Positions 1 to 64,000 of a stretch of DNA of 64,000 nt are shown piece by piece. The notes beneath the pieces were generated by a model. It was not told where the DNA came from. It searched no databases and was given only the letters and a program-made list of their open reading frames with translations. The stretch comes from Kribbibacterium absianum (GTDB taxonomy: Bacteria; Actinomycetota; Coriobacteriia; Coriobacteriales; Atopobiaceae). The stretch spans positions 186,001 to 250,000 of the forward strand of contig NZ_JASJEX010000004.1 in the NCBI RefSeq assembly GCF_030067705.1. Reading direction: 5' to 3'. Both the position numbers and the translations under genes were made by a program. Every line of letters starts with the position of its first letter. The first letter of the stretch is position 1.

Positions 1-1
1 C

Positions 2-589
2 GACACGAAGACAAGACAGCAAAGGGTTCTAGCCATTGCCACAGTCGTAGCGTTCTCAGCCATCAATTACTTGCCGAGCTATCAGCAAGGATCCGAGGAT
101 TCTCTACAGCAGCAAGTGACAGCTTTTGGTGCAATAAGAACGATGCTCGCTCAGGCGAACACTCTCGCAGATACGCAAAGTGGCCTCACTGGCGAAGAGC
201 TGCAATTTCTCAATGAGGTAAAATCCATTACTAAGGATGATGTTGTGGTGAACATCCCCTTTGACGGGAGCGGTTTTGCTGACGGCGTCAGTGGAGTGAA
301 CGTACTTTACAAGAGATGGGATCTTCGCAAGGATGAAGTCAGTAGCATCCAGTCTGGGTTGAAAGATATCGCATTTGATACAAACGTGCAAAGAGACGTC
401 CGATCCGCAAACGCAAAGTATGTGCTGCTTCTAGATCAAGGCACTCTTTCGGGAGAGAATGTTTATCTCCCGGAGACCATGGAGGATTTGGACTGGACCG
501 GACTCACAGAGCTGCACGATCAGACTCCCGGCCTTTCACTTGTATTGTCCGAAGGGGACATGAGGCTATACCGCATTGATTGTGCGTAA
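2..589 (+). CDS. C-terminal part of a DUF6541-like membrane protein (5' end outside window)
   Basis: The reading frame is open from the first base, so only the C-terminal ~195 residues are present; the gene begins upstream of the window. A hydrophobic stretch (about residues 10-21 of the visible part) is followed by a soluble tail with the segment NIPFDGSGFADG. This resembles the conserved P-x-DGS-x-x-x tail motif of DUF6541 polytopic proteins, which are probable GT-C-type glycosyltransferases or polymerases in actinobacterial polysaccharide loci. The family assignment rests on that one motif and on position beside a glycosyltransferase cluster. The stop is TAA at 587-589. Base composition is clearly less GC-rich than in the genes after 6.7 kb. 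An internal TTG at 71 is not a convincing start because the frame continues upstream. Confidence 0.5.
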   Translation, partial: DTKTRQQRVLAIATVVAFSAINYLPSYQQGSEDSLQQQVTAFGAIRTMLAQANTLADTQSGLTGEELQFLNEVKSITKDDVVVNIPFDGSGFADGVSGVNVLYKRWDLRKDEVSSIQSGLKDIAFDTNVQRDVRSANAKYVLLLDQGTLSGENVYLPETMEDLDWTGLTELHDQTPGLSLVLSEGDMRLYRIDCA

Positions 590-830
590 TCACATCCGCT
601 CATCCAGTGGAGCGTCGGCAACCGCGCGAGAATCGACACGCTGCCATCTTGACAGTGTCGGAGCCGCATCTCCACAGTCTCGGCGCCTCGCCGGCGAAAC
701 GCCGAGTCCGACGTTCTCGGTATAGGCCGCGCAAGGGCATCTCCGCTTCTTGGTCGCCACTGACTCAAGGGTGAGGCCGGCCGGCAATCGAGCCCGCAGT
801 ATTCGGAGCCGCACTTTCCCCGCTCGACCG

Positions 831-875
831 AAAAAGGGGTGCTGGGAATCCAATAGTCGGACTCCCAGCACCCCT
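831..875 (-). terminator. Rho-independent terminator of the leftward glycosyltransferase operon
   Basis: A perfect 13-bp inverted repeat (835-847 and 863-875) encloses a 15-nt loop. On the minus strand it is followed by five T residues (complement of 831-835). It lies about 170 bp past the stop of the leftward glycosyltransferase gene at 1044. Apart from this hairpin, nothing recognisable was seen in the gene-free stretch 590-1043. Confidence 0.75.
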
Positions 876-1043
876 CCCTCCGCGGTGACGGCGTGATACC
901 CCACTGTTCGCCACTCAATTGCTAGCCATGCGGTCATGTGCAGCGCCACAAGCCGCGTCGTCGCGAATCGTCATTTCGACAAGGATTAGCTTTCGCGCTG
1001 CGGCACCAGCCGCATCTTTCGAATGGCATCCACGGCGCTCGCG

Positions 1044-2021
1044 CTACCAGGCATTTGAATGCTTTACGACAAACTCGTCGGGATCATCCATCAACAGCTC
1101 AAGATCAAGCCAGTCCTGCGGCGTGAAATACGAGGAGTCCAGAGAACCATTCTCGCGAGCATCCCGATACTCCTGAGAAATCCGCTTCGCGAACTCGTGG
1201 TGATAATCCTCAGTAATACGATTATAATTCCATCGGTATGTTCCGAGTTTGAGAAGATTGATAATCTTTCCAAAGTGTTCAAAGAGCTCTGGATTGCGCT
1301 CCATGAATGCTTTCGTGAAAGCATACTCATCACAAACAGAGAATACCTTAGAGTCCGATTTTACTGACGAGTTAGCGTTATCAACGCGATAATGGATATA
1401 TCCACGGCGCACAATCATAACACGTCGCGCACACATCCATACTTGTTGCACAAATGATGTATCCTGGTAAGAAGCTCCAGGCGTCTCATTGAATCTAATA
1501 TGATTATCGACAAGCATATCACGCCGATAAAGTGCAGACCATATGATCGGCAGCGCCGTCAGAAGACCCTGGCTCTCCCGCGGATCATAAACATGACGAT
1601 ACTGGAACTCGGTGAAGGGCTCCTGCAGCACATCGCCTTTCTCGGAATGCTCGTAATAGTTTGCTTTCACAAGATCAAGATGGCGGCGCTTCGCCAAAGA
1701 GTAGAGATTCTTGTACATATGCTTGTCTGCAAAGTCATCCGACTCAAGAATCCCCACGTACTCGCCCAAAGCATGGTCGAGACCCACATTCATTGTCTCT
1801 CCGTACCCACCGTTGGGTTTGGAGATGATTCTGAATCTTGAGTCACGTTCTGCGTAAGACTCCGCAATTGCGAGCGTCGCGTCAGTTGATCCGTCGTCCA
1901 CGCAGATGAATTCGATGGATCTCAGAGTCTGGTCGGCCAGACTATCGAGACACTGACGAAGGTACTTCTCTACGTTGTACATGGGGACAATGACGGAGAC
2001 AGCGGGCGCATGCTGCTTCAT
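1044..2021 (-). CDS. GT2 glycosyltransferase (WcaA-like)
   Basis: This 325-residue inverting glycosyltransferase has a GT-A fold and no transmembrane segment. It probably adds one sugar to a lipid-linked polysaccharide unit at the inner membrane face. The N-terminal GT2 domain starts with VSVIVPMYN (8-16), has VDDGSTD (41-47) for nucleotide binding, and has ESDD (93-96) as the DxD-type metal site. A C-terminal part (~150-325) carries ETPGASYQDTSF and a YR-DN-NSSVKS block, both shared with the paralogue at 5367-6443. The start is ATG after GGGAGG (9 nt away). It is the last gene of a leftward run of four GT2 genes and is followed by a terminator. The region is AT-rich for this genome, which suggests acquisition. 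Donor and acceptor cannot be read from sequence. Confidence 0.85.
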   Translation of the reverse strand: MKQHAPAVSVIVPMYNVEKYLRQCLDSLADQTLRSIEFICVDDGSTDATLAIAESYAERDSRFRIISKPNGGYGETMNVGLDHALGEYVGILESDDFADKHMYKNLYSLAKRRHLDLVKANYYEHSEKGDVLQEPFTEFQYRHVYDPRESQGLLTALPIIWSALYRRDMLVDNHIRFNETPGASYQDTSFVQQVWMCARRVMIVRRGYIHYRVDNANSSVKSDSKVFSVCDEYAFTKAFMERNPELFEHFGKIINLLKLGTYRWNYNRITEDYHHEFAKRISQEYRDARENGSLDSSYFTPQDWLDLELLMDDPDEFVVKHSNAW

Positions 2022-2031
2022 GTTTCCCTCC

Positions 2032-4176
2032 CTATTCCTTGACCAGACGGGTCACTGCACGCACCAGGCGCCTCGGCACATCCACCACAGTGCTCCCAAT
2101 CCGATACGTCACAGAGGAATAGTAACGGTCGAGCGCCTCCTGCGCGTTCGCTGTCTGCTCTGCCTGTACAAGAGCTGTGCGGCGGTTCTCTTCGCTAAGG
2201 GTCATCAGAGAGAGACAGAGGGCACGAGCAAGGTCTCTCTCCGTCTCGGCTGCTCTCGCACACACCATGGCATCCTCGAAGAGTCTCCGTGCCGCCAAAG
2301 AGCTGAGCACCCGATGGAAGGCCTCCTCGGGCAGCTCCCTAGGCTGCGCACCACCCTCTTCGAAGGCTTGACTCAATTCACAGAGCCGCCCAAAACGCTC
2401 GAATCCAACGCTAAGCATCAAATACGTAAGTGCGAGGGAGCACATCGCTCGGTCAACGGCTGCCTCTGTCGGCGCCATGTCCAGAGCCTCAACGAGCAGC
2501 AGCGTGTCCTCTTTGATGCCGCTCCAAGGAAGCCTGTCCGCACACGCAGCGGTCACTTCCTGGAACGCAAAGAACGGAACCCGCGTGTAGAGGAAACTGG
2601 GCACGAGCAAAGAGCACGCAGTAGAGAGAACCACCGGCGAGGATGCGGCTCGGAGTTTTTGTGACACCAGAAGCCGAGAGCTCTCCTGCACCAGCCTCCG
2701 GGAGAACACCTTGTTGGACGGACTCATGGAAACGGCCTCAAGAAAACCAGCGCCAAAGTCCGAAGGTCGATACCATCCCGACGGTAGGCTAGGTTCAGAT
2801 AGCACAGGTTCGGCGTACTCATACGAATCAAAAACACCGCAGTAATTAGCGGAATCTGTGAAGACCATCAGGTCTGGGCAGACAACGTCCTCCAGAGGCG
2901 CGGCCTCCTCGGCAGTCTCAAGATCTGGGCGCAGCGACCCCTTCATCTCCCTCAAGGCAGTGGGCTCAATAAGCAGGCCATTCTCCACCAGCCACACGTT
3001 CGAGGAATCAAGTTCGGAAGCCATCTCGACAAAAGGTCGATCGAGAATTCGGACGCGACGATCTCGCTTTGCCAACGCGAAGACCGACTCATCGGGGTCT
3101 TTTTCGCATTCCACCCATATGCGAAGGTTCTGTTGCTCCTGGTACTCCAAGCTCCCCAAGGTTTTCTCGTCCGCCGGCTCTCCGTCGGCGACATACAGAA
3201 CGAAGGTCATCAGCGGTGGCTCGTCGATGATGTCGTGCGCATCGAGCAGGAACTCCAGACGCCGCGTTGCTTCTCTCCCGAGGCGGTAGAGACCCATCCC
3301 GTAGCCTGGAAGGTAGACACCTAGGAGCTCGGCCAGTTCGCCTGAAAACTCTTCTCGTTCGTTGAAGGTCATTCGTGACGCCATGTTGTAGAGGAAGGCA
3401 ATCAGCCAGTAGAGGAGTTCCTCCTCGTATTGTTTGATAAGCCCACGCTCCTGCCACGCGGAGAGGACGGCTCGAGCGGCCTCCAAGTGCTGCCATGCCG
3501 CCTTGTTCTCGTTGGGCACATACTCCCCGAGACCCGCTTCCTTATGGATTCGATAGAAGTAAAGTTGATCCTTTGTGAAAGCCACAACCCGGGCGTAGGG
3601 GAATACGAAGAACTGGAACGCGTGATCCTCCGCAAGGCGAAGATGCTCGTCGAGACGGAGCCGGTGTTCTTCAAGAAGACTCCGACGGTAGAGTTTGTTG
3701 CACATCAACGGATAAGACCCTTGATAGTGCAATAATGCGTCTACGCCATCGCGCACAACGGCGTTGACACAGGCAAATGACGCGTCCGCCCAACCGAGCG
3801 TGGGAAACGTCTTGCCTCCGAACACGACGATATCGGCAACCTCTTTTTCTGCGAGATTCCGAAGCTCCTCGCAGGCATGATCCGCCAGCAGGTCGTCCGC
3901 ATCGACGAACAGAACGTACTCGCCCGTCGCTTGTTCAAGACCCAGGTTACGCGCCGCAGAAACGCCTTCGTTTGCCTTGTGCGTTACCCGAACGCGGGCA
4001 TCACGCGTGACCCAGCAGTCCAGAAGCTCGGAGGAACCGTCCGTTGAACCATCATCGATGCACAACACCTCGATATTCTTGAGTGTTTGTCCCACCAAGC
4101 TCTCAAGACACTCATTGAGGAAACGGTGCGCGTTGTAAACCGGGACAATAATCGAGACATCAGGACAACCCAACAC
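2032..4176 (-). CDS. Two-part GT2 glycosyltransferase with a degenerate second domain
   Basis: The predicted protein has 714 residues. The N-terminal ~270 form a standard GT2 domain: VSIIVPVYN at ~7-15, DDGSTD at 41-46, DADD at 92-95. The middle part (about residues 320-415) looks like a worn second GT-A domain, with a hydrophobic strand, a SLEYQEQQ helix like the usual SL-x-x-QT helix, and a D-R-RV-R-IL strand. It has no DDGSTD or DxD. The rest is helical and ends in a basic amphipathic tail. The frame extends up to TTG 4293, but GTG 4176 is preferred: it has GGAAGG 5 nt upstream, sits just before the conserved VSIIVPVYN, and leaves room for a TATAAT box at 4240-4245. GTG 4182 is an alternative. 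Donor and acceptor are unknown. Confidence 0.8.
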   Translation of the reverse strand: MLGCPDVSIIVPVYNAHRFLNECLESLVGQTLKNIEVLCIDDGSTDGSSELLDCWVTRDARVRVTHKANEGVSAARNLGLEQATGEYVLFVDADDLLADHACEELRNLAEKEVADIVVFGGKTFPTLGWADASFACVNAVVRDGVDALLHYQGSYPLMCNKLYRRSLLEEHRLRLDEHLRLAEDHAFQFFVFPYARVVAFTKDQLYFYRIHKEAGLGEYVPNENKAAWQHLEAARAVLSAWQERGLIKQYEEELLYWLIAFLYNMASRMTFNEREEFSGELAELLGVYLPGYGMGLYRLGREATRRLEFLLDAHDIIDEPPLMTFVLYVADGEPADEKTLGSLEYQEQQNLRIWVECEKDPDESVFALAKRDRRVRILDRPFVEMASELDSSNVWLVENGLLIEPTALREMKGSLRPDLETAEEAAPLEDVVCPDLMVFTDSANYCGVFDSYEYAEPVLSEPSLPSGWYRPSDFGAGFLEAVSMSPSNKVFSRRLVQESSRLLVSQKLRAASSPVVLSTACSLLVPSFLYTRVPFFAFQEVTAACADRLPWSGIKEDTLLLVEALDMAPTEAAVDRAMCSLALTYLMLSVGFERFGRLCELSQAFEEGGAQPRELPEEAFHRVLSSLAARRLFEDAMVCARAAETERDLARALCLSLMTLSEENRRTALVQAEQTANAQEALDRYYSSVTYRIGSTVVDVPRRLVRAVTRLVKE

Positions 4177-4239
4177 GCTCACCTTCCAATGTTCGCCACC
4201 GATCCTCGGGAACTCCAAGGCAATAGCTACCGACGGCAG

Positions 4240-4245
4240 ATTATA
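4240..4245 (-). promoter_or_regulatory. Possible -10 box for the glycosyltransferase gene starting at 4176
   Basis: A perfect TATAAT on the minus strand lies about 64 nt upstream of the preferred GTG start, between two leftward GT2 genes. No good -35 hexamer was found at 16-18 bp, so this is only a candidate. Confidence 0.3.
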
Positions 4246-4305
4246 TGCGGGGCCCGCTGCCTCCGCGTCCGTGACGCAAGCCACCACCGGCAAACCTTCA
4301 AGCTG

Positions 4306-5367
4306 CTAGCAGCCTCTCAGTTTCCGTCCCACCGCTTCTACCAACGAGCCCCAGCCCTTCTCCTGCACGCGATACGCCAAACGTGCGACCAGTGCATCGG
4401 CCTCGGTCACGTGTCTCTTTGAAAGGACCCGTAAAACCAGCGCTGTGCCCCATCCCACTCCGGAGTACCCGAAAGCCCTGCACCGGGAGGCGAGTTCGCG
4501 AACCGCATTGCATGCCTCATCGCGCTCTGATGGCTCCAGCAGCAACGCCTGCAATCCCACATACTCCACGAGCCATCTCAAGAGCTCCGCAGCCTGGGAC
4601 TGCAGATAGCCGAGACGATCCGCCTCCGCGAACACCCGGTTCGCAGCCTGAATGTGCTTTTGAACCTTCTCGGATGGGGTTCGCAACGCTTCCCCAGTAA
4701 GCGAACCCGGCCGCTTCATTCTGTAGTTGTAAAGCTTTCGAGAGGAAAGCTGAACGCGGTTAGCTTGAGGGTACAACGCAAAGGCAAATACCTCGTCCTC
4801 GCCGCAATCACACTGACTGTCGAATCGAATGCCGTTCTTCTCCAGAAAGGCTCTATCTACGGCCATGCGAACCGCATAAGGGGAGGACATCTCCTCGAAG
4901 AGCAACTGCGGAGAGAAGCCTTCGAACAACGCATCTCGTGGACTCAGGTGTTCCTGTATCCACGGGTCAGCATACTCTTCGGGAAAACAGCGCCCTCCGA
5001 AGGTTAATACGTCCAGAGGCCGCCCCGCTTCGGCCGCCCGCGCGAACGCATTCCACACGACCTCGCAGGTGTCACGATTAACAAAGTCGTCAGGGTCTAC
5101 AAAGACCAGCACGGCGCCCGATGCGTTCTCGATTCCGACATTGCGTGCCTGGGACACACCGGCGTTTTCTTGTGTCACCACCCGTATCCTGGAATCACGT
5201 TCGGAGTACTCGCGCAGGATGGCCGGAGATCCGTCCGTCGAACCATCGTCTACGGCCACAATCTCAATGTCGGGCAATGTCTGGCCAATTAGAGAATCGA
5301 AGCATTGGCGCAGATAGGGCTCTACGTTGTACACCGGTACGACGATAGAGACCTTTGGAGCTGCCAC
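4306..5367 (-). CDS. GT2 glycosyltransferase
   Basis: This 353-residue soluble GT-A enzyme has VSIVVPVYN at 6-14, VDDGSTD at 39-45 and DPDD at 91-94 as the metal-binding acidic motif. The C-terminal half contains a CGEDEVF segment, like the acidic catalytic-base region of other GT2 enzymes, and then a helical tail. The GTG start has a strong GGAGGGG site 5 nt upstream and overlaps the TAG of the preceding gene by one base (TAGTG), so the two are probably translationally coupled. It belongs to the leftward run 1044-6443. Substrate specificity is unknown. Confidence 0.85.
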   Translation of the reverse strand: MAAPKVSIVVPVYNVEPYLRQCFDSLIGQTLPDIEIVAVDDGSTDGSPAILREYSERDSRIRVVTQENAGVSQARNVGIENASGAVLVFVDPDDFVNRDTCEVVWNAFARAAEAGRPLDVLTFGGRCFPEEYADPWIQEHLSPRDALFEGFSPQLLFEEMSSPYAVRMAVDRAFLEKNGIRFDSQCDCGEDEVFAFALYPQANRVQLSSRKLYNYRMKRPGSLTGEALRTPSEKVQKHIQAANRVFAEADRLGYLQSQAAELLRWLVEYVGLQALLLEPSERDEACNAVRELASRCRAFGYSGVGWGTALVLRVLSKRHVTEADALVARLAYRVQEKGWGSLVEAVGRKLRGC

Positions 5368-6443
5368 TAAAACCCCTCCGAGAATCGCTCGCGAAGAGCC
5401 TTGCCCAAGAGCCTCGGGCCACCAACCCGAAGATAGCGACTCAGAATAGCCGCGGCTCCCTTTCCCTGGAAATTCGCCGAGCGACGGGCATCGTAATCGT
5501 CAGGGCTTTTCGTCAACTCGAGGAAGTCCGCCTGGGCCCACGGTGCGAAACAAGAGAAGTCTATGCGACCTTCGACCCAGTCCCGATGCAGCTCGTCGGC
5601 AATCCGATTGCGGTACTCACCACGCACCTCAGGCGCCAAGCGGTCATAGTTCCACAGGTAATTTAAGAACTTTGCGTACGCCACTGCGCCGCGAACATCC
5701 TCGAACCGGCCGGGGTCCTCGTCAAGAAACCGCGTCACCTCATCATGCTCGTCACACACGCAAAAGACCTTTTCCGGCGATTTCACCGAGGAGTTCTCGT
5801 TGTCCTGACGATAACGAATGATTACATGATCAACGAACGCAACCCGCTCAGCGCATGCCCAGACCTTATAGGCGAAACTCGTGTCCTGATAAGACGCCCC
5901 CGGGGTCTCCAAGAACCGAATCCTCTCCTTGCGCAGAAAGTCACGAAGATAGAGGCCGCTCCAAATGGATGCAGGCAGAGCGAAGAGCTGAGTCAGCTCC
6001 CGGGCGTTGTGAACTCCCTCTGGCCAGTCGGACTCAACGATGGCCGCTCTCTCATGGCGCTCAGGAGAGGACCAGTAGTACTCGAAGTCGCCCTTAACCA
6101 CCTGAGCGTCGGTAACGCACGCGGCATCGACAAGCACTTGAAGACCCTCGGGCACCATGACGTCATCCGACTCGAGAATCGACACGTAAGTCCCCCGAGC
6201 TTCGTCCAGACCTCGGTTCATAGAGGCACCGTAGCCCGAGTTGGATTTATCGATGGCACGAAAACGAGAGTCCCGGTCCAAAAACGCCTGGATGATGGCG
6301 CGCGAGCCATCTGTCGACCCATCATTGATGATGATTGCCTCAAAGTCCTGGAACGTCTGAGCCACGAGAGACTCGAGGCACTCCTCGAGATATCGCTCAA
6401 CGTTGTAGACGGGGACAAGCACGCTGACGACGGGTGTGGACAT
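5367..6443 (-). CDS. GT2 glycosyltransferase, paralogue of the 1044-2021 protein
   Basis: This 358-residue GT2 enzyme is first in the leftward run. It has VSVLVPVYN at 6-14, NDGSTD at 40-45 and ESDD at 91-94. Its C-terminal part shares ETPGASYQDTSF, the NSSVKSPEKVF-type block and a VCDE motif with the last gene of the run, so the two arose by duplication or recruit related substrates. The frame extends to 6524, but ATG 6443 is chosen because it directly precedes the conserved GT2 start. The Shine-Dalgarno site there is weak (GAGAG). The gene is divergent from the DPM1-like gene at 6737 across a 293-bp spacer. Confidence 0.8.
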   Translation of the reverse strand: MSTPVVSVLVPVYNVERYLEECLESLVAQTFQDFEAIIINDGSTDGSRAIIQAFLDRDSRFRAIDKSNSGYGASMNRGLDEARGTYVSILESDDVMVPEGLQVLVDAACVTDAQVVKGDFEYYWSSPERHERAAIVESDWPEGVHNARELTQLFALPASIWSGLYLRDFLRKERIRFLETPGASYQDTSFAYKVWACAERVAFVDHVIIRYRQDNENSSVKSPEKVFCVCDEHDEVTRFLDEDPGRFEDVRGAVAYAKFLNYLWNYDRLAPEVRGEYRNRIADELHRDWVEGRIDFSCFAPWAQADFLELTKSPDDYDARRSANFQGKGAAAILSRYLRVGGPRLLGKALRERFSEGF

Positions 6444-6682
6444 GGGGTCTCTCTTCTCGGCCATTGGGTGCACGAAGCCTAACAAAACCAGATGAAGATA
6501 CTGCGGGAACAGCACTGAGACCACTTTGCCGGCAACTCCTCTATGGCCTCTGGGTCCTGATAGCTTCGCCGACGAATGCGGACCGTCTTGCCCAGAGCAC
6601 CGATTGCGTGCGCGCCGCGTTCCTCCAGCGCCAAAAGAGCCAGAGAATCCATAGGATTCCGATGCCCCCGGATGGGCCGGGC

Positions 6683-6688
6683 TATGAT
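6683..6688 (+). promoter_or_regulatory. Possible -10 box for the 6737 operon
   Basis: TATGAT lies about 50 nt upstream of the TTG start at 6737, in the divergent spacer 6444-6736. No matching -35 is obvious. Nothing else was recognised in this spacer. Confidence 0.3.
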
Positions 6689-6736
6689 AGAGCCCGTGTT
6701 TCGAGCAACCAGCACTGCCGTCCCTAAGGAGCCCCC

Positions 6737-7420
6737 TTGAAGGTCCTCGCCATAGTGCCCGCCTACAACGAGGAGGAGAGCCTCGAGCGCACCATGACGA
6801 GCCTGCAAGCGGCCTGCCCGCAGGTGGACGTGCTCGTCATCAACGACGGTTCTCGGGACGCCACCGGCGAAATCTGCGACCGTAACGGCTACAACCACTT
6901 GGACATGCCCATCAACTGCGGTCTCACGGCCGGTTTCCAGGCCGGGATCAAGTACGCGTTGCGCAACGGTTACGACGCTGCCGTGCAGTTCGACGCCGAC
7001 GGCCAGCACCTCCCCGAGTACATCCCCGCAATGGCAAAGGCCATGGAGGACGAGGACGCGGACATCGTGATCGCGAGCCGTTTCCTCGAAGGCGATCGCG
7101 GCCACTCGCTGCGGCACGTGGGCAACGCGCTCATTTCCGGCCTCATCAGGCTCACTACGGGCGTGCGCATCACCGATCCCACGAGCGGCATGCGCATGTA
7201 TCGGAGGAACCTCTTCGAGGACTTCGCCCGCGGCTTTGACATCGGACCCGAGCCCGACTCCATCGCCATCCTCATCACGCAGGACAACGCTCGCGTGATG
7301 GAGGTCCCCGCCCAGATGCGCGACCGCGCCGCCGGTGAGAGCTACCTCAAGCCGGCTCGCGCGATCCAGTACATGGCGCGCACTTGCCTCAACATCCTCT
7401 TCTTCCAGTGGTTCAAGTAG
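6737..7420 (+). CDS. DPM1-type polyprenyl-phosphate glycosyltransferase
   Basis: This 227-residue GT2 enzyme belongs to the dolichol-phosphate mannosyltransferase group. It has IVPAYNEEES near the N-terminus, VINDGSRD in the nucleotide site and DADGQH at 86-91, the metal/catalytic motif of the DPM1 class. In this family a nucleotide sugar is transferred to a polyprenyl phosphate, giving a membrane donor for GT-C enzymes outside. There is no C-terminal membrane anchor; the DUF2304 protein encoded just downstream probably supplies membrane contact. The TTG start has AAGGAG 6 nt upstream. It heads a rightward operon with DUF2304 and another GT2 gene. The sugar is not determined. Confidence 0.85.
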   Translation: MKVLAIVPAYNEEESLERTMTSLQAACPQVDVLVINDGSRDATGEICDRNGYNHLDMPINCGLTAGFQAGIKYALRNGYDAAVQFDADGQHLPEYIPAMAKAMEDEDADIVIASRFLEGDRGHSLRHVGNALISGLIRLTTGVRITDPTSGMRMYRRNLFEDFARGFDIGPEPDSIAILITQDNARVMEVPAQMRDRAAGESYLKPARAIQYMARTCLNILFFQWFK

Positions 7421-7429
7421 GGAGACCCA

Positions 7430-7786
7430 ATGAGCCTGCCCCAGAGAATCGTGCTCTTCTTGGGTGCCGTCTTTATCCTGGCGCTCATCTGCTCGGCCGT
7501 GAAGAAACGCCGCATCCAGATCGAGGACTCGCTCTTCTGGGTGTTCTTCGCCGCGCTGCTCGTGGTCATCGGGGCGTTCCCGCAGATTGCGTACTTCTTC
7601 AGCCACCTGCTTGGGTTCATCAGCCCGTCCAACTTTGTGTTCGCGGCGGTGATCGCCGTGTTGCTGGTGCGGGAGTTCCGCAACTCCTCGAAGATCAGCG
7701 TGCTGCGGTACCGGCTGGACCAGCTGGCGGAGGAAGTGGCGCTGGACAAGAACGAGGATGGGCGGGGGCGCGATCATGACCAGTGA
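7430..7786 (+). CDS. DUF2304 small membrane protein
   Basis: The product has 118 residues and three hydrophobic segments (about 5-22, 34-58 and 64-82), then a charged helical tail rich in Arg and Glu. This is the layout of DUF2304 proteins, commonly encoded beside DPM1-like glycosyltransferases; a partner or anchoring role is inferred from that pairing. It starts 9 bp after the DPM1-like gene with a GGGAG site, and its end overlaps the next gene by 11 bp, so the three are almost certainly co-transcribed. Its biochemical role is not established. Confidence 0.8.
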   Translation: MSLPQRIVLFLGAVFILALICSAVKKRRIQIEDSLFWVFFAALLVVIGAFPQIAYFFSHLLGFISPSNFVFAAVIAVLLVREFRNSSKISVLRYRLDQLAEEVALDKNEDGRGRDHDQ

Positions 7787-8795
7787 GGTGCCGCTCGTTA
7801 GCGTGGTGATGCCGGTCTACAACGCGGGCCCTTCGCTGCAGCGTACCCTCGACGCGCTCGCCGCCCAGACCCACCCGCGCTGCGAGTTCCTCTGCGTGAA
7901 CGACGGCAGCACGGACGACTCGCTGACGGTGCTGCAAGCCCAGGCCGCGCGCGACCCGCGCTTCCGAGTCATCGACCAGGGCAATGCCGGGGCGTACCGT
8001 GCGCGGTTCACGGGCATCGACGCCGCACAGGGCGACTACCTGGCCTTTTGCGACGCCGGGGATCTCCCTGCCCCGACCATGGTCGAGCGGCTTGTGAAAG
8101 AGGCCGAGAAGACCGACGCCGACCTTTCCGTGTGCGCTTATCGCCGAGCCTCGCTCGGCGGGCACGAGAAGGCCCGTCCGGAAATGACCGCGTTCTGCAC
8201 CGGCGCACGGGCCGCCACGCCCGAGTCCGGTTGGCTCGTCACCGTGAACACCGCCCTCTGGAACAAACTGTACCGGCGCGACCTGGTGGCTTCCCTCGAG
8301 CCGCTTCCCGACCCTCCGCGCGTGGCCGAGGATGCGCTCTTTTTGCTGGAGCTGTATCCGCACGTAGGCACCGTGGCGTTCACGGAAGAGCCCCTCTATG
8401 ACTACGTGGTCGAGGAGGGCTCGGCCATGCAGCAGGTGTCGGCCGAGGACTTTGGCCAGACCGTCGAGGCCTGGCGGGAGGTTCGCCGGCGTTTGGCTGC
8501 GAAGTCGCCGGCCTATCTCGAGCTCTTCGACCTTGCGGCCTTTGTGCACCTGGGAATATCGCTGCCCACGCGCATGGGCGGCTGCCTTCCCTACCGGGAC
8601 ATCCGGACGACGGTGGACCGGGAGTTCCCCCAGCAGCGGTGCACGTCGTTGCTCAGCCGAGAGTCCCTCCGAAAGCATCCCGGCCTCCGAACCGCGGCCT
8701 TCGCGCACGGGCTCTACCGGGCCGGCCTCATGACGCCGGCACTCGGCGCCTACAATCTGCTGAACCGGCTGAGCCCGTCGGAGATCAAGTGGTAG
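7776..8795 (+). CDS. GT2 glycosyltransferase
   Basis: This 339-residue GT2 enzyme has VSVVMPVYN near the N-terminus, VNDGSTDDS as the nucleotide site, and CDAGD where most relatives have DxDD. The acidic metal motif is therefore slightly atypical (Ala-Gly in the middle). An AEDALF segment supplies acidic residues in the C-terminal half. ATG 7776 is chosen over the in-frame ATG 7758 because the conserved domain begins just after it and GGGGG lies upstream. It overlaps the DUF2304 gene by 11 bp and ends 3 bp from the convergent licD-like gene, leaving no room for a separate terminator. Confidence 0.82.
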   Translation: MTSEVPLVSVVMPVYNAGPSLQRTLDALAAQTHPRCEFLCVNDGSTDDSLTVLQAQAARDPRFRVIDQGNAGAYRARFTGIDAAQGDYLAFCDAGDLPAPTMVERLVKEAEKTDADLSVCAYRRASLGGHEKARPEMTAFCTGARAATPESGWLVTVNTALWNKLYRRDLVASLEPLPDPPRVAEDALFLLELYPHVGTVAFTEEPLYDYVVEEGSAMQQVSAEDFGQTVEAWREVRRRLAAKSPAYLELFDLAAFVHLGISLPTRMGGCLPYRDIRTTVDREFPQQRCTSLLSRESLRKHPGLRTAAFAHGLYRAGLMTPALGAYNLLNRLSPSEIKW

Positions 8796-8798
8796 GAC

Positions 8799-9641
8799 TC
8801 ACTGGCCAGCGGGCGGCTCGGAGACTATGCCGTCCTCCTTGAGGTAGTGGTTGCCGTGCCGGTCCTCCTCGGGGGGCAGCTGCATATAGTCGCCGAAAAT
8901 GCTTCCCAGGTACCGGTCGTAATTCGAGAAGATCTTGAACTTCTCGCCCTCGAAGTCCACGTCCATCAGGTCGTCGAAGAGGTCGGCCGGCATCAGCTCC
9001 TTCTCGGACGCGTAGGCACCGGCATAGGGATAGATTTGGGCCGTTCCCTCGCCCTCGTGGGACCGCATAATGGCCTCGCACTTGTCCACCAAGAACTGCC
9101 GGGGAATCAGCGCCGAGACGCCCCTCGCGACCGCATATGCCGCCTTCTGCATGGGCTGCTGCTTGTCGGGCGGCAGTTCAAAGCCGCTCTTCACAATCAG
9201 CAAATTGCGCCAGAGTGCCAGGCTCCTCTCGTCTCGTCTCCGCACAGCGGGATCGTCCGACACCTCGTCGTAGACAAAGATGTCCACCCACACGCCCTGG
9301 TGCATGTCCACGTCGCGGGAGTACTGCTCGAGAAGCCGGGTGCCGTTACGACGAACCTTGGCAAAGACAAACGCGCAGTTAGGCTCCGTGCTGAAGCACT
9401 GGAGGAAGTACTGCGGTGGCAGCTCGGTCTTGCAGAGCTCGATGAACCTCTCGTAGTCCGGGCGCGGCATGGCAAGATCCATGTCGTCGTCCCAAGGGAT
9501 GAACCCTCCATGGCGCACGGCCCCGATGGCGCTCCCTCCCACCAACGAGCAGCGCAGGCCGTTCTCATCGCAGATTCGGAACACCTGCCTCGCGATGTCC
9601 AGCTCGGTCCTCTGGAGGCTGCGTAGGGTCTCTTCTTTCAT
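8799..9641 (-). CDS. licD: LicD family transferase
   Basis: This 280-residue LicD protein carries the family signature GGSAIGAVRHGG followed by PWDDDMDLAM, with the paired aspartates of the nucleotidyltransferase fold at about residues 43-47. LicD enzymes move a phospho-group from a CDP-linked donor, classically phosphocholine, onto cell-surface glycans. Here the donor may instead be the product of the nearby cytidylyltransferase (10871). ATG 9641 with GGGAG upstream is preferred; the frame stays open far upstream only because it overlaps the next gene. The SDR gene ends 38 bp upstream, so the two form a leftward pair. Choline versus alditol phosphate cannot be decided. Confidence 0.85.
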   Translation of the reverse strand: MKEETLRSLQRTELDIARQVFRICDENGLRCSLVGGSAIGAVRHGGFIPWDDDMDLAMPRPDYERFIELCKTELPPQYFLQCFSTEPNCAFVFAKVRRNGTRLLEQYSRDVDMHQGVWVDIFVYDEVSDDPAVRRRDERSLALWRNLLIVKSGFELPPDKQQPMQKAAYAVARGVSALIPRQFLVDKCEAIMRSHEGEGTAQIYPYAGAYASEKELMPADLFDDLMDVDFEGEKFKIFSNYDRYLGSIFGDYMQLPPEEDRHGNHYLKEDGIVSEPPAGQ

Positions 9642-9679
9642 CCCGCTCCCGATTCCTTCGTTTTCCTGAGACGACCTGC

Positions 9680-10726
9680 CTAACGCGCGACCTGGAGCGA
9701 CTCGATAAGAGCCCGGAACATGTCGGGCAGGTCCATAGTCGGCGCCCACCCCAAGGCCTCCAGCTTCGAAACGTCCAGCGGCAGGTGATGCTCCGGCATG
9801 TACGGAAGGCCCTCCTCCAGCTCGAAGCGGACCGACACCGGACGCTCCTCGTCCAACTCCGACACCATTGCCGCCATGTCGGCGACCGAGCAGTACGTGG
9901 CCGGATTGGCGGCGTTGTAGCAGGCGCCCTTCTCGCCGCGGAGAAGGACGGCAAAAATGGCCGCCACGGCGTCCACGGTATAGAGGTACATGCGCGTGCT
10001 CTGGGCCGTGGTCTTGAGAACGATATCCTGGCCTTTGATCACGCTCTTGGCAAAGAGCGCGAAGACACGTCGGTCGTCCCAGGTCACACCGGGCCCGAAG
10101 GTCTGGGCCAACCGGAGAATCTTCGCGTTCACGTCGTACTCGGAGGCGTAGTCCACGCAGAGGTTCTCGGTCATGCGTTTGGCCTCGGAATAGCAGCTGC
10201 GCACAGACAGGGGCTGGACGTCGCCGCACATCTCCTCAGTGAGGAGCCGTTTCATGCCAGGCTCGGGGAACCCCTGCCCGTACACCTCCATGCTCGAGAG
10301 GAAGACGACGCTCCGAGCATCGCAACGACGCGCCTGGTCCAGCACCCAGTTGGTCCCGTCGATGGCCGTGAGAACCGTCTCGACCGGATGGCTCACAAAG
10401 AACTCGGAGGCGGTGGGGCTCCCCGCATGAACCGCGTAGTCAAAGGCCACGTCCAACCCCTCCGGCCGGGCCAGGTCACCCTCCAGGATGGAAAGACCGT
10501 CGTCCTCCGAAAAGCCATGGAACACTCGCTGCGCCTTCTCAGCGTTGCGAGCCATCGCGATCACGCCAATGGGCTCGACCTCCGGATGGGCCCGATTGTA
10601 GACGAGCGCAGCCTTCGCACAGAGGGAGCCAATCAGCCCCGTGGAGCCCGTGACCAAGAGGCGTCGGCCGCTCAGCTCGCTGAACCCCACACTCTCGGAC
10701 GCGACCAACTCTTCGATGGTTTTCAC
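9680..10726 (-). CDS. NAD-dependent epimerase/dehydratase (extended SDR)
   Basis: This 348-residue extended SDR has the N-terminal NAD-binding motif GSTGLIG (~20-26), a LSSMEVYG strand, and the catalytic Y-x-x-x-K as CYSEAK. Such enzymes epimerise, dehydrate or reduce nucleotide sugars. The GTG start at 10726 has GAGGAG 5 nt upstream. It precedes licD on the same strand and diverges from the cytidylyltransferase gene 10871 across 144 bp. Together they suggest a CDP-activated sugar or alditol made and transferred to surface glycan. In teichoic-acid pathways an alditol-phosphate oxidoreductase partners TarI, but this protein looks like an epimerase-type SDR rather than TarJ. The substrate is unknown. 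Confidence 0.8.
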   Translation of the reverse strand: MKTIEELVASESVGFSELSGRRLLVTGSTGLIGSLCAKAALVYNRAHPEVEPIGVIAMARNAEKAQRVFHGFSEDDGLSILEGDLARPEGLDVAFDYAVHAGSPTASEFFVSHPVETVLTAIDGTNWVLDQARRCDARSVVFLSSMEVYGQGFPEPGMKRLLTEEMCGDVQPLSVRSCYSEAKRMTENLCVDYASEYDVNAKILRLAQTFGPGVTWDDRRVFALFAKSVIKGQDIVLKTTAQSTRMYLYTVDAVAAIFAVLLRGEKGACYNAANPATYCSVADMAAMVSELDEERPVSVRFELEEGLPYMPEHHLPLDVSKLEALGWAPTMDLPDMFRALIESLQVAR

Positions 10727-10870
10727 GGGGGCTCCTCTACGCTCGATGGGTACCGAACCATTCTCGACCATTTGTGACCGGGCGCCCGACCGAGAGGGCG
10801 CGCACACGAAGCCCCCAAGTGCAGCCGTTAGAATGCATCCGTCCTGCCGCCGCCAACCTAGAGGAAGCCC

Positions 10871-11605
10871 ATGGCCTATCGCACGTTGGTCGTCATCTTC
10901 GCCGGGGGCACCGGCTCGCGCATGCAAGGTGCGAAGATCCCCAAACAGTTCCTGATGTCTGGGGGCAAGCCCATCATCGCCCACACCATCTCCAAGTTCC
11001 AGGAGGCACCAGGTGTGGACGGCATCGTGGTGGTATCCATCGAAAGCGGGATCCCCTACCTCCGGGAGGTCGTGGAGCAGAACGGGTTCAGCAAGGTGCT
11101 GTCGATCGTTCCGGGCGGCGAGACGGGCCAGGACTCCATCTTCCGCGGCCTTGACGAGATACACCGGCTCGGAATCGCCGACGAGGACACGGTCGTGCTT
11201 ATCCATGACGGCGTGCGCCCCCTAATCGACGCCCCCACCATCGAGGCCTGCGCGCGGTCCGTGCGGGAACGCGGCTGCACCGCCACCGTGGCACCGGTGG
11301 TCGAGACCGTGATCGAGGAGCAGGACGGCAAAGTGGTTGACGTGCTGGACCGCTCGCGTTGCAAACTGGCCCGCGCGCCCCAAGGCTTCACGTTCTGCGA
11401 GCTGTACCAGGCACACCTCACCGCCCGGGCAAACGGCTTGCACGACTTCATCGACTCTGTGTCGATGATGGCGCACTTCGGCTACCAGATCTTCACTGTC
11501 GACGGCCCGGTGGACAACATCAAGATCACGACGCGCCGCGACTACTTCTCGTTCAAAGGCTTCACGGATTACAACGAGCTGTCGCAGTTCTGGAGCGAAG
11601 GTTAG
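10871..11605 (+). CDS. IspD/TarI family cytidylyltransferase
   Basis: The 244-residue protein has the nucleotidyltransferase motif AGGTGSRM, then K-PKQFL, and VLIHDGVRPL in the centre, as in IspD (MEP cytidylyltransferase) and TarI (ribitol-5-phosphate cytidylyltransferase). It transfers CMP from CTP to a polyol phosphate. Location in a surface-glycan locus beside LicD and an SDR favours a TarI-like role, with CDP-alditol as LicD donor; an IspD role cannot be excluded because no other isoprenoid gene is visible. The ATG start follows AGAGGAAG. The long FSFKGFTDYNE-type tail beyond the core also resembles TarI-like proteins. Confidence is high for the family, moderate for the pathway. Confidence 0.8.
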   Translation: MAYRTLVVIFAGGTGSRMQGAKIPKQFLMSGGKPIIAHTISKFQEAPGVDGIVVVSIESGIPYLREVVEQNGFSKVLSIVPGGETGQDSIFRGLDEIHRLGIADEDTVVLIHDGVRPLIDAPTIEACARSVRERGCTATVAPVVETVIEEQDGKVVDVLDRSRCKLARAPQGFTFCELYQAHLTARANGLHDFIDSVSMMAHFGYQIFTVDGPVDNIKITTRRDYFSFKGFTDYNELSQFWSEG

Positions 11606-11619
11606 GCCGGCACGGAGGG

Positions 11620-12546
11620 CTAGCGACCGCGCTCCTTCCCCAGCATGGCCTTCCCTTCCTTGCGCCCGCGCATCATCGCGCGCAGGTTCTCGAGCCCGTG
11701 AGGCTCCAGCGCAGTGCCGCGGAAGAACGTGCAGAGCAGACTGAAGTCCAGGAACCTCCCGTCATCGGTGCCCTTGAACTCGTCCTGCAGGATGGTCTGA
11801 GAGCGCACCTTGTCCTCCCAGCGGGAGGCCGGGTAGTTCTCCGAGAAGAGCGCCTGACGCCCCTCGGGGTCCCGGAAGGTGAAGGGAACGTGCACTGGCA
11901 CCCAGGCAGGGAACAGCACGTTCACCGAGCGCTTGCCGATCTCGTGGTCGATGGTGGCAAGAGACGTGATAGCCACGACGAAACCGGCCCGGCGCAGCGC
12001 GTAGCAGAATCCGATGTCGACCCAGTCCAAGAAGAGCCGCTCGTCGTAGCCGCCCACGGCCTCCCAGGCCTGAAGGCTCACCAGCGACCCGGACGTCAGC
12101 ACGTCGCGCCGATCCTGTACGAGCGCCTCCCCTTCCACATGGGCGTTGGAGAACCCGAGGTTGCGGTCGTGGACAGTGGGCCCCACCACGCCGAGACGGG
12201 CACCGCTTGCGCGAACCAAGCCCGCCGCCTCCTGCAGACCGGCCACCATGCCCGGCGTGGAGACGCTGTCCTGATCCAAGAAGAGCACCTCGGACGCGCC
12301 GTCCTCCTTGGCCGCCCTTGCCAGCGCGTTGAGCGCCACCGCGATGCCGCGGTTCTCAGGGAACGGTAGGAAGCGCGCGCACGGGAACTCCTGCACCAGC
12401 GCGCGGACGGCGCTCGAGTCGTCCGACCCGTTGTCGAACACAAACAACCGGGAAACCTGCGGAGAGATGGCGGAAAGGTTCTCCCGGAGCCGTCCCAGCT
12501 CCGGGTTGAAGGTGACAATACCAGCGCAAACACGACGGGCGTCCAT
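11620..12546 (-). CDS. Rhamnosyltransferase-like GT2 enzyme
   Basis: This 308-residue GT2 enzyme has AGIVTFNP at the N-terminus, FDNGSDD as the nucleotide site, NRGIAVALN, and LDQDS as the metal motif. The F-D-N-G and L-D-Q-D-S pattern is typical of the RfbF/WsaF-like rhamnosyltransferase subgroup. A WVDIGFCYALRRAG segment near the C-terminus is also typical. ATG 12546 is favoured over the upstream in-frame start at 12618 because the domain begins immediately after it, though its AGAGG site is 11 nt away. It is divergent from the WbsX-like gene with a 61-bp spacer. Rhamnose specificity is inferred from subgroup resemblance only. Confidence 0.75.
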   Translation of the reverse strand: MDARRVCAGIVTFNPELGRLRENLSAISPQVSRLFVFDNGSDDSSAVRALVQEFPCARFLPFPENRGIAVALNALARAAKEDGASEVLFLDQDSVSTPGMVAGLQEAAGLVRASGARLGVVGPTVHDRNLGFSNAHVEGEALVQDRRDVLTSGSLVSLQAWEAVGGYDERLFLDWVDIGFCYALRRAGFVVAITSLATIDHEIGKRSVNVLFPAWVPVHVPFTFRDPEGRQALFSENYPASRWEDKVRSQTILQDEFKGTDDGRFLDFSLLCTFFRGTALEPHGLENLRAMMRGRKEGKAMLGKERGR

Positions 12547-12607
12547 GGAGTGACAGGCCTCTTTCCCCGGCTCCCCATCTCGCCCTGGCAGACAAGGACG
12601 CCGGCCT

Positions 12608-13789
12608 ATGAAGGTCATTGCTTTTTATCTTCCGCAGTTTCACACCATTCCCGAGAACGACGAGTGGTGGGGCAAGGACTTCACGGAATGGGTGAACGTC
12701 AGGAAGGCGGAACCGCTTTTTGAGGGCCACCAGCAGCCGCGTGTCCCGAAGGGTGAGAACTACTACAACCTGCTGAACCCCCAGGTCCAGGCCTGGCAGG
12801 CGCAGTTGGCCCGCGAGGCCGGCGTCTACGGCTTCTGCTACTACCACTACTGGTTCAACGGCAAGCTGCTGCTCGAGAAGCCGATGGAGAACATGCTGGC
12901 CGACCCGTCCATCGACATCCCCTTCTGCATCAGTTGGGCCAACGAGGCGTGGACCAAGGCTTGGGTGAACGAGAACCAGGTGCTCATCCCCCAGCACTAC
13001 GGCCAGAAGAAGGAATGGAAGGAGCACTTCGACTATCTCCTCCCCTTCTTCCAAGACCCCCGCTACATCAAGAACGACAACCGGCCGCTGCTGATCATCT
13101 ACCGCCCCGAGGTGATCGGCTGCCTCAACGAGATGCTCGACTATTGGCAGGAACTGGCACGCGAAGCAGGATTTGACGGTCTGTACCTGGGTCACCAGTA
13201 CGCCGGCCTCGACCTCATCGACGGGGCTGACGACAGCCGCTTCCAATTCGACATCGAGTTCCAACCCATCTACGGACGCTTCCCGAAGGTAGCTCCTGGC
13301 ATCAAGAGCAAGCTCTTCAACGCCGCCGCACAGGTGAAGCGCAAGACCTTCGCCGCCTACGAGAAGGCCACCGGCGTGGATCTCGATCGAAAGATCGGCA
13401 ACCGGGCGGAGCGGAGCACCGGCCCCGAGCAGTACAGCTACGACGAGGTCTGGGAGCGCATCCTCACGAGCGACCCCGTCTCGCCCAAGTCGGTGCCGGG
13501 CGGCTTCGTGGCCTGGGACAACACGCCGCGCAAGGGTCGCAACGGCACGGTGAGCGTAGGCGCCTGCCCCGAGCGCTTCCGCGAGTACATGGCCCGGCAG
13601 ATCGAGCGCGCCAAGGACGTGTACCACAGCGACTACATCTTCCTCACCGCCTGGAACGAGTGGGCCGAGGGCAGCTACCTGGAGCCCGACGAGACCTTTG
13701 GCGACGGCTATCTGCGCGCCCTCGAGAGCGCCCTGGAGGAGACGGGCGAGATGCCCCAGGGCTACGGTCGCAAGGAGGAGCAGGCGTGA
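12608..13789 (+). CDS. WbsX-type glycan biosynthesis protein (GH99-like fold)
   Basis: This 393-residue protein begins MKVIAFYLPQFHTIPEND and contains WWGKGF-like, FTEWVNV and CYYHYWF blocks, then ISWANEAWT and a C-terminal FLTAWNEWAEG. These mark the Glyco_tran_WbsX family, found in O-antigen and rhamnan loci and related in fold to GH99-type glycosidases. The NEW/NEWAEG carboxylates are plausible active-site residues. It heads a rightward operon of five further genes, overlapping the next one by 4 bp (GTGA). An AAGGA site lies 8-9 nt upstream of the ATG. Whether it acts as a transferase or hydrolase is not settled for the family. Confidence 0.85.
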   Translation: MKVIAFYLPQFHTIPENDEWWGKDFTEWVNVRKAEPLFEGHQQPRVPKGENYYNLLNPQVQAWQAQLAREAGVYGFCYYHYWFNGKLLLEKPMENMLADPSIDIPFCISWANEAWTKAWVNENQVLIPQHYGQKKEWKEHFDYLLPFFQDPRYIKNDNRPLLIIYRPEVIGCLNEMLDYWQELAREAGFDGLYLGHQYAGLDLIDGADDSRFQFDIEFQPIYGRFPKVAPGIKSKLFNAAAQVKRKTFAAYEKATGVDLDRKIGNRAERSTGPEQYSYDEVWERILTSDPVSPKSVPGGFVAWDNTPRKGRNGTVSVGACPERFREYMARQIERAKDVYHSDYIFLTAWNEWAEGSYLEPDETFGDGYLRALESALEETGEMPQGYGRKEEQA

Positions 13790-14736
13790 CCGGGAAGAGC
13801 CCCGTCCTCGACATCCTCCTGACCACGCACAACGGCCAGGAGTTCCTGGAGGAGCAGGTGCGGTCCATCCAGGTACAGACCTTCGAGGACTGGCGCCTGG
13901 TGGTCTCAGACGACGCCTCCACCGACGGCAGCGTGGAGCTGGTGAAGTCCCTCGCCGAGCAGGACCCCCGCATCGAGCTGCTCCCTGAGCGCGGCCCCTT
14001 TGGCAGCGCCAAGGCCAACTTCTTCCACGCGATGGAGCACGCCCGGGCCCCCTACATCGCGCTGGCGGACCAGGACGACGTCTGGCTCCCGGAGAAGCTC
14101 GAGCGCTGCCTCGCGCGCCTGCAGGCCATCGAGGCCGGGCGGGGGTCCGAGACCCCGGCCCTCGTCTTCTGCGACGCCGCAGTGGTGGACCGGGACCTGG
14201 AGATCATCGCGCCCTCCTTCTCGGAGCACGCGGACCTGCTCGTCCACGACCTGCGCCTCCAGAAGCTCCTCATCAACAACGTGGCCGCCGGCTGCACGAT
14301 GGTCTTCAACCGGGCGCTCTTGGAGCGCGCCCTCGTGCCCCAGGCTGCCGAGACCGTCTTCATGCACGACTGGTGGCTCGTGCTCGTGGCCGCGGCCACC
14401 GGCGTGCTCGAGTTCCTCGACGAGCCCCTCAATCTCTACCGTCAGCACGGCGACAACGAGATCGGCGCCCTGCGGCGCAACTGGCGCTCGCACCTGATCA
14501 CGCCGCTCACGGGCGGTCTGGCGATCCGTCGGAACCAGGCGCGCCTGTTGCTGGATCACTGCGGTGACCAGATGCGCTCTGAAGACCGCGCCTGCGTGGC
14601 CGAGTACGCGCAGATGGGTTCCGGCGGTCCCGTCGGCAGCCTCACACACCTCGCCCGGAGCGGCGCTTGGGGACGGCCAGCCGAGAGGGTCGGCGACGCG
14701 TTTGGCGCGGTGCTTCTCGGCTTCCAGGAGCTCTGA
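13786..14736 (+). CDS. GT2 glycosyltransferase (rhamnosyltransferase-like)
   Basis: This 316-residue GT2 enzyme has LDILLTTHNG at the start, SDDASTDGS as nucleotide site, ALADQDDVW as the DxD region, and a C-terminal HDWW motif with NLYRQHGDN. The ADQDDVW and HDWW-x-x-x-x pattern is characteristic of the RfbF-like subgroup that often transfers rhamnose. The GTG start lies within AAGGAGGAG-containing sequence and overlaps the stop of the WbsX gene by 4 bp, so the genes are coupled. It stays open well upstream in frame, but that extension is antisense-style overlap with the preceding gene and is not used. Confidence 0.83.
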   Translation: MTGKSPVLDILLTTHNGQEFLEEQVRSIQVQTFEDWRLVVSDDASTDGSVELVKSLAEQDPRIELLPERGPFGSAKANFFHAMEHARAPYIALADQDDVWLPEKLERCLARLQAIEAGRGSETPALVFCDAAVVDRDLEIIAPSFSEHADLLVHDLRLQKLLINNVAAGCTMVFNRALLERALVPQAAETVFMHDWWLVLVAAATGVLEFLDEPLNLYRQHGDNEIGALRRNWRSHLITPLTGGLAIRRNQARLLLDHCGDQMRSEDRACVAEYAQMGSGGPVGSLTHLARSGAWGRPAERVGDAFGAVLLGFQEL

Positions 14737-14837
14737 GGACGGCGGAAGGTCTCTGGAGGCCCCGTCCCGCTCGCCCGCTCTGCCGCCCGTGCGCCTAGCA
14801 TGACGGTGTCCCCGTACACTCGAAGGAGGTTCTCCCG

Positions 14838-15767
14838 ATGGAGGCAGCGCCTGCTCCTCGCTCCTATCGCCACGTAATCCTCACGCGGTTCAACATCCCC
14901 CAGAACTTCGCGAACGGCCGCAACCCGCGCGTGCAGGCCCTCGATGCCCGCACGGACGTACCGTACCTGGAGGGGCGCTTCCGGCTCTTCGAGGAGTTCA
15001 CGTTCCCGTCCATCGCCCAACAGGCCTGCCAGGACTTCACCTGGTGCGTGCTCTTCAGCGACCAGACACCCCTGCAGTTCAAGGAGCGCAACGCCCAGCT
15101 GACCGAGCGGCTCCCCAGCTACCGGCCCCTCTACCTCACCGACGACGAGGCAGGGCACCTGGATCGCTACGTGGACGCTCTGCTCCACGAAGAGCCCTGC
15201 GCCCACGTGCTCACCACGCGCATCGACAACGACGACGCCATCTCCTGCCGCTTTGTGGCGGACCTCCATGCCTATCTGGACGCCGAGCCGCCCGAGAAGG
15301 CGGTGCTCTCCTTCCCCTATGGCCTCCAGTACGCGCCGGCCGCGAAGCTCGTATGCCAGCAGCACATCTTCGGCAACCACTTCATCAGCTTCTTCGAGCC
15401 CCTGGGTCTCGCCAACCGCTGCATCCTCGGCTTCCATCACTCCTTCCCGCCCCAGGACATGGAGCGGGTAGCCTTGGAGGAGAAGGGCCGGCCCATGTGG
15501 ATGGAGGTGGTGCACGGCAGCAACTTCGCGAACCAGCTGGACGTGACGCCGCCGCACCCGGTGCTGGATCCGAGCGGGCTCTTTGACGAGTTCCCGATCA
15601 CGCTCGAGTGGGGGCCCGCGGACACAGCGGCCGCCGTTGCCTCCGTGGCCGAGCGGCTCGCCGCCCAGGGGGCCGACGCTGCCGTCAAGACCGCGCAGAG
15701 CGGAGGCCGCTTCCTCGGACGCCTCCTGGAGCCCGTCGCCTCCCTGTTTGGAAAGAGGTACTCATGA
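14838..15767 (+). CDS. Putative rhamnosyltransferase (Rhamno_transf-like)
   Basis: The 309-residue protein has the N-terminal pattern H-x-ILTRFN, then R-x-x-LFEEFTFPSI-x-QQ and FTWCVLFSD. This matches the family annotated as putative rhamnosyl transferase (PF11316-like). TRIDNDDAI supplies an acidic D-N-D-D motif likely to bind metal and sugar nucleotide. The ATG has a strong AAGGAGG site. It follows the GT2 gene by 101 bp, in which no convincing promoter or hairpin was seen, and overlaps the next gene by 4 bp (ATGA). With the WbsX-like and RfbF-like proteins it points to a rhamnose- or deoxysugar-containing glycan. Confidence 0.75.
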   Translation: MEAAPAPRSYRHVILTRFNIPQNFANGRNPRVQALDARTDVPYLEGRFRLFEEFTFPSIAQQACQDFTWCVLFSDQTPLQFKERNAQLTERLPSYRPLYLTDDEAGHLDRYVDALLHEEPCAHVLTTRIDNDDAISCRFVADLHAYLDAEPPEKAVLSFPYGLQYAPAAKLVCQQHIFGNHFISFFEPLGLANRCILGFHHSFPPQDMERVALEEKGRPMWMEVVHGSNFANQLDVTPPHPVLDPSGLFDEFPITLEWGPADTAAAVASVAERLAAQGADAAVKTAQSGGRFLGRLLEPVASLFGKRYS

Positions 15768-16696
15768 GCCAGACCCCCTTCTCCATTGTCTACGTGGTTT
15801 CCGGCGCCGGGAGCGACCCCTTCACCGAGCAGTGCCTCGTCTCCATCGACTCCCTGCGCCGGGTGATGCCAGACGCGCCTGTCACCGTGTTCATGGACCG
15901 GCCCACGTTCGACGGGCTCGGCGACCTCATCGCCCCGTTCGAGCGCCTGCGCACCACGCTGGACGTCGTGGACCTGCCGGAGGACTGGAGCGGCCTCAAG
16001 CGCTCGGGCTTCCTCAAGACCTCGCTCTTTGACCGCATGGCCGGGGACTTCCTGTTCTTGGACACCGACACCGTGGTGTGCGACGACCTCTCCCCTATCT
16101 CGGCCTACAAGGGTAACCTTCTGGCCGTGCCGGACCGCAACTGCAGATTCCAGGACAACCCCACGCGCGCCCACATGCAGGAGAGTGCTACCAAGCTGGG
16201 CGGCCGTCCGGCTTGGGGCGGCGTGCAGTTCAACAACGGCGTGCTCTTTGTGCGCCATACCGAGGAGGCCGGGCGGTTCTTCTCGGCCTGGCACCAGCTC
16301 TGGCTGGACGGCCTCGAGCGCGGAGTGCTCGGCGACCAGCCGGCAATGAACGAGGTTAACTGCCGCTTCTCGGGTGCCATCACGCAGATTCCGGCAGTCT
16401 GGAACTGCCAGCTGGATCAATGCGGTCAATGGCTGCCGGCCCTGGGCGGGGCGAAGGTGCTCCACTACCTCGGAGACCACTCGGACGAGACGGCTCTCTA
16501 CGCACTCAATCTCCCTGACACCCTAGCCTACGGCGCCACAGGCCCTTCTCCAGCCACAGCGGCAGTACTGGAGGATCCCAAGGCTGCCGTGCAGGCTCCT
16601 CAGCTGATCCTTATGAAGGAGCAGGACGCCCGGGCGACGCGAAGCCCGCTCTTCTCGCAAATCAAGCGACTCAGCTATGTAATTCACGGCAAGTAA
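15764..16696 (+). CDS. GT8-like nucleotide-sugar transferase
   Basis: The 310-residue protein begins with a FSIVYVVSG strand and has FLDTDTVV around residue 100, a D-x-D motif of retaining GT-A enzymes like family 8. Further blocks are FNNGVLF-like and GDQPAMN; these N-G and D-Q-P elements occur widely in GT8/GT34-type enzymes and help bind the acceptor. The ATG overlaps the previous stop (ATGA) with GAAAGAGG upstream. An upstream in-frame extension to 15608 lies inside the previous gene and was discarded. This is the only likely retaining transferase in the operon. The donor is unknown. Confidence 0.7.
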   Translation: MSQTPFSIVYVVSGAGSDPFTEQCLVSIDSLRRVMPDAPVTVFMDRPTFDGLGDLIAPFERLRTTLDVVDLPEDWSGLKRSGFLKTSLFDRMAGDFLFLDTDTVVCDDLSPISAYKGNLLAVPDRNCRFQDNPTRAHMQESATKLGGRPAWGGVQFNNGVLFVRHTEEAGRFFSAWHQLWLDGLERGVLGDQPAMNEVNCRFSGAITQIPAVWNCQLDQCGQWLPALGGAKVLHYLGDHSDETALYALNLPDTLAYGATGPSPATAAVLEDPKAAVQAPQLILMKEQDARATRSPLFSQIKRLSYVIHGK

Positions 16697-16716
16697 TCCC
16701 CAAGAAAGGAAGCTCC

Positions 16717-17784
16717 ATGGCTGACGAGCTGTTCCTGAGTGTCGTGGTGCCGGTCTATAAGATTCCCGAGGACCTCTTGCGTGCCTGCCTGGCCTCGCTG
16801 GCGGCCCAGCCCGGCAACGATTTGGAGTTCATCGTCATCGACGACGGCTCGCCGGATCGCTGCGGCACCATCTGCGACGAGGTGGCAGCCACGGACGAGC
16901 GGTTCTCGGTGCTCCACACCCCCAACCAGGGCGTGGCGGTTGCGCGCAACACGGGAATCGACCACGCCCGGGGCTCCCACGTGCTCTTTGTGGACGGCGA
17001 CGACCAGCTGCCGGAGGGCACGGTGGCATGTCTGCGCTCCCGCCGCACGGAGCTGGGCGACATCACCTGCTGCGAAGCCCACTTCCAGACCGAGAACGGC
17101 GGCCACGACATCGTGCTGCCGCCGAACCTCTCCCAGGCCACGCCGTCCGAGATCGCTCTCTCCGTCGTGCGCCAGGACATGGGCGGCGGCCCCGTAAGCG
17201 GCACCCAGTACACCTGGGGGTCCATCTGGGGCAAGGTGTTCGACCGGGAGTTTTTGGACGACGACCTGCGGTTCCCGGTGGGCGTGCGCAAAGCCCAGGA
17301 CCGAGTGTTCATGCTCGAGGCCCTGGCCAAGGAGCCGCGCCTCGCGTTCCTGCGCCACGTGACCTACGTCTACGTGCGCAACGGCAGCTCCATCTGCCAG
17401 GCCTTTAACCCCCAGATGGCCGCCATCGAGCGGCAGTCCGTGAACGCGCTGCGCGGGGCCATCCTTGGCTGTTACAGCGGTCACCTGCGCGTGGAGCTGC
17501 TCAACGCGCTGCCGGTCTTTGGGTGCCTCGCCTTTATCGAGGTCCTAACTAACGAGACCTTCAGCCCTCAGAACCCGGCACGACTGGCCGAGCGCCATGC
17601 GAATTTCCTTGCCCTCTGCCGCAGTTATTCCTGGGCGTTTCAGGGAGCCGTCGGCCAGACGATCCAGCTAGTGACCTACGACCTGCTGCGTCCCTGTCTG
17701 GAGCGGCGCCTCTACAACGCAGCCTTCGCGGTGGCGCAGGCTATCTTTCTACGCCGACAGGCCCTGGAGAGCGCCAAGTACTAG
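16717..17784 (+). CDS. GT2 glycosyltransferase
   Basis: This 355-residue GT2 enzyme has LSVVVPVYK at the N-terminus, IDDGSPDRCG as nucleotide site and VDGDDQL as the DxDD motif, followed by an AQDRVF acidic block. The C-terminal 120 residues are helical with hydrophobic patches and may lie on the membrane. The ATG is preceded by AAAGGAAG at 7 nt. It is the last gene of the rightward run 12608-17784; only 18 bp separate its stop from that of the convergent flippase gene, and no terminator hairpin was seen there. Confidence 0.85.
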   Translation: MADELFLSVVVPVYKIPEDLLRACLASLAAQPGNDLEFIVIDDGSPDRCGTICDEVAATDERFSVLHTPNQGVAVARNTGIDHARGSHVLFVDGDDQLPEGTVACLRSRRTELGDITCCEAHFQTENGGHDIVLPPNLSQATPSEIALSVVRQDMGGGPVSGTQYTWGSIWGKVFDREFLDDDLRFPVGVRKAQDRVFMLEALAKEPRLAFLRHVTYVYVRNGSSICQAFNPQMAAIERQSVNALRGAILGCYSGHLRVELLNALPVFGCLAFIEVLTNETFSPQNPARLAERHANFLALCRSYSWAFQGAVGQTIQLVTYDLLRPCLERRLYNAAFAVAQAIFLRRQALESAKY

Positions 17785-17802
17785 CAGCCAAGCAGGCACA
17801 CA

Positions 17803-19233
17803 TCAGGCCTTGAGCATGGACTTGATGAACTTGAGCTGACCTGTGGTGCCGTAGGCCACAACAAAGACGACGAGGCCGACGAGACACTTCACCACAAGGG
17901 ACCCGAAGACGCCCAGTGTGACCAGCGAACCGACCCACCAAGCCAGCGCGCCTGCCACGACTGCGGTAAGGACATCTGGCACGAACTGCTTGAAGCACGC
18001 TGCGGACTCGTGGAAGCCGGCCTTCACGAGCACACCGAACGACACGAACACGTGCAACACAAAGGCAACGGCAATGCAGTCGGCAATGGTCTGCAAGCTC
18101 CCGCTAACGATGCCGACCGCTAGGCCCGCGAGCGTGATGCCGGTGTTGATGAGCCCGACCCGAAACATGAGGTCGGTGCGGCCGATGCTTTGATAGAAGC
18201 CCCCGGTGGAGTTGCCCAGCATCTGGGTGTACACCGAGAAAGACAGCGCCTGAAAGAGCGGCACGGAGGCCGCCCACTGGGGGCCGTACATGATAGCGAT
18301 AATCTCGCTCGCGCAGACCACCAAGCACGCGGCAATAGGCGCGCCAATCAAGCTGATGAGCTTTGTGAGCTTGCGCCAGAAAGCAAAGATGTAGCTGGGC
18401 TCGTCCTGATGCTCGGCCATGTAGGGCTGCACGATGCCTGAGATGAGGCTGGAGAACATGCTCATAGGATAAGTCGTGAGACTATAGGATTTTGAGTAGT
18501 AGCCAAGCTGGGCATCACCGAAGAACTTGCCGATGAGCAGGTTATCGAGGTTGCGGCTGAAGTAGTTGACCGTGGTAAAGCCGAACTGGAACGACGAGTA
18601 GGAAAAAATCTCCCGCAGGGGCCCCATGAAGTGAATGTCAAGACGACGCAACGGCGAGAGCCAGAGGTTCCAAACAAAGGTGAGGAGAGCCGAGAGCACC
18701 GTCTGAAAGACCAACGCGTAGGCGCCCAAGCCCAACAGTGCTGCGGCCGATGCCACGGCACCGGAGACGACAGTGCAGACTACGAGACGGAAACCAATCT
18801 CGCGGAAGCGCTTGTCCCGGAGCATGAGACCATTCGGCACCATATTGAGGGTGTTGAACACGAGGGACGGCGCAGACGCCAGCAGCAATGGGACAAGCCC
18901 GTCATCGTCGTAGAAGAACGCAATCAGCGGCGAGATGCCACAGAACAGGACACCCAGCGCCAAAGCGAGCAGCAACGAGAACGTGAACACCTTCTCGTAG
19001 TCTTTCACCGTCAAATCGCGGAACTGCACAATGGCCGCGCCGATGCCCATGTCCGAGAAGACCGCGAAGAAGCTCGTGAACACCGTAACGATAGCGACCT
19101 CGCCAAACGCCTCGGGGCTGATTAGGCGCGAAAGAATGGCGGTGATGACCAGCTGAATCGCAACCGTCGCATACTTGGACACGAACTGGATAATCGCGGC
19201 GCCTTTGAACGAGACCGGCTGCTTGGTTGACAA
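17803..19233 (-). CDS. Wzx-type polysaccharide flippase (MOP superfamily)
   Basis: This 476-residue polytopic protein has about 12-14 hydrophobic segments and belongs to the polysaccharide transporter branch of the MOP exporters. The N-terminal FKGAAIIQFVSKY and RLISPEAFGEVAI blocks are typical of the WzxC-like group. It should flip the undecaprenyl-linked repeat unit to the outer membrane face. TTG 19233 is chosen: GGAG lies 6 nt upstream and the resulting start leads directly into the conserved first helix. The frame open to 19365 would add 44 residues without family support. A candidate promoter lies at 19316-19343. No Wzy-type polymerase or Wzz regulator was recognised in the window. Confidence 0.85.
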   Translation of the reverse strand: MSTKQPVSFKGAAIIQFVSKYATVAIQLVITAILSRLISPEAFGEVAIVTVFTSFFAVFSDMGIGAAIVQFRDLTVKDYEKVFTFSLLLALALGVLFCGISPLIAFFYDDDGLVPLLLASAPSLVFNTLNMVPNGLMLRDKRFREIGFRLVVCTVVSGAVASAAALLGLGAYALVFQTVLSALLTFVWNLWLSPLRRLDIHFMGPLREIFSYSSFQFGFTTVNYFSRNLDNLLIGKFFGDAQLGYYSKSYSLTTYPMSMFSSLISGIVQPYMAEHQDEPSYIFAFWRKLTKLISLIGAPIAACLVVCASEIIAIMYGPQWAASVPLFQALSFSVYTQMLGNSTGGFYQSIGRTDLMFRVGLINTGITLAGLAVGIVSGSLQTIADCIAVAFVLHVFVSFGVLVKAGFHESAACFKQFVPDVLTAVVAGALAWWVGSLVTLGVFGSLVVKCLVGLVVFVVAYGTTGQLKFIKSMLKA

Positions 19234-19315
19234 CGATCGCTCCAAATCTGCAAGTACTGCGATGAAGGCACTGATACACGGCGTTCGCAAAATGAGCGGA
19301 GAAAGCCAAGGGATT

Positions 19316-19343
19316 ATTGTAGCGACCGGCTCCAGCGCCCCAA
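19316..19343 (-). promoter_or_regulatory. Candidate promoter of the flippase gene
   Basis: On the minus strand, TTGGGG (19338-19343) and TACAAT (19316-19321) are separated by 16 bp, about 85 nt upstream of the TTG start. The -10 is good and the -35 only partial. Confidence 0.35.
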
Positions 19344-19407
19344 AGTCAGCCCGCAGAGGGGACAAAACCTCCGCTTCAGCCCGATGCAGGCCGTCGACCT
19401 CGTGAGC

Positions 19408-20352
19408 CTAGAGTTCCGTGCCCCTCGGAGGCTCCTTCGAGCCCTCATGCGGGTCGGCATCGACCGTTGCGTCGTCGAAACACGTGCTGTCCAAATGGTA
19501 GTGGTCCAGCAGCCGGCCCATCGCTTCGTCGTTCCCTCGGGGGCCGTTCACATGGTAGAGAGACACACGGTTGGTGCCCAGGATTTCGGCAGGCATCGCC
19601 CGCACTCCCGACAGCACCACGCTCGGTATGCCGTGACGGACCTCCTGAACCTTCAGCCAGATGTCGTCAGCCGTCGGGGCGAGCGTTTGAGAGAGGGGGA
19701 AATCGTCCAAGAGGGCCGGAAAGAGCTCGGGAGGATAGAGGGAGCCGGCTCCGGTCGTCACCATCGGAGACATCCGAGGGGTCGGGCACAGTTCGGACCA
19801 CTGCAGGTCCCATTCAGTGTAGGGGAGCAGCTGCCCCGAGGAATCAAACTTGACCCTGTGGGCCCTCCTGCCGATGACCGCAGAGGGATACTCGGCATGG
19901 GCCTTCAAAAGGCTCTCTACGGTGTCCGGCTCGTACACCAGGTCGTCGTCGGCCAGGATTAGCAGGGAGTCGGGATAGTCCTCCATCGCGAACCGGTACT
20001 TCTTGTGGGAGAGGAAGTCCTCGTGTCCCGCAGAAATCACGAGTCCCTTGGACTCCAGCTCCAGAAGGTCCGCAGGCAGGTCGGCGCGAACCAGCGAGTC
20101 GTCCAAATACAGGACGATTCGAGTGGGAGCCACGGTCTGCATCATGAGACTCTTGATTGCGATCGACGCCGTGTTGACCCGGGTCCCGTACGAGGTCAGC
20201 GAGACGGTGACCTCCCGGCCTTGGAACCGGAACTCGGGATTCAGCGCCGGAGGCTCGGCCTTTGCGATTTGGCGCTCCCTTGGCTTGTCGCGATGCTTTC
20301 GGTACGTCCACCTCAGACTGTCCAAAGCGTCTTTGAAAACATTTCCACTCAT
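19408..20352 (-). CDS. Glycosyltransferase with DDD motif
   Basis: The 314-residue protein starts with a basic N-terminal helix (SLRWTYRKHRDK), then VTVSLTSYGTRV and IKSLMMQTVAPTRIVLYLDD. This is a GT-A layout seen in capsular glycosyltransferases of Firmicutes and Actinobacteria that lack the usual P-x-YN start. LILADDDLVY provides the acidic D-D-D motif. ATG 20352 (AGGA 8 nt upstream) is preferred to the ORF start at 20418. The gene is divergent from the large membrane protein gene at 20614 across 261 bp. The basic N-terminus may hold the enzyme at the membrane. Donor and acceptor are unknown. Confidence 0.7.
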   Translation of the reverse strand: MSGNVFKDALDSLRWTYRKHRDKPRERQIAKAEPPALNPEFRFQGREVTVSLTSYGTRVNTASIAIKSLMMQTVAPTRIVLYLDDSLVRADLPADLLELESKGLVISAGHEDFLSHKKYRFAMEDYPDSLLILADDDLVYEPDTVESLLKAHAEYPSAVIGRRAHRVKFDSSGQLLPYTEWDLQWSELCPTPRMSPMVTTGAGSLYPPELFPALLDDFPLSQTLAPTADDIWLKVQEVRHGIPSVVLSGVRAMPAEILGTNRVSLYHVNGPRGNDEAMGRLLDHYHLDSTCFDDATVDADPHEGSKEPPRGTEL

Positions 20353-20613
20353 CACCTGTGTCCTGTCTACGTCGGGGGACGCTCCTGAATCGGGCTCCTT
20401 GCGACTCGAGACGGGCATTCCGCACAGGCAAGTCTACCGCGCGTTTGGCAACGGAGGTCGCCTGCGAAGGAAGACGTCCCAAGGCGAGGACACTGCCATG
20501 GAATAATTCTTGGTAATACCCGGACCCGTTTCGCTGACGCTCGACTGCTGTCCAGTCTCTGGGACAATCCTGCCGGATCACCTAGCATCGCGCCCATCTT
20601 CCGAGGAGACTTC

Positions 20614-22764
20614 TTGGTTCCCCACACTATTGCCCGAGGATTCCCCAGGCCGTGTCTTGTGCGCGTCCTGGTCCTGGCCGTTACCGTCACGTTCGCGGCC
20701 ATGTGCCTCTCCCTGTTTTGCGCTATCGCCGGGCAATCCGGCCTCACGCTGCAATCGTTCGTGACCGCACCGACCACGTGGCTCGGATTCCTCGGCTGGG
20801 CAGTAGGACTGTGCGCACTCATCGGGTTCGTCTCCATGGCGTCCGTCCTGGACTTTGCCTTCCATCATCGCATCTTCATTGGCATTGCGACGATCGTCCT
20901 GTGCGTGTTCTTTAACGTGAGCGGTTCCTCGATAGGCATGTGGGCGACACCCAGCGGCTGCAACCTGGCCTCGGAAAACGCTGGGCTGCTCTTCGGGACA
21001 GCGCGCGGTATTCGCACGGACGAGTGGCTCGTGCTCACTCCCTTCTTCTCGGCCCAAGGCGCGACCGGATTCCCGCTGATCTCCGAAACCATCCGCGGCG
21101 CGTCCACGGTCACGAGCGTGGTCTATGCGCTCCCCTCTTGGAGCCTGCCGATTCTGTTTCACCCGTTTCTAGCGGGGTTCCTCCTCCTCGGCTTTGACCG
21201 CGGGCTGGCGTTTTTTTGGTCGGCGCGCCTTGTGTGCCTCTTTCTCGCCAGCACCGAGTTGGGGCTTCTGCTGTTCCGCCGGCGGAGGGGCATCGCGATG
21301 GCCTTCGGTCTCGTATGCACCTTTGCACCGCACGCACAGTGGTGGATAGCAATCAATGGGATAGCAGAGCTCTTCATCTTCGGGTCGATGTTGGTGGTTT
21401 TGCTCCACCGCTTCTTGGCCGCGGAAACCGCACGGCAACGGTGGCTCTGCGCAGTGGGGCTTTTCTGGTGTGCGGGTTGCTACCTCTGGATTCTCTACCC
21501 GGCTTGGCAAATCCTGTTCTTCTATGTGTTCCTGTTGCTGGGAGCAGGGATTGCGATCCAATGGTTCCGAGCGGGCGGCCGACTCTCCCTCTGGCAGTGG
21601 ATGCCTCCGCTGGCCGTCTGTGGGATTTTCTGGATCGGACTTATGGGCGCCTGCGCATGGCTCGGATGGCCAGCCATTCAGGCGACGCTCTCTACGGTGT
21701 ACCCTGGTGCCCGCGATGTCTCTGGCGGCGACGGACCGTCCTTGGTCAAGAGCATCTTCAGCTACCTTTCGGCACTTGGTCTCGCACCAGCAGGCGCTGG
21801 GCTCACCACTGCGTCGTCCTTCTTCACGTTCTTTCCGCTGGGTCTGGTGTTCGGAATCGCCTCATGTCTGCGTCGGGACAAGCTCTCAATCGCCCTGGCG
21901 TCCTTGGCCGCCTGCTTTCTCCTCTTTATGTACGTTGAAATCCCCGTCTGGCTCGCCAAAATCACTTTCTTGTCTCAGGTGCTAACGGAGCGCTGCCCTA
22001 TGGCAATTGGGTACATCGAGACGCTTCTGTGCTTCCGTGCGCTGACCCTAGCCTCGGGCGGAGATCGTAAAACCCGGCGCTATTATGGCGTGGCTCTGGC
22101 GTTGGCCCTCGTGCTGGGACTCGGACTCACGGTGCGAGCCTCACAGAGCTATCCGTACCCGTTGGTGTTGTTGTGCCTCTTATTCGGCTGCCCGCTCGTG
22201 CTCTTTGTCGGCAACCTCGGCTGCTTTCTGGCCGCTCCCTGCACTGGCCGAGCGCGACGGACGGCACTTGCCTGCGCCGTGATGCTCTGCGTGCTCCCTG
22301 GCGCTCTTGCGAACCCCATCCAGCAGGGCACTGCCATCCTCACAGACAGTTCTTCGGCTCGCGTCATCCGCGAGCTGGTAGCGAGCGACCCCGATGCTCT
22401 CTGGGCCAGTGAGCGCAACGAAGTGGCCCAGTATTGCGTGGCCAACGGCGCGGCGACCATCAACAGCGTCAATGTCTATCCGGACCTCGAGCGCTGGCAT
22501 CGAGTGGATCCGACCGGCCGGTACGAGGACATCTACAACCGCTACGCGCATATTCGGGTGAACGTCCAGGACGAGCACGCCACCACATTCGAGTTGGTGC
22601 AAGCCGACCTGTTCTCAGTAGACCTTTCAGTCGAGGACGTCAGAACCCTCGGCATCGACTACTACGTGAGCAGTCAGGACATGACAGCCCTGGACAGCGC
22701 GGACGTGGCGTTCACTCCAGTGGCGTCGCTGGAGGGCGGGTGGACGATCTACCATGTGGAGTGA
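20614..22764 (+). CDS. Large polytopic membrane protein, GT-C/YfhO-like
   Basis: The 716-residue protein has about 13-15 hydrophobic segments and a ~130-residue soluble C-terminal tail. After the second segment comes an extracytoplasmic loop with GIRTDEWLVLTPF; such an acidic Asp-Glu pair in the first large loop is where GT-C enzymes keep their catalytic base. This fits YfhO/DUF7657-like proteins thought to use polyprenyl-phosphate sugars for external glycosylation. TTG 20614 is used because GAGGAG lies 5 nt upstream. The predicted function comes from topology and context: a polyprenyl-phosphate donor could be made by the DPM1-like enzymes at 6737 or 25774. Confidence 0.6.
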   Translation: MVPHTIARGFPRPCLVRVLVLAVTVTFAAMCLSLFCAIAGQSGLTLQSFVTAPTTWLGFLGWAVGLCALIGFVSMASVLDFAFHHRIFIGIATIVLCVFFNVSGSSIGMWATPSGCNLASENAGLLFGTARGIRTDEWLVLTPFFSAQGATGFPLISETIRGASTVTSVVYALPSWSLPILFHPFLAGFLLLGFDRGLAFFWSARLVCLFLASTELGLLLFRRRRGIAMAFGLVCTFAPHAQWWIAINGIAELFIFGSMLVVLLHRFLAAETARQRWLCAVGLFWCAGCYLWILYPAWQILFFYVFLLLGAGIAIQWFRAGGRLSLWQWMPPLAVCGIFWIGLMGACAWLGWPAIQATLSTVYPGARDVSGGDGPSLVKSIFSYLSALGLAPAGAGLTTASSFFTFFPLGLVFGIASCLRRDKLSIALASLAACFLLFMYVEIPVWLAKITFLSQVLTERCPMAIGYIETLLCFRALTLASGGDRKTRRYYGVALALALVLGLGLTVRASQSYPYPLVLLCLLFGCPLVLFVGNLGCFLAAPCTGRARRTALACAVMLCVLPGALANPIQQGTAILTDSSSARVIRELVASDPDALWASERNEVAQYCVANGAATINSVNVYPDLERWHRVDPTGRYEDIYNRYAHIRVNVQDEHATTFELVQADLFSVDLSVEDVRTLGIDYYVSSQDMTALDSADVAFTPVASLEGGWTIYHVE

Positions 22765-22904
22765 GGTCGCGCAACGCGGCACCAGAAGGCATACCGTGCG
22801 CCGTCGCAGCGCTCGCCATGGCCGTCGTGCCGCCGTCTGTTCGAGGGCCAGCAAACGCGCCCATGTTAAGAACCCGGGCGGTCTTATTCCCGGGAAGGTG
22901 CCCG

Positions 22905-23943
22905 TTGACTAAGCTATTCAAACGACGCGTGATCTACTTGGATGTCATCCGAGTGGTCGCCTGCTTCCTCGTCATCGTGAACCACACCAACAGCGAGATC
23001 TTCCTGGACACGGCCCCCAACGCCACATGGTTCGCCTCGCTCGCCTACTTCTTCGTGTCCAAGACAGCGGTGCCCCTCTTCCTGATGGTCTCTGGAGCCG
23101 TGCTGCTCGGTCGCACCGACCCTCCGCGCAAACACTGGCAGCGGCTTGCCCGCGTGCTCGTGGCGCTGATCCTCTTTAGCGGGGTCTACTGGATCGCCGC
23201 CGGCAACGGGCTCGACCCCGTTGGTTTCGTCGGAACCGTCTCCAAGGGGGCCGGTCACCCGCGCGTTCTGGTACCTCTACCTCTACTTGGGGATCTTGCT
23301 GAGCCTGCCGCTGCTCCAGCGGCTCGCGTCCGTAATGACGAAGGCCGATTATCTCTATCTTTTCGCCCTGAGCCTCGGCCTGGTGGCCTTCTCGTCCATT
23401 CTCGGGCGTTACGGGTCCGCAGTTCTCGCACTGCCCGACCAGATGCTCAACGGCATGAGCCTGTTCAGCTCGGTGGTCTCCGTCCTCTTCGCCGGTTACT
23501 ACATCGAGACGTGGCTGGAGCCGAACCGCACCTGCGTCGTCTGCGCCCTGGTCCTGTACCTGGGACTTCTGGCGTTCCAGCTGGGCATGACCTATCAGGA
23601 GTACCTCGCCAATCCCGGGAGCTACCTCTTCCTTGACGACCGGTTCGGCGCGCCCATCGTGCTCCAGGCCATGGCCCTGTTCGTGGTCGCGAAGTACGCG
23701 CTCGGCCGGGTCGAGCCGGCTCCTGCCGCCCAGAGCTTTATCACCACGCTCGGAGTGGGTTCCTTTGGCGTCTATCTGGTCTCGGATTTGGTGATCGCGC
23801 ACACGGAGGGCGTCTTTGAGCTGCTCTCACACGCGATGCACCCATTGGGGGCCGTGGTCCTGTGGGAGCTGGTGGTGGTTGCCATCGGCTACGGCGTAAG
23901 CTGGCTCCTCTGGAAGATTCCGGGCGTCCGACGCATTCTGTAG
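22905..23943 (+). pseudogene. Acyltransferase 3 family membrane protein, frameshifted at a G run
   Basis: Two overlapping frames together encode one acyltransferase 3 (OafA/WecH-like) protein of about 345 residues. The first part (from TTG 22905 with GGAAGG upstream) contains YLDVIRVVACFLVIVNHT, with the family's R and catalytic-type H, and FVSKTAVPLFLMVSG. After the five-G run at 23246-23250 the homologous sequence continues in the next frame (VTRAFWYLYLYLG onward to LWKIPGVRRIL). Removing one G joins them seamlessly. Such enzymes O-acetylate glycans using ten or so membrane helices. The break may be a real mutation, a phase-variable tract or a sequencing error. Read as is, translation would continue out of frame to 23636. 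Confidence 0.8.
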
Positions 23944-23968
23944 GCCCTGAGCCTGTTCCGCGACCTTC

Positions 23969-25624
23969 CTAGAACCTCACCAAGAACCCCAGCGCGATCA
24001 TCACCCACGCAAGCAGCGACTGCAGGGCGGCGAACACGTCCGCAGGATTCTGGGCAGCGGGGCGCCAACGCTCGGGAAGCCTCTCAGCCACCGGGCCGAG
24101 CACGCGCCGTTGCACCCACGCCCGGCTCCGCGTGCCCAGGTTCAGCACCAAGAGAAGCACCAACGGCAGGTACAGCAACATGTAGCGCATCTGCATGCCG
24201 AGGATGTAGTCCGCCCCCACGTTGGTGTAGCCCAGGTACAGCGAGATGGCCGGCAAGCAGTAGGCCAGCACGATACCCACGATGGCTGCGATGCGCAGCG
24301 CTCTGCTCGGCCAGCCGTCGTCCGCCTGCGTGCGGTCGCAGCTTGTGGCGAGAGCGAGCAGCGCGATCTCACCCACCGTCCAAAGGGGCCAGAGCACCGG
24401 GCGCGGCAGGTAGCAGAAGTTCACGAAGAGCTGCTCAAAGATGGGCCAGGGATTGAGGTAGCCGACGAACCAGACCACAAGAACCCACAGGAACCGCAGC
24501 GGGTTCTCGGCCATCTGGGCCAGCTGCTCGGCCGAGTCGATGTTCACCGTGGCGCTCGTCAGGGCCTCGCCACGACTGTCCGAGTAGCCGGACCCGCCGC
24601 GCGACAGGAAGGGGCCCATGAAGGTCCACGTCACACCGAGCGCCACGACGACACACGCGAGGATCCACAGGACGCGGGCACCCCTGGTGCGAAACTTTTT
24701 CTGAGGTAGGAAGAGCAGGAAGAGGCCGCCGGGGATCCAGGCCGCTTTGATGAGGACACCGAGTGTGAACGGCGCCAGTATCCAGAGCGCCCCGCCGAGC
24801 GTCAGGGGCTTCTCCGGCCGTTGCAGCTCGCCCACAAAGCTCGCAAAGCCCAGCAGCAGGAAACCGACACACCACGGGTCGTAGCTGTAGTTGCAGGCCT
24901 CGAAGAGCAGGATCGGCAAAAGGCCAATGGCGCACACGATGCGCTTGCCAGACTTGAGCCTCGTCATCGCCAGCCACACCAAGAGAATCCAGAAGAGCAG
25001 GTTCGTGAGCCGTCCCAGGAAGAGACGCAGCAGGTACGGCGCGCCGAGCAGGTCGCCAAGCCAGAGCCCGAGCGCGTTGGGGATGCGGCCCATAGTGGTC
25101 ACGCCCCAAGCGAAGGACCCGTCGCTCACCTTGTAGGTGACATCGCCAAGCTCCGCGAACCGCCCGTTGGCCTTCTCCATCCCATCTTCAGTGAGAATCC
25201 CCTGCCAGTTGGGATCCCAGTCGTTGTCGGAGGTGCCCCAAGGCACAAGCCCCACCACATAAATGCCGTCCATGTCGTAGTTGATGGCATCGGCGCCAGT
25301 GGTCACAAAGGTCTCCCCCTGTGCGATCTGGTTCGCCACCTTGTAATGCACGTAGCCATCCCAGCTCACCGAGACGATCGTCGGCATGAATGCGCACATC
25401 AGAAGGCCAGTGGGTAGCGCCAGGAACAGGAACAGCCGCTCGGGGCTCTCCATCAAGGTGCGACGCCAACACCAGAGGAGCCACGCACAGGGCAGGAACA
25501 CCACCCAGAACAGCGTGACGCGCCATTGCACGCCGAGGGCACCGAGCACAAGCGCCGTGACGACCGCGAGCGCCACGGCAATCCCGGCCTTTGAGAGCCC
25601 GGTTGGAGAGACAGAACGGGGCAT
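23969..25624 (-). CDS. DUF2142-like polytopic membrane protein
   Basis: The 551-residue protein has about 11-12 hydrophobic segments. The first extracytoplasmic loop begins SVSWDGYVHYKVANQI, resembling the W-D/P-x-x-H pattern at the start of the DUF2142 loop, then a long soluble loop with several Trp and Asp residues. This resembles GT-C glycosyltransferases, in which a loop carboxylate acts as base. The ATG start has AAAGG 5 nt upstream. It converges on the acyltransferase gene with 25 bp between stops and diverges from the GT2 gene at 25774. It probably adds a side-branch sugar from a polyprenyl-phosphate donor outside the membrane; this is inferred, not shown. Confidence 0.65.
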   Translation of the reverse strand: MPRSVSPTGLSKAGIAVALAVVTALVLGALGVQWRVTLFWVVFLPCAWLLWCWRRTLMESPERLFLFLALPTGLLMCAFMPTIVSVSWDGYVHYKVANQIAQGETFVTTGADAINYDMDGIYVVGLVPWGTSDNDWDPNWQGILTEDGMEKANGRFAELGDVTYKVSDGSFAWGVTTMGRIPNALGLWLGDLLGAPYLLRLFLGRLTNLLFWILLVWLAMTRLKSGKRIVCAIGLLPILLFEACNYSYDPWCVGFLLLGFASFVGELQRPEKPLTLGGALWILAPFTLGVLIKAAWIPGGLFLLFLPQKKFRTRGARVLWILACVVVALGVTWTFMGPFLSRGGSGYSDSRGEALTSATVNIDSAEQLAQMAENPLRFLWVLVVWFVGYLNPWPIFEQLFVNFCYLPRPVLWPLWTVGEIALLALATSCDRTQADDGWPSRALRIAAIVGIVLAYCLPAISLYLGYTNVGADYILGMQMRYMLLYLPLVLLLVLNLGTRSRAWVQRRVLGPVAERLPERWRPAAQNPADVFAALQSLLAWVMIALGFLVRF

Positions 25625-25773
25625 GGAAGCCTTTCATCGGTTGTTCAAGGAGATGATCCCCCACTGCGCCGCGCCGGACGGGGCTCGTGCGCAGTTGGCG
25701 TGCAGGTTCCTCGTTAGTTTGCCGTTGCCAGTATCATCATGGACGCTCACAGCCCGGACAGAAGGAAATGCTC

Positions 25774-26751
25774 ATGGCCTCGCCCGTCTGTTTCACCCCC
25801 AAGCCGCTCAACCAGGCCTCCGTGGCCGTCCTCGTCCCCTGCTACAACGAGTCCGTAACCATCGCCAAGGTGGTCGACGACTTCCGCGCGGCGCTCCCGG
25901 GCGCCACCATCTACGTCTACGACAACAACTCGACCGACGGCACCGCGGACATCGCCCGCGAGCACGGGGCGGTCGTGCACGTCGAGCCCCGCCAGGGCAA
26001 GGGCAACGTCGTGCGCCAGATGTTCCGGGATGTCGACGCGGACTACTACCTGATGGTGGACGGCGACGACACCTACCCCGCAGAAGCCGCGCGGTCGCTG
26101 CTCGAGCCCCTCGCGAACGGCACCGCGGACATGACCGTGGGCGACCGCCTCTCGAACGGCACCTACGCCGAGGAGAACACCCGGGCCATGCACGGCTTCG
26201 GCAACGACCTGGTCCGGTGGCTCATCAAGGCCATCTACGGCTACGCCTTCGACGACGTGATGACCGGCTACCGCGGGTTCACCCGCGCCTTCGTGAAAAC
26301 CTGCCCCGTGCTCTCCCCCGGCTTCCAGGTGGAGACCGAGATCTCCATCTTCGCCGTGGATCGCCGCTGGCGCATCGTCGACGTGCCCATCGACTACCGC
26401 GACCGCCCCGAGGGGTCGGTCTCCAAGCTGGACACCGTCGGCGACGGCGTGAAGGTGCTATCATCCATCGCGAGCCTCTTCAAGGAGTACCGGCCCATGG
26501 CCTTCTTCGGGCTCTTCGCGGCGCTGCTCGTCCTCGTCGGCCTCGTCGTCGGCATCCCGGTGGTCGCGGAGTTCGCCAGGACCGGCCTGGTGCCCCGCCT
26601 CCCGACCGCCGTGGTTGCGACTGCCCTCTGTGGGTGCGGAGCGCTGAGCCTGGTCTGCGGCCTCATCCTCGAGACCACGGCCAAGGCGGCCCGCAAGCAG
26701 TGGGAGCTGGACGTGTACCGCGAGTACGAGCGGGAGATGCGCGACCGGTGA
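25774..26751 (+). CDS. Membrane-anchored DPM1-like GT2 glycosyltransferase
   Basis: This 325-residue enzyme has VAVLVPCYNES, a YDNNSTDGT nucleotide site and VDGDDTYP as the metal motif, then RQGKGNVVRQM, typical of polyprenyl-phosphate glycosyltransferases. Two hydrophobic helices near the C-terminus (about 240-262 and 274-296) anchor it, unlike the soluble DPM1-like enzyme at 6737 that pairs with DUF2304. It likely makes a polyprenyl-phosphate sugar used by the DUF2142- or YfhO-like proteins next door. ATG 25774 with AAGGA 7 nt upstream is chosen; ATG 25768 is an alternative. A bidirectional terminator follows. Confidence 0.83.
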   Translation: MASPVCFTPKPLNQASVAVLVPCYNESVTIAKVVDDFRAALPGATIYVYDNNSTDGTADIAREHGAVVHVEPRQGKGNVVRQMFRDVDADYYLMVDGDDTYPAEAARSLLEPLANGTADMTVGDRLSNGTYAEENTRAMHGFGNDLVRWLIKAIYGYAFDDVMTGYRGFTRAFVKTCPVLSPGFQVETEISIFAVDRRWRIVDVPIDYRDRPEGSVSKLDTVGDGVKVLSSIASLFKEYRPMAFFGLFAALLVLVGLVVGIPVVAEFARTGLVPRLPTAVVATALCGCGALSLVCGLILETTAKAARKQWELDVYREYEREMRDR

Positions 26752-26775
26752 CGCAGCTTATATCGCAATAAGAAA

Positions 26776-26809
26776 AACCGCCCGAGAAGGCCTTCCTTCT
26801 CGGGCGGTT
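26776..26809. terminator. Bidirectional Rho-independent terminator
   Basis: A perfect 15-bp stem (26776-26790 with 26795-26809) has a 4-nt loop. On the minus strand a run of T follows, and on the plus strand TTGTTTCTC follows. It sits between the convergent GT2 gene (ends 26751) and rplT (ends 26834) and should serve both. Confidence 0.85.
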
Positions 26810-26833
26810 CTTGTTTCTCGGATGAGCCGCTGG

Positions 26834-27199
26834 CTACTCCGCCTCGGCGAGGGCCTTCTTGGCGACCTCGGCCAGTTGCGCGAAGGTGTCGGCGTCCTCG
26901 TAGGCGATCTGGGAGAGCACCTTGCGGTCCAGCTCCACGCCGGCCAGCTTGAGGCCGTGCACGAAGTTGGAGTAGTTCATGTCGTTCATGCGGGCGGCCG
27001 CGTTGATGCGCTGGATCCAGAGCTTGCGGATGTCGCGCTTCTTGTTGCGACGGTCGCGGTACTGGTACTGCATGGAGTGGCGGCTCTGCTCCTTCATGCC
27101 GCGGAGGGTGCGGCTGGAGGTGCCGTAGTAGCCCTTGGTGCGCTCCTGGAGGGTGCGGCGCTTCTTCTTGGCCATCACTGCGCGCTTGACTCGTGCCAT
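26834..27199 (-). CDS. rplT: 50S ribosomal protein L20
   Basis: The 121-residue protein matches L20: it starts [15 protein letters not shown], is strongly basic throughout, and has the conserved RDRRNKKRD-x-RKLWI-x-RINAAAR block and a [11 protein letters not shown] segment. L20 binds 23S rRNA early in 50S assembly and in several bacteria represses its own operon. ATG 27199 is used because L20 proteins begin MARVKR; AGGAG lies 9 nt upstream. It is the last gene of the infC-rpmI-rplT operon and ends at a bidirectional terminator. Confidence 0.97.
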
Positions 27200-27267
27200 G
27201 TCTATCAACTCCTAAAACAGGGCGAGGTTCTCGGCCCCTTGCTGCTAAAGATTCGTGGCTGTGGGGC

Positions 27268-27471
27268 TTACTGACGGCCCTTGCCCATGCGCTGCTCGAC
27301 GGTCTTCACGTCGGCCTTGTCGAGCACCTCTTCCTTGCGGAAGTTGCGGATGCGCTTCGGCGACTTCTTGGTGAGGATGTGGCTCTTGAAGGCGCGGGCG
27401 CGCATGATCTTGCCGGTGCCGGTGCGGCGGAAGCGCTTGGCGGTACCCTTGTGGGTCTTCATCTTGGGCAT
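27268..27471 (-). CDS. rpmI: 50S ribosomal protein L35
   Basis: The 67-residue protein is L35, close to the usual 64-66 residues. It starts [15 protein letters not shown] and contains [19 protein letters not shown], then a basic tail. The ATG has AAGGAGA at 6 nt and begins one base after the infC stop codon, so translation is probably coupled. The in-frame extension upstream to 27582 lies within infC and was discarded. Confidence 0.97.
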
Positions 27472-27472
27472 G

Positions 27473-28036
27473 CTAGTTCTCCTTCTTGTCCTTGCCCTCG
27501 GGCTCCTTCTCGTCGAAGGCGCCCTTGATGGGGGCGACGAGCATGTGCATGTTGCGGCCCTCCATCTTGGGCTGCTGCTCAACGGTCGCGTAAGGGCGCA
27601 GGTCCTCAGCGAGCCGGTCGAGGATCTTGCGGCCCTCCTCCGGGTGCGCCATCTCGCGGCCGCGGAACATGATCGTGATCTTGACGCGGGCGCCCTTCTT
27701 GAGGAAGCGCATCACGTGACCCTTCTTGGTCTCGTAGTCGCCCTTATCGATCTTGGGTCGGAACTTCATCTCTTTGATCTCGACCCGCTGCTGGTTCTTA
27801 CGAGCGGCCTTGGCCTTGATGGCCTGCTCGTACTTGTACTTGCCGTAGTCCATGACCTTGCAGACCGGGGGATCGGCGTTGGGGGCGATCTCCACCAGGT
27901 CGAGGTTCTGGTCCTCGGCGATGCGCAGCGCGTCACGGATCCCGAAGAGACCCAGCTGCGAGCCGTCCACCCCAATGAGGCGGCAGGTCCTGGCGTTGAT
28001 CTGGCCGTTGATGCGCGGCCCGTCGTTCTTGGCTAT
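27473..28036 (-). CDS. infC: Translation initiation factor IF-3, apparent AUA start
   Basis: This 187-residue IF-3 has PRINGQI and [11 protein letters not shown] of the N-terminal domain, then [21 protein letters not shown] and a C-terminal domain with [13 protein letters not shown]-x-HPE. IF-3 stops premature subunit joining and checks the start codon. No ATG, GTG or TTG lies in frame between the AAAGGAAGG Shine-Dalgarno sequence and PRINGQI. The codon at the right distance (9 nt) is ATA at 28034-28036, giving (M)[10 protein letters not shown]. Rare infC starts (AUU in E. coli) allow feedback by IF-3 itself, which is probably the case here. The C-terminus ends in a charged [10 protein letters not shown] tail. 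Confidence 0.93.
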
Positions 28037-28080
28037 AGCGGTACACCTTCCTTTCGTGGCCTTGTCGGCCGTTGTGTAAC

Positions 28081-28110
28081 AAAAAACCGGTGCGCTCGGG
28101 AGCCACCGGT
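28081..28110 (-). terminator. Attenuator-like terminator in the infC leader
   Basis: On the minus strand a hairpin with 7-bp outer arms (28086-28092 and 28104-28110) and an inner GCTC/GAGC extension is followed by six T. It ends about 45 nt before the infC start, inside the probable 5' leader. A second hairpin (AGGGC/GCCCT arms, 28128-28132 and 28138-28142) lies just upstream. A terminator here, before an infC-rpmI-rplT operon, suggests transcription attenuation. The ligand, perhaps L20 or translation status, is unknown. Confidence 0.6.
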
Positions 28111-28255
28111 CATCACAGCCAAAGGACAGGGCGCAGAGCCCTGGTGCAGTTGCATTGTGAGGACCAGTCAGCAGCCTTCGGTGGCGCCGATCAGGTGGGG
28201 ACGGGGCTTTCGCGACATCCCGCTTGGGTGCGCAGAGTTCGCGCAACGGACTTGG

Positions 28256-28261
28256 ATGATA
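28256..28261 (-). promoter_or_regulatory. Candidate -10 box of the infC operon
   Basis: TATCAT on the minus strand would give a leader of about 210 nt containing both leader hairpins. No strong -35 was found at 16-18 bp. Confidence 0.3.
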
Positions 28262-28503
28262 GCACGTACGCACGTGCGGGGGCTCGGCGCACAAGAACTG
28301 CGCGAGACCGCCTCCCGGCGCGACGGCTCGTGGGGTGGCGCGCTTTGGAGGGGCGAGCTCTGGGGGGGCGCCCTCCCGCCCGCTGCGGACGTGCGCGGAA
28401 TCGATTGTCCGCAAAACTCCCGGGCCGGTTGCGCGGAAATGACGGCCCAGTGGCCTTGTCCTCATGCGTTTCCTACTGTTTTGCCGCAGACATGGGTTGT
28501 GGA

Positions 28504-28541
28504 GAACCGTTTCCCCGCAACTCATTGCGGGGAAACGGTTC
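28504..28541. repeat. 38-nt perfect palindrome between divergent infC and yhhN-like genes
   Basis: Two perfect 17-nt arms (28504-28520 and 28525-28541) flank a 4-nt centre. No T run follows on either side and both neighbouring genes point away, so it does not look like a terminator. It could be an operator or a REP-like element. The rest of 28262-28628 holds nothing else I can name. Confidence 0.7.
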
Positions 28542-28628
28542 CGCGCAAACGACCGGCCGGAACGCGCTGTTTGAAGTCCCCCGTTTCCTGTGCCACCATC
28601 CTGTGCCAACCGTAGGGAGGGGTGCACT

Positions 28629-29318
28629 GTGTCCGGCGTGGTGTGCGCGTGGGTGCTCGGTGTCCTCGGCGTGCTGATGGACGCCTGGTTCATTGTCACG
28701 GACCGCAGGGGCGCGCTGCGACGAGCCGTGCCGCTCAAGGGCGCAGCCTCGGCGCTGTTCGCGGCTGTCGGACTGCTCGGCGCCGCTGGAAGCCCTTCCC
28801 TGTTCGCTTGGACGGTCGCGGCAGGGCTCGTGGCCGGCGCGCTTGGCGATGTCCTGATGGCCGCACGGCACCTCTGCGAGGGCACGGCCAAGAACGTGTT
28901 CCTCGGCGTGGGAATCGTCGCGTTCGCGCTTGGTCACGTGCTGTACCTCGCGGCCCTGCTCGGCGTTGGCGCGAACGTGCTGGCCACCGTGCTTTTGTCG
29001 GCAGCAATCTGCGCCGTGCTCTGGCCGTTCTTCGCCAAACGGGTCAAGGCGCCGACCCCGCTCATCGGCCGCCTGGGCTACAGCTACCTGGTCGTGGTCA
29101 GCACCATGTCCGCAGCCGCCATCGCCTGGGCTGTCTTCTCCCCCAGCCCGCAGTCTGTCTGCATGGCGATCGGCGCCGTGACGTTCGAGTTGAGCGACGC
29201 CTGCATGGTGCTGAACGGCTACAGCCTCCAGCCCGGACGGCCTCCCCGACCGTTCAATTTGGCCATCTACTACGCTGCACAGCTCTTGGTGGCCGCGTCA
29301 CTGTGGCTGCCGGCCTAG
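28629..29318 (+). CDS. YhhN/lysoplasmalogenase family membrane protein
   Basis: The 229-residue protein has about eight hydrophobic segments and the YhhN/TMEM86 layout. Recognisable elements are K-GAASALFAA in helix 2, LVAGALGDVLMA in helix 3 and FELSDACMVLNGY near the end, with conserved acidic residues (GD, SD) facing into the membrane. Family members hydrolyse the vinyl-ether bond of lysoplasmalogens or play a role in lipid turnover. GTG 28629 is chosen because GGGAGGGG lies 6 nt upstream and helix 1 starts right after; the upstream ATG at 28590 has no such site. Its stop overlaps the end of the convergent PIN gene by 4 bp. Confidence 0.75.
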   Translation: MSGVVCAWVLGVLGVLMDAWFIVTDRRGALRRAVPLKGAASALFAAVGLLGAAGSPSLFAWTVAAGLVAGALGDVLMAARHLCEGTAKNVFLGVGIVAFALGHVLYLAALLGVGANVLATVLLSAAICAVLWPFFAKRVKAPTPLIGRLGYSYLVVVSTMSAAAIAWAVFSPSPQSVCMAIGAVTFELSDACMVLNGYSLQPGRPPRPFNLAIYYAAQLLVAASLWLPA

Positions 29319-29737
29319 CGCTCGCAGGCTCCCAGCATCCCAAGGAGCCGCGGTGCTGCCACTTTGGCCAGGCCTTCGAACGCCTCGGCGTCGCGAGAGA
29401 CCAGCACGTCGGCTCCGCACGCGAGAAACGATGCGTGAACGATCTGGTCGTCCAGGTCGGGTTCGTCGAGGTCCAGAGCCGAGGAGATCAGCCGGGCATC
29501 GAGAGGCACCACTTCGAGCAGTTCCACCAGACCCCTGAGCACGCTCTGCACTTGCTCGCGGGTCGCATAGTGTCGCCCAGCGGAGTACGCGAACACAGCC
29601 AGGGAGTCCGCGCCACAGGCCAACGACAACTGGCCCTGTTCGGCCCTGCGGAAGACCTCCCGCGCGGCTTCGTGGTCCGGCCTTCCCCTGAAGGCCATGT
29701 CGACGAGGATGTTCGTGTCCAGGAGGGCTTTAAACAT
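29315..29737 (-). CDS. PIN-domain toxin (VapC-like)
   Basis: The 140-residue protein begins MFKALLDTNILVD, the first PIN active-site strand with its Asp. It also has a central acidic region and ends with DLDDQIVHASFLACGADVLVSRD, which supplies the C-terminal acidic residues. PIN toxins are Mg-dependent ribonucleases that cut tRNA or rRNA. Its start overlaps the antitoxin stop by 8 bp, the usual order of antitoxin first, so the pair is translationally coupled. ATG 29737 is the only start consistent with the PIN domain. Toxin identity is firm at family level; the RNA target is unknown. Confidence 0.85.
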   Translation of the reverse strand: MFKALLDTNILVDMAFRGRPDHEAAREVFRRAEQGQLSLACGADSLAVFAYSAGRHYATREQVQSVLRGLVELLEVVPLDARLISSALDLDEPDLDDQIVHASFLACGADVLVSRDAEAFEGLAKVAAPRLLGMLGACER

Positions 29738-30038
29738 AGGAGGCCGCCCGCTCGACTTGGAGCTCTTTCGCATCCTTGTCAACGAGTTCGGGCGCATACC
29801 AGCCTTCGGTAAGAGCCAAAACTTCGCGCGCCGCCGCTGCCCGTCTTGCCTGGTCTGCCAGCTCCTCATAATTCGGAACCTCGCCAGTCCTGTCGACGTA
29901 CTCGTACATGAGCCGAATCTGCTCAGAACCTGAGGTGCCGGCTCCTTCGAAGACCATATCGACCCGGTGTTTGCGGCTCTCCTCCACGCGCCCGGACACG
30001 ACCGCTGTCTTCTCGCGCACCACTGTTGCCTGCGACAT
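29730..30038 (-). CDS. RelB/DinJ-like antitoxin
   Basis: The 102-residue protein has an N-terminal segment SGRVEESRKHRVDMVFE, then GTSGSEQIRLMYEYVDRTGEVP. This pattern matches the ribbon-helix-helix DNA-binding region of RelB/DinJ antitoxins. The C-terminal half is charged and helical and should wrap the PIN toxin. ATG 30038 is chosen: GAGGGG lies 5 nt upstream. A perfect inverted repeat at 30059-30087 just upstream is the likely autorepression operator. RelB/DinJ antitoxins usually pair with RelE/YafQ toxins, so the PIN partner is less common. Confidence 0.8.
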   Translation of the reverse strand: MSQATVVREKTAVVSGRVEESRKHRVDMVFEGAGTSGSEQIRLMYEYVDRTGEVPNYEELADQARRAAAAREVLALTEGWYAPELVDKDAKELQVERAASYV

Positions 30039-30058
30039 GTCCACCCCTCTCATCTGAT

Positions 30059-30087
30059 TGTCTACATTTTCCCACCTTCTGTAGACA
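30059..30087 (-). promoter_or_regulatory. Operator of the toxin-antitoxin operon
   Basis: The 8-bp arms TGTCTACA (30059-30066) and TGTAGACA (30080-30087) form a perfect inverted repeat with 21 bp between arm centres, two helical turns. It starts 21 bp upstream of the antitoxin ATG. This fits binding by two ribbon-helix-helix dimers and autorepression. Confidence 0.65.
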
Positions 30088-30210
30088 CCGACACGACGCG
30101 TGACCGCGAGATTTCTCGGTACTGCGTTTTTCAGCATCTGAGGCGTCCCTGAAGGCTCCCTGTTTTATCCTGATGCAATCACTCTCAATCGGCGAGGAAC
30201 CGGAGGTCCC

Positions 30211-30789
30211 ATGGAGCTGCTGGAGGAGCGCATTCTGCGCGACGGAACGGTCAAGCCCGGCAACGTCCTCAAAGTGGACAACTTCTTGAATCACCAAGTG
30301 GACATCGAGCTGATCCATGCGATGGCCGACGAGTTCTGTCGGCTCTTCGCTGACTGCCCCATCACCAAAGTGCTCACCATCGAGGCCTCCGGCATCGCCA
30401 TCGCGAGCATCGTCGCCGAGCAGCTGGGCGTTCCGATGGTCTTCGCCAAGAAGGCCCAGTCCATCAACCTCGATGGCGACCTCTACACCACGCAAATCGT
30501 GAGCTACACGCACAAGCGCACCTACGACGTGATCGTGTCCAAGAAGTTCATCTCACCGGACGACCACGTGCTGATCATCGACGACTTCCTCGCGAACGGC
30601 TGCGCGCTCAACGGCCTGATCGACCTCGTGACCCAGGCCGGCGCAACGATCGAGGGCATCGGCATCGCCATCGAGAAGGGCTTCCAGCCGGGCGGCGACG
30701 ACCTCCGCGAGCGCGGGTACCGCCTAGAGTCGCTGGCCATCGTGGACGCGATGAATGCGGACACGGGCGAGATCGTCTTCCGGCACTAG
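30211..30789 (+). CDS. xpt: Xanthine phosphoribosyltransferase
   Basis: This 192-residue type I PRTase has [12 protein letters not shown] at the start, [11 protein letters not shown], an EASGIA segment, and the PRPP-binding motif [11 protein letters not shown] at about 110-120. The length and these motifs match Xpt of B. subtilis type, which converts xanthine and PRPP to XMP. The ATG has GGAGG at 3-4 nt. Purine riboswitches often precede xpt in Firmicutes, but I see no purine aptamer core in 30088-30210. It is divergent from the toxin-antitoxin pair and followed by a terminator. Confidence 0.95.
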
Positions 30790-30810
30790 CCGAGCAACAC
30801 GAGACGTACC

Positions 30811-30846
30811 AGAGGGCCGGGGCGTGGAAAACGTCTCGGCTCTTTT
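30811..30846 (+). terminator. Rho-independent terminator of xpt
   Basis: An imperfect stem (30811-30825 with 30831-30843, one GG bulge and two G-U pairs) is followed by TTTT, 22 bp after the xpt stop. Confidence 0.7.
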
Positions 30847-30861
30847 GCATGGGCACCCGAC

Positions 30862-31315
30862 GACTTGTGCGGAGCGCAGGTTCGCTTTTCCGATCGGGGC
30901 AACCTATGCGGCGCTTGTCTAGGCTGGATCGGAAAGGCCGACTTGTGCGGCGCGTATCTCGGTTTCCCCGACTAGGAGAACCTGTGCGGCGCACATAGCC
31001 CGCCATTCGTCCCATGCCACGCACAGGTTCGCTTTTCCGATCGGGACAACCTGTGCGACGCGCAGTGTTCGGACACAGTCTCGTGCCGCGCACAGGTTCG
31101 CGCACCCTTATCGAGGCAACCTGTGCGGCGCACGTCTAGGCCGGATCGGAAAATCCGACTTGTGCGGCGCATGTCTCGGCCACGCCGGCTGAGAGGACCT
31201 GTGCCACGCGCAGGGCCCGCAAGTCGTCCCATGCCGCGCACGGGTTCGCTTTTCCGATCAACGCGATCTGTGCGGCGCACACGTTCCAGGCTCCAACCTG
31301 CGCCCTGCACAGGTC
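30862..31315. repeat. Intergenic array of a short palindromic motif
   Basis: About 12-13 copies of a 14-18-nt core resembling CCTGTGCGGCGCAC occur every 32-40 bp in both orientations, for example near 30863, 30903, 30942, 30981, 31050, 31120, 31159 and 31198, with inverted copies near 31013, 31082 and 31230. The intervening sequence also recurs, as TTCGCTTTTCCGATC or its complement. Copies are imperfect, so this is not a CRISPR array. Open frames across it are by-products of the repeats; I see no gene in 30847-31444. Confidence 0.85.
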
Positions 31316-31444
31316 GCTTGCGACTCCACTCGGGCGCCCTCGCCCAGCGGGGGTTCACAGCCGGTTCGACATTCCAGCTTTGTTACAGGCGCGAAATGTT
31401 CGGCCGATGCGCGATACACTGGCAACAGGAACTGCACACGCGCG

Positions 31445-31473
31445 TTGTACCTGCGGTTTTTGTCTCCTATACT
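31445..31473 (+). promoter_or_regulatory. Sigma-70-type promoter of the B3/B4-domain gene
   Basis: TTGTAC (31445-31450) and TATACT (31468-31473) are separated by 17 bp, with the ATG at 31517. Both hexamers are good and the spacing is ideal. Confidence 0.65.
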
Positions 31474-31516
31474 TTCCGTGTTTATCGTCTGTCCCAGCGA
31501 GGAGAGAGGCTCTGTC

Positions 31517-32239
31517 ATGGCTCGGTTTGTGGTCGAAGACTCGTTTTGGGAGCTGTTCCCCGACGCTTCCATCGGAGCAGTGGTGGTGCGCGGCATGAAG
31601 CCGGCCAGCGAGGTGACGGACGAGGAGCGCGCAGAGATCGAGAAGCTCCTGTCCGACGCCAACCGCGCCGCCGAGAGGCACCTGGACTCCCCCACCCTGT
31701 CCGAGAACCGCCCGGTGAAGGTGTGGCGCGAGGCCTACCAGAAGTTCAAGACCAAGCGCGGGGCCCGCGTCTCGATCGAGAACCTGCTGAAGCGCGTGCA
31801 CAAGGACCGGCCCGTGGGGCCGATCACCCCGTCCGTGGACCTCTACAACGTGATCTCGCTCACGTACGCATTGCCCGTGGGCGGCGAGAACGTGGACGCG
31901 TTCGAGGGCGACCTGCGGCTGGGCACAACCGAGGGCGGCGACGCGTTCCGCGGCCTTGGCGAGGAGAAGGACGACCCCACGCTGCCCGGCGAGGTCTGCT
32001 ACCGGGACGATGCGGGCGCGGTGTGCCGTTGCCTCAACTGGCGCGACGGGCAGCGAACGGCGCTCGACGACGACTCCGCGAACGCCTTCCTCGTGATCGA
32101 GTCCGTGGACCCGGAGCGCGCCGGCGACCTCGTCGCCGCAATTGACGAGCTGGCGGGCCTGGTGACGAAGTACCTGGGTGGCGCGGTGGTCGAGAAGCAA
32201 ATCCTCACCCGCGACAACCCCACGATGCCGCTGGACTAG
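31517..32239 (+). CDS. B3/B4 (PheT-related) domain protein
   Basis: The 240-residue protein consists of a B3/B4 domain like that in the beta subunit of phenylalanyl-tRNA synthetase. Typical blocks are WREAYQKFKTKRGARVSIENLL and VDLYNVISLTYALPVGG. In PheT this domain edits mischarged Tyr-tRNA(Phe); free-standing relatives may edit tRNA or bind amino acids. There are no synthetase catalytic motifs. ATG 31517 has AGGAGAGAGG upstream and sits 44 bp after a clear promoter, so the upstream in-frame start 31445 was rejected. It is monocistronic. The function is not established beyond the domain. Confidence 0.8.
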   Translation: MARFVVEDSFWELFPDASIGAVVVRGMKPASEVTDEERAEIEKLLSDANRAAERHLDSPTLSENRPVKVWREAYQKFKTKRGARVSIENLLKRVHKDRPVGPITPSVDLYNVISLTYALPVGGENVDAFEGDLRLGTTEGGDAFRGLGEEKDDPTLPGEVCYRDDAGAVCRCLNWRDGQRTALDDDSANAFLVIESVDPERAGDLVAAIDELAGLVTKYLGGAVVEKQILTRDNPTMPLD

Positions 32240-32462
32240 ACAAAGGGACGGACGCCGGGGAGCCCCGGATTGGCCTCCTCGCGCGAGAAGCACGTCTCGG
32301 GGCAGGCCGTCGAACTGTTTACCTCCTATCGTCAGGATTCCGGCGCGACACCGGTTCCCCGCCCGTCCTGGGGTCGAGATGGGGCAAATCCCGCAACAGT
32401 TGACCCCGTATCGGCGCGCCGGCGCGAGCGAGCAGATTCGGGGCACTGAGCCCAAGCACATA

Positions 32463-32489
32463 GGGGCGCTACCAGACCGGCAGCGCCCC
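32463..32489. terminator. Probable bidirectional terminator hairpin
   Basis: GGGGCGCT (32463-32470) pairs with AGCGCCCC (32482-32489) across 11 nt, between the convergent B3/B4 gene (ends 32239) and livF (ends 32541). The T-rich tail is weak on both strands. A smaller CCGGGG/CCCCGG hairpin lies at 32264-32277. Nothing else was recognised in 32240-32540. Confidence 0.45.
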
Positions 32490-32540
32490 CATTCACATCC
32501 ATCTATGAGTCACAACCCGTCGGATGGCGACTCATTGCCA

Positions 32541-33254
32541 TTAGCCGCCGAGATAGGCCTTGCGCACGCGGTCGTCGTTCGCCAGTTCGGCCGCCGGGCC
32601 CTCCATCGAGACGTTGCCCGTCTCGAGCACATAGGCGCGGTCGGCGATCGAGAGCGCCTTCGAGGCGTTCTGCTCCACCAGAAGGATCGTGGTCCCGGCA
32701 TTGTGCAGTGCCTTGATGATGTCGAAGATCTCGTCCACGAGAATGGGCGCGAGACCCATCGACGGCTCGTCGAGCATCAGCAGCGAGGGCCTCGACATCA
32801 TCGCGCGGCCCATCGCGAGCATCTGCTGCTCACCGCCGGAGAGCGTGCCGGCGCGCTGCCACGCGCGCTCCTTGAGGAGCGGGAAGCGCTCGAAAACCGT
32901 CTCGATGGTCTCCTTCGCCTCGGCGTCGTTTCTCGTGTAGGCGCCCATCTCGAGGTTCTCGCGCACCGTCATGTTGAGGAACACGCGCCTGCCCTCGGGG
33001 CAGAGGGCCATGCCGCGGTTGACCACCTTGTGCGCGGGCACGTGCTGCAGGTTCTCGCCCTGGAACTCGATGGTGCCCTTGCGCGCCTTCAACAAGCCGG
33101 CGACGGTGTTGAGCGTCGTCGTCTTGCCGGCGCCGTTCGCACCGATCAGCGACACGATCTCGCCCTCGTTCACCTCGAAGGAGACGCCCTTGATGGCGTG
33201 GATGTTGCCGTAGTACACGTGGAGGTCGTCCACCTTGAGCAGCGGGTTCGCCAT
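32541..33254 (-). CDS. livF: Branched-chain amino-acid ABC transporter ATPase LivF
   Basis: This 237-residue ABC ATPase has Walker A GANGAGKTT (~38-46), the signature LSGGEQQ, Walker B LLMLDEPSMGL and the H-loop position occupied by Gln (LLVEQN), as is normal in LivF. It hydrolyses ATP as a partner of LivG on the LivHM permease. The ATG has AAGGAGG 9 nt upstream and starts 3 bp after the livG stop. It is the last gene of the livKHMGF operon. Confidence 0.93.
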   Translation of the reverse strand: MANPLLKVDDLHVYYGNIHAIKGVSFEVNEGEIVSLIGANGAGKTTTLNTVAGLLKARKGTIEFQGENLQHVPAHKVVNRGMALCPEGRRVFLNMTVRENLEMGAYTRNDAEAKETIETVFERFPLLKERAWQRAGTLSGGEQQMLAMGRAMMSRPSLLMLDEPSMGLAPILVDEIFDIIKALHNAGTTILLVEQNASKALSIADRAYVLETGNVSMEGPAAELANDDRVRKAYLGG

Positions 33255-33257
33255 CGC

Positions 33258-34261
<1,004 letters not shown>

Positions 34262-34265
<4 letters not shown>

Positions 34266-35374
34266 TGGGCGCCCCCTTCCTCAGCGGTCGTGCGCTTGTT
34301 CCAGGGCATGGCTTCCTTGACCTTCTCCATGAGGCTCGCCACGGCAGGGATGTTGGGAAGCACCATCACGGCGATCAGCACGACGGCGTAGATCAACATG
34401 CGGTAGTCCGCCATGAAGCGGAGCGTCTCCGGGAGCACCGTGAGGATGGCCGCCGCGATCACAGAGCCGCGCATCGATCCGATGCCGCCGAGCACCACGT
34501 ACACGAGGATGAGGATCGACGTGTTGTAGTCGAAGCGGCTCGGGACCACCGACGAGAAGTTCATCGCGTAGAGGGCGCCCGCCATGCCGGCAAGGGCGGC
34601 CGCCACCACAAAGGCCATGAGGCGGTACTTGGTGACGTTGATGCCCACGGCCTCCGCGGCGATCTTGTTGTCACGGACGGCCATGATCGCGCGCCCGGAC
34701 CGGCTCTTCATGAGGTTGAGCACGACGAAGAGCGTGAAGAGCACCAGGAGCGTGCCGGCCACGAACGTGGAGATCTTCGTGATGCCCACGGCGCCCTGGG
34801 GCCCGTTGACGACGACCGTTCCGTTGGTCATGCCGAGCGACGTGGTGTCCGTCATCGAGAAGTGCAGGCCGGCGGCGTCGTGGCCCACGTACAGGTTGTT
34901 GAGCAGGTTCTTGATGATCTCGCCAAAGGCCAGGGTGACGATCGCCAGGTAGTCGCCAGAGAGCCGCATGACCGGCACCCCGACAATCGCGCCGAAGATG
35001 GCGCCAAAGATGCCGCCGGTGATGATGCACAGCAGGAGCCTGAGCGCCGGGTCCGGCACCGCGTCCATCAGCACGGAGCTGAGAATCGCGCCCGAGAAGG
35101 CGCCGACGGACATGAAGCCCGCGTGGCCGAGCGACAGCTCGCCGGACACGCCGACCACCAGGTTGAGCGAGAGGGCGGCGCTCACGTACACGCAGATGGG
35201 CACGAGCTGGCCCTGGAACGCGCTCGTGATGGACTTGCCGGCGATCATGGCCTCGATGATCACGAAGAACGCGACCACGATCAGGTAGGTGCCCAGGTTG
35301 CCCGTGAGGGCCTTGAGCAGCCGGTCCTTGGTCGGCACGGCCGCCGCAGTGGTTTCCTTTGCCATGGCGCTCAC
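34262..35374 (-). CDS. livM: Branched-chain amino-acid ABC transporter permease LivM
   Basis: This 370-residue permease has about 9-10 hydrophobic segments and LivM landmarks: NLVVGVSGELSLGHAGFM near the N-terminal third, RLSGDYLAIVTLAFGEI, and GRAIMAVRDNKIAAEAVGI, the cytoplasmic coupling helix that contacts the ATPases. It forms a channel with LivH. GTG 35374 follows the livH stop directly and has AAGG upstream; ATG 35365 is an equally plausible start. The C-terminal tail is charged and cytoplasmic. Confidence 0.92.
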
Positions 35375-36259
35375 CTACACCTTCTCGGGCACGTACTTGC
35401 CGAGCAGGCCGCTCGGCTTGATGAGCAGGACGACGATCAGCACGGCGAACACGATGGCGTCGGCGAACTGCGTGCCGATATAGGCCTTCGCGAAGACCTC
35501 GATGATGCCGAGCAGTACGCCGCCGAGCACCGCGCCCGGGATGGAGCCGATGCCGCCGAAGACGGCCGCAGTGAACGCCTTGATGCCGGGCATCGATCCG
35601 GTGGTGGGCACGAGGCTCGGGTAGGCGCTCATCATGAGCACGCCGGCGATGGCGGCGAGGCCGGAGCCGATGGCGAAGGTCGTGGAGATGGTGGTGTCCA
35701 CGTTGATGCCCATGAGCCGCGCCGCGCCGGGGTCCTCGGAACAGGCGCGCATGGCCTTGCCCATCTTGGTCTTCGACGTGAAGAGCACGAGGGCCACCAT
35801 GATCACAGCGCAGACCACGATCGTGACGATGGTCTCCATCGAGATGACGAGCTGCCCGTCGAACAGCATGATCGGGCCGGAGCCGCCGACGACGGACGGG
35901 AAGACCTTGGGGTTCGCGCCCCAGATGAGCAGCGCCAGGTTCTGCAGGAGATAGGAGACGCCGATGGCTGTGATGAGCACCGTCAGGCTCGGGCTCTGGC
36001 GCAACGGCTTGTACGCGATGCGCTCGATGCAGATGCCGAGAAGGGTGCAGCCGACGACGGCCGCGAGGATGCCGATGAGCGGGTTCAGCCCCAGCGCGTT
36101 GAGCGTCATGAAGCAGATGTAGCCGCCGACCATGATCACGTCGCCGTGGGCGAAGTTCAGCATCTTCGCGATGCCGTACACCATCGTGTAGCCGAGGGCG
36201 ATGATCGCGTAGATGCTCCCCAGGCTGATGCCGTTGATCAGGTTCGTGAGGAAATCCAT
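35375..36259 (-). CDS. livH: Branched-chain amino-acid ABC transporter permease LivH
   Basis: This 294-residue permease has about 8 membrane segments. It starts MDFLTNLINGISLGSIYAII, followed by GYTMVYGIAKMLNFAHGD, and has the coupling helix GKAMRACSEDPGAARLMGI. These are hallmark LivH motifs. The ATG is preceded by GGAGGGAAGG. A GC-rich hairpin separates it from livK upstream, which may raise livK transcript levels over the permease genes. Confidence 0.93.
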   Translation of the reverse strand: MDFLTNLINGISLGSIYAIIALGYTMVYGIAKMLNFAHGDVIMVGGYICFMTLNALGLNPLIGILAAVVGCTLLGICIERIAYKPLRQSPSLTVLITAIGVSYLLQNLALLIWGANPKVFPSVVGGSGPIMLFDGQLVISMETIVTIVVCAVIMVALVLFTSKTKMGKAMRACSEDPGAARLMGINVDTTISTTFAIGSGLAAIAGVLMMSAYPSLVPTTGSMPGIKAFTAAVFGGIGSIPGAVLGGVLLGIIEVFAKAYIGTQFADAIVFAVLIVVLLIKPSGLLGKYVPEKV

Positions 36260-36321
36260 GCCTTCCCTCCTTTTCTCCGTCTCCTGGATGTGCCTACAAA
36301 ACTCGTGCTAGATTGCGCGAA

Positions 36322-36350
36322 GGGAGGCCGCCCCCACAGGACGGCCTCCC
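36322..36350 (-). other. Intercistronic hairpin between livK and livH
   Basis: Perfect 9-bp arms (36322-36330 and 36342-36350) with an 11-nt loop lie between livK and livH on the same strand, without a T run. Such hairpins usually protect the upstream message or partly stop transcription, giving excess binding protein. Confidence 0.6.
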
Positions 36351-36431
36351 GCACCGTTAAACGGAATTAACCCGCGTGAAAGAGCCGAAACACATCGGAC
36401 CAGACGCGCCCGCCCCTGCGGTGAGCGCCCC

Positions 36432-37688
36432 TTAGTCCAGCGGCTGGTACTGGCCCGACTGGATGATCATGCCCTTGGGGGTCTTGGTCACCTCGCCGCT
36501 GTCCGTCCAGGTCATGTCCTCGCCGGTGAGGCCGGAGTACTTGAAGTCCGGCGCCGTGATGGCCGCCACCAGCTTGTCGCAGATGTCGGAGGCGCTCATG
36601 TCCGGCGTGCACTCGGCGTTCTCCAGGGCCTGCTTCACCACGCACACGCAGTCGTAGGCGTCCGCCGCGAACTGGTTGGGGTTCTCATCGGAGCCGGAGA
36701 CCTTCTTGTACTCCTCGACGAACTTCTTGGTCTTCTCGTCGTCAGCGGTCGCCACGAACGGGGTCAGCAGCATGACGCCCTCGGCCAACGAGGTGTCGAA
36801 GCCCTCGAGGCCCAGGATGCCGTCCATGCCGTCGACGCCGAAGAACTTGGGCGCATAGCCCATGTCCTTGGCCTGCTTGAGGATCAGGGACGCCGGCTGG
36901 TAGTAGATGGGCAGGAAGACGAGGTCCGCCCCCTTGTCCTTGGCGTCGTTGAGCTGCGTCTTGAAGTCCGTGGCGGAGTCGTCCGTGAAGGAGGTCTCGG
37001 ACACGATGTCGAGCCCCAGCTTCGCGGCCTCGGCCTTGAACTTGATGTAGATGCCCTTGGAGTAGGCGTCGGAGTTATTGTAGATGACGGCGATCTTCGT
37101 GCCGAGGTTCTTGTCCTTGATGTACTCGGCGGAGGCGGTGCCCTGGTTGGGGTCCGTGAAGCACATCTGGAAGACGTTGCCCTTGCGCTGCTCGGTGATG
37201 TTGCCGTCGGTGTCCGGCTGGCCGCCGATGACGTCCGTGGAGCTGGCGGACGGCGTGATCTCGAAGATGTTGTCGGCGTTGGCCTCCTTGGAGACCGACA
37301 CGCAGGGGCCGGTGGTGGTGGTGCCGATCAGCACCTGCATGCCCCAGTCCTTGAGGGTGTTGTAGGCGTTGACGGACTTCTCGGGGTTGTGCTCGTCGTC
37401 CTGGAAGTTGAGCTCCAGCTGGGCGCCGCCCGCGGCGTTGAGCTCATCGACGGCCACCTGGGCGCCGTACTTGCAGGCGGTGCCGTAGATGGCGGCGCCA
37501 CCGGTCAGGGGGCCGATGCCGCCCAGCTTGAAGGCGTCGCCCGAGGTGTCACCGGAGACGGTGCCCGAGTCGGCGTCAGAGCTGGCGCCCGATCCGTCGT
37601 TGCTGTTGCCGCAGCCGGCCAGTGCGATCGCGCTCACGGCAACGGCGGTGCCCTGCAGGAAGTTGCGGCGGGTGAACTGCATACCCAT
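36432..37688 (-). CDS. livK: Branched-chain amino-acid binding lipoprotein LivK
   Basis: The 418-residue substrate-binding protein has an N-terminal twin-arginine signal (FTRRNFLQG) and lipobox LAGC (Cys at about 26), so it is probably a Tat-exported lipoprotein. A Ser/Gly/Asp-rich linker follows. The body has the type I periplasmic-binding fold: KLGGIGPLTGG, NLEL-type strands, PSASS in the ligand pocket and VIYNNSDAYSKG at the hinge. It delivers Leu/Ile/Val or related amino acids to LivHMGF. The ATG has GGGGGAGA at 6 nt. It is first in the operon, transcribed from the 211-bp gap before murJ; no clear promoter was identified there. Confidence 0.92.
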   Translation of the reverse strand: MGMQFTRRNFLQGTAVAVSAIALAGCGNSNDGSGASSDADSGTVSGDTSGDAFKLGGIGPLTGGAAIYGTACKYGAQVAVDELNAAGGAQLELNFQDDEHNPEKSVNAYNTLKDWGMQVLIGTTTTGPCVSVSKEANADNIFEITPSASSTDVIGGQPDTDGNITEQRKGNVFQMCFTDPNQGTASAEYIKDKNLGTKIAVIYNNSDAYSKGIYIKFKAEAAKLGLDIVSETSFTDDSATDFKTQLNDAKDKGADLVFLPIYYQPASLILKQAKDMGYAPKFFGVDGMDGILGLEGFDTSLAEGVMLLTPFVATADDEKTKKFVEEYKKVSGSDENPNQFAADAYDCVCVVKQALENAECTPDMSASDICDKLVAAITAPDFKYSGLTGEDMTWTDSGEVTKTPKGMIIQSGQYQPLD

Positions 37689-37899
37689 GGTTTCTCTCCC
37701 CCTGTCGTGCGCTCCTGAGCCTGCTGCCAGGGCGAGCCCTGGATTCGATGCATCGGTGAACGCGCGGATAATTGGGGCAAATGGTAGCGGCTCGCGCGCC
37801 GCGCGAATGTTTTGTGGTCCCTGTTAAAACCGCCCTGAAACAGAGAGTTCACCCACGCGGGAGGCGGGGCCCGCAGGGGTCGTCAGACAATCGCGAGGG

Positions 37900-40149
37900 C
37901 TAGGCGCGGCCGAGCAGCGAGCGGAGGAAGCGCGCCTCCGGCATCTTGAGCGCGAGCGCCAGCCCGTAGGTCACGAGCAGCGCCGGAACGCCGCCGAGCA
38001 CGCAGAGGATGAGCCCGGTGAGCAGCCCCGTGGCCGTGAGCCCGAGGTAGGTGCCACAGGCCCAGAGGATCGCCCCGCCAACGGCTGCGCCGGCAACGCC
38101 CACGGCAAACGACCGGACGAACGACCCCGCCATGGCCCCGAGCCCCAGCGCGCCGATCTTCCGACGCAGGTAGAGGAAGGTCACGACGTCCACCGCGACG
38201 AAGTAGATCGAGGACGAGAGGCCCACCATGTTGAGCCCCCAGATCGGCGTGCAGAACACGCACACGGCCACCTGGATCGCCGAGCCCACGATGTTCGCCA
38301 CCGCGTAGAACGTCATGGCCCGCTGGGCCGAGCAGATCTTCTGCAGGTACATGCAGAGCCCGTAGAACGGCAGACCCAGCCCGAGCATGCAGAGGTACTG
38401 CGCCGTCATCGAGGTCTCCTCGGCGGTGAAGTTGCCGGAGTTGAGCATCGAGATGAGCTCGGGCGCGAACACGATGAGGAACAGCCCGAACGGCGCCATG
38501 AAGAAGAGGATGCGCGCGCTGCCCGACCCGATGCCGCGCTTGAACCCGGCCGTGTCGTTCCGGGACGCGAGCTCCGAGAGCTCGGTGAACATCGTCGTGG
38601 TGATGGGCACGACGAGGATCGCATAGGGCAGGCTGAACCACAGGCGCGCGTAATAGATCACCGCCGCACCGCTCGCCGTCACTTGGAGCGCACAGCTGGA
38701 CTGCACGGACACCGTGACGAACGTGCAGATGGTGACCGCGATGGACGGGACGCCGATGGAGAGGGTCTCCTTGAGGGCCGGGTCGTGCAGGTCCACATAG
38801 GGGCGGATCTTGATGCCCTGCCGGCGCAGCGACGGCACGAGCATGAGGACCTGCACGAGCACGCCCGCCGGGTTGCCGATGGCGAGCAGCAGCACGGCCA
38901 GCGTGGGGTTGGAGTCGAGGAAGAACGCGTAGCCAAAGAACGACGCCATGCAGATGAAGTTGTTGAAGATGGGCGCCGCCATGGACCAAAGATAGTCGCG
39001 CTCGGCGTTGAGCACGCCCGAGAAGATCGACGACAGCGCGTAGAGCAGCACCTCCACCGCGAAGAAACGGAACAGGTAGGTGGCGAGCCCGTAGTCGAAC
39101 TCCGACGTCGCCCCCACGGACTGCGTGAGGACCACCTGGTACGCGAAGACGATGCCGAGCACGGTCACCGCGCCCATCAGGATGGACACGAGGCTCACGA
39201 GGTTCGAGGTGTAGCGGTTGGCGGCATCACGGCCGGCCTTGCGCTTGACCGACATGTAGACGGGCAGGAACGCCGTGACGAGCATCCCGCCCACGACGAG
39301 GTCGTAGAGCTGGCTCGGCAGGTTGTTCGCCACCGTGTAGCAGCTGGCCACGACCGTGACGCCGAGGGCGTAGGCCTGGCTCCAGGACCGCAAAAAGCCG
39401 GTGAGGCGGCTGATGAGCACGAGGACGGACATGGCCGCGGACGACCGTCCCACCTGGTTCTCCAGGTCGGTCGAGGATGCGCTGGCCTCGGCCTCGCGCT
39501 CGTCGCCCCCTTCAGCCACGACCGCGTGGGGCTCCTCGGCCAGGTCTGCGGGCGCATGGAACTCCCCCACGTCGATGGAGTCCACCGGCTCGCCGTACGC
39601 GAGGTCGGGCTCCATCGCGATGGCCTCCCACTCCTCGGTGGCCGTGAGCGCAGGGGCGCCGGGGGCCACGTCGTGCGACCCCTCCTCGAGGCCCTGCGGG
39701 GAAAGGCCCGGACCGTCCGTCACAGGCGGGACCGCCTCCGCCCCTTCGACGTCCACTGCGACGGCGGCATGAACCCCGGCCATGGCCTCCTCGACGGCCA
39801 GGTCCCGCAGCCTTGCGCGACCCTCCTCGCTCACATGGACCGCCTTGCCCGGGGTGCGGCGTGCACGGCGGCGGTTCTGTGCGCCCGCCGCAGCCTTCAT
39901 GAAGACCCCGGTCGAGTCGGCAGGCTCCAGGTCGGCCTCAGGGCCCGGTCGGAAGTGCGCGCCCTGAGGAACGTCGCTCGAGCGATGCGCCGGCGTCCTT
40001 TGCACCCGTCGCGACGCCTCGAGGGAGGCCACCCACATCGCGGTCTCGCCAGGATCCACAGGCGCGCCCGCGTGGGCCGTCGGCATTGCGCCGGTGCCCT
40101 CGTCCGGCCACGGCTCCGCCTGCGTCTGGGGTGCAAAGTGCTTTGCCAC
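37900..40149 (-). CDS. murJ: Lipid II flippase MurJ with long N-terminal extension
   Basis: The C-terminal ~510 residues form MurJ/MviN with 14 hydrophobic segments, starting SSAAMSVLVLISRLTGFLR. Conserved features are VANNLPSQLYDLV and the AFLPVYM region of helix 2. MurJ flips lipid II for peptidoglycan synthesis. The first ~235 residues are hydrophilic, rich in Ala, Glu and Pro, and without recognised domain; they should lie in the cytoplasm. GTG 40149 (GGAGG 4 nt upstream) is preferred. GTG 40164, overlapping the ybaK stop by 4 bp, is an alternative. No C-terminal pseudokinase domain like that of mycobacterial MviN is present. Confidence 0.88.
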   Translation of the reverse strand: MAKHFAPQTQAEPWPDEGTGAMPTAHAGAPVDPGETAMWVASLEASRRVQRTPAHRSSDVPQGAHFRPGPEADLEPADSTGVFMKAAAGAQNRRRARRTPGKAVHVSEEGRARLRDLAVEEAMAGVHAAVAVDVEGAEAVPPVTDGPGLSPQGLEEGSHDVAPGAPALTATEEWEAIAMEPDLAYGEPVDSIDVGEFHAPADLAEEPHAVVAEGGDEREAEASASSTDLENQVGRSSAAMSVLVLISRLTGFLRSWSQAYALGVTVVASCYTVANNLPSQLYDLVVGGMLVTAFLPVYMSVKRKAGRDAANRYTSNLVSLVSILMGAVTVLGIVFAYQVVLTQSVGATSEFDYGLATYLFRFFAVEVLLYALSSIFSGVLNAERDYLWSMAAPIFNNFICMASFFGYAFFLDSNPTLAVLLLAIGNPAGVLVQVLMLVPSLRRQGIKIRPYVDLHDPALKETLSIGVPSIAVTICTFVTVSVQSSCALQVTASGAAVIYYARLWFSLPYAILVVPITTTMFTELSELASRNDTAGFKRGIGSGSARILFFMAPFGLFLIVFAPELISMLNSGNFTAEETSMTAQYLCMLGLGLPFYGLCMYLQKICSAQRAMTFYAVANIVGSAIQVAVCVFCTPIWGLNMVGLSSSIYFVAVDVVTFLYLRRKIGALGLGAMAGSFVRSFAVGVAGAAVGGAILWACGTYLGLTATGLLTGLILCVLGGVPALLVTYGLALALKMPEARFLRSLLGRA

Positions 40150-40160
40150 GGGGCCTCCGC

Positions 40161-40652
40161 TCACTCTCGTGTGATGTCGGCCACGGTGGCCTCGACGAAT
40201 CCGACAAGCTCCTCGGGGTTCAGCACGAGCGACAGGCCGCGGCGACCCCCGGAGACCGACACCGCGTCGAACAACAGCGCGGCCTCATCAATGATAGTGG
40301 GGAGGCGCTTTCTCATCCCGATGGGCGAGCACCCTCCACGAACATAGCCCGTCAGCGGCTCGAGATCCCGCACGTGAAGCAGCTCCAGGCGCTTCTCGCC
40401 CGCCGCTGCGGCGGCCTTCTTGAGGTCCAGCTCCTGCGACACCGGGATGCAGCACACCACGGGGCCGTCCGAGCCTGTGCAGACGAGGGTCTTGAACGCG
40501 GTGTCCGGGTCCTCTCCGAGCAGCCGCGACACGCCGAGGCCGTAGTCGTCGCCCACGGCGTCGGGATCGTACTCGAGCGCCTCGTACGCGATGCCGGCGC
40601 TGTCCAGCTCGCGCATCGCGTTGGTCTTCTGCAGCTTGGGGCGCTTTGGCAT
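40161..40652 (-). CDS. ybaK: Cys-tRNA(Pro) deacylase, YbaK/EbsC type
   Basis: The 163-residue protein has the YbaK fold: TNAMRELDSAGIAYE at the start, DTAFKTLVC, VVCCIPVSQELDLKKAA, and GYVRGGCSPIGMRKRLP. The last block is the family signature with the catalytic Lys environment. It clears Cys mischarged on tRNA(Pro). The ATG has GGAGG 4-5 nt upstream. Its stop meets the murJ start, so the two may be co-transcribed, though the functions are unrelated. Confidence 0.92.
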   Translation of the reverse strand: MPKRPKLQKTNAMRELDSAGIAYEALEYDPDAVGDDYGLGVSRLLGEDPDTAFKTLVCTGSDGPVVCCIPVSQELDLKKAAAAAGEKRLELLHVRDLEPLTGYVRGGCSPIGMRKRLPTIIDEAALLFDAVSVSGGRRGLSLVLNPEELVGFVEATVADITRE

Positions 40653-40742
40653 GGGCCCTCCGGGTGTCGCGTCCTCGTTTCTCGGAGTGTCCGGTTTAGC
40701 ACATGGCGGCCGACCGGGCGCACGGACCTGGGGCGTCGGCGC

Positions 40743-41441
40743 TCAGACCCACCAGACGAGCAACAAGGGCACGAACGCGGCCGGCACCAGGTTCGCCACC
40801 TTGATCCTCGTGACGCCGAGCATGTTGAGTCCCACGGCGAGCAGCAAGAGCGACCCCGTGACCGTCATGCGGGCCACCGTGACGTCCGTGAGCACCGGCG
40901 ACAGCAGGCCGACGAGCAGGCTGAGCAGCCCCTCGTAGGCGAACACGCAGAGCCCCGAGAACGGGACGCCGACGCCGAGCGAGGCCGCCATCACCACGAC
41001 CACGACCATGTCGATGACGCCCTTCGCGATGAGCGTGGTGTGGTCCAGCTCGAGCCCGCTCTGGATGGACCCGACGATGGCCATGGCCCCTGTGCAGGTG
41101 AAGAGCGTCGACGAGACGAAGCCCTCCGAGAAGCGCCCGAGCGCGGCGCTGCGGGAGAACCGCCGCGTGAGCCGTCCCTGCACCCAGTCGCCGAGCCGCT
41201 GCACCTGCCCGTCAATGTCGGCAGCGGTGCCGACAAGGGTCCCGACCACGATGCTGACGATCACGACGAGGGCGTCCACGTCGCCGACCATGCCCTGCAC
41301 CGCCACGAAGATCACGCAGAGGCCGAGGGCCTCCATGAGGAGGTCGCCGAGCGACTGCGAGACGAAGCGCCGTAGCAGGAGCCCCGCCGTCCCACCGGCC
41401 ACTGTGAGCAGACCGTTGATCAGCGCGCCGACAATGACCAC
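40743..41441 (-). CDS. DUF554 family membrane protein
   Basis: The 232-residue protein has 6-7 hydrophobic segments and DUF554 features: an N-terminal VIVGALINGLL, FVSSTLFTCTGAMAIVGSIQSG in the middle and GLNMLGV near the end. The family is conserved in many bacteria; its transport substrate, if any, is unknown. GTG 41441 follows GAGG by 4 nt and precedes the first helix; the frame open to 41474 has no support. It lies 100 bp downstream of uvrA on the same strand, with the uvrA terminator between. Confidence 0.82.
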   Translation of the reverse strand: MVIVGALINGLLTVAGGTAGLLLRRFVSQSLGDLLMEALGLCVIFVAVQGMVGDVDALVVIVSIVVGTLVGTAADIDGQVQRLGDWVQGRLTRRFSRSAALGRFSEGFVSSTLFTCTGAMAIVGSIQSGLELDHTTLIAKGVIDMVVVVVMAASLGVGVPFSGLCVFAYEGLLSLLVGLLSPVLTDVTVARMTVTGSLLLLAVGLNMLGVTRIKVANLVPAAFVPLLLVWWV

Positions 41442-41512
41442 GGGGCCTCGTCCCCTCTGCCTCGGAAGTTCCAAACGCAGGGGATTGTACCGCCGACTGG
41501 CGGCCGGCCGGC

Positions 41513-41542
41513 AAAAAAGAAGGGCGCCCGGGGCGCCCTTCT
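41513..41542 (-). terminator. Rho-independent terminator of uvrA
   Basis: A nearly perfect palindrome (41518-41529 with 41531-41542) forms a stem of ten or more base pairs. On the minus strand six T follow (41513-41518). It starts 4 bp after the uvrA stop. Confidence 0.85.
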
Positions 41543-41545
41543 CGC

Positions 41546-44482
<2,937 letters not shown>

Positions 44483-44551
44483 TGGTTGGTTCCTCCTGCT
44501 GAGTAGAGTTCGTCCACAGACCCGTTCCGAGCCATGGACGAACAATTGTAC

Positions 44552-45481
44552 TCAAATGTAGGAGGTCGCCGCGTCCTTCCACAGAACCACAGCATCGGAC
44601 CACATCTCGTCCAACTCGGCGTCGCCAAGGCCACCGAGCGCGCCGTTGAGCAGCCCGAGCAGCTCGGCGTCCTCGTTGCGGACGGCCATCCGAAGCCCGG
44701 TCTCGTCGGCACAGAGCTCGCTCGAGGGGATCGGCGCGCACACGAGGTCCGGCAGGTCCGCGTCCACCGACTCGAAGGAGCGACGCGCCACCACGGTGGC
44801 GTCGAGCTCCCCGGCCTGCACCATCGAGAGGGGCTCGCTGCGACGGCCGGGGACCACCATTTCGACGACGCCGGGCAGCTTCTGGACCACGCGCTCGAGG
44901 TCCGAGGAGTCCCGCGTCCCCATGCGCGCACCCGCAAGGTCCGCGACCGTGCGGGCGTCGGCGTAGGCGGAGTCCGCCCGGCACACGACGGCGAGGTCGT
45001 AGCTGCTGTAGGGGTCGGAGTAGGACAGAGAGCCGCCATCGTTGCCGTTGAAGAAGGACGACGCGACGACGTCGATGTAGCCCTTCTCGAGGCACGAGGA
45101 GAGGCTCACCAGCGGGATGTCCACGAAGTGCACCGGCACGCCGAGGACGCCGGAGACCTTCTCGAGCACGGCCACGTTGAAGCCGGCGCCGTAGTCCTCC
45201 TCGCCGTCGAGCTCCACCGCGCCCGGCGTGGCCGCGTCGACGAGGGCCTCAAAGGGCGGCCGCGAGAAGTCGAGCCCCACGCGCAACGAGTCGCTGCTGA
45301 CGCCCGCCTGTTCGAGCAGGGAGTCCGAGCGCCGGCACGACGCGAGCGAGAGCCCCGCCGCCGACCCCGCCAAAGCCATGGCCGAGAAAGTCGCCGACAG
45401 GTGACCCACACCAGAGAGGAAGCTCCGGCGGCTCATCTTCTGAAGCACTGGCGATGCGGTGCGTCCGCGCGCTGCACACAT
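44552..45481 (-). CDS. Amino-acid-type substrate-binding lipoprotein (SBP_bac_3-like), orphan
   Basis: The 309-residue protein has a twin-arginine signal (MSRRSFLSG at about residue 16) and a later lipobox (LASC), so it is probably a Tat-exported lipoprotein. The mature part follows the SBP type 3 order: LRVGLDFSRPPFE, GFNVAVLEKVSGVLG, SSCLEKGYIDVVASSF, SYSDPYSSYDLAVVC and MGTRDSSD. It would capture a polar amino acid or similar solute. No permease or ATPase gene is adjacent. ATG 45481 (AAGGGA upstream) is chosen over an in-frame start at 45568, which overlaps the promoter. Confidence 0.8.
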   Translation of the reverse strand: MCAARGRTASPVLQKMSRRSFLSGVGHLSATFSAMALAGSAAGLSLASCRRSDSLLEQAGVSSDSLRVGLDFSRPPFEALVDAATPGAVELDGEEDYGAGFNVAVLEKVSGVLGVPVHFVDIPLVSLSSCLEKGYIDVVASSFFNGNDGGSLSYSDPYSSYDLAVVCRADSAYADARTVADLAGARMGTRDSSDLERVVQKLPGVVEMVVPGRRSEPLSMVQAGELDATVVARRSFESVDADLPDLVCAPIPSSELCADETGLRMAVRNEDAELLGLLNGALGGLGDAELDEMWSDAVVLWKDAATSYI

Positions 45482-45539
45482 GGCGCCGTTCCCTTCAGAG
45501 AGGATCCAGAGTCCAGAGCGACCCGGTCTCCTGAAGCGC

Positions 45540-45568
45540 ATGTTAAACCGTGCTGAATAAAAGGTCAA
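45540..45568 (-). promoter_or_regulatory. Sigma-70-type promoter of the orphan binding protein
   Basis: TTGACC (45563-45568) and TAACAT (45540-45545) are exactly 17 bp apart on the minus strand, 59 bp upstream of ATG 45481. Confidence 0.65.
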
Positions 45569-45619
45569 ATGCGGACACAGGTTGCGTTTATCGGTTTTTT
45601 AGCAGTCCCAATGTATAGG

Positions 45620-45643
45620 TCGATGCATAGAGGTTCGCATCGA
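45620..45643. promoter_or_regulatory. Inverted repeat in the divergent spacer
   Basis: TCGATGC (45620-45626) and GCATCGA (45637-45643) form a 7-bp inverted repeat about 50 bp upstream of the binding-protein promoter. It may be an operator for either divergent gene. A TTGACA at 45861-45866 could be part of a promoter for the SDR gene at 45930. Nothing else was recognised in 45569-45929. Confidence 0.35.
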
Positions 45644-45929
45644 ATGATTTCTCATCCTGAATTCAAGGCACCCTACCAGCAACGATGCGCACACGGTCGC
45701 CGCAGCGGTGCCACAGGCGGGGAATAGACGTTTCTGAATATGCGTTCAGATTTCTCGGTGACAGTTTCGCTTTTCTTCACAGGTACTGGACATATCGAGG
45801 GAGTCAGGTGCGAGGATGCGCCGCTCCCCCGCTCCTGGTTGCCTTTCGTGCGCAACGACGTTGACAACGGACAGAGCCCATTGGGCATCATTTCAACAGT
45901 GTCTCAGGAAACCAAAGAAAGGAGAGACC

Positions 45930-46679
45930 ATGCTTCTCGAAGGAAAGGTGGCCGTCATCACCGGCGGCACCCGCGGCATCGGCTTCGCGATCGCCAAGGG
46001 CATGCTCGCCGAGGGCGCCAAGGTGGTGGTCTGCGGCTCCCGTCAGGAGACCGCCGACAAGGCCGTCAGGGCGATCCTCGACGAGGACCCGGACGCGCCG
46101 ATCAAGGGCGCCGCTCCCGACCTCACCGTCGAGGCCGAGATCCAAGAGCTGCTCGACGAGGTGCGCCGCGACTGGGGCTCCATCGACATCATGGTGAACA
46201 ACGCCGGTATCTCCCAGCGCACCCCGCTGGTCGACTACACGCCGGAGGAGTTCGAGAAGGTCATGGACATCAACGTCAAGTCGGTGTTCAACGGTTGCCA
46301 GGCCGCGGCCCGCATCATGGTGGACCAGGGCACCGGCGGCGTGATCCTCAACACCAGCTCGATGGTGGGCACCTACGGCCAGCCGTCGGGCGTGGGCTAT
46401 CCCACGTCCAAGTTCGCCGTCAACGGCATGACCAAGTCGCTGGCGCGCGAGCTGGGCAAGCACCAGATCCGCGTGAACGCCGTGGCACCGGGCGTCACCG
46501 CCACCGACATGCTCACCGCGCTGCCGGAGGAGCTGGTGCAGCGCATCTCGTCCACCATCCCGCTCGGCCGTCCGGGCCAGCCGGAGGAGGTCGCCAACGC
46601 CTACGTCTTCCTGGCGAGCGACAGGGCCAGCTACATCACCGGCGCGGTGCTGCCCGTCGACGGAGCGACGCAGGTCTAG
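45930..46679 (+). CDS. Short-chain dehydrogenase (FabG-like SDR)
   Basis: This 249-residue classical SDR has TGGTRGIG (cofactor loop), NNAG, the catalytic Ser in TSSMVG, Y-x-x-x-K as YPTSK, and a C-terminal ITGAVLPVDGA. CGSRQ after the second strand puts an Arg next to the ribose site, hinting at NADP(H). Such proteins include FabG, sugar and hydroxysteroid dehydrogenases; sequence alone cannot choose. The ATG has AAAGGAGAG upstream. It is monocistronic with its own terminator, which argues against a fatty-acid operon role. Confidence 0.82.
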   Translation: MLLEGKVAVITGGTRGIGFAIAKGMLAEGAKVVVCGSRQETADKAVRAILDEDPDAPIKGAAPDLTVEAEIQELLDEVRRDWGSIDIMVNNAGISQRTPLVDYTPEEFEKVMDINVKSVFNGCQAAARIMVDQGTGGVILNTSSMVGTYGQPSGVGYPTSKFAVNGMTKSLARELGKHQIRVNAVAPGVTATDMLTALPEELVQRISSTIPLGRPGQPEEVANAYVFLASDRASYITGAVLPVDGATQV

Positions 46680-46724
46680 GCTCAGGTCCCGCGTCTTCGA
46701 TGGGTCACCCGGCCCAAAAACAGA

Positions 46725-46758
46725 GGGACACCCGGTGCAGCATCGGGTGTCCCCTTTT
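46725..46758. terminator. Bidirectional Rho-independent terminator
   Basis: GGGACACCCG (46725-46734) pairs perfectly with CGGGTGTCCC (46744-46753), loop 9 nt, followed by CTTTTCTT on the plus strand and by T-rich sequence on the minus strand. It ends the SDR gene and the convergent flavoprotein gene. Confidence 0.85.
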
Positions 46759-46759
46759 C

Positions 46760-47380
46760 TTATCGGATGAAGTTGGTCTGGACCGCCGGCTCGTGCAGCG
46801 TGCGCTGGACGCCGTTCTCCTTGCCGGCCTCCAACAGGCGCAGCGTCCAGGCCAGGTTGTGCCCGAGGTTCCGCATCACGTGCATGCCCTCCTCGTCCTG
46901 GCGCACCTCCGCGGGGCTGTTGCCGTGGACCATGTTCCAGTAGTCCGACCCCACCACCAGCATGTTGTTGATCAGGAAGTACTGGTTGAGGCGTTCGAGC
47001 GTGGCCGTGGTCCCGGCGCGGCGGGCGCTGCACACGGACGCGGCGGGCTTGTAGGAGAGCTTGCCGCTGGCCGCGTAGAAGAGCCGGTCGAGCACGGCGC
47101 ACAGCGCGCCGTTGGGCCCCGAGTAGTACACCGGCGAGCCCACCACGAGGGCGTCGTGGTCCGACAGGAGCGGGATCAGGCGGTTGACGACGTCGTCGCA
47201 GGTGCAGAGCCCGGTGCGGCGGCACAGCCGGCACCCCAGGCAACCCTGCACGGGCTCCTGCGCCACGTTGACGATGGTGGACTCAACGCCCTCCTTGGAG
47301 AGCGCGTTGGCGACCTCCGCCAGCGCGGTGTAGGTGCAGCCCTTGAGGTGCGGGCTGCCGTTGAGCATGAGGACCTTCAT
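46760..47380 (-). CDS. Flavodoxin-like NAD(P)H-dependent oxidoreductase
   Basis: The 206-residue protein has the FMN phosphate loop LNGSPHLKGCTYTAL at the start, then a Cys-rich segment CLGCRLCRRTGLCTCDD, and VVGSPVYYSGPNGALC for the isoalloxazine site. The C-x-x-C-x-x-C spacing resembles iron-sulfur flavoproteins of the NADPH-dependent FMN reductase superfamily, so an extra Fe-S cluster is possible. It would carry out one- or two-electron reductions of quinones, nitro- or azo-compounds, or act as electron carrier. The ATG has GGAGG 6 nt upstream. The electron acceptor is unknown. Confidence 0.8.
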   Translation of the reverse strand: MKVLMLNGSPHLKGCTYTALAEVANALSKEGVESTIVNVAQEPVQGCLGCRLCRRTGLCTCDDVVNRLIPLLSDHDALVVGSPVYYSGPNGALCAVLDRLFYAASGKLSYKPAASVCSARRAGTTATLERLNQYFLINNMLVVGSDYWNMVHGNSPAEVRQDEEGMHVMRNLGHNLAWTLRLLEAGKENGVQRTLHEPAVQTNFIR

Positions 47381-47531
47381 GGATCGCCTCCGGTGATTTC
47401 AGGGTCTTCGCGAAACGGTCGCAGCCCCTCATCCTAGCCGCTTACAGCCCCGCTTCAAACAAATGACCCTGCTAGACTGATCCGGTTGCAACAGTCGGCC
47501 CCGGACGTCCGGGGCTTAAGGAGGTTCATCC

Positions 47532-47816
47532 ATGGCAGCCAAGATCGTCGTCGCCTGCGGGTCCGGCATCGTCACGTCCCAGACCGTCGCGAGCAAGGTG
47601 GAGCGCCTGCTCGCCCAGCGCGGGGTCGACGCCAACGTGGAGGCGGTGGAGATCACCGGGCTCAAGCCGGCCCTTCGCGACGCCGACGCCTACATCGCCA
47701 TCGTCAAGACCGACGACAAGTTCAAGGTGCCGGTGTTCAACGGCGTGGCGTTCCTCACCGGCATGGGCCAGGACGCCGAGCTGGACAAGCTCGTGGACGT
47801 GGTGCGCGACAAGTAG
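47532..47816 (+). CDS. PTS EIIB component, galactitol/lactose-type, orphan
   Basis: The 94-residue protein begins AAKIVVACGSGIVTSQTVA. The Cys of VACGSGIVTS lies in the P-loop and is the phosphorylation site of the GatB-like EIIB fold. EIIB passes phosphate from EIIA to incoming sugar held by EIIC. No EIIA or EIIC gene is adjacent; the gene is alone between an oxidoreductase and its own terminator. The ATG has TAAGGAGG 7 nt upstream. The partner EIIC must be elsewhere, or the protein has a regulatory role. Confidence 0.85.
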   Translation: MAAKIVVACGSGIVTSQTVASKVERLLAQRGVDANVEAVEITGLKPALRDADAYIAIVKTDDKFKVPVFNGVAFLTGMGQDAELDKLVDVVRDK

Positions 47817-47841
47817 GCGCGCCGCGAGCCATCGACCCCTG

Positions 47842-47876
47842 CAACGAGGCTGCGCCTGTCGGGTGCGGCCTCGTTG
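47842..47876. terminator. Terminator between EIIB and the convergent FAD gene
   Basis: CAACGAGGC (47842-47850) pairs with GCCTCGTTG (47868-47876), with further pairing inside. TTCGTCTT follows on the plus strand, a moderate U-tract. Confidence 0.65.
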
Positions 47877-47917
47877 TTCGTCTTAGAGGGCGCAAGCGGG
47901 GCGACGCCGTCCCGACC

Positions 47918-49642
47918 CTACTCCTCGGCGAGCCACGCGACGAGCGACCGGGCCGTCTCGATGCCGTCCGTCGCCGCGCTCATGATGCCGCCAGCGTAAC
48001 CGGCGCCCTCGCCGCACGGGAACAGCCCTGCGAGCGTCGGCGCCTGTCCGTCCGGCCCGCGCACGACGCGCACCGGCGAGCTGGAGCGGCTCTCCACCCC
48101 GGTGAGCACGGCCTCCGGGTCCGCGAAGCAGCGGAGCTTCTTGGCCATGAGCGGGAGGTTGGCGCGAAGCGCGTCGGTCACGTACCCCGGAAGGCAACCG
48201 TCCACCTCGCCCCAGGTCACACCGCGCGGATAGGTGGGCTGTACGTGCCCCGGGCCGCTTGACGCGACCCGCTGCAGAAAGTCCCCCACCAACTGGGCGG
48301 GTGCCCGGAAGGCGCCCCCGCCCATGCGATAGGCGGCCTGCTCGCACTCGCGCTGCAGCGCCACGCCCGCCAGCACGTCCTCGCCGGGCAGGTCGCTGGG
48401 ATTCACGTTGACGAGCAGCCCGGCGTTCGCGTTGAGGCCGGCCCGGGCGCTCAGGCTCATGCCGTTGGTGACCACGCCCCATGGCTCGCTCGCCGCCGCG
48501 ACCACCTCGCCGCCGGGGCACATGCAGAAGCTGTACGCGCTCCGGCCGCCCGCGACGCGCGACACGAGCTTGTACGGCGCGGCGCCGAGCAGCGGGTTGC
48601 CGGCGGCCGGCCCGTACTGGCACTCGTCGACCTGCGCCTGCAGGTGCTCGATGCGCACGCCCATCGCGAAGGTCTTGCGCTCGAGCACGGCCCCGCAGTC
48701 GCGCAGCAGCTCGAACACGTCCCGAGCAGAATGCCCGGTGGCAAGCACCACGCCCCCGGCCGCGATGCGCTCCTCGCGCTCCACGCCCGGCGCGATGTCG
48801 AAGGCCGCGTCCTCGATGTTTGGCTGCCGACCCGAAGGGCTCTCACCGCGCTCGACCACGCGGACGCCGACAACGCGCCGCGCGTCCCCGGTGCCCGCGG
48901 TCTCTAGGCCGGTCAGACGGCACCGGAACCGCACCTCCCCGCCAAGGGAGCGAATGCGCCCGACGATTCGGGCGACGATGCCGGGCAACAGGTCCGACCC
49001 AACGTGGGGCTTGGCGTCCACGAGGATGTCCGCCGGCGCCCCCGCCTGGACGAACGTCTCGAGCACGAGGCGGTGCAGCGGGCTCTTGGTGCCCGTGGCG
49101 AGCTTGCCGTCCGAGAACGTGCCGGCGCCGCCGAGGCCGAACTGGATGTTGGACTCCGTGTCGAGGCGCCCCGTCTCGTTGAAGCGGGCGACGTGCTGGG
49201 AGCGCCGATCGACGTCGTCGCCGCGCTCGATGAGCACCGGGCGGAGGCCCGCCTCGGCCAAGGCGAGCGCGCAGAACAGGCCGGCGCACCCGGCACCGAC
49301 CACCACCGGCCGCGCGTCGCAGGGGCGCGCCTCCGGCCACGTGGGCACGGTCTCCTCCCACGGCCGGGCGTCCTGCTCGCGATGGCGGCGCTCCAGGCCG
49401 GCAAGCAGCGCGCGCTCCGCCGAGGCGCCGCCCTTGAGGGAGACCGCGGCCGTGTAGATGAGGCGCACCTCATGGCCGCGCCGGGCGTCGATGGAGCGAC
49501 GCAGCACGCGGGCCTCGTTGACATCGCGGGGTTTGAGGCCGAGCCGCTTCGCGGCGGCGCGTCGCACCTCCCGAGCCTCCGACGCCGGGTCCGTGACGTC
49601 GATACGGCCGAGATGAACCGCTATGTTCGGGACCTCCAGCAC
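47918..49642 (-). CDS. FAD-dependent oxidoreductase, COG2509-like
   Basis: The 574-residue protein has an N-terminal ~95-residue domain with LKPRDVNEARVLRRSIDARRG, then the FAD-binding VVVGAGCAGLFCALALAEAG, ending in GLFPCGEGAGYAGGIMSAATDG, the C-terminal FAD motif. This order marks the uncharacterised COG2509 family. RLIYT-type and FGLGGAGTFSDGK blocks are family-typical. The role is unknown; redox or tRNA-linked functions have been suggested for relatives. The GTG start has GGGAGG 5 nt upstream. It is preceded on the same strand by another flavoprotein gene. Confidence 0.8.
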   Translation of the reverse strand: MLEVPNIAVHLGRIDVTDPASEAREVRRAAAKRLGLKPRDVNEARVLRRSIDARRGHEVRLIYTAAVSLKGGASAERALLAGLERRHREQDARPWEETVPTWPEARPCDARPVVVGAGCAGLFCALALAEAGLRPVLIERGDDVDRRSQHVARFNETGRLDTESNIQFGLGGAGTFSDGKLATGTKSPLHRLVLETFVQAGAPADILVDAKPHVGSDLLPGIVARIVGRIRSLGGEVRFRCRLTGLETAGTGDARRVVGVRVVERGESPSGRQPNIEDAAFDIAPGVEREERIAAGGVVLATGHSARDVFELLRDCGAVLERKTFAMGVRIEHLQAQVDECQYGPAAGNPLLGAAPYKLVSRVAGGRSAYSFCMCPGGEVVAAASEPWGVVTNGMSLSARAGLNANAGLLVNVNPSDLPGEDVLAGVALQRECEQAAYRMGGGAFRAPAQLVGDFLQRVASSGPGHVQPTYPRGVTWGEVDGCLPGYVTDALRANLPLMAKKLRCFADPEAVLTGVESRSSSPVRVVRGPDGQAPTLAGLFPCGEGAGYAGGIMSAATDGIETARSLVAWLAEE

Positions 49643-49736
49643 GCGTGCCTCCCAACGGGTCTCCCCTTTCAGGTGTGCGGAGAGACTCCCCTGTTGTTGT
49701 ATCCCTCATCGAGGGAGCGCTAACGCAGCGGCACGG

Positions 49737-51035
49737 TCAGGCTTGGTCAAGCATTGCGCCGTCTCTGCGGCGGCCCTCGCCTTTTGCGAACCGGGCCGCA
49801 GCGCGTCCCGCCCGGAGCCCCGAGAGCCACGCGAACGCAAGGTTGTAGCCGCCGCACGCGCCGTCGACGTCGAGCGCCTCGCCGCACATGAAGAGCCCCG
49901 GCCTGCCCGCGACCGCCATCGTCACGGGGTCGACGGCGTCCACGATGACGCCGCCGCGCTGCACCTGGGCGTGCTCGGTGTGCGCGAGGCCGGTGACCGG
50001 CATGTCGAGCGCCTTGAGCTCGCGGGCCACGTCGACGGGGTCGGAGGACCGACCGGCCAGCGTGGCGCCGATGACCGGGTCGACCAGAGCGTCAAGCCGA
50101 TGGGAGCGGCGCTCGTCGGGAAGCCTGCGGTCGACGTCCGCGATGAGGCGCGCCAAGGACGCGGCCGGCACTCCTGGCACGAGGTCGACCGACAGGACGT
50201 CGCCGGGCTTCGCGACCCGCGACAGGTTCATGGCGGCGATGCCCGAGACGCAGCCCGGGCGGAACAGCGCCTCGCCCTCCTCAACCGCCACCGCCGCGCC
50301 GTCCCGCAGCAGCGTGAGCCGGCACGGGCTCCGGTGGCCGTCCCACAGGGCCGGGAGCGGCGAGTCCACGGCCACCGGGCAAAGGACCGGCGCCCACGGC
50401 ACGGTCGGGAGCCCGAGCTGTGCCGGAAGGCCGGTCGGCGCACCGGGCGCCAGGACGACGGCGGCGGCATCGATGCGCCGGCGCGCCCACCCGCCCTGCG
50501 CTTCTCGAAAACGCTCCTCGAAGGTGACGCGGGCGCCGGAGCCGAGAGGCTCGACCTCCGCAACCGGCCGGAGGGTACCGAGGACCACACTCCTCTCGAC
50601 CAGCCCGTTGACGAGCGCCCCCTGGACGCTCGAGGCGCAGCGGCTGTGGGGGTAGATGCGCCCCTCCTCGTGCGCCGTGATAAGGCCGAGGCCCGCGAAG
50701 AGGCGCCCCACCTCCTGTTCCGGCTCGGGCCCCATCACCGCGCGGACGAACGCGGGGTCGTTGTACCAGCACGGGTCGAGGTCCTCGTTGGACAGGTTGC
50801 ACCGCCCGTTGCCCGTGGCGAGGACAGGCCGGGCGATCTGGTCGCTGGCGTCGAGAAGGACCACGGTCGCCCCGGGGCGCTCCTGGGCGGCGCCGAGAGC
50901 TGCGGCACAGCCGGACGCGCCAGCCCCGACGACGAGCACGTCGCAGCGGTCAGGAACCGCCACGGCAGCTGCCGCCCGTCGTGCGACCGCCTGCGCGTGC
51001 AGGCGCCGCCCCTTCGCAGACCCGGCCTTGGCCAT
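49737..51035 (-). CDS. HI0933/BaiN-like flavoprotein
   Basis: The 432-residue protein has DVLVVGAGASGCAAALGAA as the FAD-binding Rossmann motif. It then has the family signature NGRCNLSN (in VLATGNGRCNLSNED), GRIYPHS and a C-terminal GEALDVDGACGGYNLAFAW. These identify the HI0933/BaiN flavoproteins. BaiN takes part in bile-acid 7-dehydroxylation in some clostridia, but the family is widespread and mostly uncharacterised, so that role is not inferred. ATG 51035 with AAAGGA at 6 nt is chosen over ATG 51041. It is followed by the COG2509-like gene on the same strand. Confidence 0.85.
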   Translation of the reverse strand: MAKAGSAKGRRLHAQAVARRAAAAVAVPDRCDVLVVGAGASGCAAALGAAQERPGATVVLLDASDQIARPVLATGNGRCNLSNEDLDPCWYNDPAFVRAVMGPEPEQEVGRLFAGLGLITAHEEGRIYPHSRCASSVQGALVNGLVERSVVLGTLRPVAEVEPLGSGARVTFEERFREAQGGWARRRIDAAAVVLAPGAPTGLPAQLGLPTVPWAPVLCPVAVDSPLPALWDGHRSPCRLTLLRDGAAVAVEEGEALFRPGCVSGIAAMNLSRVAKPGDVLSVDLVPGVPAASLARLIADVDRRLPDERRSHRLDALVDPVIGATLAGRSSDPVDVARELKALDMPVTGLAHTEHAQVQRGGVIVDAVDPVTMAVAGRPGLFMCGEALDVDGACGGYNLAFAWLSGLRAGRAAARFAKGEGRRRDGAMLDQA

Positions 51036-51090
51036 GATCATTCCTTTCAGGCAGTGAGCGAGACGGACCCGTGGGAACCAGGCGCCAGGG

Positions 51091-52044
51091 CTAGAAGGGC
51101 TCCTCGTCGGGAGTGGCGTCGCGCTCCTCCATGCCCTCGGGAACACCATCGACGAGCCCCAACGAGTCGCGGTAGGCATCGAGTCGCGCGTCCATGGCCG
51201 CGAGGTCGGGCACCGGAGCCGGGACGGCCTCGAGCATCAGGGCCCGGGCAACGGTGCCCGGAAGGTAGTCGTCGGGCAGGGCGTCGGCGAGACGTCCCTG
51301 GTCGCAGGCCTCGGCAAGCGCAGGCTCGATGGGCAGCCGGTCGAGCGCGTCCACACCGCACAGCTCGGCGTCGCGCTTGAGGTGCGACGGGCCGAAGAGG
51401 TCGATCTCCGCGCCATCGGTGGGGCTGACGAGATAACTGAGGTTCTCGACGATGCCGAGCACGCCGATGTCCATGCGCGCGGCCATCTTGACGGCCTTGG
51501 TCACGATCATCGAGACGATGTCCTGCGGGGACGACACGATGACCACGCCGTCCATCGGCAGCGACTGGTAGCAGGTGAGCGCGACATCGCCCGTTCCCGG
51601 CGGCATGTCGATGATCAGGTAGTCGAGCGGGCCCCAGCTGGTCTGGCTCCAGAACTGGCGCAGGGCGCCGGCGAGCACAGGGCCGCGCCAGAGCACCGGG
51701 TCGTCCTCACGTCCGAGCAGCAGGTTGGAGCTCATCACCTTGATGCCGCAGGGGGCAATGGACGGCAGGTAGAGGTCGCCGAGGGACATGAGGCGCTGGC
51801 CGCGGAGGCCGAGCAGGTACGGGATCGACGGGCCGGTGATGTCCGCGTCGAGGATGCCCACGGTGGCGCCGGCCTTCTGCAGGCCGGCCGCGAGCGCGAC
51901 GGACACGAACGACTTGCCCACGCCCCCTTTGCCGGAGACGACGCCGATCACATGGCGCACCTCGGAGAGGGCGTTCTCCTCAAAGGCTTGCGGGTTGGTG
52001 TTCTTGCCGGCAGCGGCGGCCTCGTCGCGGGATTCACAGGCCAT
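51091..52044 (-). CDS. mrp: Mrp/NBP35-type P-loop ATPase without the CxxC motif
   Basis: The 317-residue protein has the deviant Walker A GKGGVGKSF (~50-58), DADITGPS, the Walker B-like IIDMPPGTGD and GIVENLSYLV. This is the Mrp/ApbC family, which binds and transfers Fe-S clusters as a dimer. Most members have CPxC right after VENMSYF; here the segment reads SPTDGAEIDLFG, with no C-x-x-C anywhere. A MIP18/DUF59 domain is also absent. It may use other ligands or have lost cluster transfer. ATG 52044 has AAAGGAG 5 nt upstream. Confidence 0.85.
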   Translation of the reverse strand: MACESRDEAAAAGKNTNPQAFEENALSEVRHVIGVVSGKGGVGKSFVSVALAAGLQKAGATVGILDADITGPSIPYLLGLRGQRLMSLGDLYLPSIAPCGIKVMSSNLLLGREDDPVLWRGPVLAGALRQFWSQTSWGPLDYLIIDMPPGTGDVALTCYQSLPMDGVVIVSSPQDIVSMIVTKAVKMAARMDIGVLGIVENLSYLVSPTDGAEIDLFGPSHLKRDAELCGVDALDRLPIEPALAEACDQGRLADALPDDYLPGTVARALMLEAVPAPVPDLAAMDARLDAYRDSLGLVDGVPEGMEERDATPDEEPF

Positions 52045-52136
52045 GAGAGCTCCTTTCGGGCGGGTTTGCACCCTAGGAGTATGGCCTTCTTTGGCCGCTT
52101 GCGGCGCGCGGGGCTCGCGGCCTCGCGCGTCCGTGG

Positions 52137-54371
52137 TCACTTCTTGTGGTAGTGGCGTCGGGTGGCGTGCTTCGACCCTTTCCGCGCCGTCGACTTGAGG
52201 CGCGCGATCACGGCCTCCTCGCTCGTGCCCTCCAGGCGCGTGCGCAGCTCGACGATCTGGTCGCGGATGGAGGCGGCCTTCTCGAAGTCGTAGGCCTCGC
52301 TCGCCGCCTTCATCTCCTCCTCGAGCGACGCCAGTACTGCCTCCGCCTCGGCTTTTGGCAGCTCGGACAGCTCTTGGGCCACCTGCTCGGCCACACTCGG
52401 GCCCGCCTGTGCCGGCGACACGAACGCCCCATGGCCCAGCTCCCCATGGTGCTCGCGCGTCTTGGAACCGAGCGTCGCGTCCGCCTCCTCGATGAAGCCG
52501 GAGATGTCGTTGATCGCCTTGCGCACGGTCCTCGGCACGATGCCGTGCTCCGCGTTGAACGCGGTCTGGATGGCGCGGCGCCGCTCCGTCTCGTCGATGG
52601 CGTAGCGCATGGAGTCGGTCACGCGGTCGGCGTACATCACCACCTGGCCGTCGGCGTTGCGGGCGGCGCGGCCCATGGTCTGGATCAGCGACCGCTTGTT
52701 GCGGAGGAAGCCCTCCTTGTCTGCGTCGAGAATGGCGACGAGCGACACCTCCGGGATGTCGAGGCCCTCGCGCAGCAGGTTGATGCCCACGAGCACGTCG
52801 ATCTTCCCTTGGCGCAGGTCGCGGATGATCTCCACGCGGTCGAGCGTGGGCGTGTCGGAGTGCATGTAGTTCACCCGGATGCCCTGGTCCAGCAAGTGGT
52901 CGGTGAGGTCCTCGGCCATGCGCTTGGTGAGGGTCGTCACCAACGTGCGCTCCTTGCGCTTGATGCGCTCCTGGATCTCGTCGGTGAGGTCGTCGATCTG
53001 CCCGCGGATGGGCCGCACGTCCACCTTGGGGTCGAGCAGGCCGGTGGGCCGGTTGATCATCTCCACCGTCTGCTGGGACACGGCCTCCTCGTAGTCGCCC
53101 GGCGTGGCCGAGACGTACACGAACTGCGGGACCCGCTCCTCGAACTCGTCGAACCGCAGCGGGCGGTTGTCGAGGGCGGAGGGCAGCCGGAACCCGTGCT
53201 CCACGAGCGTCACCTTGCGGGAGCGGTCGCCCTCGTGCATACCGCGCACCTGCGGGATCGTCACGTGGCTCTCGTCCACGATGCAGAGCATGTCGCGGGG
53301 GAAGTAGTCGATGAGCGTGTACGGCGGCTGGCCCGGCTTGCGACCGTCCAGGTGCCGCGAGTAGTTCTCGATGCCGTTGCAGTAGCCCATGGTCTCGAGC
53401 ATCTCGAGGTCGTAGGCCGTCCGCTGGGACAGGCGCTGGGCCTCGAGCAGCTTGTCCGCCTCCTTGAGCTGGGCCACGCGCTCCACCAGCTCGTCGTTGA
53501 TGGTCTGGAGGGCGTGGTTCACCTTGGGGCGCTCGGTCACGTAGTGGGACGCCGGCCAGATGGGCAGGGCCTCGTACTCGCGGAGCACCTCGCCGGTGAG
53601 CTCGTCGATGTCCGCGATCTGCTCCACCTCGTCGCCAAAGAACTCCACGTGCACCGGGTGCTCCGAGTAGGGCGGGAACACGTCCACGGAGTCACCGCGC
53701 ACGCGGAACATGCCCCGCTGGAGGTCGAGGTCGTTGCGGTCGTACTGGATGTCGAGGAGGGCCCGGATGAAGTCGTCGCGGTCGAGCGGCTCGTCCTTGG
53801 AGACCGTGGGGGCAAGGCCGGCGTAGTCCTCGGGGCTTCCGATGCCGTAGATGCACGAGACGGACGCGACCACGATCACGTCACGCCGGCTGAGGAGGTT
53901 GGCCGTGGCCTGGTGGCGGAGCTTCTCCACCTCCTCGTTGATGGAGGCGTCCTTCTCGATGTAGGTGTCCGACTGCGGCACGTAGGCCTCGGGCTGGTAG
54001 TAGTCGTAGTAGCTGACGAAGTAGACCACCGCGTTGTCCGGGAACATCTCGCGCATCTCGGCGGCCACTTGAGCGGCGAGGGTCTTGTTGGGCTCGAGGA
54101 TGAGCGTGGGGCGGTTGACGGCCTCGATGGTCTTGGCCATCGTGTACGTTTTGCCGGAGCCCGTGACGCCCATCAGGGTCTGGTACCGGAGGCCCTCCTC
54201 GATGCCGTGGGAGAGCTTCTCGATGGCCTGGGGCTGGTCGCCTGCGGGCTCGTAGGGCATGACGACGTGGAGCCGCGCCTGGCCGTCGTCGTCGCGGCCA
54301 AAGCGCCTGAGCTCGCCGCCGACGCGCTCGGGCGGGACGGACGTCGCCGGCTGGTCGATTGGTTGGGACAC
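52137..54371 (-). CDS. uvrB: Excinuclease ABC subunit B
   Basis: The 744-residue UvrB has Walker [14 protein letters not shown], the beta-hairpin region [12 protein letters not shown], helicase motif II (VDESHV), motif VI-type QTMGRAARN, and a C-terminal UVR coiled-coil ([13 protein letters not shown]) that contacts UvrC or UvrA. It verifies the lesion after loading by UvrA. GTG 54371 is chosen because the usual short N-terminus follows and AAGGG lies 4 nt upstream; the in-frame start 54422 overlaps the previous gene end. It has about 60 residues more than typical, mostly an Ala-rich insert before the UVR motif. Confidence 0.97.
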
Positions 54372-54402
54372 GGGGCCCTTCTTTCCTGGGCGTGGCCCTG
54401 CG

Positions 54403-55701
54403 CTAGGAGGCAGAGAGCCCATTTGGGTATAACCGCTGGTACTGCTCGTAGGCGGACATGACGTTCTTGAGGTAGGACGCCGTCTCGGGGTACTGGATCA
54501 GGTCCGAGAACTCGTCCCCGTCCGAGGCCCCGCTCTTCCAGCTGGTCGTTGCGGCCGGCCCCGCATTGTAGGCCGCGATGGCCTCCTCCGTGGACCCGGT
54601 GCTCTCGAGCAGCTGCGCGAGGTATGCCGTGCCGTACTCGAGGTTCGTGGCGGGATCGGTGAGGTTGCTCGGGTCGTAGACCGACGCGTCCACGATGCCG
54701 CGCGCCGCCAGGTCGCGTGCGGTGCTCGGCATCACCTGCATGAGGCCCGTGGCGCCCACGGCGCTCAAAGCACCGGCATCCCAATTGCTCTCGCTCTTGA
54801 TGACCGCTGCGACAAGGTCCGGGTCCACCCCGTAGTCTGACGCGGCCTGCTCGATGGCGCTCGCGTCGCTCACGGGGAAGAAGACACGGCCGATGCTCGC
54901 GACGGGGTACTCCGAGAAGAACCACGACAACGCGAGGGCCAGCACCATCAGCAGAATCGGAAGGGTGCGGAACCAGCGCCAGAAGCGAAGGCGCTTGGGG
55001 TTGATCTGCCTGCGCCCGGTGCCGCGCAGCTTCTCGTGCTGGCTGCGGAGGAACCGCTCCACCATCACGCCGCCCTTGGCCGCGCCGCCGAACCCCTCGT
55101 CGTAGTCGTCGTAGAGTCCGCGATCGGCGTCCATGAGGCGGCGGGCCATTTCGGCGCGGTGGGCGTCGACAGCGACCGCAGACGGGCCCACGGCCGCAGC
55201 CGGGTGCGCCTGGGTGCGAGAGGCCGACGGCGGCACGGCCCCAACCGGCGATGCGTACGGGTTGGGAGCCTGCGCGACCGTGGCCGGCTGTGGACGTGCC
55301 ACGGTCGCCGCGCCCGGGTTGACCATGGTCGCTCCCCCGGGGGTCACCCTCGTGGCTGCGTCCGAGTTGACCATGGTCGCTGCACCCGGCGTCACCGTGG
55401 TCGCGCCCGGACGTGCAGCGACCGTCGTCGCGCCATCAGCAGGGACAGCGGTCGCACCGGTGTCGGACGCCGGCGCCATGACGGTCGCGTCGGGGTCGAC
55501 GGCACTCCATGCCTCCGCCGGCGTCGCGCTCGGCGGCTCGTCGGCGAGGGGAACCTGCGGCAACGAGTCGAGCGACCGGTGCGCCCGCCGGGGGGCCGCG
55601 GCGTCCAACTCGTCGTTGTCGTCCACGTCGCCGACGTACGGCCCGGAGGACGCGTAGGGGCTGTTCGGTTCCGGGACGTAGGGGTTCTGGACATCAGCCA
55701 C
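54403..55701 (-). CDS. Membrane-anchored lytic transglycosylase with cytoplasmic Thr-rich repeats
   Basis: The 432-residue protein has three parts. Residues 1-~235 are low-complexity and contain six 8-residue repeats with ATTV/ATMV/ATRV/ATVA (about 99-146). A single transmembrane helix follows ([16 protein letters not shown], ~248). The extracellular part has the SLT domain: catalytic Glu in [35 protein letters not shown] and AYNAGP. It cleaves peptidoglycan glycan strands. The N-terminus should lie in the cytoplasm, so the Thr repeats might be Ser/Thr-kinase targets; this is inferred. The GTG start has GAGGAGG 6 nt upstream and overlaps coaE by 8 bp. Confidence 0.88.
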
Positions 55702-56326
55702 GTGCGGCCTCCTCTCGGGTCGCGAGCCACCAGTCCACGCGCCGGCGCAGGTCGCTCATCGTGCCGTCGTTCTCGATCACCGCGGTGGCCTTGCTGCGCA
55801 GGTACTCGTCAGTGGGCTGGTTCGCGAGCCTCGCCTCGAAGTCCTCCTCGGACAGACCGCGACCCGCCGCCCGCTCACGGCGCAGGGCCAGCGGCGCGGT
55901 CACGGCCAGCACCTCGTCGGCCAGCGGAAGCATGTCCTCCACGCGGTCGAGCAGGGGCACCTCCACCGCCACGAGGCTCGGCAGTGACGACGAGCAGCTC
56001 ACCACCGTGAGCCGGTCGCCGAGCAGCGCCTTGATGTACGGCATCTCGATGGCCTCGAGCCGGCGCGCCTCCTCGGGCGTCTCGAAGGCGCGCTCCGCCA
56101 GCAGGGCGCGGTCCAGGCTGCCGTCCTCGTCGAGCAGGTCCGAGCCAAAGGCGTCCGCGACCTCCTCGAGGCACGGCGAGCCAGGCGCGAGCACCTCACG
56201 GGAGAGCTCGTCCAGGTCGATGCGCAGCGCGCCCTGTTGCTCCAGCAGCCGCGCGACGGTGGACTTGCCGCTCGCGATGCCGCCGGCCACGAACACCGTG
56301 TAGCGAGGCTCGACGCAGGCGCCCAT
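55694..56326 (-). CDS. coaE: Dephospho-CoA kinase
   Basis: The 210-residue kinase has the P-loop GGIASGKST (~15-23), DLDELSREVL with its conserved Asp, VVEVPLL-type central strand (VAVEVPLLDRV) and RLANQ near the end, as in CoaE. It phosphorylates dephospho-CoA in the last step of CoA synthesis. The ATG overlaps the upstream stop by one base (TGATG), with AAGG 4 nt away. An in-frame extension to 56425 lies inside the neighbouring gene and was rejected. It is in an operon with the zinc-ribbon protein and the transglycosylase. Confidence 0.93.
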   Translation of the reverse strand: MGACVEPRYTVFVAGGIASGKSTVARLLEQQGALRIDLDELSREVLAPGSPCLEEVADAFGSDLLDEDGSLDRALLAERAFETPEEARRLEAIEMPYIKALLGDRLTVVSCSSSLPSLVAVEVPLLDRVEDMLPLADEVLAVTAPLALRRERAAGRGLSEEDFEARLANQPTDEYLRSKATAVIENDGTMSDLRRRVDWWLATREEAARG

Positions 56327-56736
56327 CAGGCCTTGGCCTCGAACTTCTTGTGGCAGGCGCGGCAGGTGACGCGCACCTTGCCCTTGCCGCGGGGGACACG
56401 GCACCGCTGCCCGCAATCGGGGCACTTCATGTACTTGTAGTCCCTATGATCCTTGATGGTTGCGACCGGCGACGACACCCAGGGACGCGCAGGGCCCAAC
56501 TTGGACATGAACGCCTCGTTCTCGCGGGCGCGCGCCGCCACGTCCTTGGAGAACGCGCGGTACAGCGCGTACACGATGAGGCAGAGGGCGACGCCGGACA
56601 GCCAGCGGGTGCCGGTGAAGAGGTCGACCACCACGAGGACGAGGGCGACGTTGGCACAGAGACGGGCGACGTCGTCGGACCCGTTGCGCCCGTAGAGCCA
56701 CTGCTCGAACTTCTGGGAGAAACCGCCATTGGCCAT
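56326..56736 (-). CDS. Small membrane protein with zinc ribbon
   Basis: The 136-residue protein has two adjacent hydrophobic helices (about 28-41 and 44-58, likely a hairpin) and a C-terminal zinc-ribbon CPDCGQRCRVPRGKGKVRVTC-type segment, with four Cys in two C-x-x-C pairs (CPDC and CRAC). The domain should face the cytoplasm and bind zinc, perhaps nucleic acid or protein. I do not recognise a named family. ATG 56736 with AGGAG 4 nt upstream is preferred to the ORF start at 56781. It is first in the operon with coaE and the transglycosylase. Confidence 0.8.
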   Translation of the reverse strand: MANGGFSQKFEQWLYGRNGSDDVARLCANVALVLVVVDLFTGTRWLSGVALCLIVYALYRAFSKDVAARARENEAFMSKLGPARPWVSSPVATIKDHRDYKYMKCPDCGQRCRVPRGKGKVRVTCRACHKKFEAKA

Positions 56737-56947
56737 GAGGCTCCTATCGCTTGCGGCGGCGGCCGGCCGCCCGATGGTCACAGGAACCAGTTATTGTAAG
56801 CCACGGTGTTGCCGCAGCTATGGGCCACCCGCTTTCCACGGAGCCAAAGGCGCCCGGACGCGCTGCAGGTTTGTAAAGGGCGTTCTCGTTCCCCTTCCCT
56901 GCTACCGTCGAACGAAGGGACTCACCACACGCAGAAAGGGGCCATCC

Positions 56948-57916
56948 ATGGCCATGGAGAAGGTCACGGTCGCCGGCGGCGGGGTGCTCGGCAGCCAGAT
57001 CGCGTTCCAGAGCGCCTATTGCGGGCTCGACGTCACCATCTGGTTGCGCAGCGAGGGCTCGATCGGCCGCACGGAGCCCAAACTGGACCGGCTGCTCACG
57101 GACTACCTCGCCGACATCGACGCGATGGAGGCGGCACTCACCGAGGCGCGCGAGACCGGCGAGGCCGTCCCTGCCAAGGTCTGGGCGCTCGGCATCGCGG
57201 ACACGGACGACTTCGACGCGGACGCATGCCGCGAGAGGGCCCGCCATGCCCGTGAATCGCTCAAGCTGGAGCTGGACCTGGCCGCGGCCGTGGCGGACGC
57301 CGACCTCGTGATCGAGTCGATGGCCGAGCAGGAGGAGGCCAAGGTCGAGTTCTTCAAGAGGCTCGCGCCCCTCATGCCCGAGAAGACCATCGTGGTCACC
57401 AACTCCTCGAGCCTCCTGCCGAGCAAGTTCACCAAATGGACCGGGCGCCCCGAGAAGTACCTGGCCCTCCACTTCGCGAACACGATCTGGCACAACAACA
57501 TCGCCGAGGTCATGGCCCAGGACAAGACGAGCCCCGCAAGCTTCCAGGCCGTCGTGGACTTCGCCGCGAGCATCCGCATGCAGCCGCTGCCGGTGCACAA
57601 GGAGAAGGCCGGCTACCTGCTCAACTCGATGCTGATCCCGTTCCTGTTCTCCGGCATGGACCTCTACGTGAACGGCGTGAGCGACCCGGAGTCCATCGAC
57701 ACCGCGTGGGTCCGCGGCACCGGCGCGCCCAAGGGCCCGTTCCAGATCCTCGACACGGTGGGCCTCGTGACGGCGCTCAACATCGTGGAGCCCTACTGCA
57801 AGGTCCCGGGGTTCCTGGCGCCCTACAACTTCAAGGGCATCCGACAGATGCTCAAGGAGAAGGTCGACGCCGGTGAGACGGGCAAAGCGGCCGGTCAGGG
57901 GTTCTACCGGTACTGA
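56948..57916 (+). CDS. 3-hydroxyacyl-CoA dehydrogenase family protein
   Basis: The 322-residue protein has the NAD-binding motif VTVAGGGVLGSQIAF near the N-terminus, the middle strand VIESMAEQ, and TNSSSLLPSKF, where the catalytic Ser lies. ALHFANTIWHNN replaces the usual MHFFNPVP with its catalytic His retained. GLVTALNIVE belongs to the helical C-terminal dimer domain. The family oxidises 3-hydroxyacyl-CoA to 3-ketoacyl-CoA. The changed FANTIW loop and lack of other beta-oxidation or butyrate genes leave the substrate open. ATG 56948 has GAAAGGGG 6 nt upstream; ATG 56954 is possible. Confidence 0.8.
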   Translation: MAMEKVTVAGGGVLGSQIAFQSAYCGLDVTIWLRSEGSIGRTEPKLDRLLTDYLADIDAMEAALTEARETGEAVPAKVWALGIADTDDFDADACRERARHARESLKLELDLAAAVADADLVIESMAEQEEAKVEFFKRLAPLMPEKTIVVTNSSSLLPSKFTKWTGRPEKYLALHFANTIWHNNIAEVMAQDKTSPASFQAVVDFAASIRMQPLPVHKEKAGYLLNSMLIPFLFSGMDLYVNGVSDPESIDTAWVRGTGAPKGPFQILDTVGLVTALNIVEPYCKVPGFLAPYNFKGIRQMLKEKVDAGETGKAAGQGFYRY

Positions 57917-57958
57917 GTCGAAGCGCCGAGAGCGGAGGGGCAGAGCGGCGACGTCCTC

Positions 57959-58068
57959 GTTCTGCACTTTCCCGCCGAGAAGTGCAGAACCACACGTTGC
58001 GTCTGTGCTTTCGGCGCGCTCGGGACACCGGAACTACAGAACGAGGCGGGGCGCCCCAGACGCCCCGC
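57959..58068. terminator. Hairpin pair between convergent genes
   Basis: Hairpin 1 has perfect 11-bp arms (57959-57969 and 57980-57990, 10-nt loop) and hairpin 2 perfect 8-bp arms (58046-58053 and 58061-58068, 7-nt loop). They lie between convergent genes ending at 57916 and 58095. Neither has a T run, so termination is probable but not certain. Confidence 0.45.
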
Positions 58069-58094
58069 GCTCGCCTCCCGGTGCGCTTCGGTGG

Positions 58095-59357
58095 CTAGAA
58101 CCCTGCGCGCAGCACGATCTTGTCGGCGTCGCCGGTCTGGCCTGGCTTGATGACCACCTCGCCCTGGTGGATCGCCTTCACCGGGCACACCAGGTTGCAG
58201 AGCTGGCAGCCGACGCACTTGTCGTGGTCGCAGCTGGGCCTTCTGGTCTCGTCGTTCCAGACCATGGCCTGGTGCGCGCCGTCATAGCAGCTGATCACGC
58301 AGCGGCCGCAGCCCACGCAGACGTCCTCGTCGATCTCTGGGTACACCACGTAGCTGCGGTCGAGGTCCTCGGCGGGGATGATGTTCGCGTTGGCCAGGCC
58401 CACCAGCTCGCTCAGATGGTGCACGCCCTGGCTCCTCAGGTAGTGCTCGAGGCCGTCGATCATGTCCTCGACCACGCGGTAGCCGTACTGCATGACGGCG
58501 GTGGTCACCTGCAGCGTCGTCGCGCCGACGAGAAGGTACTCGGCCGCGTCGATCCAGGTCTCGATGCCGCCGATGCCCGAGATGGGCACGTCCTTGAGGT
58601 CCGGGTCGTCGCGCATCTGCTGGATGAACCGCAGGCCGATGGGCTTCACGGCCTTGCCGGAGTAGCCGCTGATCGACGACTTGCCGTCCACGATGGGCAG
58701 CCCCACGTGCTGCTCCAGGTCGATGTTGGTGATGGACTTCACCGTGTTGATGGCAGAGATGGCGTCCGCGCCGCCGCGCACGCAGGCCTTGGCGGGCACG
58801 CACATGTCGGTGATGTTCGGGGTCATCTTGGCGATGACGGGCAGCGTCGTCCCGCGCTTCACAGCCGCCGTGTACCGCTCGCAGAGCTCGGGGTTCTGGC
58901 CGGTGTCGGAGCCCATCGCGTGGCTCGTCATCTGCGGGCACGAGAGGTTCATCTCGAGCATGTCCGCGCCGGCCTCGGTGGCCCTGCGCGCGATCTCGGT
59001 CCAGTCCGCTTCGGAGGAGGCCATGATCGACGCGATGAGCACCTTGTGCGGGAACTCGGCCTTGAGGCGCCGAATGTCGGCGAGGTCCTGGTCCAGCGGG
59101 TGCTCGGCGATCTGCTCCATGTTCTTGAAGCCCACGAACGGCGTGCACTCCTTTTGGAGCTGGTCGAAGCGCGGCGACACCTCGTTCACCACGAAGCTGT
59201 CGAGGTGCAGCGTCTTGTACACGACGCCGGCCCAACCCGTGCGGTAGGCCTTGGCGCACATGTCGTAGCAGTTGCCCACCGGCGAGGAGGACAGGCAGAA
59301 GGGGTTCTCAAAGTGAACGCCCAAAAAGTCGACCGAGAGGTCCTCGTGCTGCTTCAT
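58095..59357 (-). CDS. preA: NAD-dependent dihydropyrimidine dehydrogenase subunit PreA
   Basis: The 420-residue protein closely follows E. coli PreA. It has a DHOD-like FMN barrel with [58 protein letters not shown], and [10 protein letters not shown] for FMN phosphate. A C-terminal ferredoxin domain has [11 protein letters not shown] and [11 protein letters not shown], the two [4Fe-4S] clusters. With PreT it reduces uracil and thymine to dihydro forms; gut bacteria with preTA can inactivate 5-fluorouracil. ATG 59357 follows the preT stop by one base. It is the second gene of the operon. Confidence 0.96.
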
Positions 59358-59358
59358 G

Positions 59359-60615
59359 CTACTCGCCCCCCTTCGTGAGGAACTCGTCGATGGCCTGGGC
59401 GGCCTCCTTGCCCTTGCGGACCGCCCACACCACGGTCTTGTCGCCTTGGGCGATGTCGCCCGTGACGAACACGCGCGGGTCCTTGGTGGCGGGCCCCGCC
59501 GTGGCAACCTCGTTGCCGTGCATCGCCACGTCGAGGTCGAGCCCGGAGACTTCCACACGCTGGCCCACGGCGCCGATGATGAGGTCGGCCGTGATGGTGA
59601 GCGTGGCGTCGAGGACGCGGTGCTTGAAGGTGACGGTGCCGTCGTGCGCCTCGACCGGCACGTAGCCGTCGATCAACGTGACGCCGGCCGCCTGCGCGCC
59701 CCGCAACTCCTCCTGGGAGCACAGGAACTCGCAGCTCTGCTCGTAGATGACGTCCGTGACGTTGGCCACGCCCATGCGCTTGAGGGAGGTCGAGACGTCC
59801 ATGGCGACGTCGCCGCCGCCGATGACGAGCACGTTGGCCGGCAGGTCCATCGTGCCCTTGCTCGTGCGGGCGAGGTCGAGGAACTCGAGTGCGCTCACAT
59901 GGCGCGGGTCGTCCTTCAGGACCGGCAGCACGAAGGGCTTCTGGAAGCCCGGGTCGACGAGGACCGCGTCGTACCTCTCGAGCAGGTCGCGCATCGAGCA
60001 GTGGTCCCCCTCGACGTCGTCGGAGGTGACCTCGAAGTCGCAGGTGATCGTCACGCCGAGACCCACGATGCGGTCGATCTCGCGGGCGACGACGTCGTCG
60101 GGCAGACGGTAGGCCGGGATGCCATGAGCGAGCATGCCACCCGGTGTGGACCGGCGCTCGAAGACGTCGACGACATGGCCGGCCTCGCGGAGACGGGCGG
60201 CCGCAGTGAGGCCGGCAGGGCCAGAGCCCACGATGGCGACCTTCTTGCCCGTGTCGGCGCCCGGCTCCATGACCTCGAGGTTGATGGCGGCCTCGTAGTC
60301 GGTGGCATAGCGCTGGAGGCCACCGATGTCGATGGGACGGTCGATGCCGGACCGGGAGCACCCGCGCTGGCAGTAGCGTTCCGTGGGGCACACGCGGGCG
60401 CAGACGGCACCGAACGGGTTGTTCTCGCGGATGGTCTCCGCAGCGCCCTCGGTGTTGAGGAACCGGATCGAGCGGATGAACCTCCCGGGATCCGTTCCGG
60501 CCGGACAGTCCTGGCTACAAGGGGCGTCGAGGCACAACAGGCACCGCGACGCCTCCTCCATGGCAGTGGCGGGAGTGTACGCGCACTTCCACTCGGTCTC
60601 GTAGAGTCCTTGCAT
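59359..60615 (-). CDS. preT: NAD-dependent dihydropyrimidine dehydrogenase subunit PreT
   Basis: The 418-residue protein matches PreT and the GltD-like domain of eukaryotic DPD. N-terminal Fe-S ligands are in [13 protein letters not shown] and [15 protein letters not shown], then FAD-binding [17 protein letters not shown]-binding [12 protein letters not shown] and [13 protein letters not shown] at the end. It takes electrons from NAD(P)H and passes them to PreA. The ATG has GGAAGG 6 nt upstream. A 14-bp palindrome at 60637-60650 just upstream may regulate the operon. No hydantoinase or beta-ureidopropionase gene is adjacent, so only the first step is encoded here. Confidence 0.95.
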
Positions 60616-60636
60616 CTTTGACCTTCCATCCGTGGC

Positions 60637-60650
60637 TCAAACCCGTTTGA
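60637..60650. promoter_or_regulatory. Palindrome upstream of preT
   Basis: TCAAAC and GTTTGA flank a 2-bp centre, 22 bp upstream of the preT ATG. It may be an operator. The stretch 60651-60849 holds no gene I can support. Confidence 0.4.
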
Positions 60651-60849
60651 AACAGGGGGATGCCTACAGGTCAAAGCTGCCCTGCCGTGCCTTTGGCCAT
60701 GCTTCAAGTCTGTCAGCGGTGGCGGTGCGCGGATAAACGGCGCAACTACGTTAGGACAGGTTTACTGGCCGTCGTCTGGCGCCGCGCATTTCACGACAGC
60801 AAAGGTGGGCTCCGGACGTGCGGAATAGCGGGTTTCTCGGGACATGCCG

Positions 60850-61262
60850 GACAAGGGCCCATCGCGCGTGCGGGATGCGGGGTTTCACGGCGGCGTGGCC
60901 GATAGAGCCGCATTGTGCGCGCAGGATGCGATGTTTCCTGGCTACGCGACCGATAAGCTCGCATTGCGCGCGCAGAATGCCAGCAAATCCGGCGTGAGGG
61001 GGCTGCGGCGCCACAGAACCTGGCACCCAGCCCAATAAGCCCGCATTATGCGTGCAGGATGCGGGCAAACCTGGCGGCCTGACGGAAAAGGCCGCATTGT
61101 GCGCGCAGGATGCGGGGTTTCTCGACCACGTGCCAGACAAGACGCAGCCTGTCCGGCGGTGTCATGGCGCCCTGCCGGAAAAGCTCGCATTGCGCGCGCA
61201 GGCTGGAGGCAAACCCGTCGGCGTGGCCGATAGGACCCCGTCTTGCGCGCAAAATGGGAGCA
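60850..61262. repeat. 51-bp-period repeat array downstream of the CAP/ChW gene
   Basis: Copies of a ~21-nt core (CGCATTGTGCGCGCAGGATG and variants) begin near 60909, 60960, 61042, 61093 and 61186, with worn copies near 60862 and 61239. Spacing is 51, 82, 51 and 93 bp. Segments 60889-60930 (42 nt) and 60911-60953 (43 nt) recur exactly in the array at 63400-63787. Frames stay open because 51 is a multiple of 3 and the units lack stops; I do not consider them genes. Confidence 0.85.
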
Positions 61263-61296
61263 AACCCGGCTCGGGAGCTCGCTGCCCCGCTGCGCG

Positions 61297-63165
61297 CTAC
61301 TTCTGATAGAAGGCCTTCGCGGTGGACCCCGGCGCGCTCGAACCCTTTGGGAGCACCTTTATCTGGATGCCCTCCAAGCGCTTGCCGTAGCCGGCGCTGC
61401 CGCATTTGGCGCCGTTCTGAGCCCAGCCGGTCCAACCAAAGGTCTGGCAATGGACGCGATAGTACACGTCGTACCGCTTGGCTAGCTCGCCGGTCAGCTT
61501 GATCTGCACCGCCTCGAGACGTTTGGACCGGCCGGACGTCCCGACAAGGCCACCCTCGGGCACCCAGTCCCTCCAGCCGTAGGTCTGCACATGTGCGTTG
61601 GCTTGAATCGAGCCAGAGAACGGCGCGTTCACGAGCTTGACCTTGATGGCCTCAAGTCGCTTGGCCTTTCCCTCGGTACCAGCCGTTGCGCCGTTCTGCA
61701 CCCAATCCATCCACCCAAAAGTCTGAGCGTGAGCCTGATAGGTCACGGTCACCGGAGCATAGTAGACGCTGTCGGTCTTGCCGGGAGCGGCCTGCCCCTT
61801 GGGCACCAGCTTCACCTGAAGCCCTTCGAGGCGCTTCGACATGCCCTCTGACCCGCAAGACGCACCGTTCTTGGCCCACCCAGTCCAGCCGAAGGACTGC
61901 ACGTGCGTGCGATAGTAGACGTCATAGAGCTTCTCCAACTCGCCGGTCAGCTGGATCTGCACTGCTTCGAGACGCTTGGACTGTCCGCTCGTGCCAGCGA
62001 GGGTGTCGGGCCCAACCCAATCCTGCCAGCCGTAAGTCTGCACATGCGTGCGGATCCGGACGTTCTTGCTCAACGAATCCGGCAGGTTCTCCAACCTGAT
62101 GTTCACAGCCTCCAAGCGCTTGGACTCCCCGACGGTGCCGGCCGTGGCGCCATCTTTGACCCAGCTCATCCACCCGTAGCTTTGAGCATGGGCGCGATAG
62201 GTCACGGACGGCTTCGGCACTGTCCACGTGTTGCTCACGCTCCGGCCGGACGGCAGCGTGCCGGTGACCTTGACCGTGCCCGGGGACTTGGCCGTCACAA
62301 CGCCCTTGGCATCCACCGTTGCGACCGCGTTGTTGGAACTGGTCCACGTCACGCACGAAGGGTCGATGCGCGCATACGTGTTGAGGCCGTCGACGGTGCC
62401 AATGCCATACTCGTGCTGAAACGTGTCCCCGATCCGCAGTGTGGACAGGTATACCCCGGGGTCCATGTTGAGGTTGAGACCCTGAGACGTGCCGCAGACG
62501 TCGTAGCTCAGCTCGACAGACCGGGTAACGGTCTTCGCGCTCGTCGCCGCACTCGCAGAAGACGAGCCGCTGCTGAAGCACTGGACCCAATAGATCGGAT
62601 TCCCGGTCCAGCTGAAGCAGCCGACACCGATGGATTTGTAGCTGGCATTGAGGATATTGCCTCGGTGGCCAGGACTCTCCATCCAACCCTTCACGACGGC
62701 CTGGGCAGTGCCGTATCCGGCGGCGATGTTCTCTCCCATGCCGTAGTACGCGTGACTCTCCGGCCACGCGGTGAAGCAACCGGCACCGTTCGGTCGGTCG
62801 TGCGAGAACAAGAACCACAACTCAGCGCTGCGCTGCATCGCCGTATCGGTCAAAGCCGCGTCGAGCACGAGCGGGGCGACGCCGACAGCCGCACGCTCCC
62901 TGTTGACGAGCGCGACGACCTCCTGTGCCACGTTGTACAGGTCTTTGCCGGTCATCTTGACGGTCTCGTTTGCGCCGATAGCGGCCGGCGCGGGAATCGC
63001 AGCCGGGTCCTCGGTCGCAAGAGCCTCGCCGAGGCTGGTGGTAGCCCCGGGTTCCCCGATCCAGCCTTCCTCGGCCACCGCTATGCGTGGGGTCGCGGCC
63101 ACGATTACCGCCAAAGCGATAGCCCAGAGGCCACTTAGGAAACGAATGGACACGTGCTTTCGCAT
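61297..63165 (-). CDS. Secreted CAP-domain protein with Big2 domain and six ChW repeats
   Basis: The 622-residue protein has a Sec signal peptide (about 1-31, cleavage after AVA). A CAP/SCP domain (~75-200) follows with FSHDRPNG, GMGENIAAGY and WMESPGHRGNIL, including the paired His and Glu residues of the cavity. A Big2-like domain (~235-315) has the WTSSNNAVATVDAKGVVTA pattern. Six ChW repeats (~321-610) follow, each with FGW/YGW, W and KRLE. Repeats 1-3 and 4-6 match as two triads. ChW repeats are thought to bind cell wall or host surfaces. ATG 63165 (GAGAGG at 7 nt) is chosen over GTG 63180. Both flanks carry 51-bp repeat arrays. Confidence 0.9.
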   Translation of the reverse strand: MRKHVSIRFLSGLWAIALAVIVAATPRIAVAEEGWIGEPGATTSLGEALATEDPAAIPAPAAIGANETVKMTGKDLYNVAQEVVALVNRERAAVGVAPLVLDAALTDTAMQRSAELWFLFSHDRPNGAGCFTAWPESHAYYGMGENIAAGYGTAQAVVKGWMESPGHRGNILNASYKSIGVGCFSWTGNPIYWVQCFSSGSSSASAATSAKTVTRSVELSYDVCGTSQGLNLNMDPGVYLSTLRIGDTFQHEYGIGTVDGLNTYARIDPSCVTWTSSNNAVATVDAKGVVTAKSPGTVKVTGTLPSGRSVSNTWTVPKPSVTYRAHAQSYGWMSWVKDGATAGTVGESKRLEAVNIRLENLPDSLSKNVRIRTHVQTYGWQDWVGPDTLAGTSGQSKRLEAVQIQLTGELEKLYDVYYRTHVQSFGWTGWAKNGASCGSEGMSKRLEGLQVKLVPKGQAAPGKTDSVYYAPVTVTYQAHAQTFGWMDWVQNGATAGTEGKAKRLEAIKVKLVNAPFSGSIQANAHVQTYGWRDWVPEGGLVGTSGRSKRLEAVQIKLTGELAKRYDVYYRVHCQTFGWTGWAQNGAKCGSAGYGKRLEGIQIKVLPKGSSAPGSTAKAFYQK

Positions 63166-63201
63166 CTCACATCCTCTCACGAAACTATTTCAAGCTTCGT
63201 C

Positions 63202-63246
63202 ATGGTACCTGAGGCGCGCTTTAACTCAAATCGACATCTCGAGATG
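63202..63246 (-). promoter_or_regulatory. Promoter and adjacent palindrome of the CAP/ChW gene
   Basis: TTGAGT (63224-63229) and TACCAT (63202-63207) are 16 bp apart on the minus strand, 37 bp upstream of ATG 63165. A perfect 12-bp palindrome CATCTCGAGATG (63235-63246) lies directly upstream of the -35, a suitable operator site. Confidence 0.5.
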
Positions 63247-63399
63247 AATTGGCGAACGATACGCATCGGCAGGCACAACCGTCAGCGACGGGCCATGGAG
63301 GGTCAAGTCTACTGGCTGCCATCTGGGGTCAAGCATCTCGTGGCCGCGAAGGCGGGAGGCGCCGAGCAACGGAGTTCTCAGTGCGTACCGGATGAGGCC

Positions 63400-63787
63400 C
63401 CCATCCTGCGTGCGGGATGCGAGGTTTTCTGGCGGCGTGGCCGATAGAGCCGCATTGTGCGCGCAGGATGCGCGAAAAACCGGCGGCCTGACGGATAAGC
63501 TCTCATTGTGCGCGGTATGCCGGCAAAAGCCGGCGCGAGGGGGCCGCAGCGCCACAGAACTCGGCACCCGGTCCGAAAAGCTCTCAGTGTGCGCGCAGGA
63601 TGCGCGAAAACCCGGCGGCCTGACGGATAAGCTCTCATTGTGCGCGCAGGATGCGATGTTTCCTGGCTACGCGACCGAAAAGCTCGCATTGTGCACGCGG
63701 GATGTCAGCAAACCCGGCACGACGAGCCCGCCGCGCCACAAAACCCCGCATCGCGCTCGCAGGATGCGGAGTCTCCCGGCAACATGC
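63400..63787. repeat. 51-bp-period repeat array upstream of the CAP/ChW gene
   Basis: Cores like CGCATTGTGCGCGCAGGATG begin near 63451, 63502, 63583, 63634, 63685 and 63747, spaced 51, 81, 51, 51 and 62 bp. The order 51-81-51 parallels the array at 60850-61262. Segment 63431-63472 is identical to 60889-60930, and 63636-63678 to 60911-60953. No gene was supported in 63247-63826. Confidence 0.85.
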
Positions 63788-63826
63788 CGCATGAGAACAT
63801 CGCCCGTCGCGCCGTGCTTCTAGCCT

Positions 63827-64000
63827 CTAGTGCCCCTTGATGGAGTCCAGGAACTCCTGCGCCCGCTTGGTCTTGGGGTGCGTGAAGAACTCCTCGGGCG
63901 CGCCCTCCTCGATGATGGCGCCGTCGGCCATGAAAACCACGCGGTCCGCCACGCGGCGTGCGAAGCCCATCTCGTGCGTCACGACCACCATCGTCATGCC
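63827..64000 (-). CDS. C-terminal end of a polar amino-acid ABC transporter ATPase (GlnQ type), partial
   Basis: Only the last 57 codons are in the window; the 5' part lies beyond 64000. The visible sequence has the switch region [20 protein letters not shown] with its His, then [22 protein letters not shown] and RAQEFLDSI. This is characteristic of GlnQ/HisP-type ATPases (PAAT family). It may serve the orphan type 3 binding protein at 44552, but it is 18 kb away and more likely belongs to a transporter upstream of the window edge. Confidence 0.88.

Follow-up and report, generated by a model that had tools for sequence, protein, structure and literature searches.

Weak initiation codons are a known feature of infC, the gene for translation initiation factor IF3. 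In Escherichia coli the gene starts with ATT and is under IF3 feedback, and in Streptomyces, most species of which carry a wrong infC start in their annotation, it starts with ATC (PMC5472188). ATT is also the infC start of Bacillus subtilis (PMC6097659). The closest precedent for the locus described here comes from Staphylococcus aureus, in which retapamulin-enriched ribosome density was found at an AUA start of infC and the authors propose autoregulation by IF3 (PMC13009471). A second layer of control is described for B. subtilis, where an L20-interacting leader stands upstream of infC-rpmI-rplT (RF00558; PMC6097659, PMC10931766). Its structure is described as narrowly distributed to Firmicutes (PMC6097659), and in the titles and abstract openings of the papers listed by our searches we found nothing on an L20 leader in Actinobacteria or Coriobacteria that speaks against this description.

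Here we analyse the infC locus in a window of 64,000 nucleotides from Kribbibacterium absianum, that is, the whole stretch of DNA under study, and compare it with related loci across Coriobacteriia and other classes of Actinomycetota. In the parts of the cited work that concern infC, the S. aureus gene shares both gene and codon with the window; S. aureus belongs to another phylum, however, and its AUA start was located by ribosome profiling, whereas ours is derived purely by comparison. The starts given for E. coli, Streptomyces and B. subtilis in the cited passages are of the same AUH class (AUA, AUC or AUU) as the one found here but differ in the third base. The infC of the window joins these known weak starts, AUU in E. 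coli, AUC in Streptomyces and AUA in S. aureus. Among the open-licence papers listed by our searches we recognised none that describes an AUA infC start in Coriobacteriia.

Results

The infC operon in the window

Three genes follow one another on the minus strand of the window in the order infC, rpmI and rplT. infC occupies 27473..28036, rpmI (ribosomal protein L35; TIGR00001) lies at 27268..27471 and has an ATG start, and rplT (ribosomal protein L20; TIGR01032) lies at 26834..27199. Read from the ATA at 28034..28036, the window translation gives 187 residues and then a stop. This product matches TIGR00168 over residues 4-171 (E 3e-68; 228.8 bits against a cut-off of 60), as expected of a full-length IF3. 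Solved IF3 chains also match it (E 1.4e-59), and its PF05198 match (E 4.9e-31) is the only one in the genome.

On the minus strand the start region reads, 5' to 3', AAGGAAGGTG-taccgct-ATA-GCC-AAG-AAC-GAC. The Shine-Dalgarno-like sequence (28044..28053, minus strand) thus stands 7 nt ahead of the ATA, and only 5 contiguous bases of it match the canonical motif. The sequence-only reading of this stretch had held that no AUG, GUG or UUG is in frame. This is correct from the Shine-Dalgarno sequence to the IF3 N-terminus but not farther upstream, where the frame of this GC-rich window is open and the nearest in-frame canonical codon, a TTG at 28246, lies 70 codons off. In the other direction, the first in-frame canonical codon is a GTG at 27970, 22 codons on. 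GGAGG-N4-9-ATA was found 4 times in the window against 3.8 expected, and as this is the chance level the case for the start is carried by conservation and not by the motif. A search with the bare 20-mer returned just the site itself and has no evidential weight.

Conservation of the infC start codon

For comparison we used 80 relatives, the best 80 of at least 578 confirmed stretches. Their record titles are mostly Olsenella, Atopobiaceae or Coriobacteriaceae, so the sample is not independent of phylogeny. ATA stands at the aligned codon in all 80. Its occurrence in the sampled relatives too means that the codon is neither an error nor an oddity of a single strain. By comparison, the isoleucine codons at positions 2-180 of the same 80 genes comprise 634 ATC, 153 ATT and 12 ATA (n=799). 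Given this scarcity, the ATA at the start does not behave as an ordinary isoleucine codon, and its presence in 80/80 is more than chance. An SD-like run of at least 5 bases is properly spaced before the ATA in 77 relatives; in 2 of these a canonical codon satisfies the start rule given below as well. The rule fails in 3/80. As a control, rpmI was found to start with ATG in 79/79 loci where the pattern located the gene.

We extended the comparison with a second sample of genomes, which may share some species with the set of 80. An IF3 N-domain was present in 233/246 genomes of the class and in 146/149 of a draw from the phylum. From this sample 200 loci were taken, 192 of them distinct; of these 108, counting the window, belong to the class and 84 to other classes. 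Starts were called where a run of at least 5 SD bases stood at a spacing of 5-12, with canonical and AUH codons judged alike. A tally by the best SD run alone was dropped: since adjacent codons share one SD, in many deeper loci it chose a codon beside the AUH codon, such as a CCC or CCT directly ahead of ATC.

By this rule an AUH start is present in 106 of the 108 distinct class loci and a canonical-only start in none; a single locus (L181) has, beside its AUH start, a GTG that also meets the rule. Two loci of the window's order (L180 and L201; 2/55) carry ATA behind a 4-base SD run and meet the rule with no codon. ATA occupies the position in 55/55 loci of that order, window included, drawn from four groups with 11, 31, 12 and 1 loci (f1, f2, f3 and f5). 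The other orders of the class (n=53) have ATC in 33, ATA in 10 and ATT in 10. The alignment of infC starts across Coriobacteriia that had been proposed as a check on the AUA thus shows, over 108 distinct loci, a codon conserved in the order, and AUC, AUU or AUA at the position elsewhere in the class.

Beyond the class, 56 of 84 loci have an AUH start (31 ATC, 19 ATA and 6 ATT), the remaining 28 fit neither kind, and a canonical start by the rule occurs in 0. Some of the 28 show TTG, ATG or GTG, or else GTC or GTA, with a weaker SD or another spacing, and the spacing limit of the rule hides some canonical-looking starts (L240, L249, L256 and L275). In some other Actinomycetota families, GTC follows an SD-like run at the start position in L121, L129, L130, L140 and L258, as does GTA in L135, L229 and L273. 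These loci offer neither a canonical nor an AUH codon that satisfies the rule, and the two codons are possibly still rarer starts.

Together these data show by comparison that the infC start position is always occupied by one of the weak AUH codons in the class. They bear out the AUA start, through its presence in all 80 relatives and 55 order loci, the in-frame stops considered below and the isoleucine usage. They correct the view of AUA as something much rarer and odd: within the order as sampled it is the rule, and AUA at S. aureus infC is already described (PMC13009471).

A conserved RNA element in the infC leader

Further upstream in the infC 5' leader lies an L20-leader-like RNA element composed of a hairpin and an irregular two-part helix (28154..28225, minus strand). 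It is followed, in the gap between the element and infC, by an intrinsic-terminator-like hairpin with a T6 run (28081..28111, minus strand; -16.4 kcal/mol), which we regard as a putative attenuator. A strongly conserved block ahead of this hairpin, CCACCT..CGGCGC..GC.GCTG.CTGGTC, is found as a strict pattern in 70/80 relatives. In L053, L054, L058 and L081 the ATA and the SD-like sequence are kept and the leader core is absent by pattern; by eye these four have another GC-rich hairpin farther upstream, with a T run in some.

We built a covariance model (R1) from 60 of the 62 distinct leaders, leaving out L005 and L023, whose anchoring was wrong; the window is not in the model. Among the 60 leaders, the 5' hairpin shows covariation, with changes on both sides in 5/6 pairs, and its pairing is kept in 98.7% of cells, against 94.0% for column shuffles and 25-55% when slid. 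The two inner helices are nearly invariant and add no covariation. In the window, R1 matches 28225-28154 with 46.3 bits and E 1e-15, the runner-up in the genome having E 0.3.

At E<=0.001, R1 matched 60/65 and 41/45 infC loci of the class in two sets that have five genomes in common, and 2/80 loci of other classes, a count in which three genomes occur twice and L272-L280 are not included. Both matches outside the class lie near infC (L112:1810-1867(-), E 4e-7; L224:255-315(+), E 2e-7). With these two loci in mind the origin of the leader may predate Coriobacteriia, although stray matches of similar strength occur. Across whole genomes of the class 94/119 match, 92 of them once, at places not all tied to infC. 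The 25 class genomes with no R1 match include 20 that are listed by group, 8 in f2, 6 in f8, 3 in f9, 2 in f6 and 1 in f3. In the phylum draw 16/149 match, namely all 12 genomes of this class and 4/137 others, and these four matches lie off infC as judged by the infC places. At least two of the whole-genome matches in the class are likewise off infC (the second in G052, and that in G039), and one stray match reaches E 2.7e-6. Such strays make the E-values of R1 rough and the counts at infC loci the safer measure.

The terminator-like hairpin (28111-28081) folds better than most shuffles of its sequence, 1/200 folding as well. It was not among the results of an automatic terminator scan, and a sigma-70 promoter scan returned none on either strand. 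A plus-strand ORF at 28590-29318 points away from infC; from 28629 onwards it gave no NCBIfam match. If this ORF is a real neighbour, the hairpin has no upstream gene on its own strand to end and sits in the leader of infC. In several relatives a tRNA gene lies farther upstream on the strand of infC.

Other structures were seen nearby. A small GGCC hairpin (28058..28070, minus strand) stands just ahead of the SD, in a region whose fold is no more stable than those of shuffles (z -0.12), and similar GC-rich inverted repeats before the SD were noticed by eye in many relatives. The gap between infC and the divergent ORF holds a near-perfect inverted repeat (28497-28548) with 24-nt arms that are 88% complementary; the region folds at -39 kcal/mol, with 0/200 shuffles as good.

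Comparison with the Bacillus L20 leader

As far as the cited passages describe it, the B. subtilis L20-interacting leader shares with the leader found here both its place upstream of infC-rpmI-rplT and the succession from hairpin through irregular helix to terminator. RF00558 matched the leader in four of the 17 relatives scanned (L048, 52.8 bits; L047, 41.6; L013, 35.7; L051, 34.6; E 4e-8 to 1e-3), each match spanning the whole model with the terminator included. The order of elements in RF00558, a 5' hairpin, an irregular helix and a terminator ahead of infC-rpmI-rplT, is present in these four relatives as aligned and in the window. RF00558 had no match in the other 13 relatives at E<=3 or in the window at E<=1. 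No relative attained the gathering score, which is 58.7 bits, the best scoring 52.8. With scores below the Rfam threshold and 4/17 relatives matching, we call the leader L20-leader-like and not a member of the family. It differs from RF00558 members in falling below their gathering score, and L20 binding is putative. Among 149 genomes of the class, RF00558 gave 0 matches over the cut-off and weak ones in 17 (E up to 1), at places not tied to infC; a control also gave a signal in 6/14 genomes, and little weight can be put on matches this weak.

We also compared the leader with the 23S rRNA of the organism itself, looking for a likeness to the L20 site there. The best local alignment scored 24.0 (shuffles averaged 20.5), a value that 28/300 shuffles equalled or beat, and the leader model matched the 23S rRNA weakly, with 9.0 bits (E 0.033). 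A resemblance is tentative at best. Taking position, fold and Rfam matches together, we read the element as an L20-leader-like attenuator in which the part played by L20 is suggested by these three features.

The infC start and its alternative readings

Initiation at an upstream canonical codon, which would yield an N-terminally extended IF3, could draw on the open frame of the window with its TTG at 28246, 70 codons off. There, however, the upstream stretch is the structured leader, and the relatives make such a start highly improbable. An in-frame stop lies two codons ahead of the ATA in 31/80, which excludes an upstream start in those, and in 34/80 the frame holds no canonical codon from the preceding stop up to the ATA. 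The GTG inside the SD fares no better: it is out of frame in 18, absent in 7, in frame and immediately stopped in 31 (by TAG in 15, TGA in 14 and TAA in 2) and in frame and open in 24, so that, being out of frame, absent or stopped in most, it is no general start. We give equally little credence to a start downstream of the AUA, for example at the GTG at 27970 or at an AUC. The GTG has the merit of being canonical, but its use would delete conserved residues of the IF3 N-domain (the TIGR00168 match begins at residue 4), the SD stands 7 nt before the AUA, and the nearest downstream canonical codon lies at 14 different distances among the 80 relatives. Although the assembly is a draft of 7 contigs, an ATA arising from a sequencing or assembly error for ATG is refuted by ATA in 80/80 relatives from public records, which leaves this reading next to no probability at all. 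Somewhat less improbable, and still very unlikely, is coupling, in which an upstream ORF ending at the overlapping stop (AUAG) hands its ribosomes to the AUA. TAG does overlap ATA in 80/80 relatives, and in the window an ORF of 40 codons ends there. This overlap, however, exists because codon 2 is GCN (Ala) in 80/80; the preceding open stretch varies from 1 to 294 codons, 13/80 have no start codon in it, and no conserved upstream ORF was found among the 80 relatives. An upstream start, a downstream start, a sequencing error and stop-start coupling were all rejected on the evidence of the relatives. Judged from this comparison, the AUA at 28034-28036 is almost certainly the true start of infC.

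The SD would hold the 30S subunit at the AUA, and the ordinary initiator tRNA would begin translation there. With the first anticodon base left free, a search for the initiator-type loop (GGGCTNATAACCC) hit the genome once, at a loop whose anticodon is CAU; no such loop with a different NAU anticodon turned up. In the loci of the best 30 of 47 tRNA matches, ARAGORN reported tRNAs for Met (CAT) and one for Ile (GAT), but none with TAT. With CAU in the sole initiator-type loop and TAT not found in those loci, an initiator that reads AUA is not indicated. Formyl-Met is expected at the AUA, and this residue is probably then removed, as Ala follows. Of the possible start codons IF3 rejects all but AUG, GUG and UUG, so that high IF3 would lower, and low IF3 raise, its own translation. 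By analogy with E. coli and others, such feedback is the likely reason for the AUA. The AUA might instead only fix a low basal level of IF3, with no IF3-dependent feedback in this lineage, since weak starts themselves cut yield. In S. aureus reporters, AUU or AUA sites of other genes gave about 10% of the AUG level in poor medium and one such site up to 30% in rich medium (PMC13009471). We nevertheless consider this reading unlikely: the codon shifts among AUA, AUC and AUU over the class with canonical-only starts in 0/108, as would be expected if codons rejected by IF3 were selected, and feedback is stated for the AUU of E. coli (PMC5472188).

Discussion

Feedback by IF3 on its own message may be one of two controls at this locus. 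The conserved fold of the leader, with its terminator-like hairpin, would form a probable second loop that acts on the whole infC-rpmI-rplT operon, in which bound L20 would favour termination as in B. subtilis. We regard the whole explanation, in which an AUA start is combined with IF3 feedback on its own message and a probable L20 loop on the operon, as highly probable. We lean only slightly towards the more general model for Coriobacteriia, whereby a single leader of the infC operon stacks two feedback loops, first an L20-type transcription attenuator and then an AUH start sensed by IF3, with AUA fixed throughout one order.

The case for the AUA infC is well supported and not very surprising. 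The same codon in the same gene has been reported elsewhere, which places the AUA found here in a known pattern. As a start AUA is very weak, and it escapes gene callers that consider ATG, GTG and TTG alone. We presume that the misannotation described for Streptomyces is to be expected in Coriobacteriia as well. The occurrence of AUA, AUC and AUU on one gene provides a natural series for how IF3 reads the third base of the start codon. If L20 binds the leader, the Bacillus-type attenuator would extend to a class of actinobacteria.

Follow-up and report, generated by a model that had tools for sequence, protein, structure and literature searches.

Repeat arrays flanking a secreted-protein gene of Kribbibacterium absianum are probably gene-less copies of palindromes that bracket a nuclease-like gene

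Our analyses indicate, with a probability that we put at about 0.7, that the two repeat arrays on either side of a CAP/ChW secreted-protein gene of Kribbibacterium absianum (A1 and A2, Table 1) are solo copies, without a gene, of a private palindrome that spreads by a palindrome-templated route and whose cognate gene, located elsewhere in the genome, codes for a nuclease-like protein. The arrays belong to a 64-kb stretch of DNA, hereafter the window, within which three private palindrome families are represented.

Table 1. Repeat features and associated genes; coordinates without a prefix are window positions
Feature	Coordinates	Strand	Details
Array A1	60808..61284	.	~9 phased ~46-bp palindromic sites, family 1; core GCATCCTGCGCGCAGGATGC; half-site GCCCGAWARSCYCGCATYNYGCG
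Array A2	63388..63790	.	~7 family-1 sites; orientation as A1
CAP/Big_2/six-ChW secreted-protein gene	61297..63180	minus	between A1 and A2
Wider linker of A1 (82-bp step)	60985..61036	.	holds CTGCGGCGCCACAGAACCTGG; A2 counterpart ~63525-63577; direct reading
Family-2 array	30865..31330	.	13 odd palindromes CCTGTGCGGCGCACAGG; spacing 30/39/40 bp
Third-family module	28391..28548	.	TTGCGGRGAAMCGTTTCYCCRCAA; family gene C2:155227-156237
Family-1 cognate gene	C1:478478-479596 (L144:8479-9597)		~340 aa; family-1 palindromes both sides
Family gene of G020	C1:48048-49088		palindrome CACCCGYAGAANNTTCTRCGGGTG

As the first-pass annotation had recognized, A1 and A2 are homologous and lie in the same orientation around the CAP/ChW gene. 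They align directly at 81% over 265 bp (E = 2e-67), share exact segments of 42 nt (60889-60930 in A1, 63431-63472 in A2) and 43 nt, and have mutually homologous linkers. The gene that they enclose, which codes for a CAP domain, a Big_2 domain and six ChW repeats, has a flank-versus-flank local alignment score of 274, whereas the median of 49 ordinary control genes is 24. Site cores start at 60808 (degenerate), 60859, 60910, 60961, 61043, 61094, 61145 (degenerate), 61187 and 61238 in A1, and at 63401, 63452, 63503 (degenerate), 63584, 63635, 63686 and 63748 in A2. The repeat had been described as a 51-bp unit; a spacing of 51 bp does occur, but it is a period, and the unit itself is a palindromic site of ~46 bp. 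Likewise, the parallel spacing of 51, 81-82 and 51 bp proposed for the two arrays gives way to a broader set of periods, with 51, 61, 62, 82 and 93 bp all occurring. The wider linker bearing CTGCGGCGCCACAGAACCTGG in each array is a possible module core. A CRISPR array was also considered and rejected: the units are divergent and palindromic, and the linkers of A1 and A2 are homologous, not unique spacers. A PreA/PreT-like dihydropyrimidine dehydrogenase gene pair (58095-60615) adjoins A1; just 3 of the 101 genomes of the family carry its PreT-like gene, which, because of this rarity, may have been horizontally acquired. Most simply, A1 and A2 are two solo family-1 arrays with a bystander CAP/ChW gene between them, and their high similarity suggests a local duplication or gene conversion.

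An ungapped alignment of 43 units from the genome defined the family-1 site as a palindrome of ~46 bp whose conserved columns are common to all arrays, with divergent linkers. Its spacings (51, 61/62, 81/82 and 93 bp) follow ~51 + n x 10.5. Across the dyad of these 43 units, Watson-Crick pairs are as frequent as expected from the product of the marginals and no compensatory change occurs; since pair counts equal the expectation for independent columns, the two halves do not appear to be held complementary by selection. This pattern suits two half-sites read by a putative dimeric protein more than it does a hairpin, whether of RNA or of a single DNA strand. A matrix trained on A1 and A2 alone and applied to 186 kb of sequence from the same genome matched elsewhere only at C1:429990-430529, C1:478107-478209 together with 479603-480091, and C1:485287-485632, whereas column-permuted matrices used as a control gave 0-1 matches. 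A pattern search of the whole genome yielded 45 matches (control, 0), and such searches located family-1 sites in A1 and A2 and at C1:430k, C1:478-480k and C1:485k; genome-wide statements in this work refer to such pattern or profile searches. The arrays outside the window adjoin ffh and a DUF188-like gene, pheA-like and aroC genes, and the gene at C1:478-480k, which has arrays on both sides (neighbor gene names come from our reading of their translations). In 80 other genomes the family-1 pattern gave only scattered chance or coding matches. A search by unit sequence fails across genera because the private palindromes do not transfer between them.

The first-pass annotation had seen no recombinase in the window: the missing enzyme is the nuclease-family gene at C1:478478, outside it. 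From its sequence, the encoded protein appears to have two domains, with an EDxHD/Vsr-like nuclease C-terminus. The gene contains one internal in-frame TAG, so that family 1 may no longer be active, or the TAG may be an assembly error. Neither NCBIfam nor PADLOC has a model for this protein family, and no Pfam model scored above cut-off for the two members first tested. Genes of the family occur in 75 of the 101 genomes sampled (same family and order), with up to 14 copies per genome and ~10 in the source genome (G000). In an alignment of 38 members, an S-P-x-E motif, GG, N, D, E and H are invariant (S177, P178, E180, G194, G195, N204, D225, E236 and H243), and D252 and R255 are nearly so, the former at 90% or more. 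The family profile matches PDB 3r3p, an EDxHD homing endonuclease domain that we take to be I-Bth0305I, with E = 3e-4; weak Pfam matches were to MTES_1575 in 18 of the 38 members and to DUF559 in 14, and Y1_Tnp was absent from the Pfam and PDB profile matches. Among 247 genomes of the phylum, strong full-length matches were found only within the order, and weaker, C-terminal ones elsewhere. One family member searched for in viral contigs was not found there.

The family genes are accompanied by palindromes of their own. Of the eight examined in the source genome, six are clearly flanked on each side by a palindrome family of their own. Different palindromes lie on both sides of C2:155227 (TTGCGGGGAAACGTTTCCCCGCAA), C1:122391 (TGCAGCAGAAAAACGCTGCA, in 63-bp steps), C3:444084 (GGGGATCA/TGATCCCC type) and C1:128704 (CGGGGCA type). 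We assessed this association without any choice of motif by comparing the 700-bp upstream and downstream flanks of 45 non-redundant members from many genera. The mean score was 23.7 for mismatched pairs and 87.6 for matched pairs, the latter mean being reached by none of 10,000 permutations (p = 1e-4). Flanks of 26 of the 45 members exceeded the 99th percentile of mismatched pairs and 19 had no clearly similar flanks; in family f10 only 2 of 13 members had them. Among the 49 ordinary genes (median, 24), the only two outliers were both members of the nuclease family. Proteins that occupy the same locus and are 72% identical can already have diverged palindromes, and five of seven tested distant relatives, known from the weaker C-terminal matches, have similar palindromes on both sides. 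In one genome (G011, locus L191), a gene is flanked by two apparently identical direct modules of ~130 bp, whose sequence identity suggests recent movement or conversion.

Dispersed solo modules exist for three palindrome families of the source genome. The family-2 array of the window, in which 30- and 39-bp steps alternate, has relatives at C1:302.0k, 303.6k and 339.9k and at C3:320.0-320.5k, and its palindrome, unrelated to that of family 1, flanks both sides of the nuclease-like gene C1:302360-303388, a second member of the protein family. The C2:155227 palindrome is present 64 times in the source genome (control, 0), and the 21 modules extracted have a single layout (palindrome, 28/38 bp, palindrome, core, half palindrome, 28/38 bp, palindrome) with spacings, weak partial matches aside, of only 28, 38/39, 95/96, 105/106, 123 and 133 bp. 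In another genus (G020), the private palindrome of one member occupies 36 sites spaced by 30, 41 and 71/72 bp and is absent from G033, and in a distant genome (G136) a 58-bp palindrome is present ten times with arms always 43 bp apart, two copies bracketing the gene of a distant relative and eight being solo. In four unrelated families, alternative spacings within a class are separated by about one turn of the helix (9-11 bp), a regularity to which we attach no p-value because copies within a family are not independent. The top-ranking 8-mer in the flanks, ACCTGCGG, was not significant after correction. A CCGCAGGT/ACCTGCGG core is seen repeatedly at the center of modules that belong to unrelated families (L249 and, in other genera, L149, L161 and L174), and is possibly a functional core that they share.

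The aroB-aroA intergenic region of one genus displays these elements in several states. The gene lies between two similar modules in G086, G114, G035, G112 and G125, and G122 also carries a nuclease-like gene there; G126 has one module and no gene; and at least a dozen genomes, including G002, G109 and G111, have no element. The outer edges of the G086 element are marked by a 20-bp direct repeat, GCGGCCGCGTTTCTCGCCTG; the empty site of G002 has the core of this repeat just once. A target-site duplication is clear at this locus only. Each of the two G035 modules, left and right, aligns with the solo module of G126. These states fit an insertion whose gene was later lost when the modules recombined. 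Alternatively, presence and absence could include ancestral presence followed by repeated loss.

The most serious competing explanation makes the palindromes operator sites, through which AbiEi-like proteins would regulate their own and distant genes, the repeats having spread by ordinary duplication. Half-sites that evolve independently, like protein sites, and that are phased on the helix would suit it, and AbiEi antitoxins autoregulate via multiple inverted repeats (PMC7319586). However, palindromes are found on the downstream side of the gene too, and at dozens of unrelated positions between genes; the nuclease residues do not vary, and whole gene-module units are present or absent, so that we regard operators as unlikely. 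A restriction- or defense-type nuclease whose palindromes serve as self marks or decoys appears still less probable: the EDxHD, MTES_1575 and DUF559 folds are indeed restriction-endonuclease-like, but the lack of a PADLOC match, the many paralogues per genome and the dispersal of private palindromes in the host genome itself argue against this role. RNA hairpins or bidirectional terminators that multiplied would explain why the palindromes sit between genes, and yet the arms of the family-1 units lack compensatory change, an Rfam scan of the 64-kb window gave no match, and the sequence is private to each nuclease paralogue; we give this idea very little credence.

Equally hard to sustain is the initial proposal that A1 and A2 delimit a surface-protein gene cassette or resemble integron boundaries. 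It rested on the bracketing of one secreted-protein gene by direct arrays that could delete it, and modules of this repeat system can indeed recombine, with loss of the bracketed gene, as the solo module of G126 attests. In principle, recombination between A1 and A2 could likewise delete the CAP/ChW gene; nothing that we saw shows its occurrence. Nevertheless, family-1 arrays are not confined to the CAP/ChW locus, being found at three other places of the genome beside housekeeping, nuclease-like and other genes unrelated to surface proteins. For the surface-protein part, this is the outcome that the first-pass annotation had itself named as refuting its idea. The predicted link with other ChW-protein genes did not appear either: 46 of 48 such genes have no similar flanks, and a search for the array core in 61 loci of ChW relatives had no matches apart from one. 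The other two ChW genes (L064 and L084) have similar upstream and downstream flanks, with scores of 95 and 40. As for the integron-like boundary, the sites are multi-copy phased arrays next to unrelated genes, unlike attC, and neither integrase nor attC features were found at the loci examined. The surface-protein cassette reading is thus largely refuted, and an integron-like boundary appears very unlikely.

Returning to solo copies of a private palindrome owned by a nuclease-like gene, the most likely course would be one in which a dimer of the protein binds the long palindromes and nicks or cuts the DNA there, with repeat-templated repair or recombination copying modules, sometimes as module-gene-module units, into new intergenic sites; recombination between modules would then delete the gene and leave a solo module. 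Directly observed are the repeat families, the pairing of each with its own gene, the dispersal of solo modules, the presence or absence of elements at one site and the invariant nuclease residues, whereas binding, cleavage and the copying route are inferred. The lack of covariation between half-sites in family 1 is as expected for protein sites, and the length of the palindromes (46-58 bp) matches the target of the EDxHD homing endonuclease I-Bth0305I, which dimerizes on nearly 60 bp (PMC3943268). The likeness to this enzyme, judged by sequence only, extends to the catalytic-domain profile and the conserved E, D, E, H and D (E180, D225, E236, H243 and D252). In contrast, the genes studied here are free-standing, chromosomal and palindrome-bracketed instead of residing in introns, and their putative target recurs on each side of the gene as well as at dispersed sites. 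Closer at hand, the DUF559/MTES_1575 proteins of Actinomycetota have a related C-terminal domain and include the distant relatives with similar flanking palindromes, for which we found no description in open-access papers; they presumably have an AbiEi-like N-terminus, whereas that of the present family differs and has no Pfam domain assigned.

Among known repeats, BOX, ERIC and MITE elements are intergenic, modular, non-coding and dispersed, as are those described here, but here a bracketed gene can be identified for each family, and the sites are phased on the helix. A stronger resemblance is to REPIN-RAYT systems, in which intergenic palindromes are dispersed as small modules, with a linked gene nearby and several independent families (PMC3116915). 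Here too, palindromes found dispersed through the genome also flank the gene. Nonetheless, the enzyme is an EDxHD/Vsr-like nuclease-family protein and not a Y1 HUH transposase like RAYT, up to ~14 paralogues per genome each have private palindromes, and the arrays consist of several phased sites, without half-site covariation in family 1. On balance, though with less assurance than for the origin of A1 and A2, we favor the view that these elements represent an undescribed class of selfish DNA in Actinomycetota, made of EDxHD-nuclease genes, private bracketing palindromes and non-autonomous phased modules. They would parallel REPIN-RAYT without being homologous to it, and a genome would hold several independent systems. 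We found no prior description of an association between such palindromes and nuclease genes in the open-access papers searched.

Intergenic repeats that are otherwise unexplained would thereby gain an owner, and a large, unnamed nuclease family its first testable role. Since the putative recognition sites lie next to each paralogue, genome sequences could supply hundreds of protein-DNA specificity pairs, making the evolution of specificity in long-site nucleases directly testable. The REPIN-RAYT way of life would, moreover, prove to have had more than one origin.
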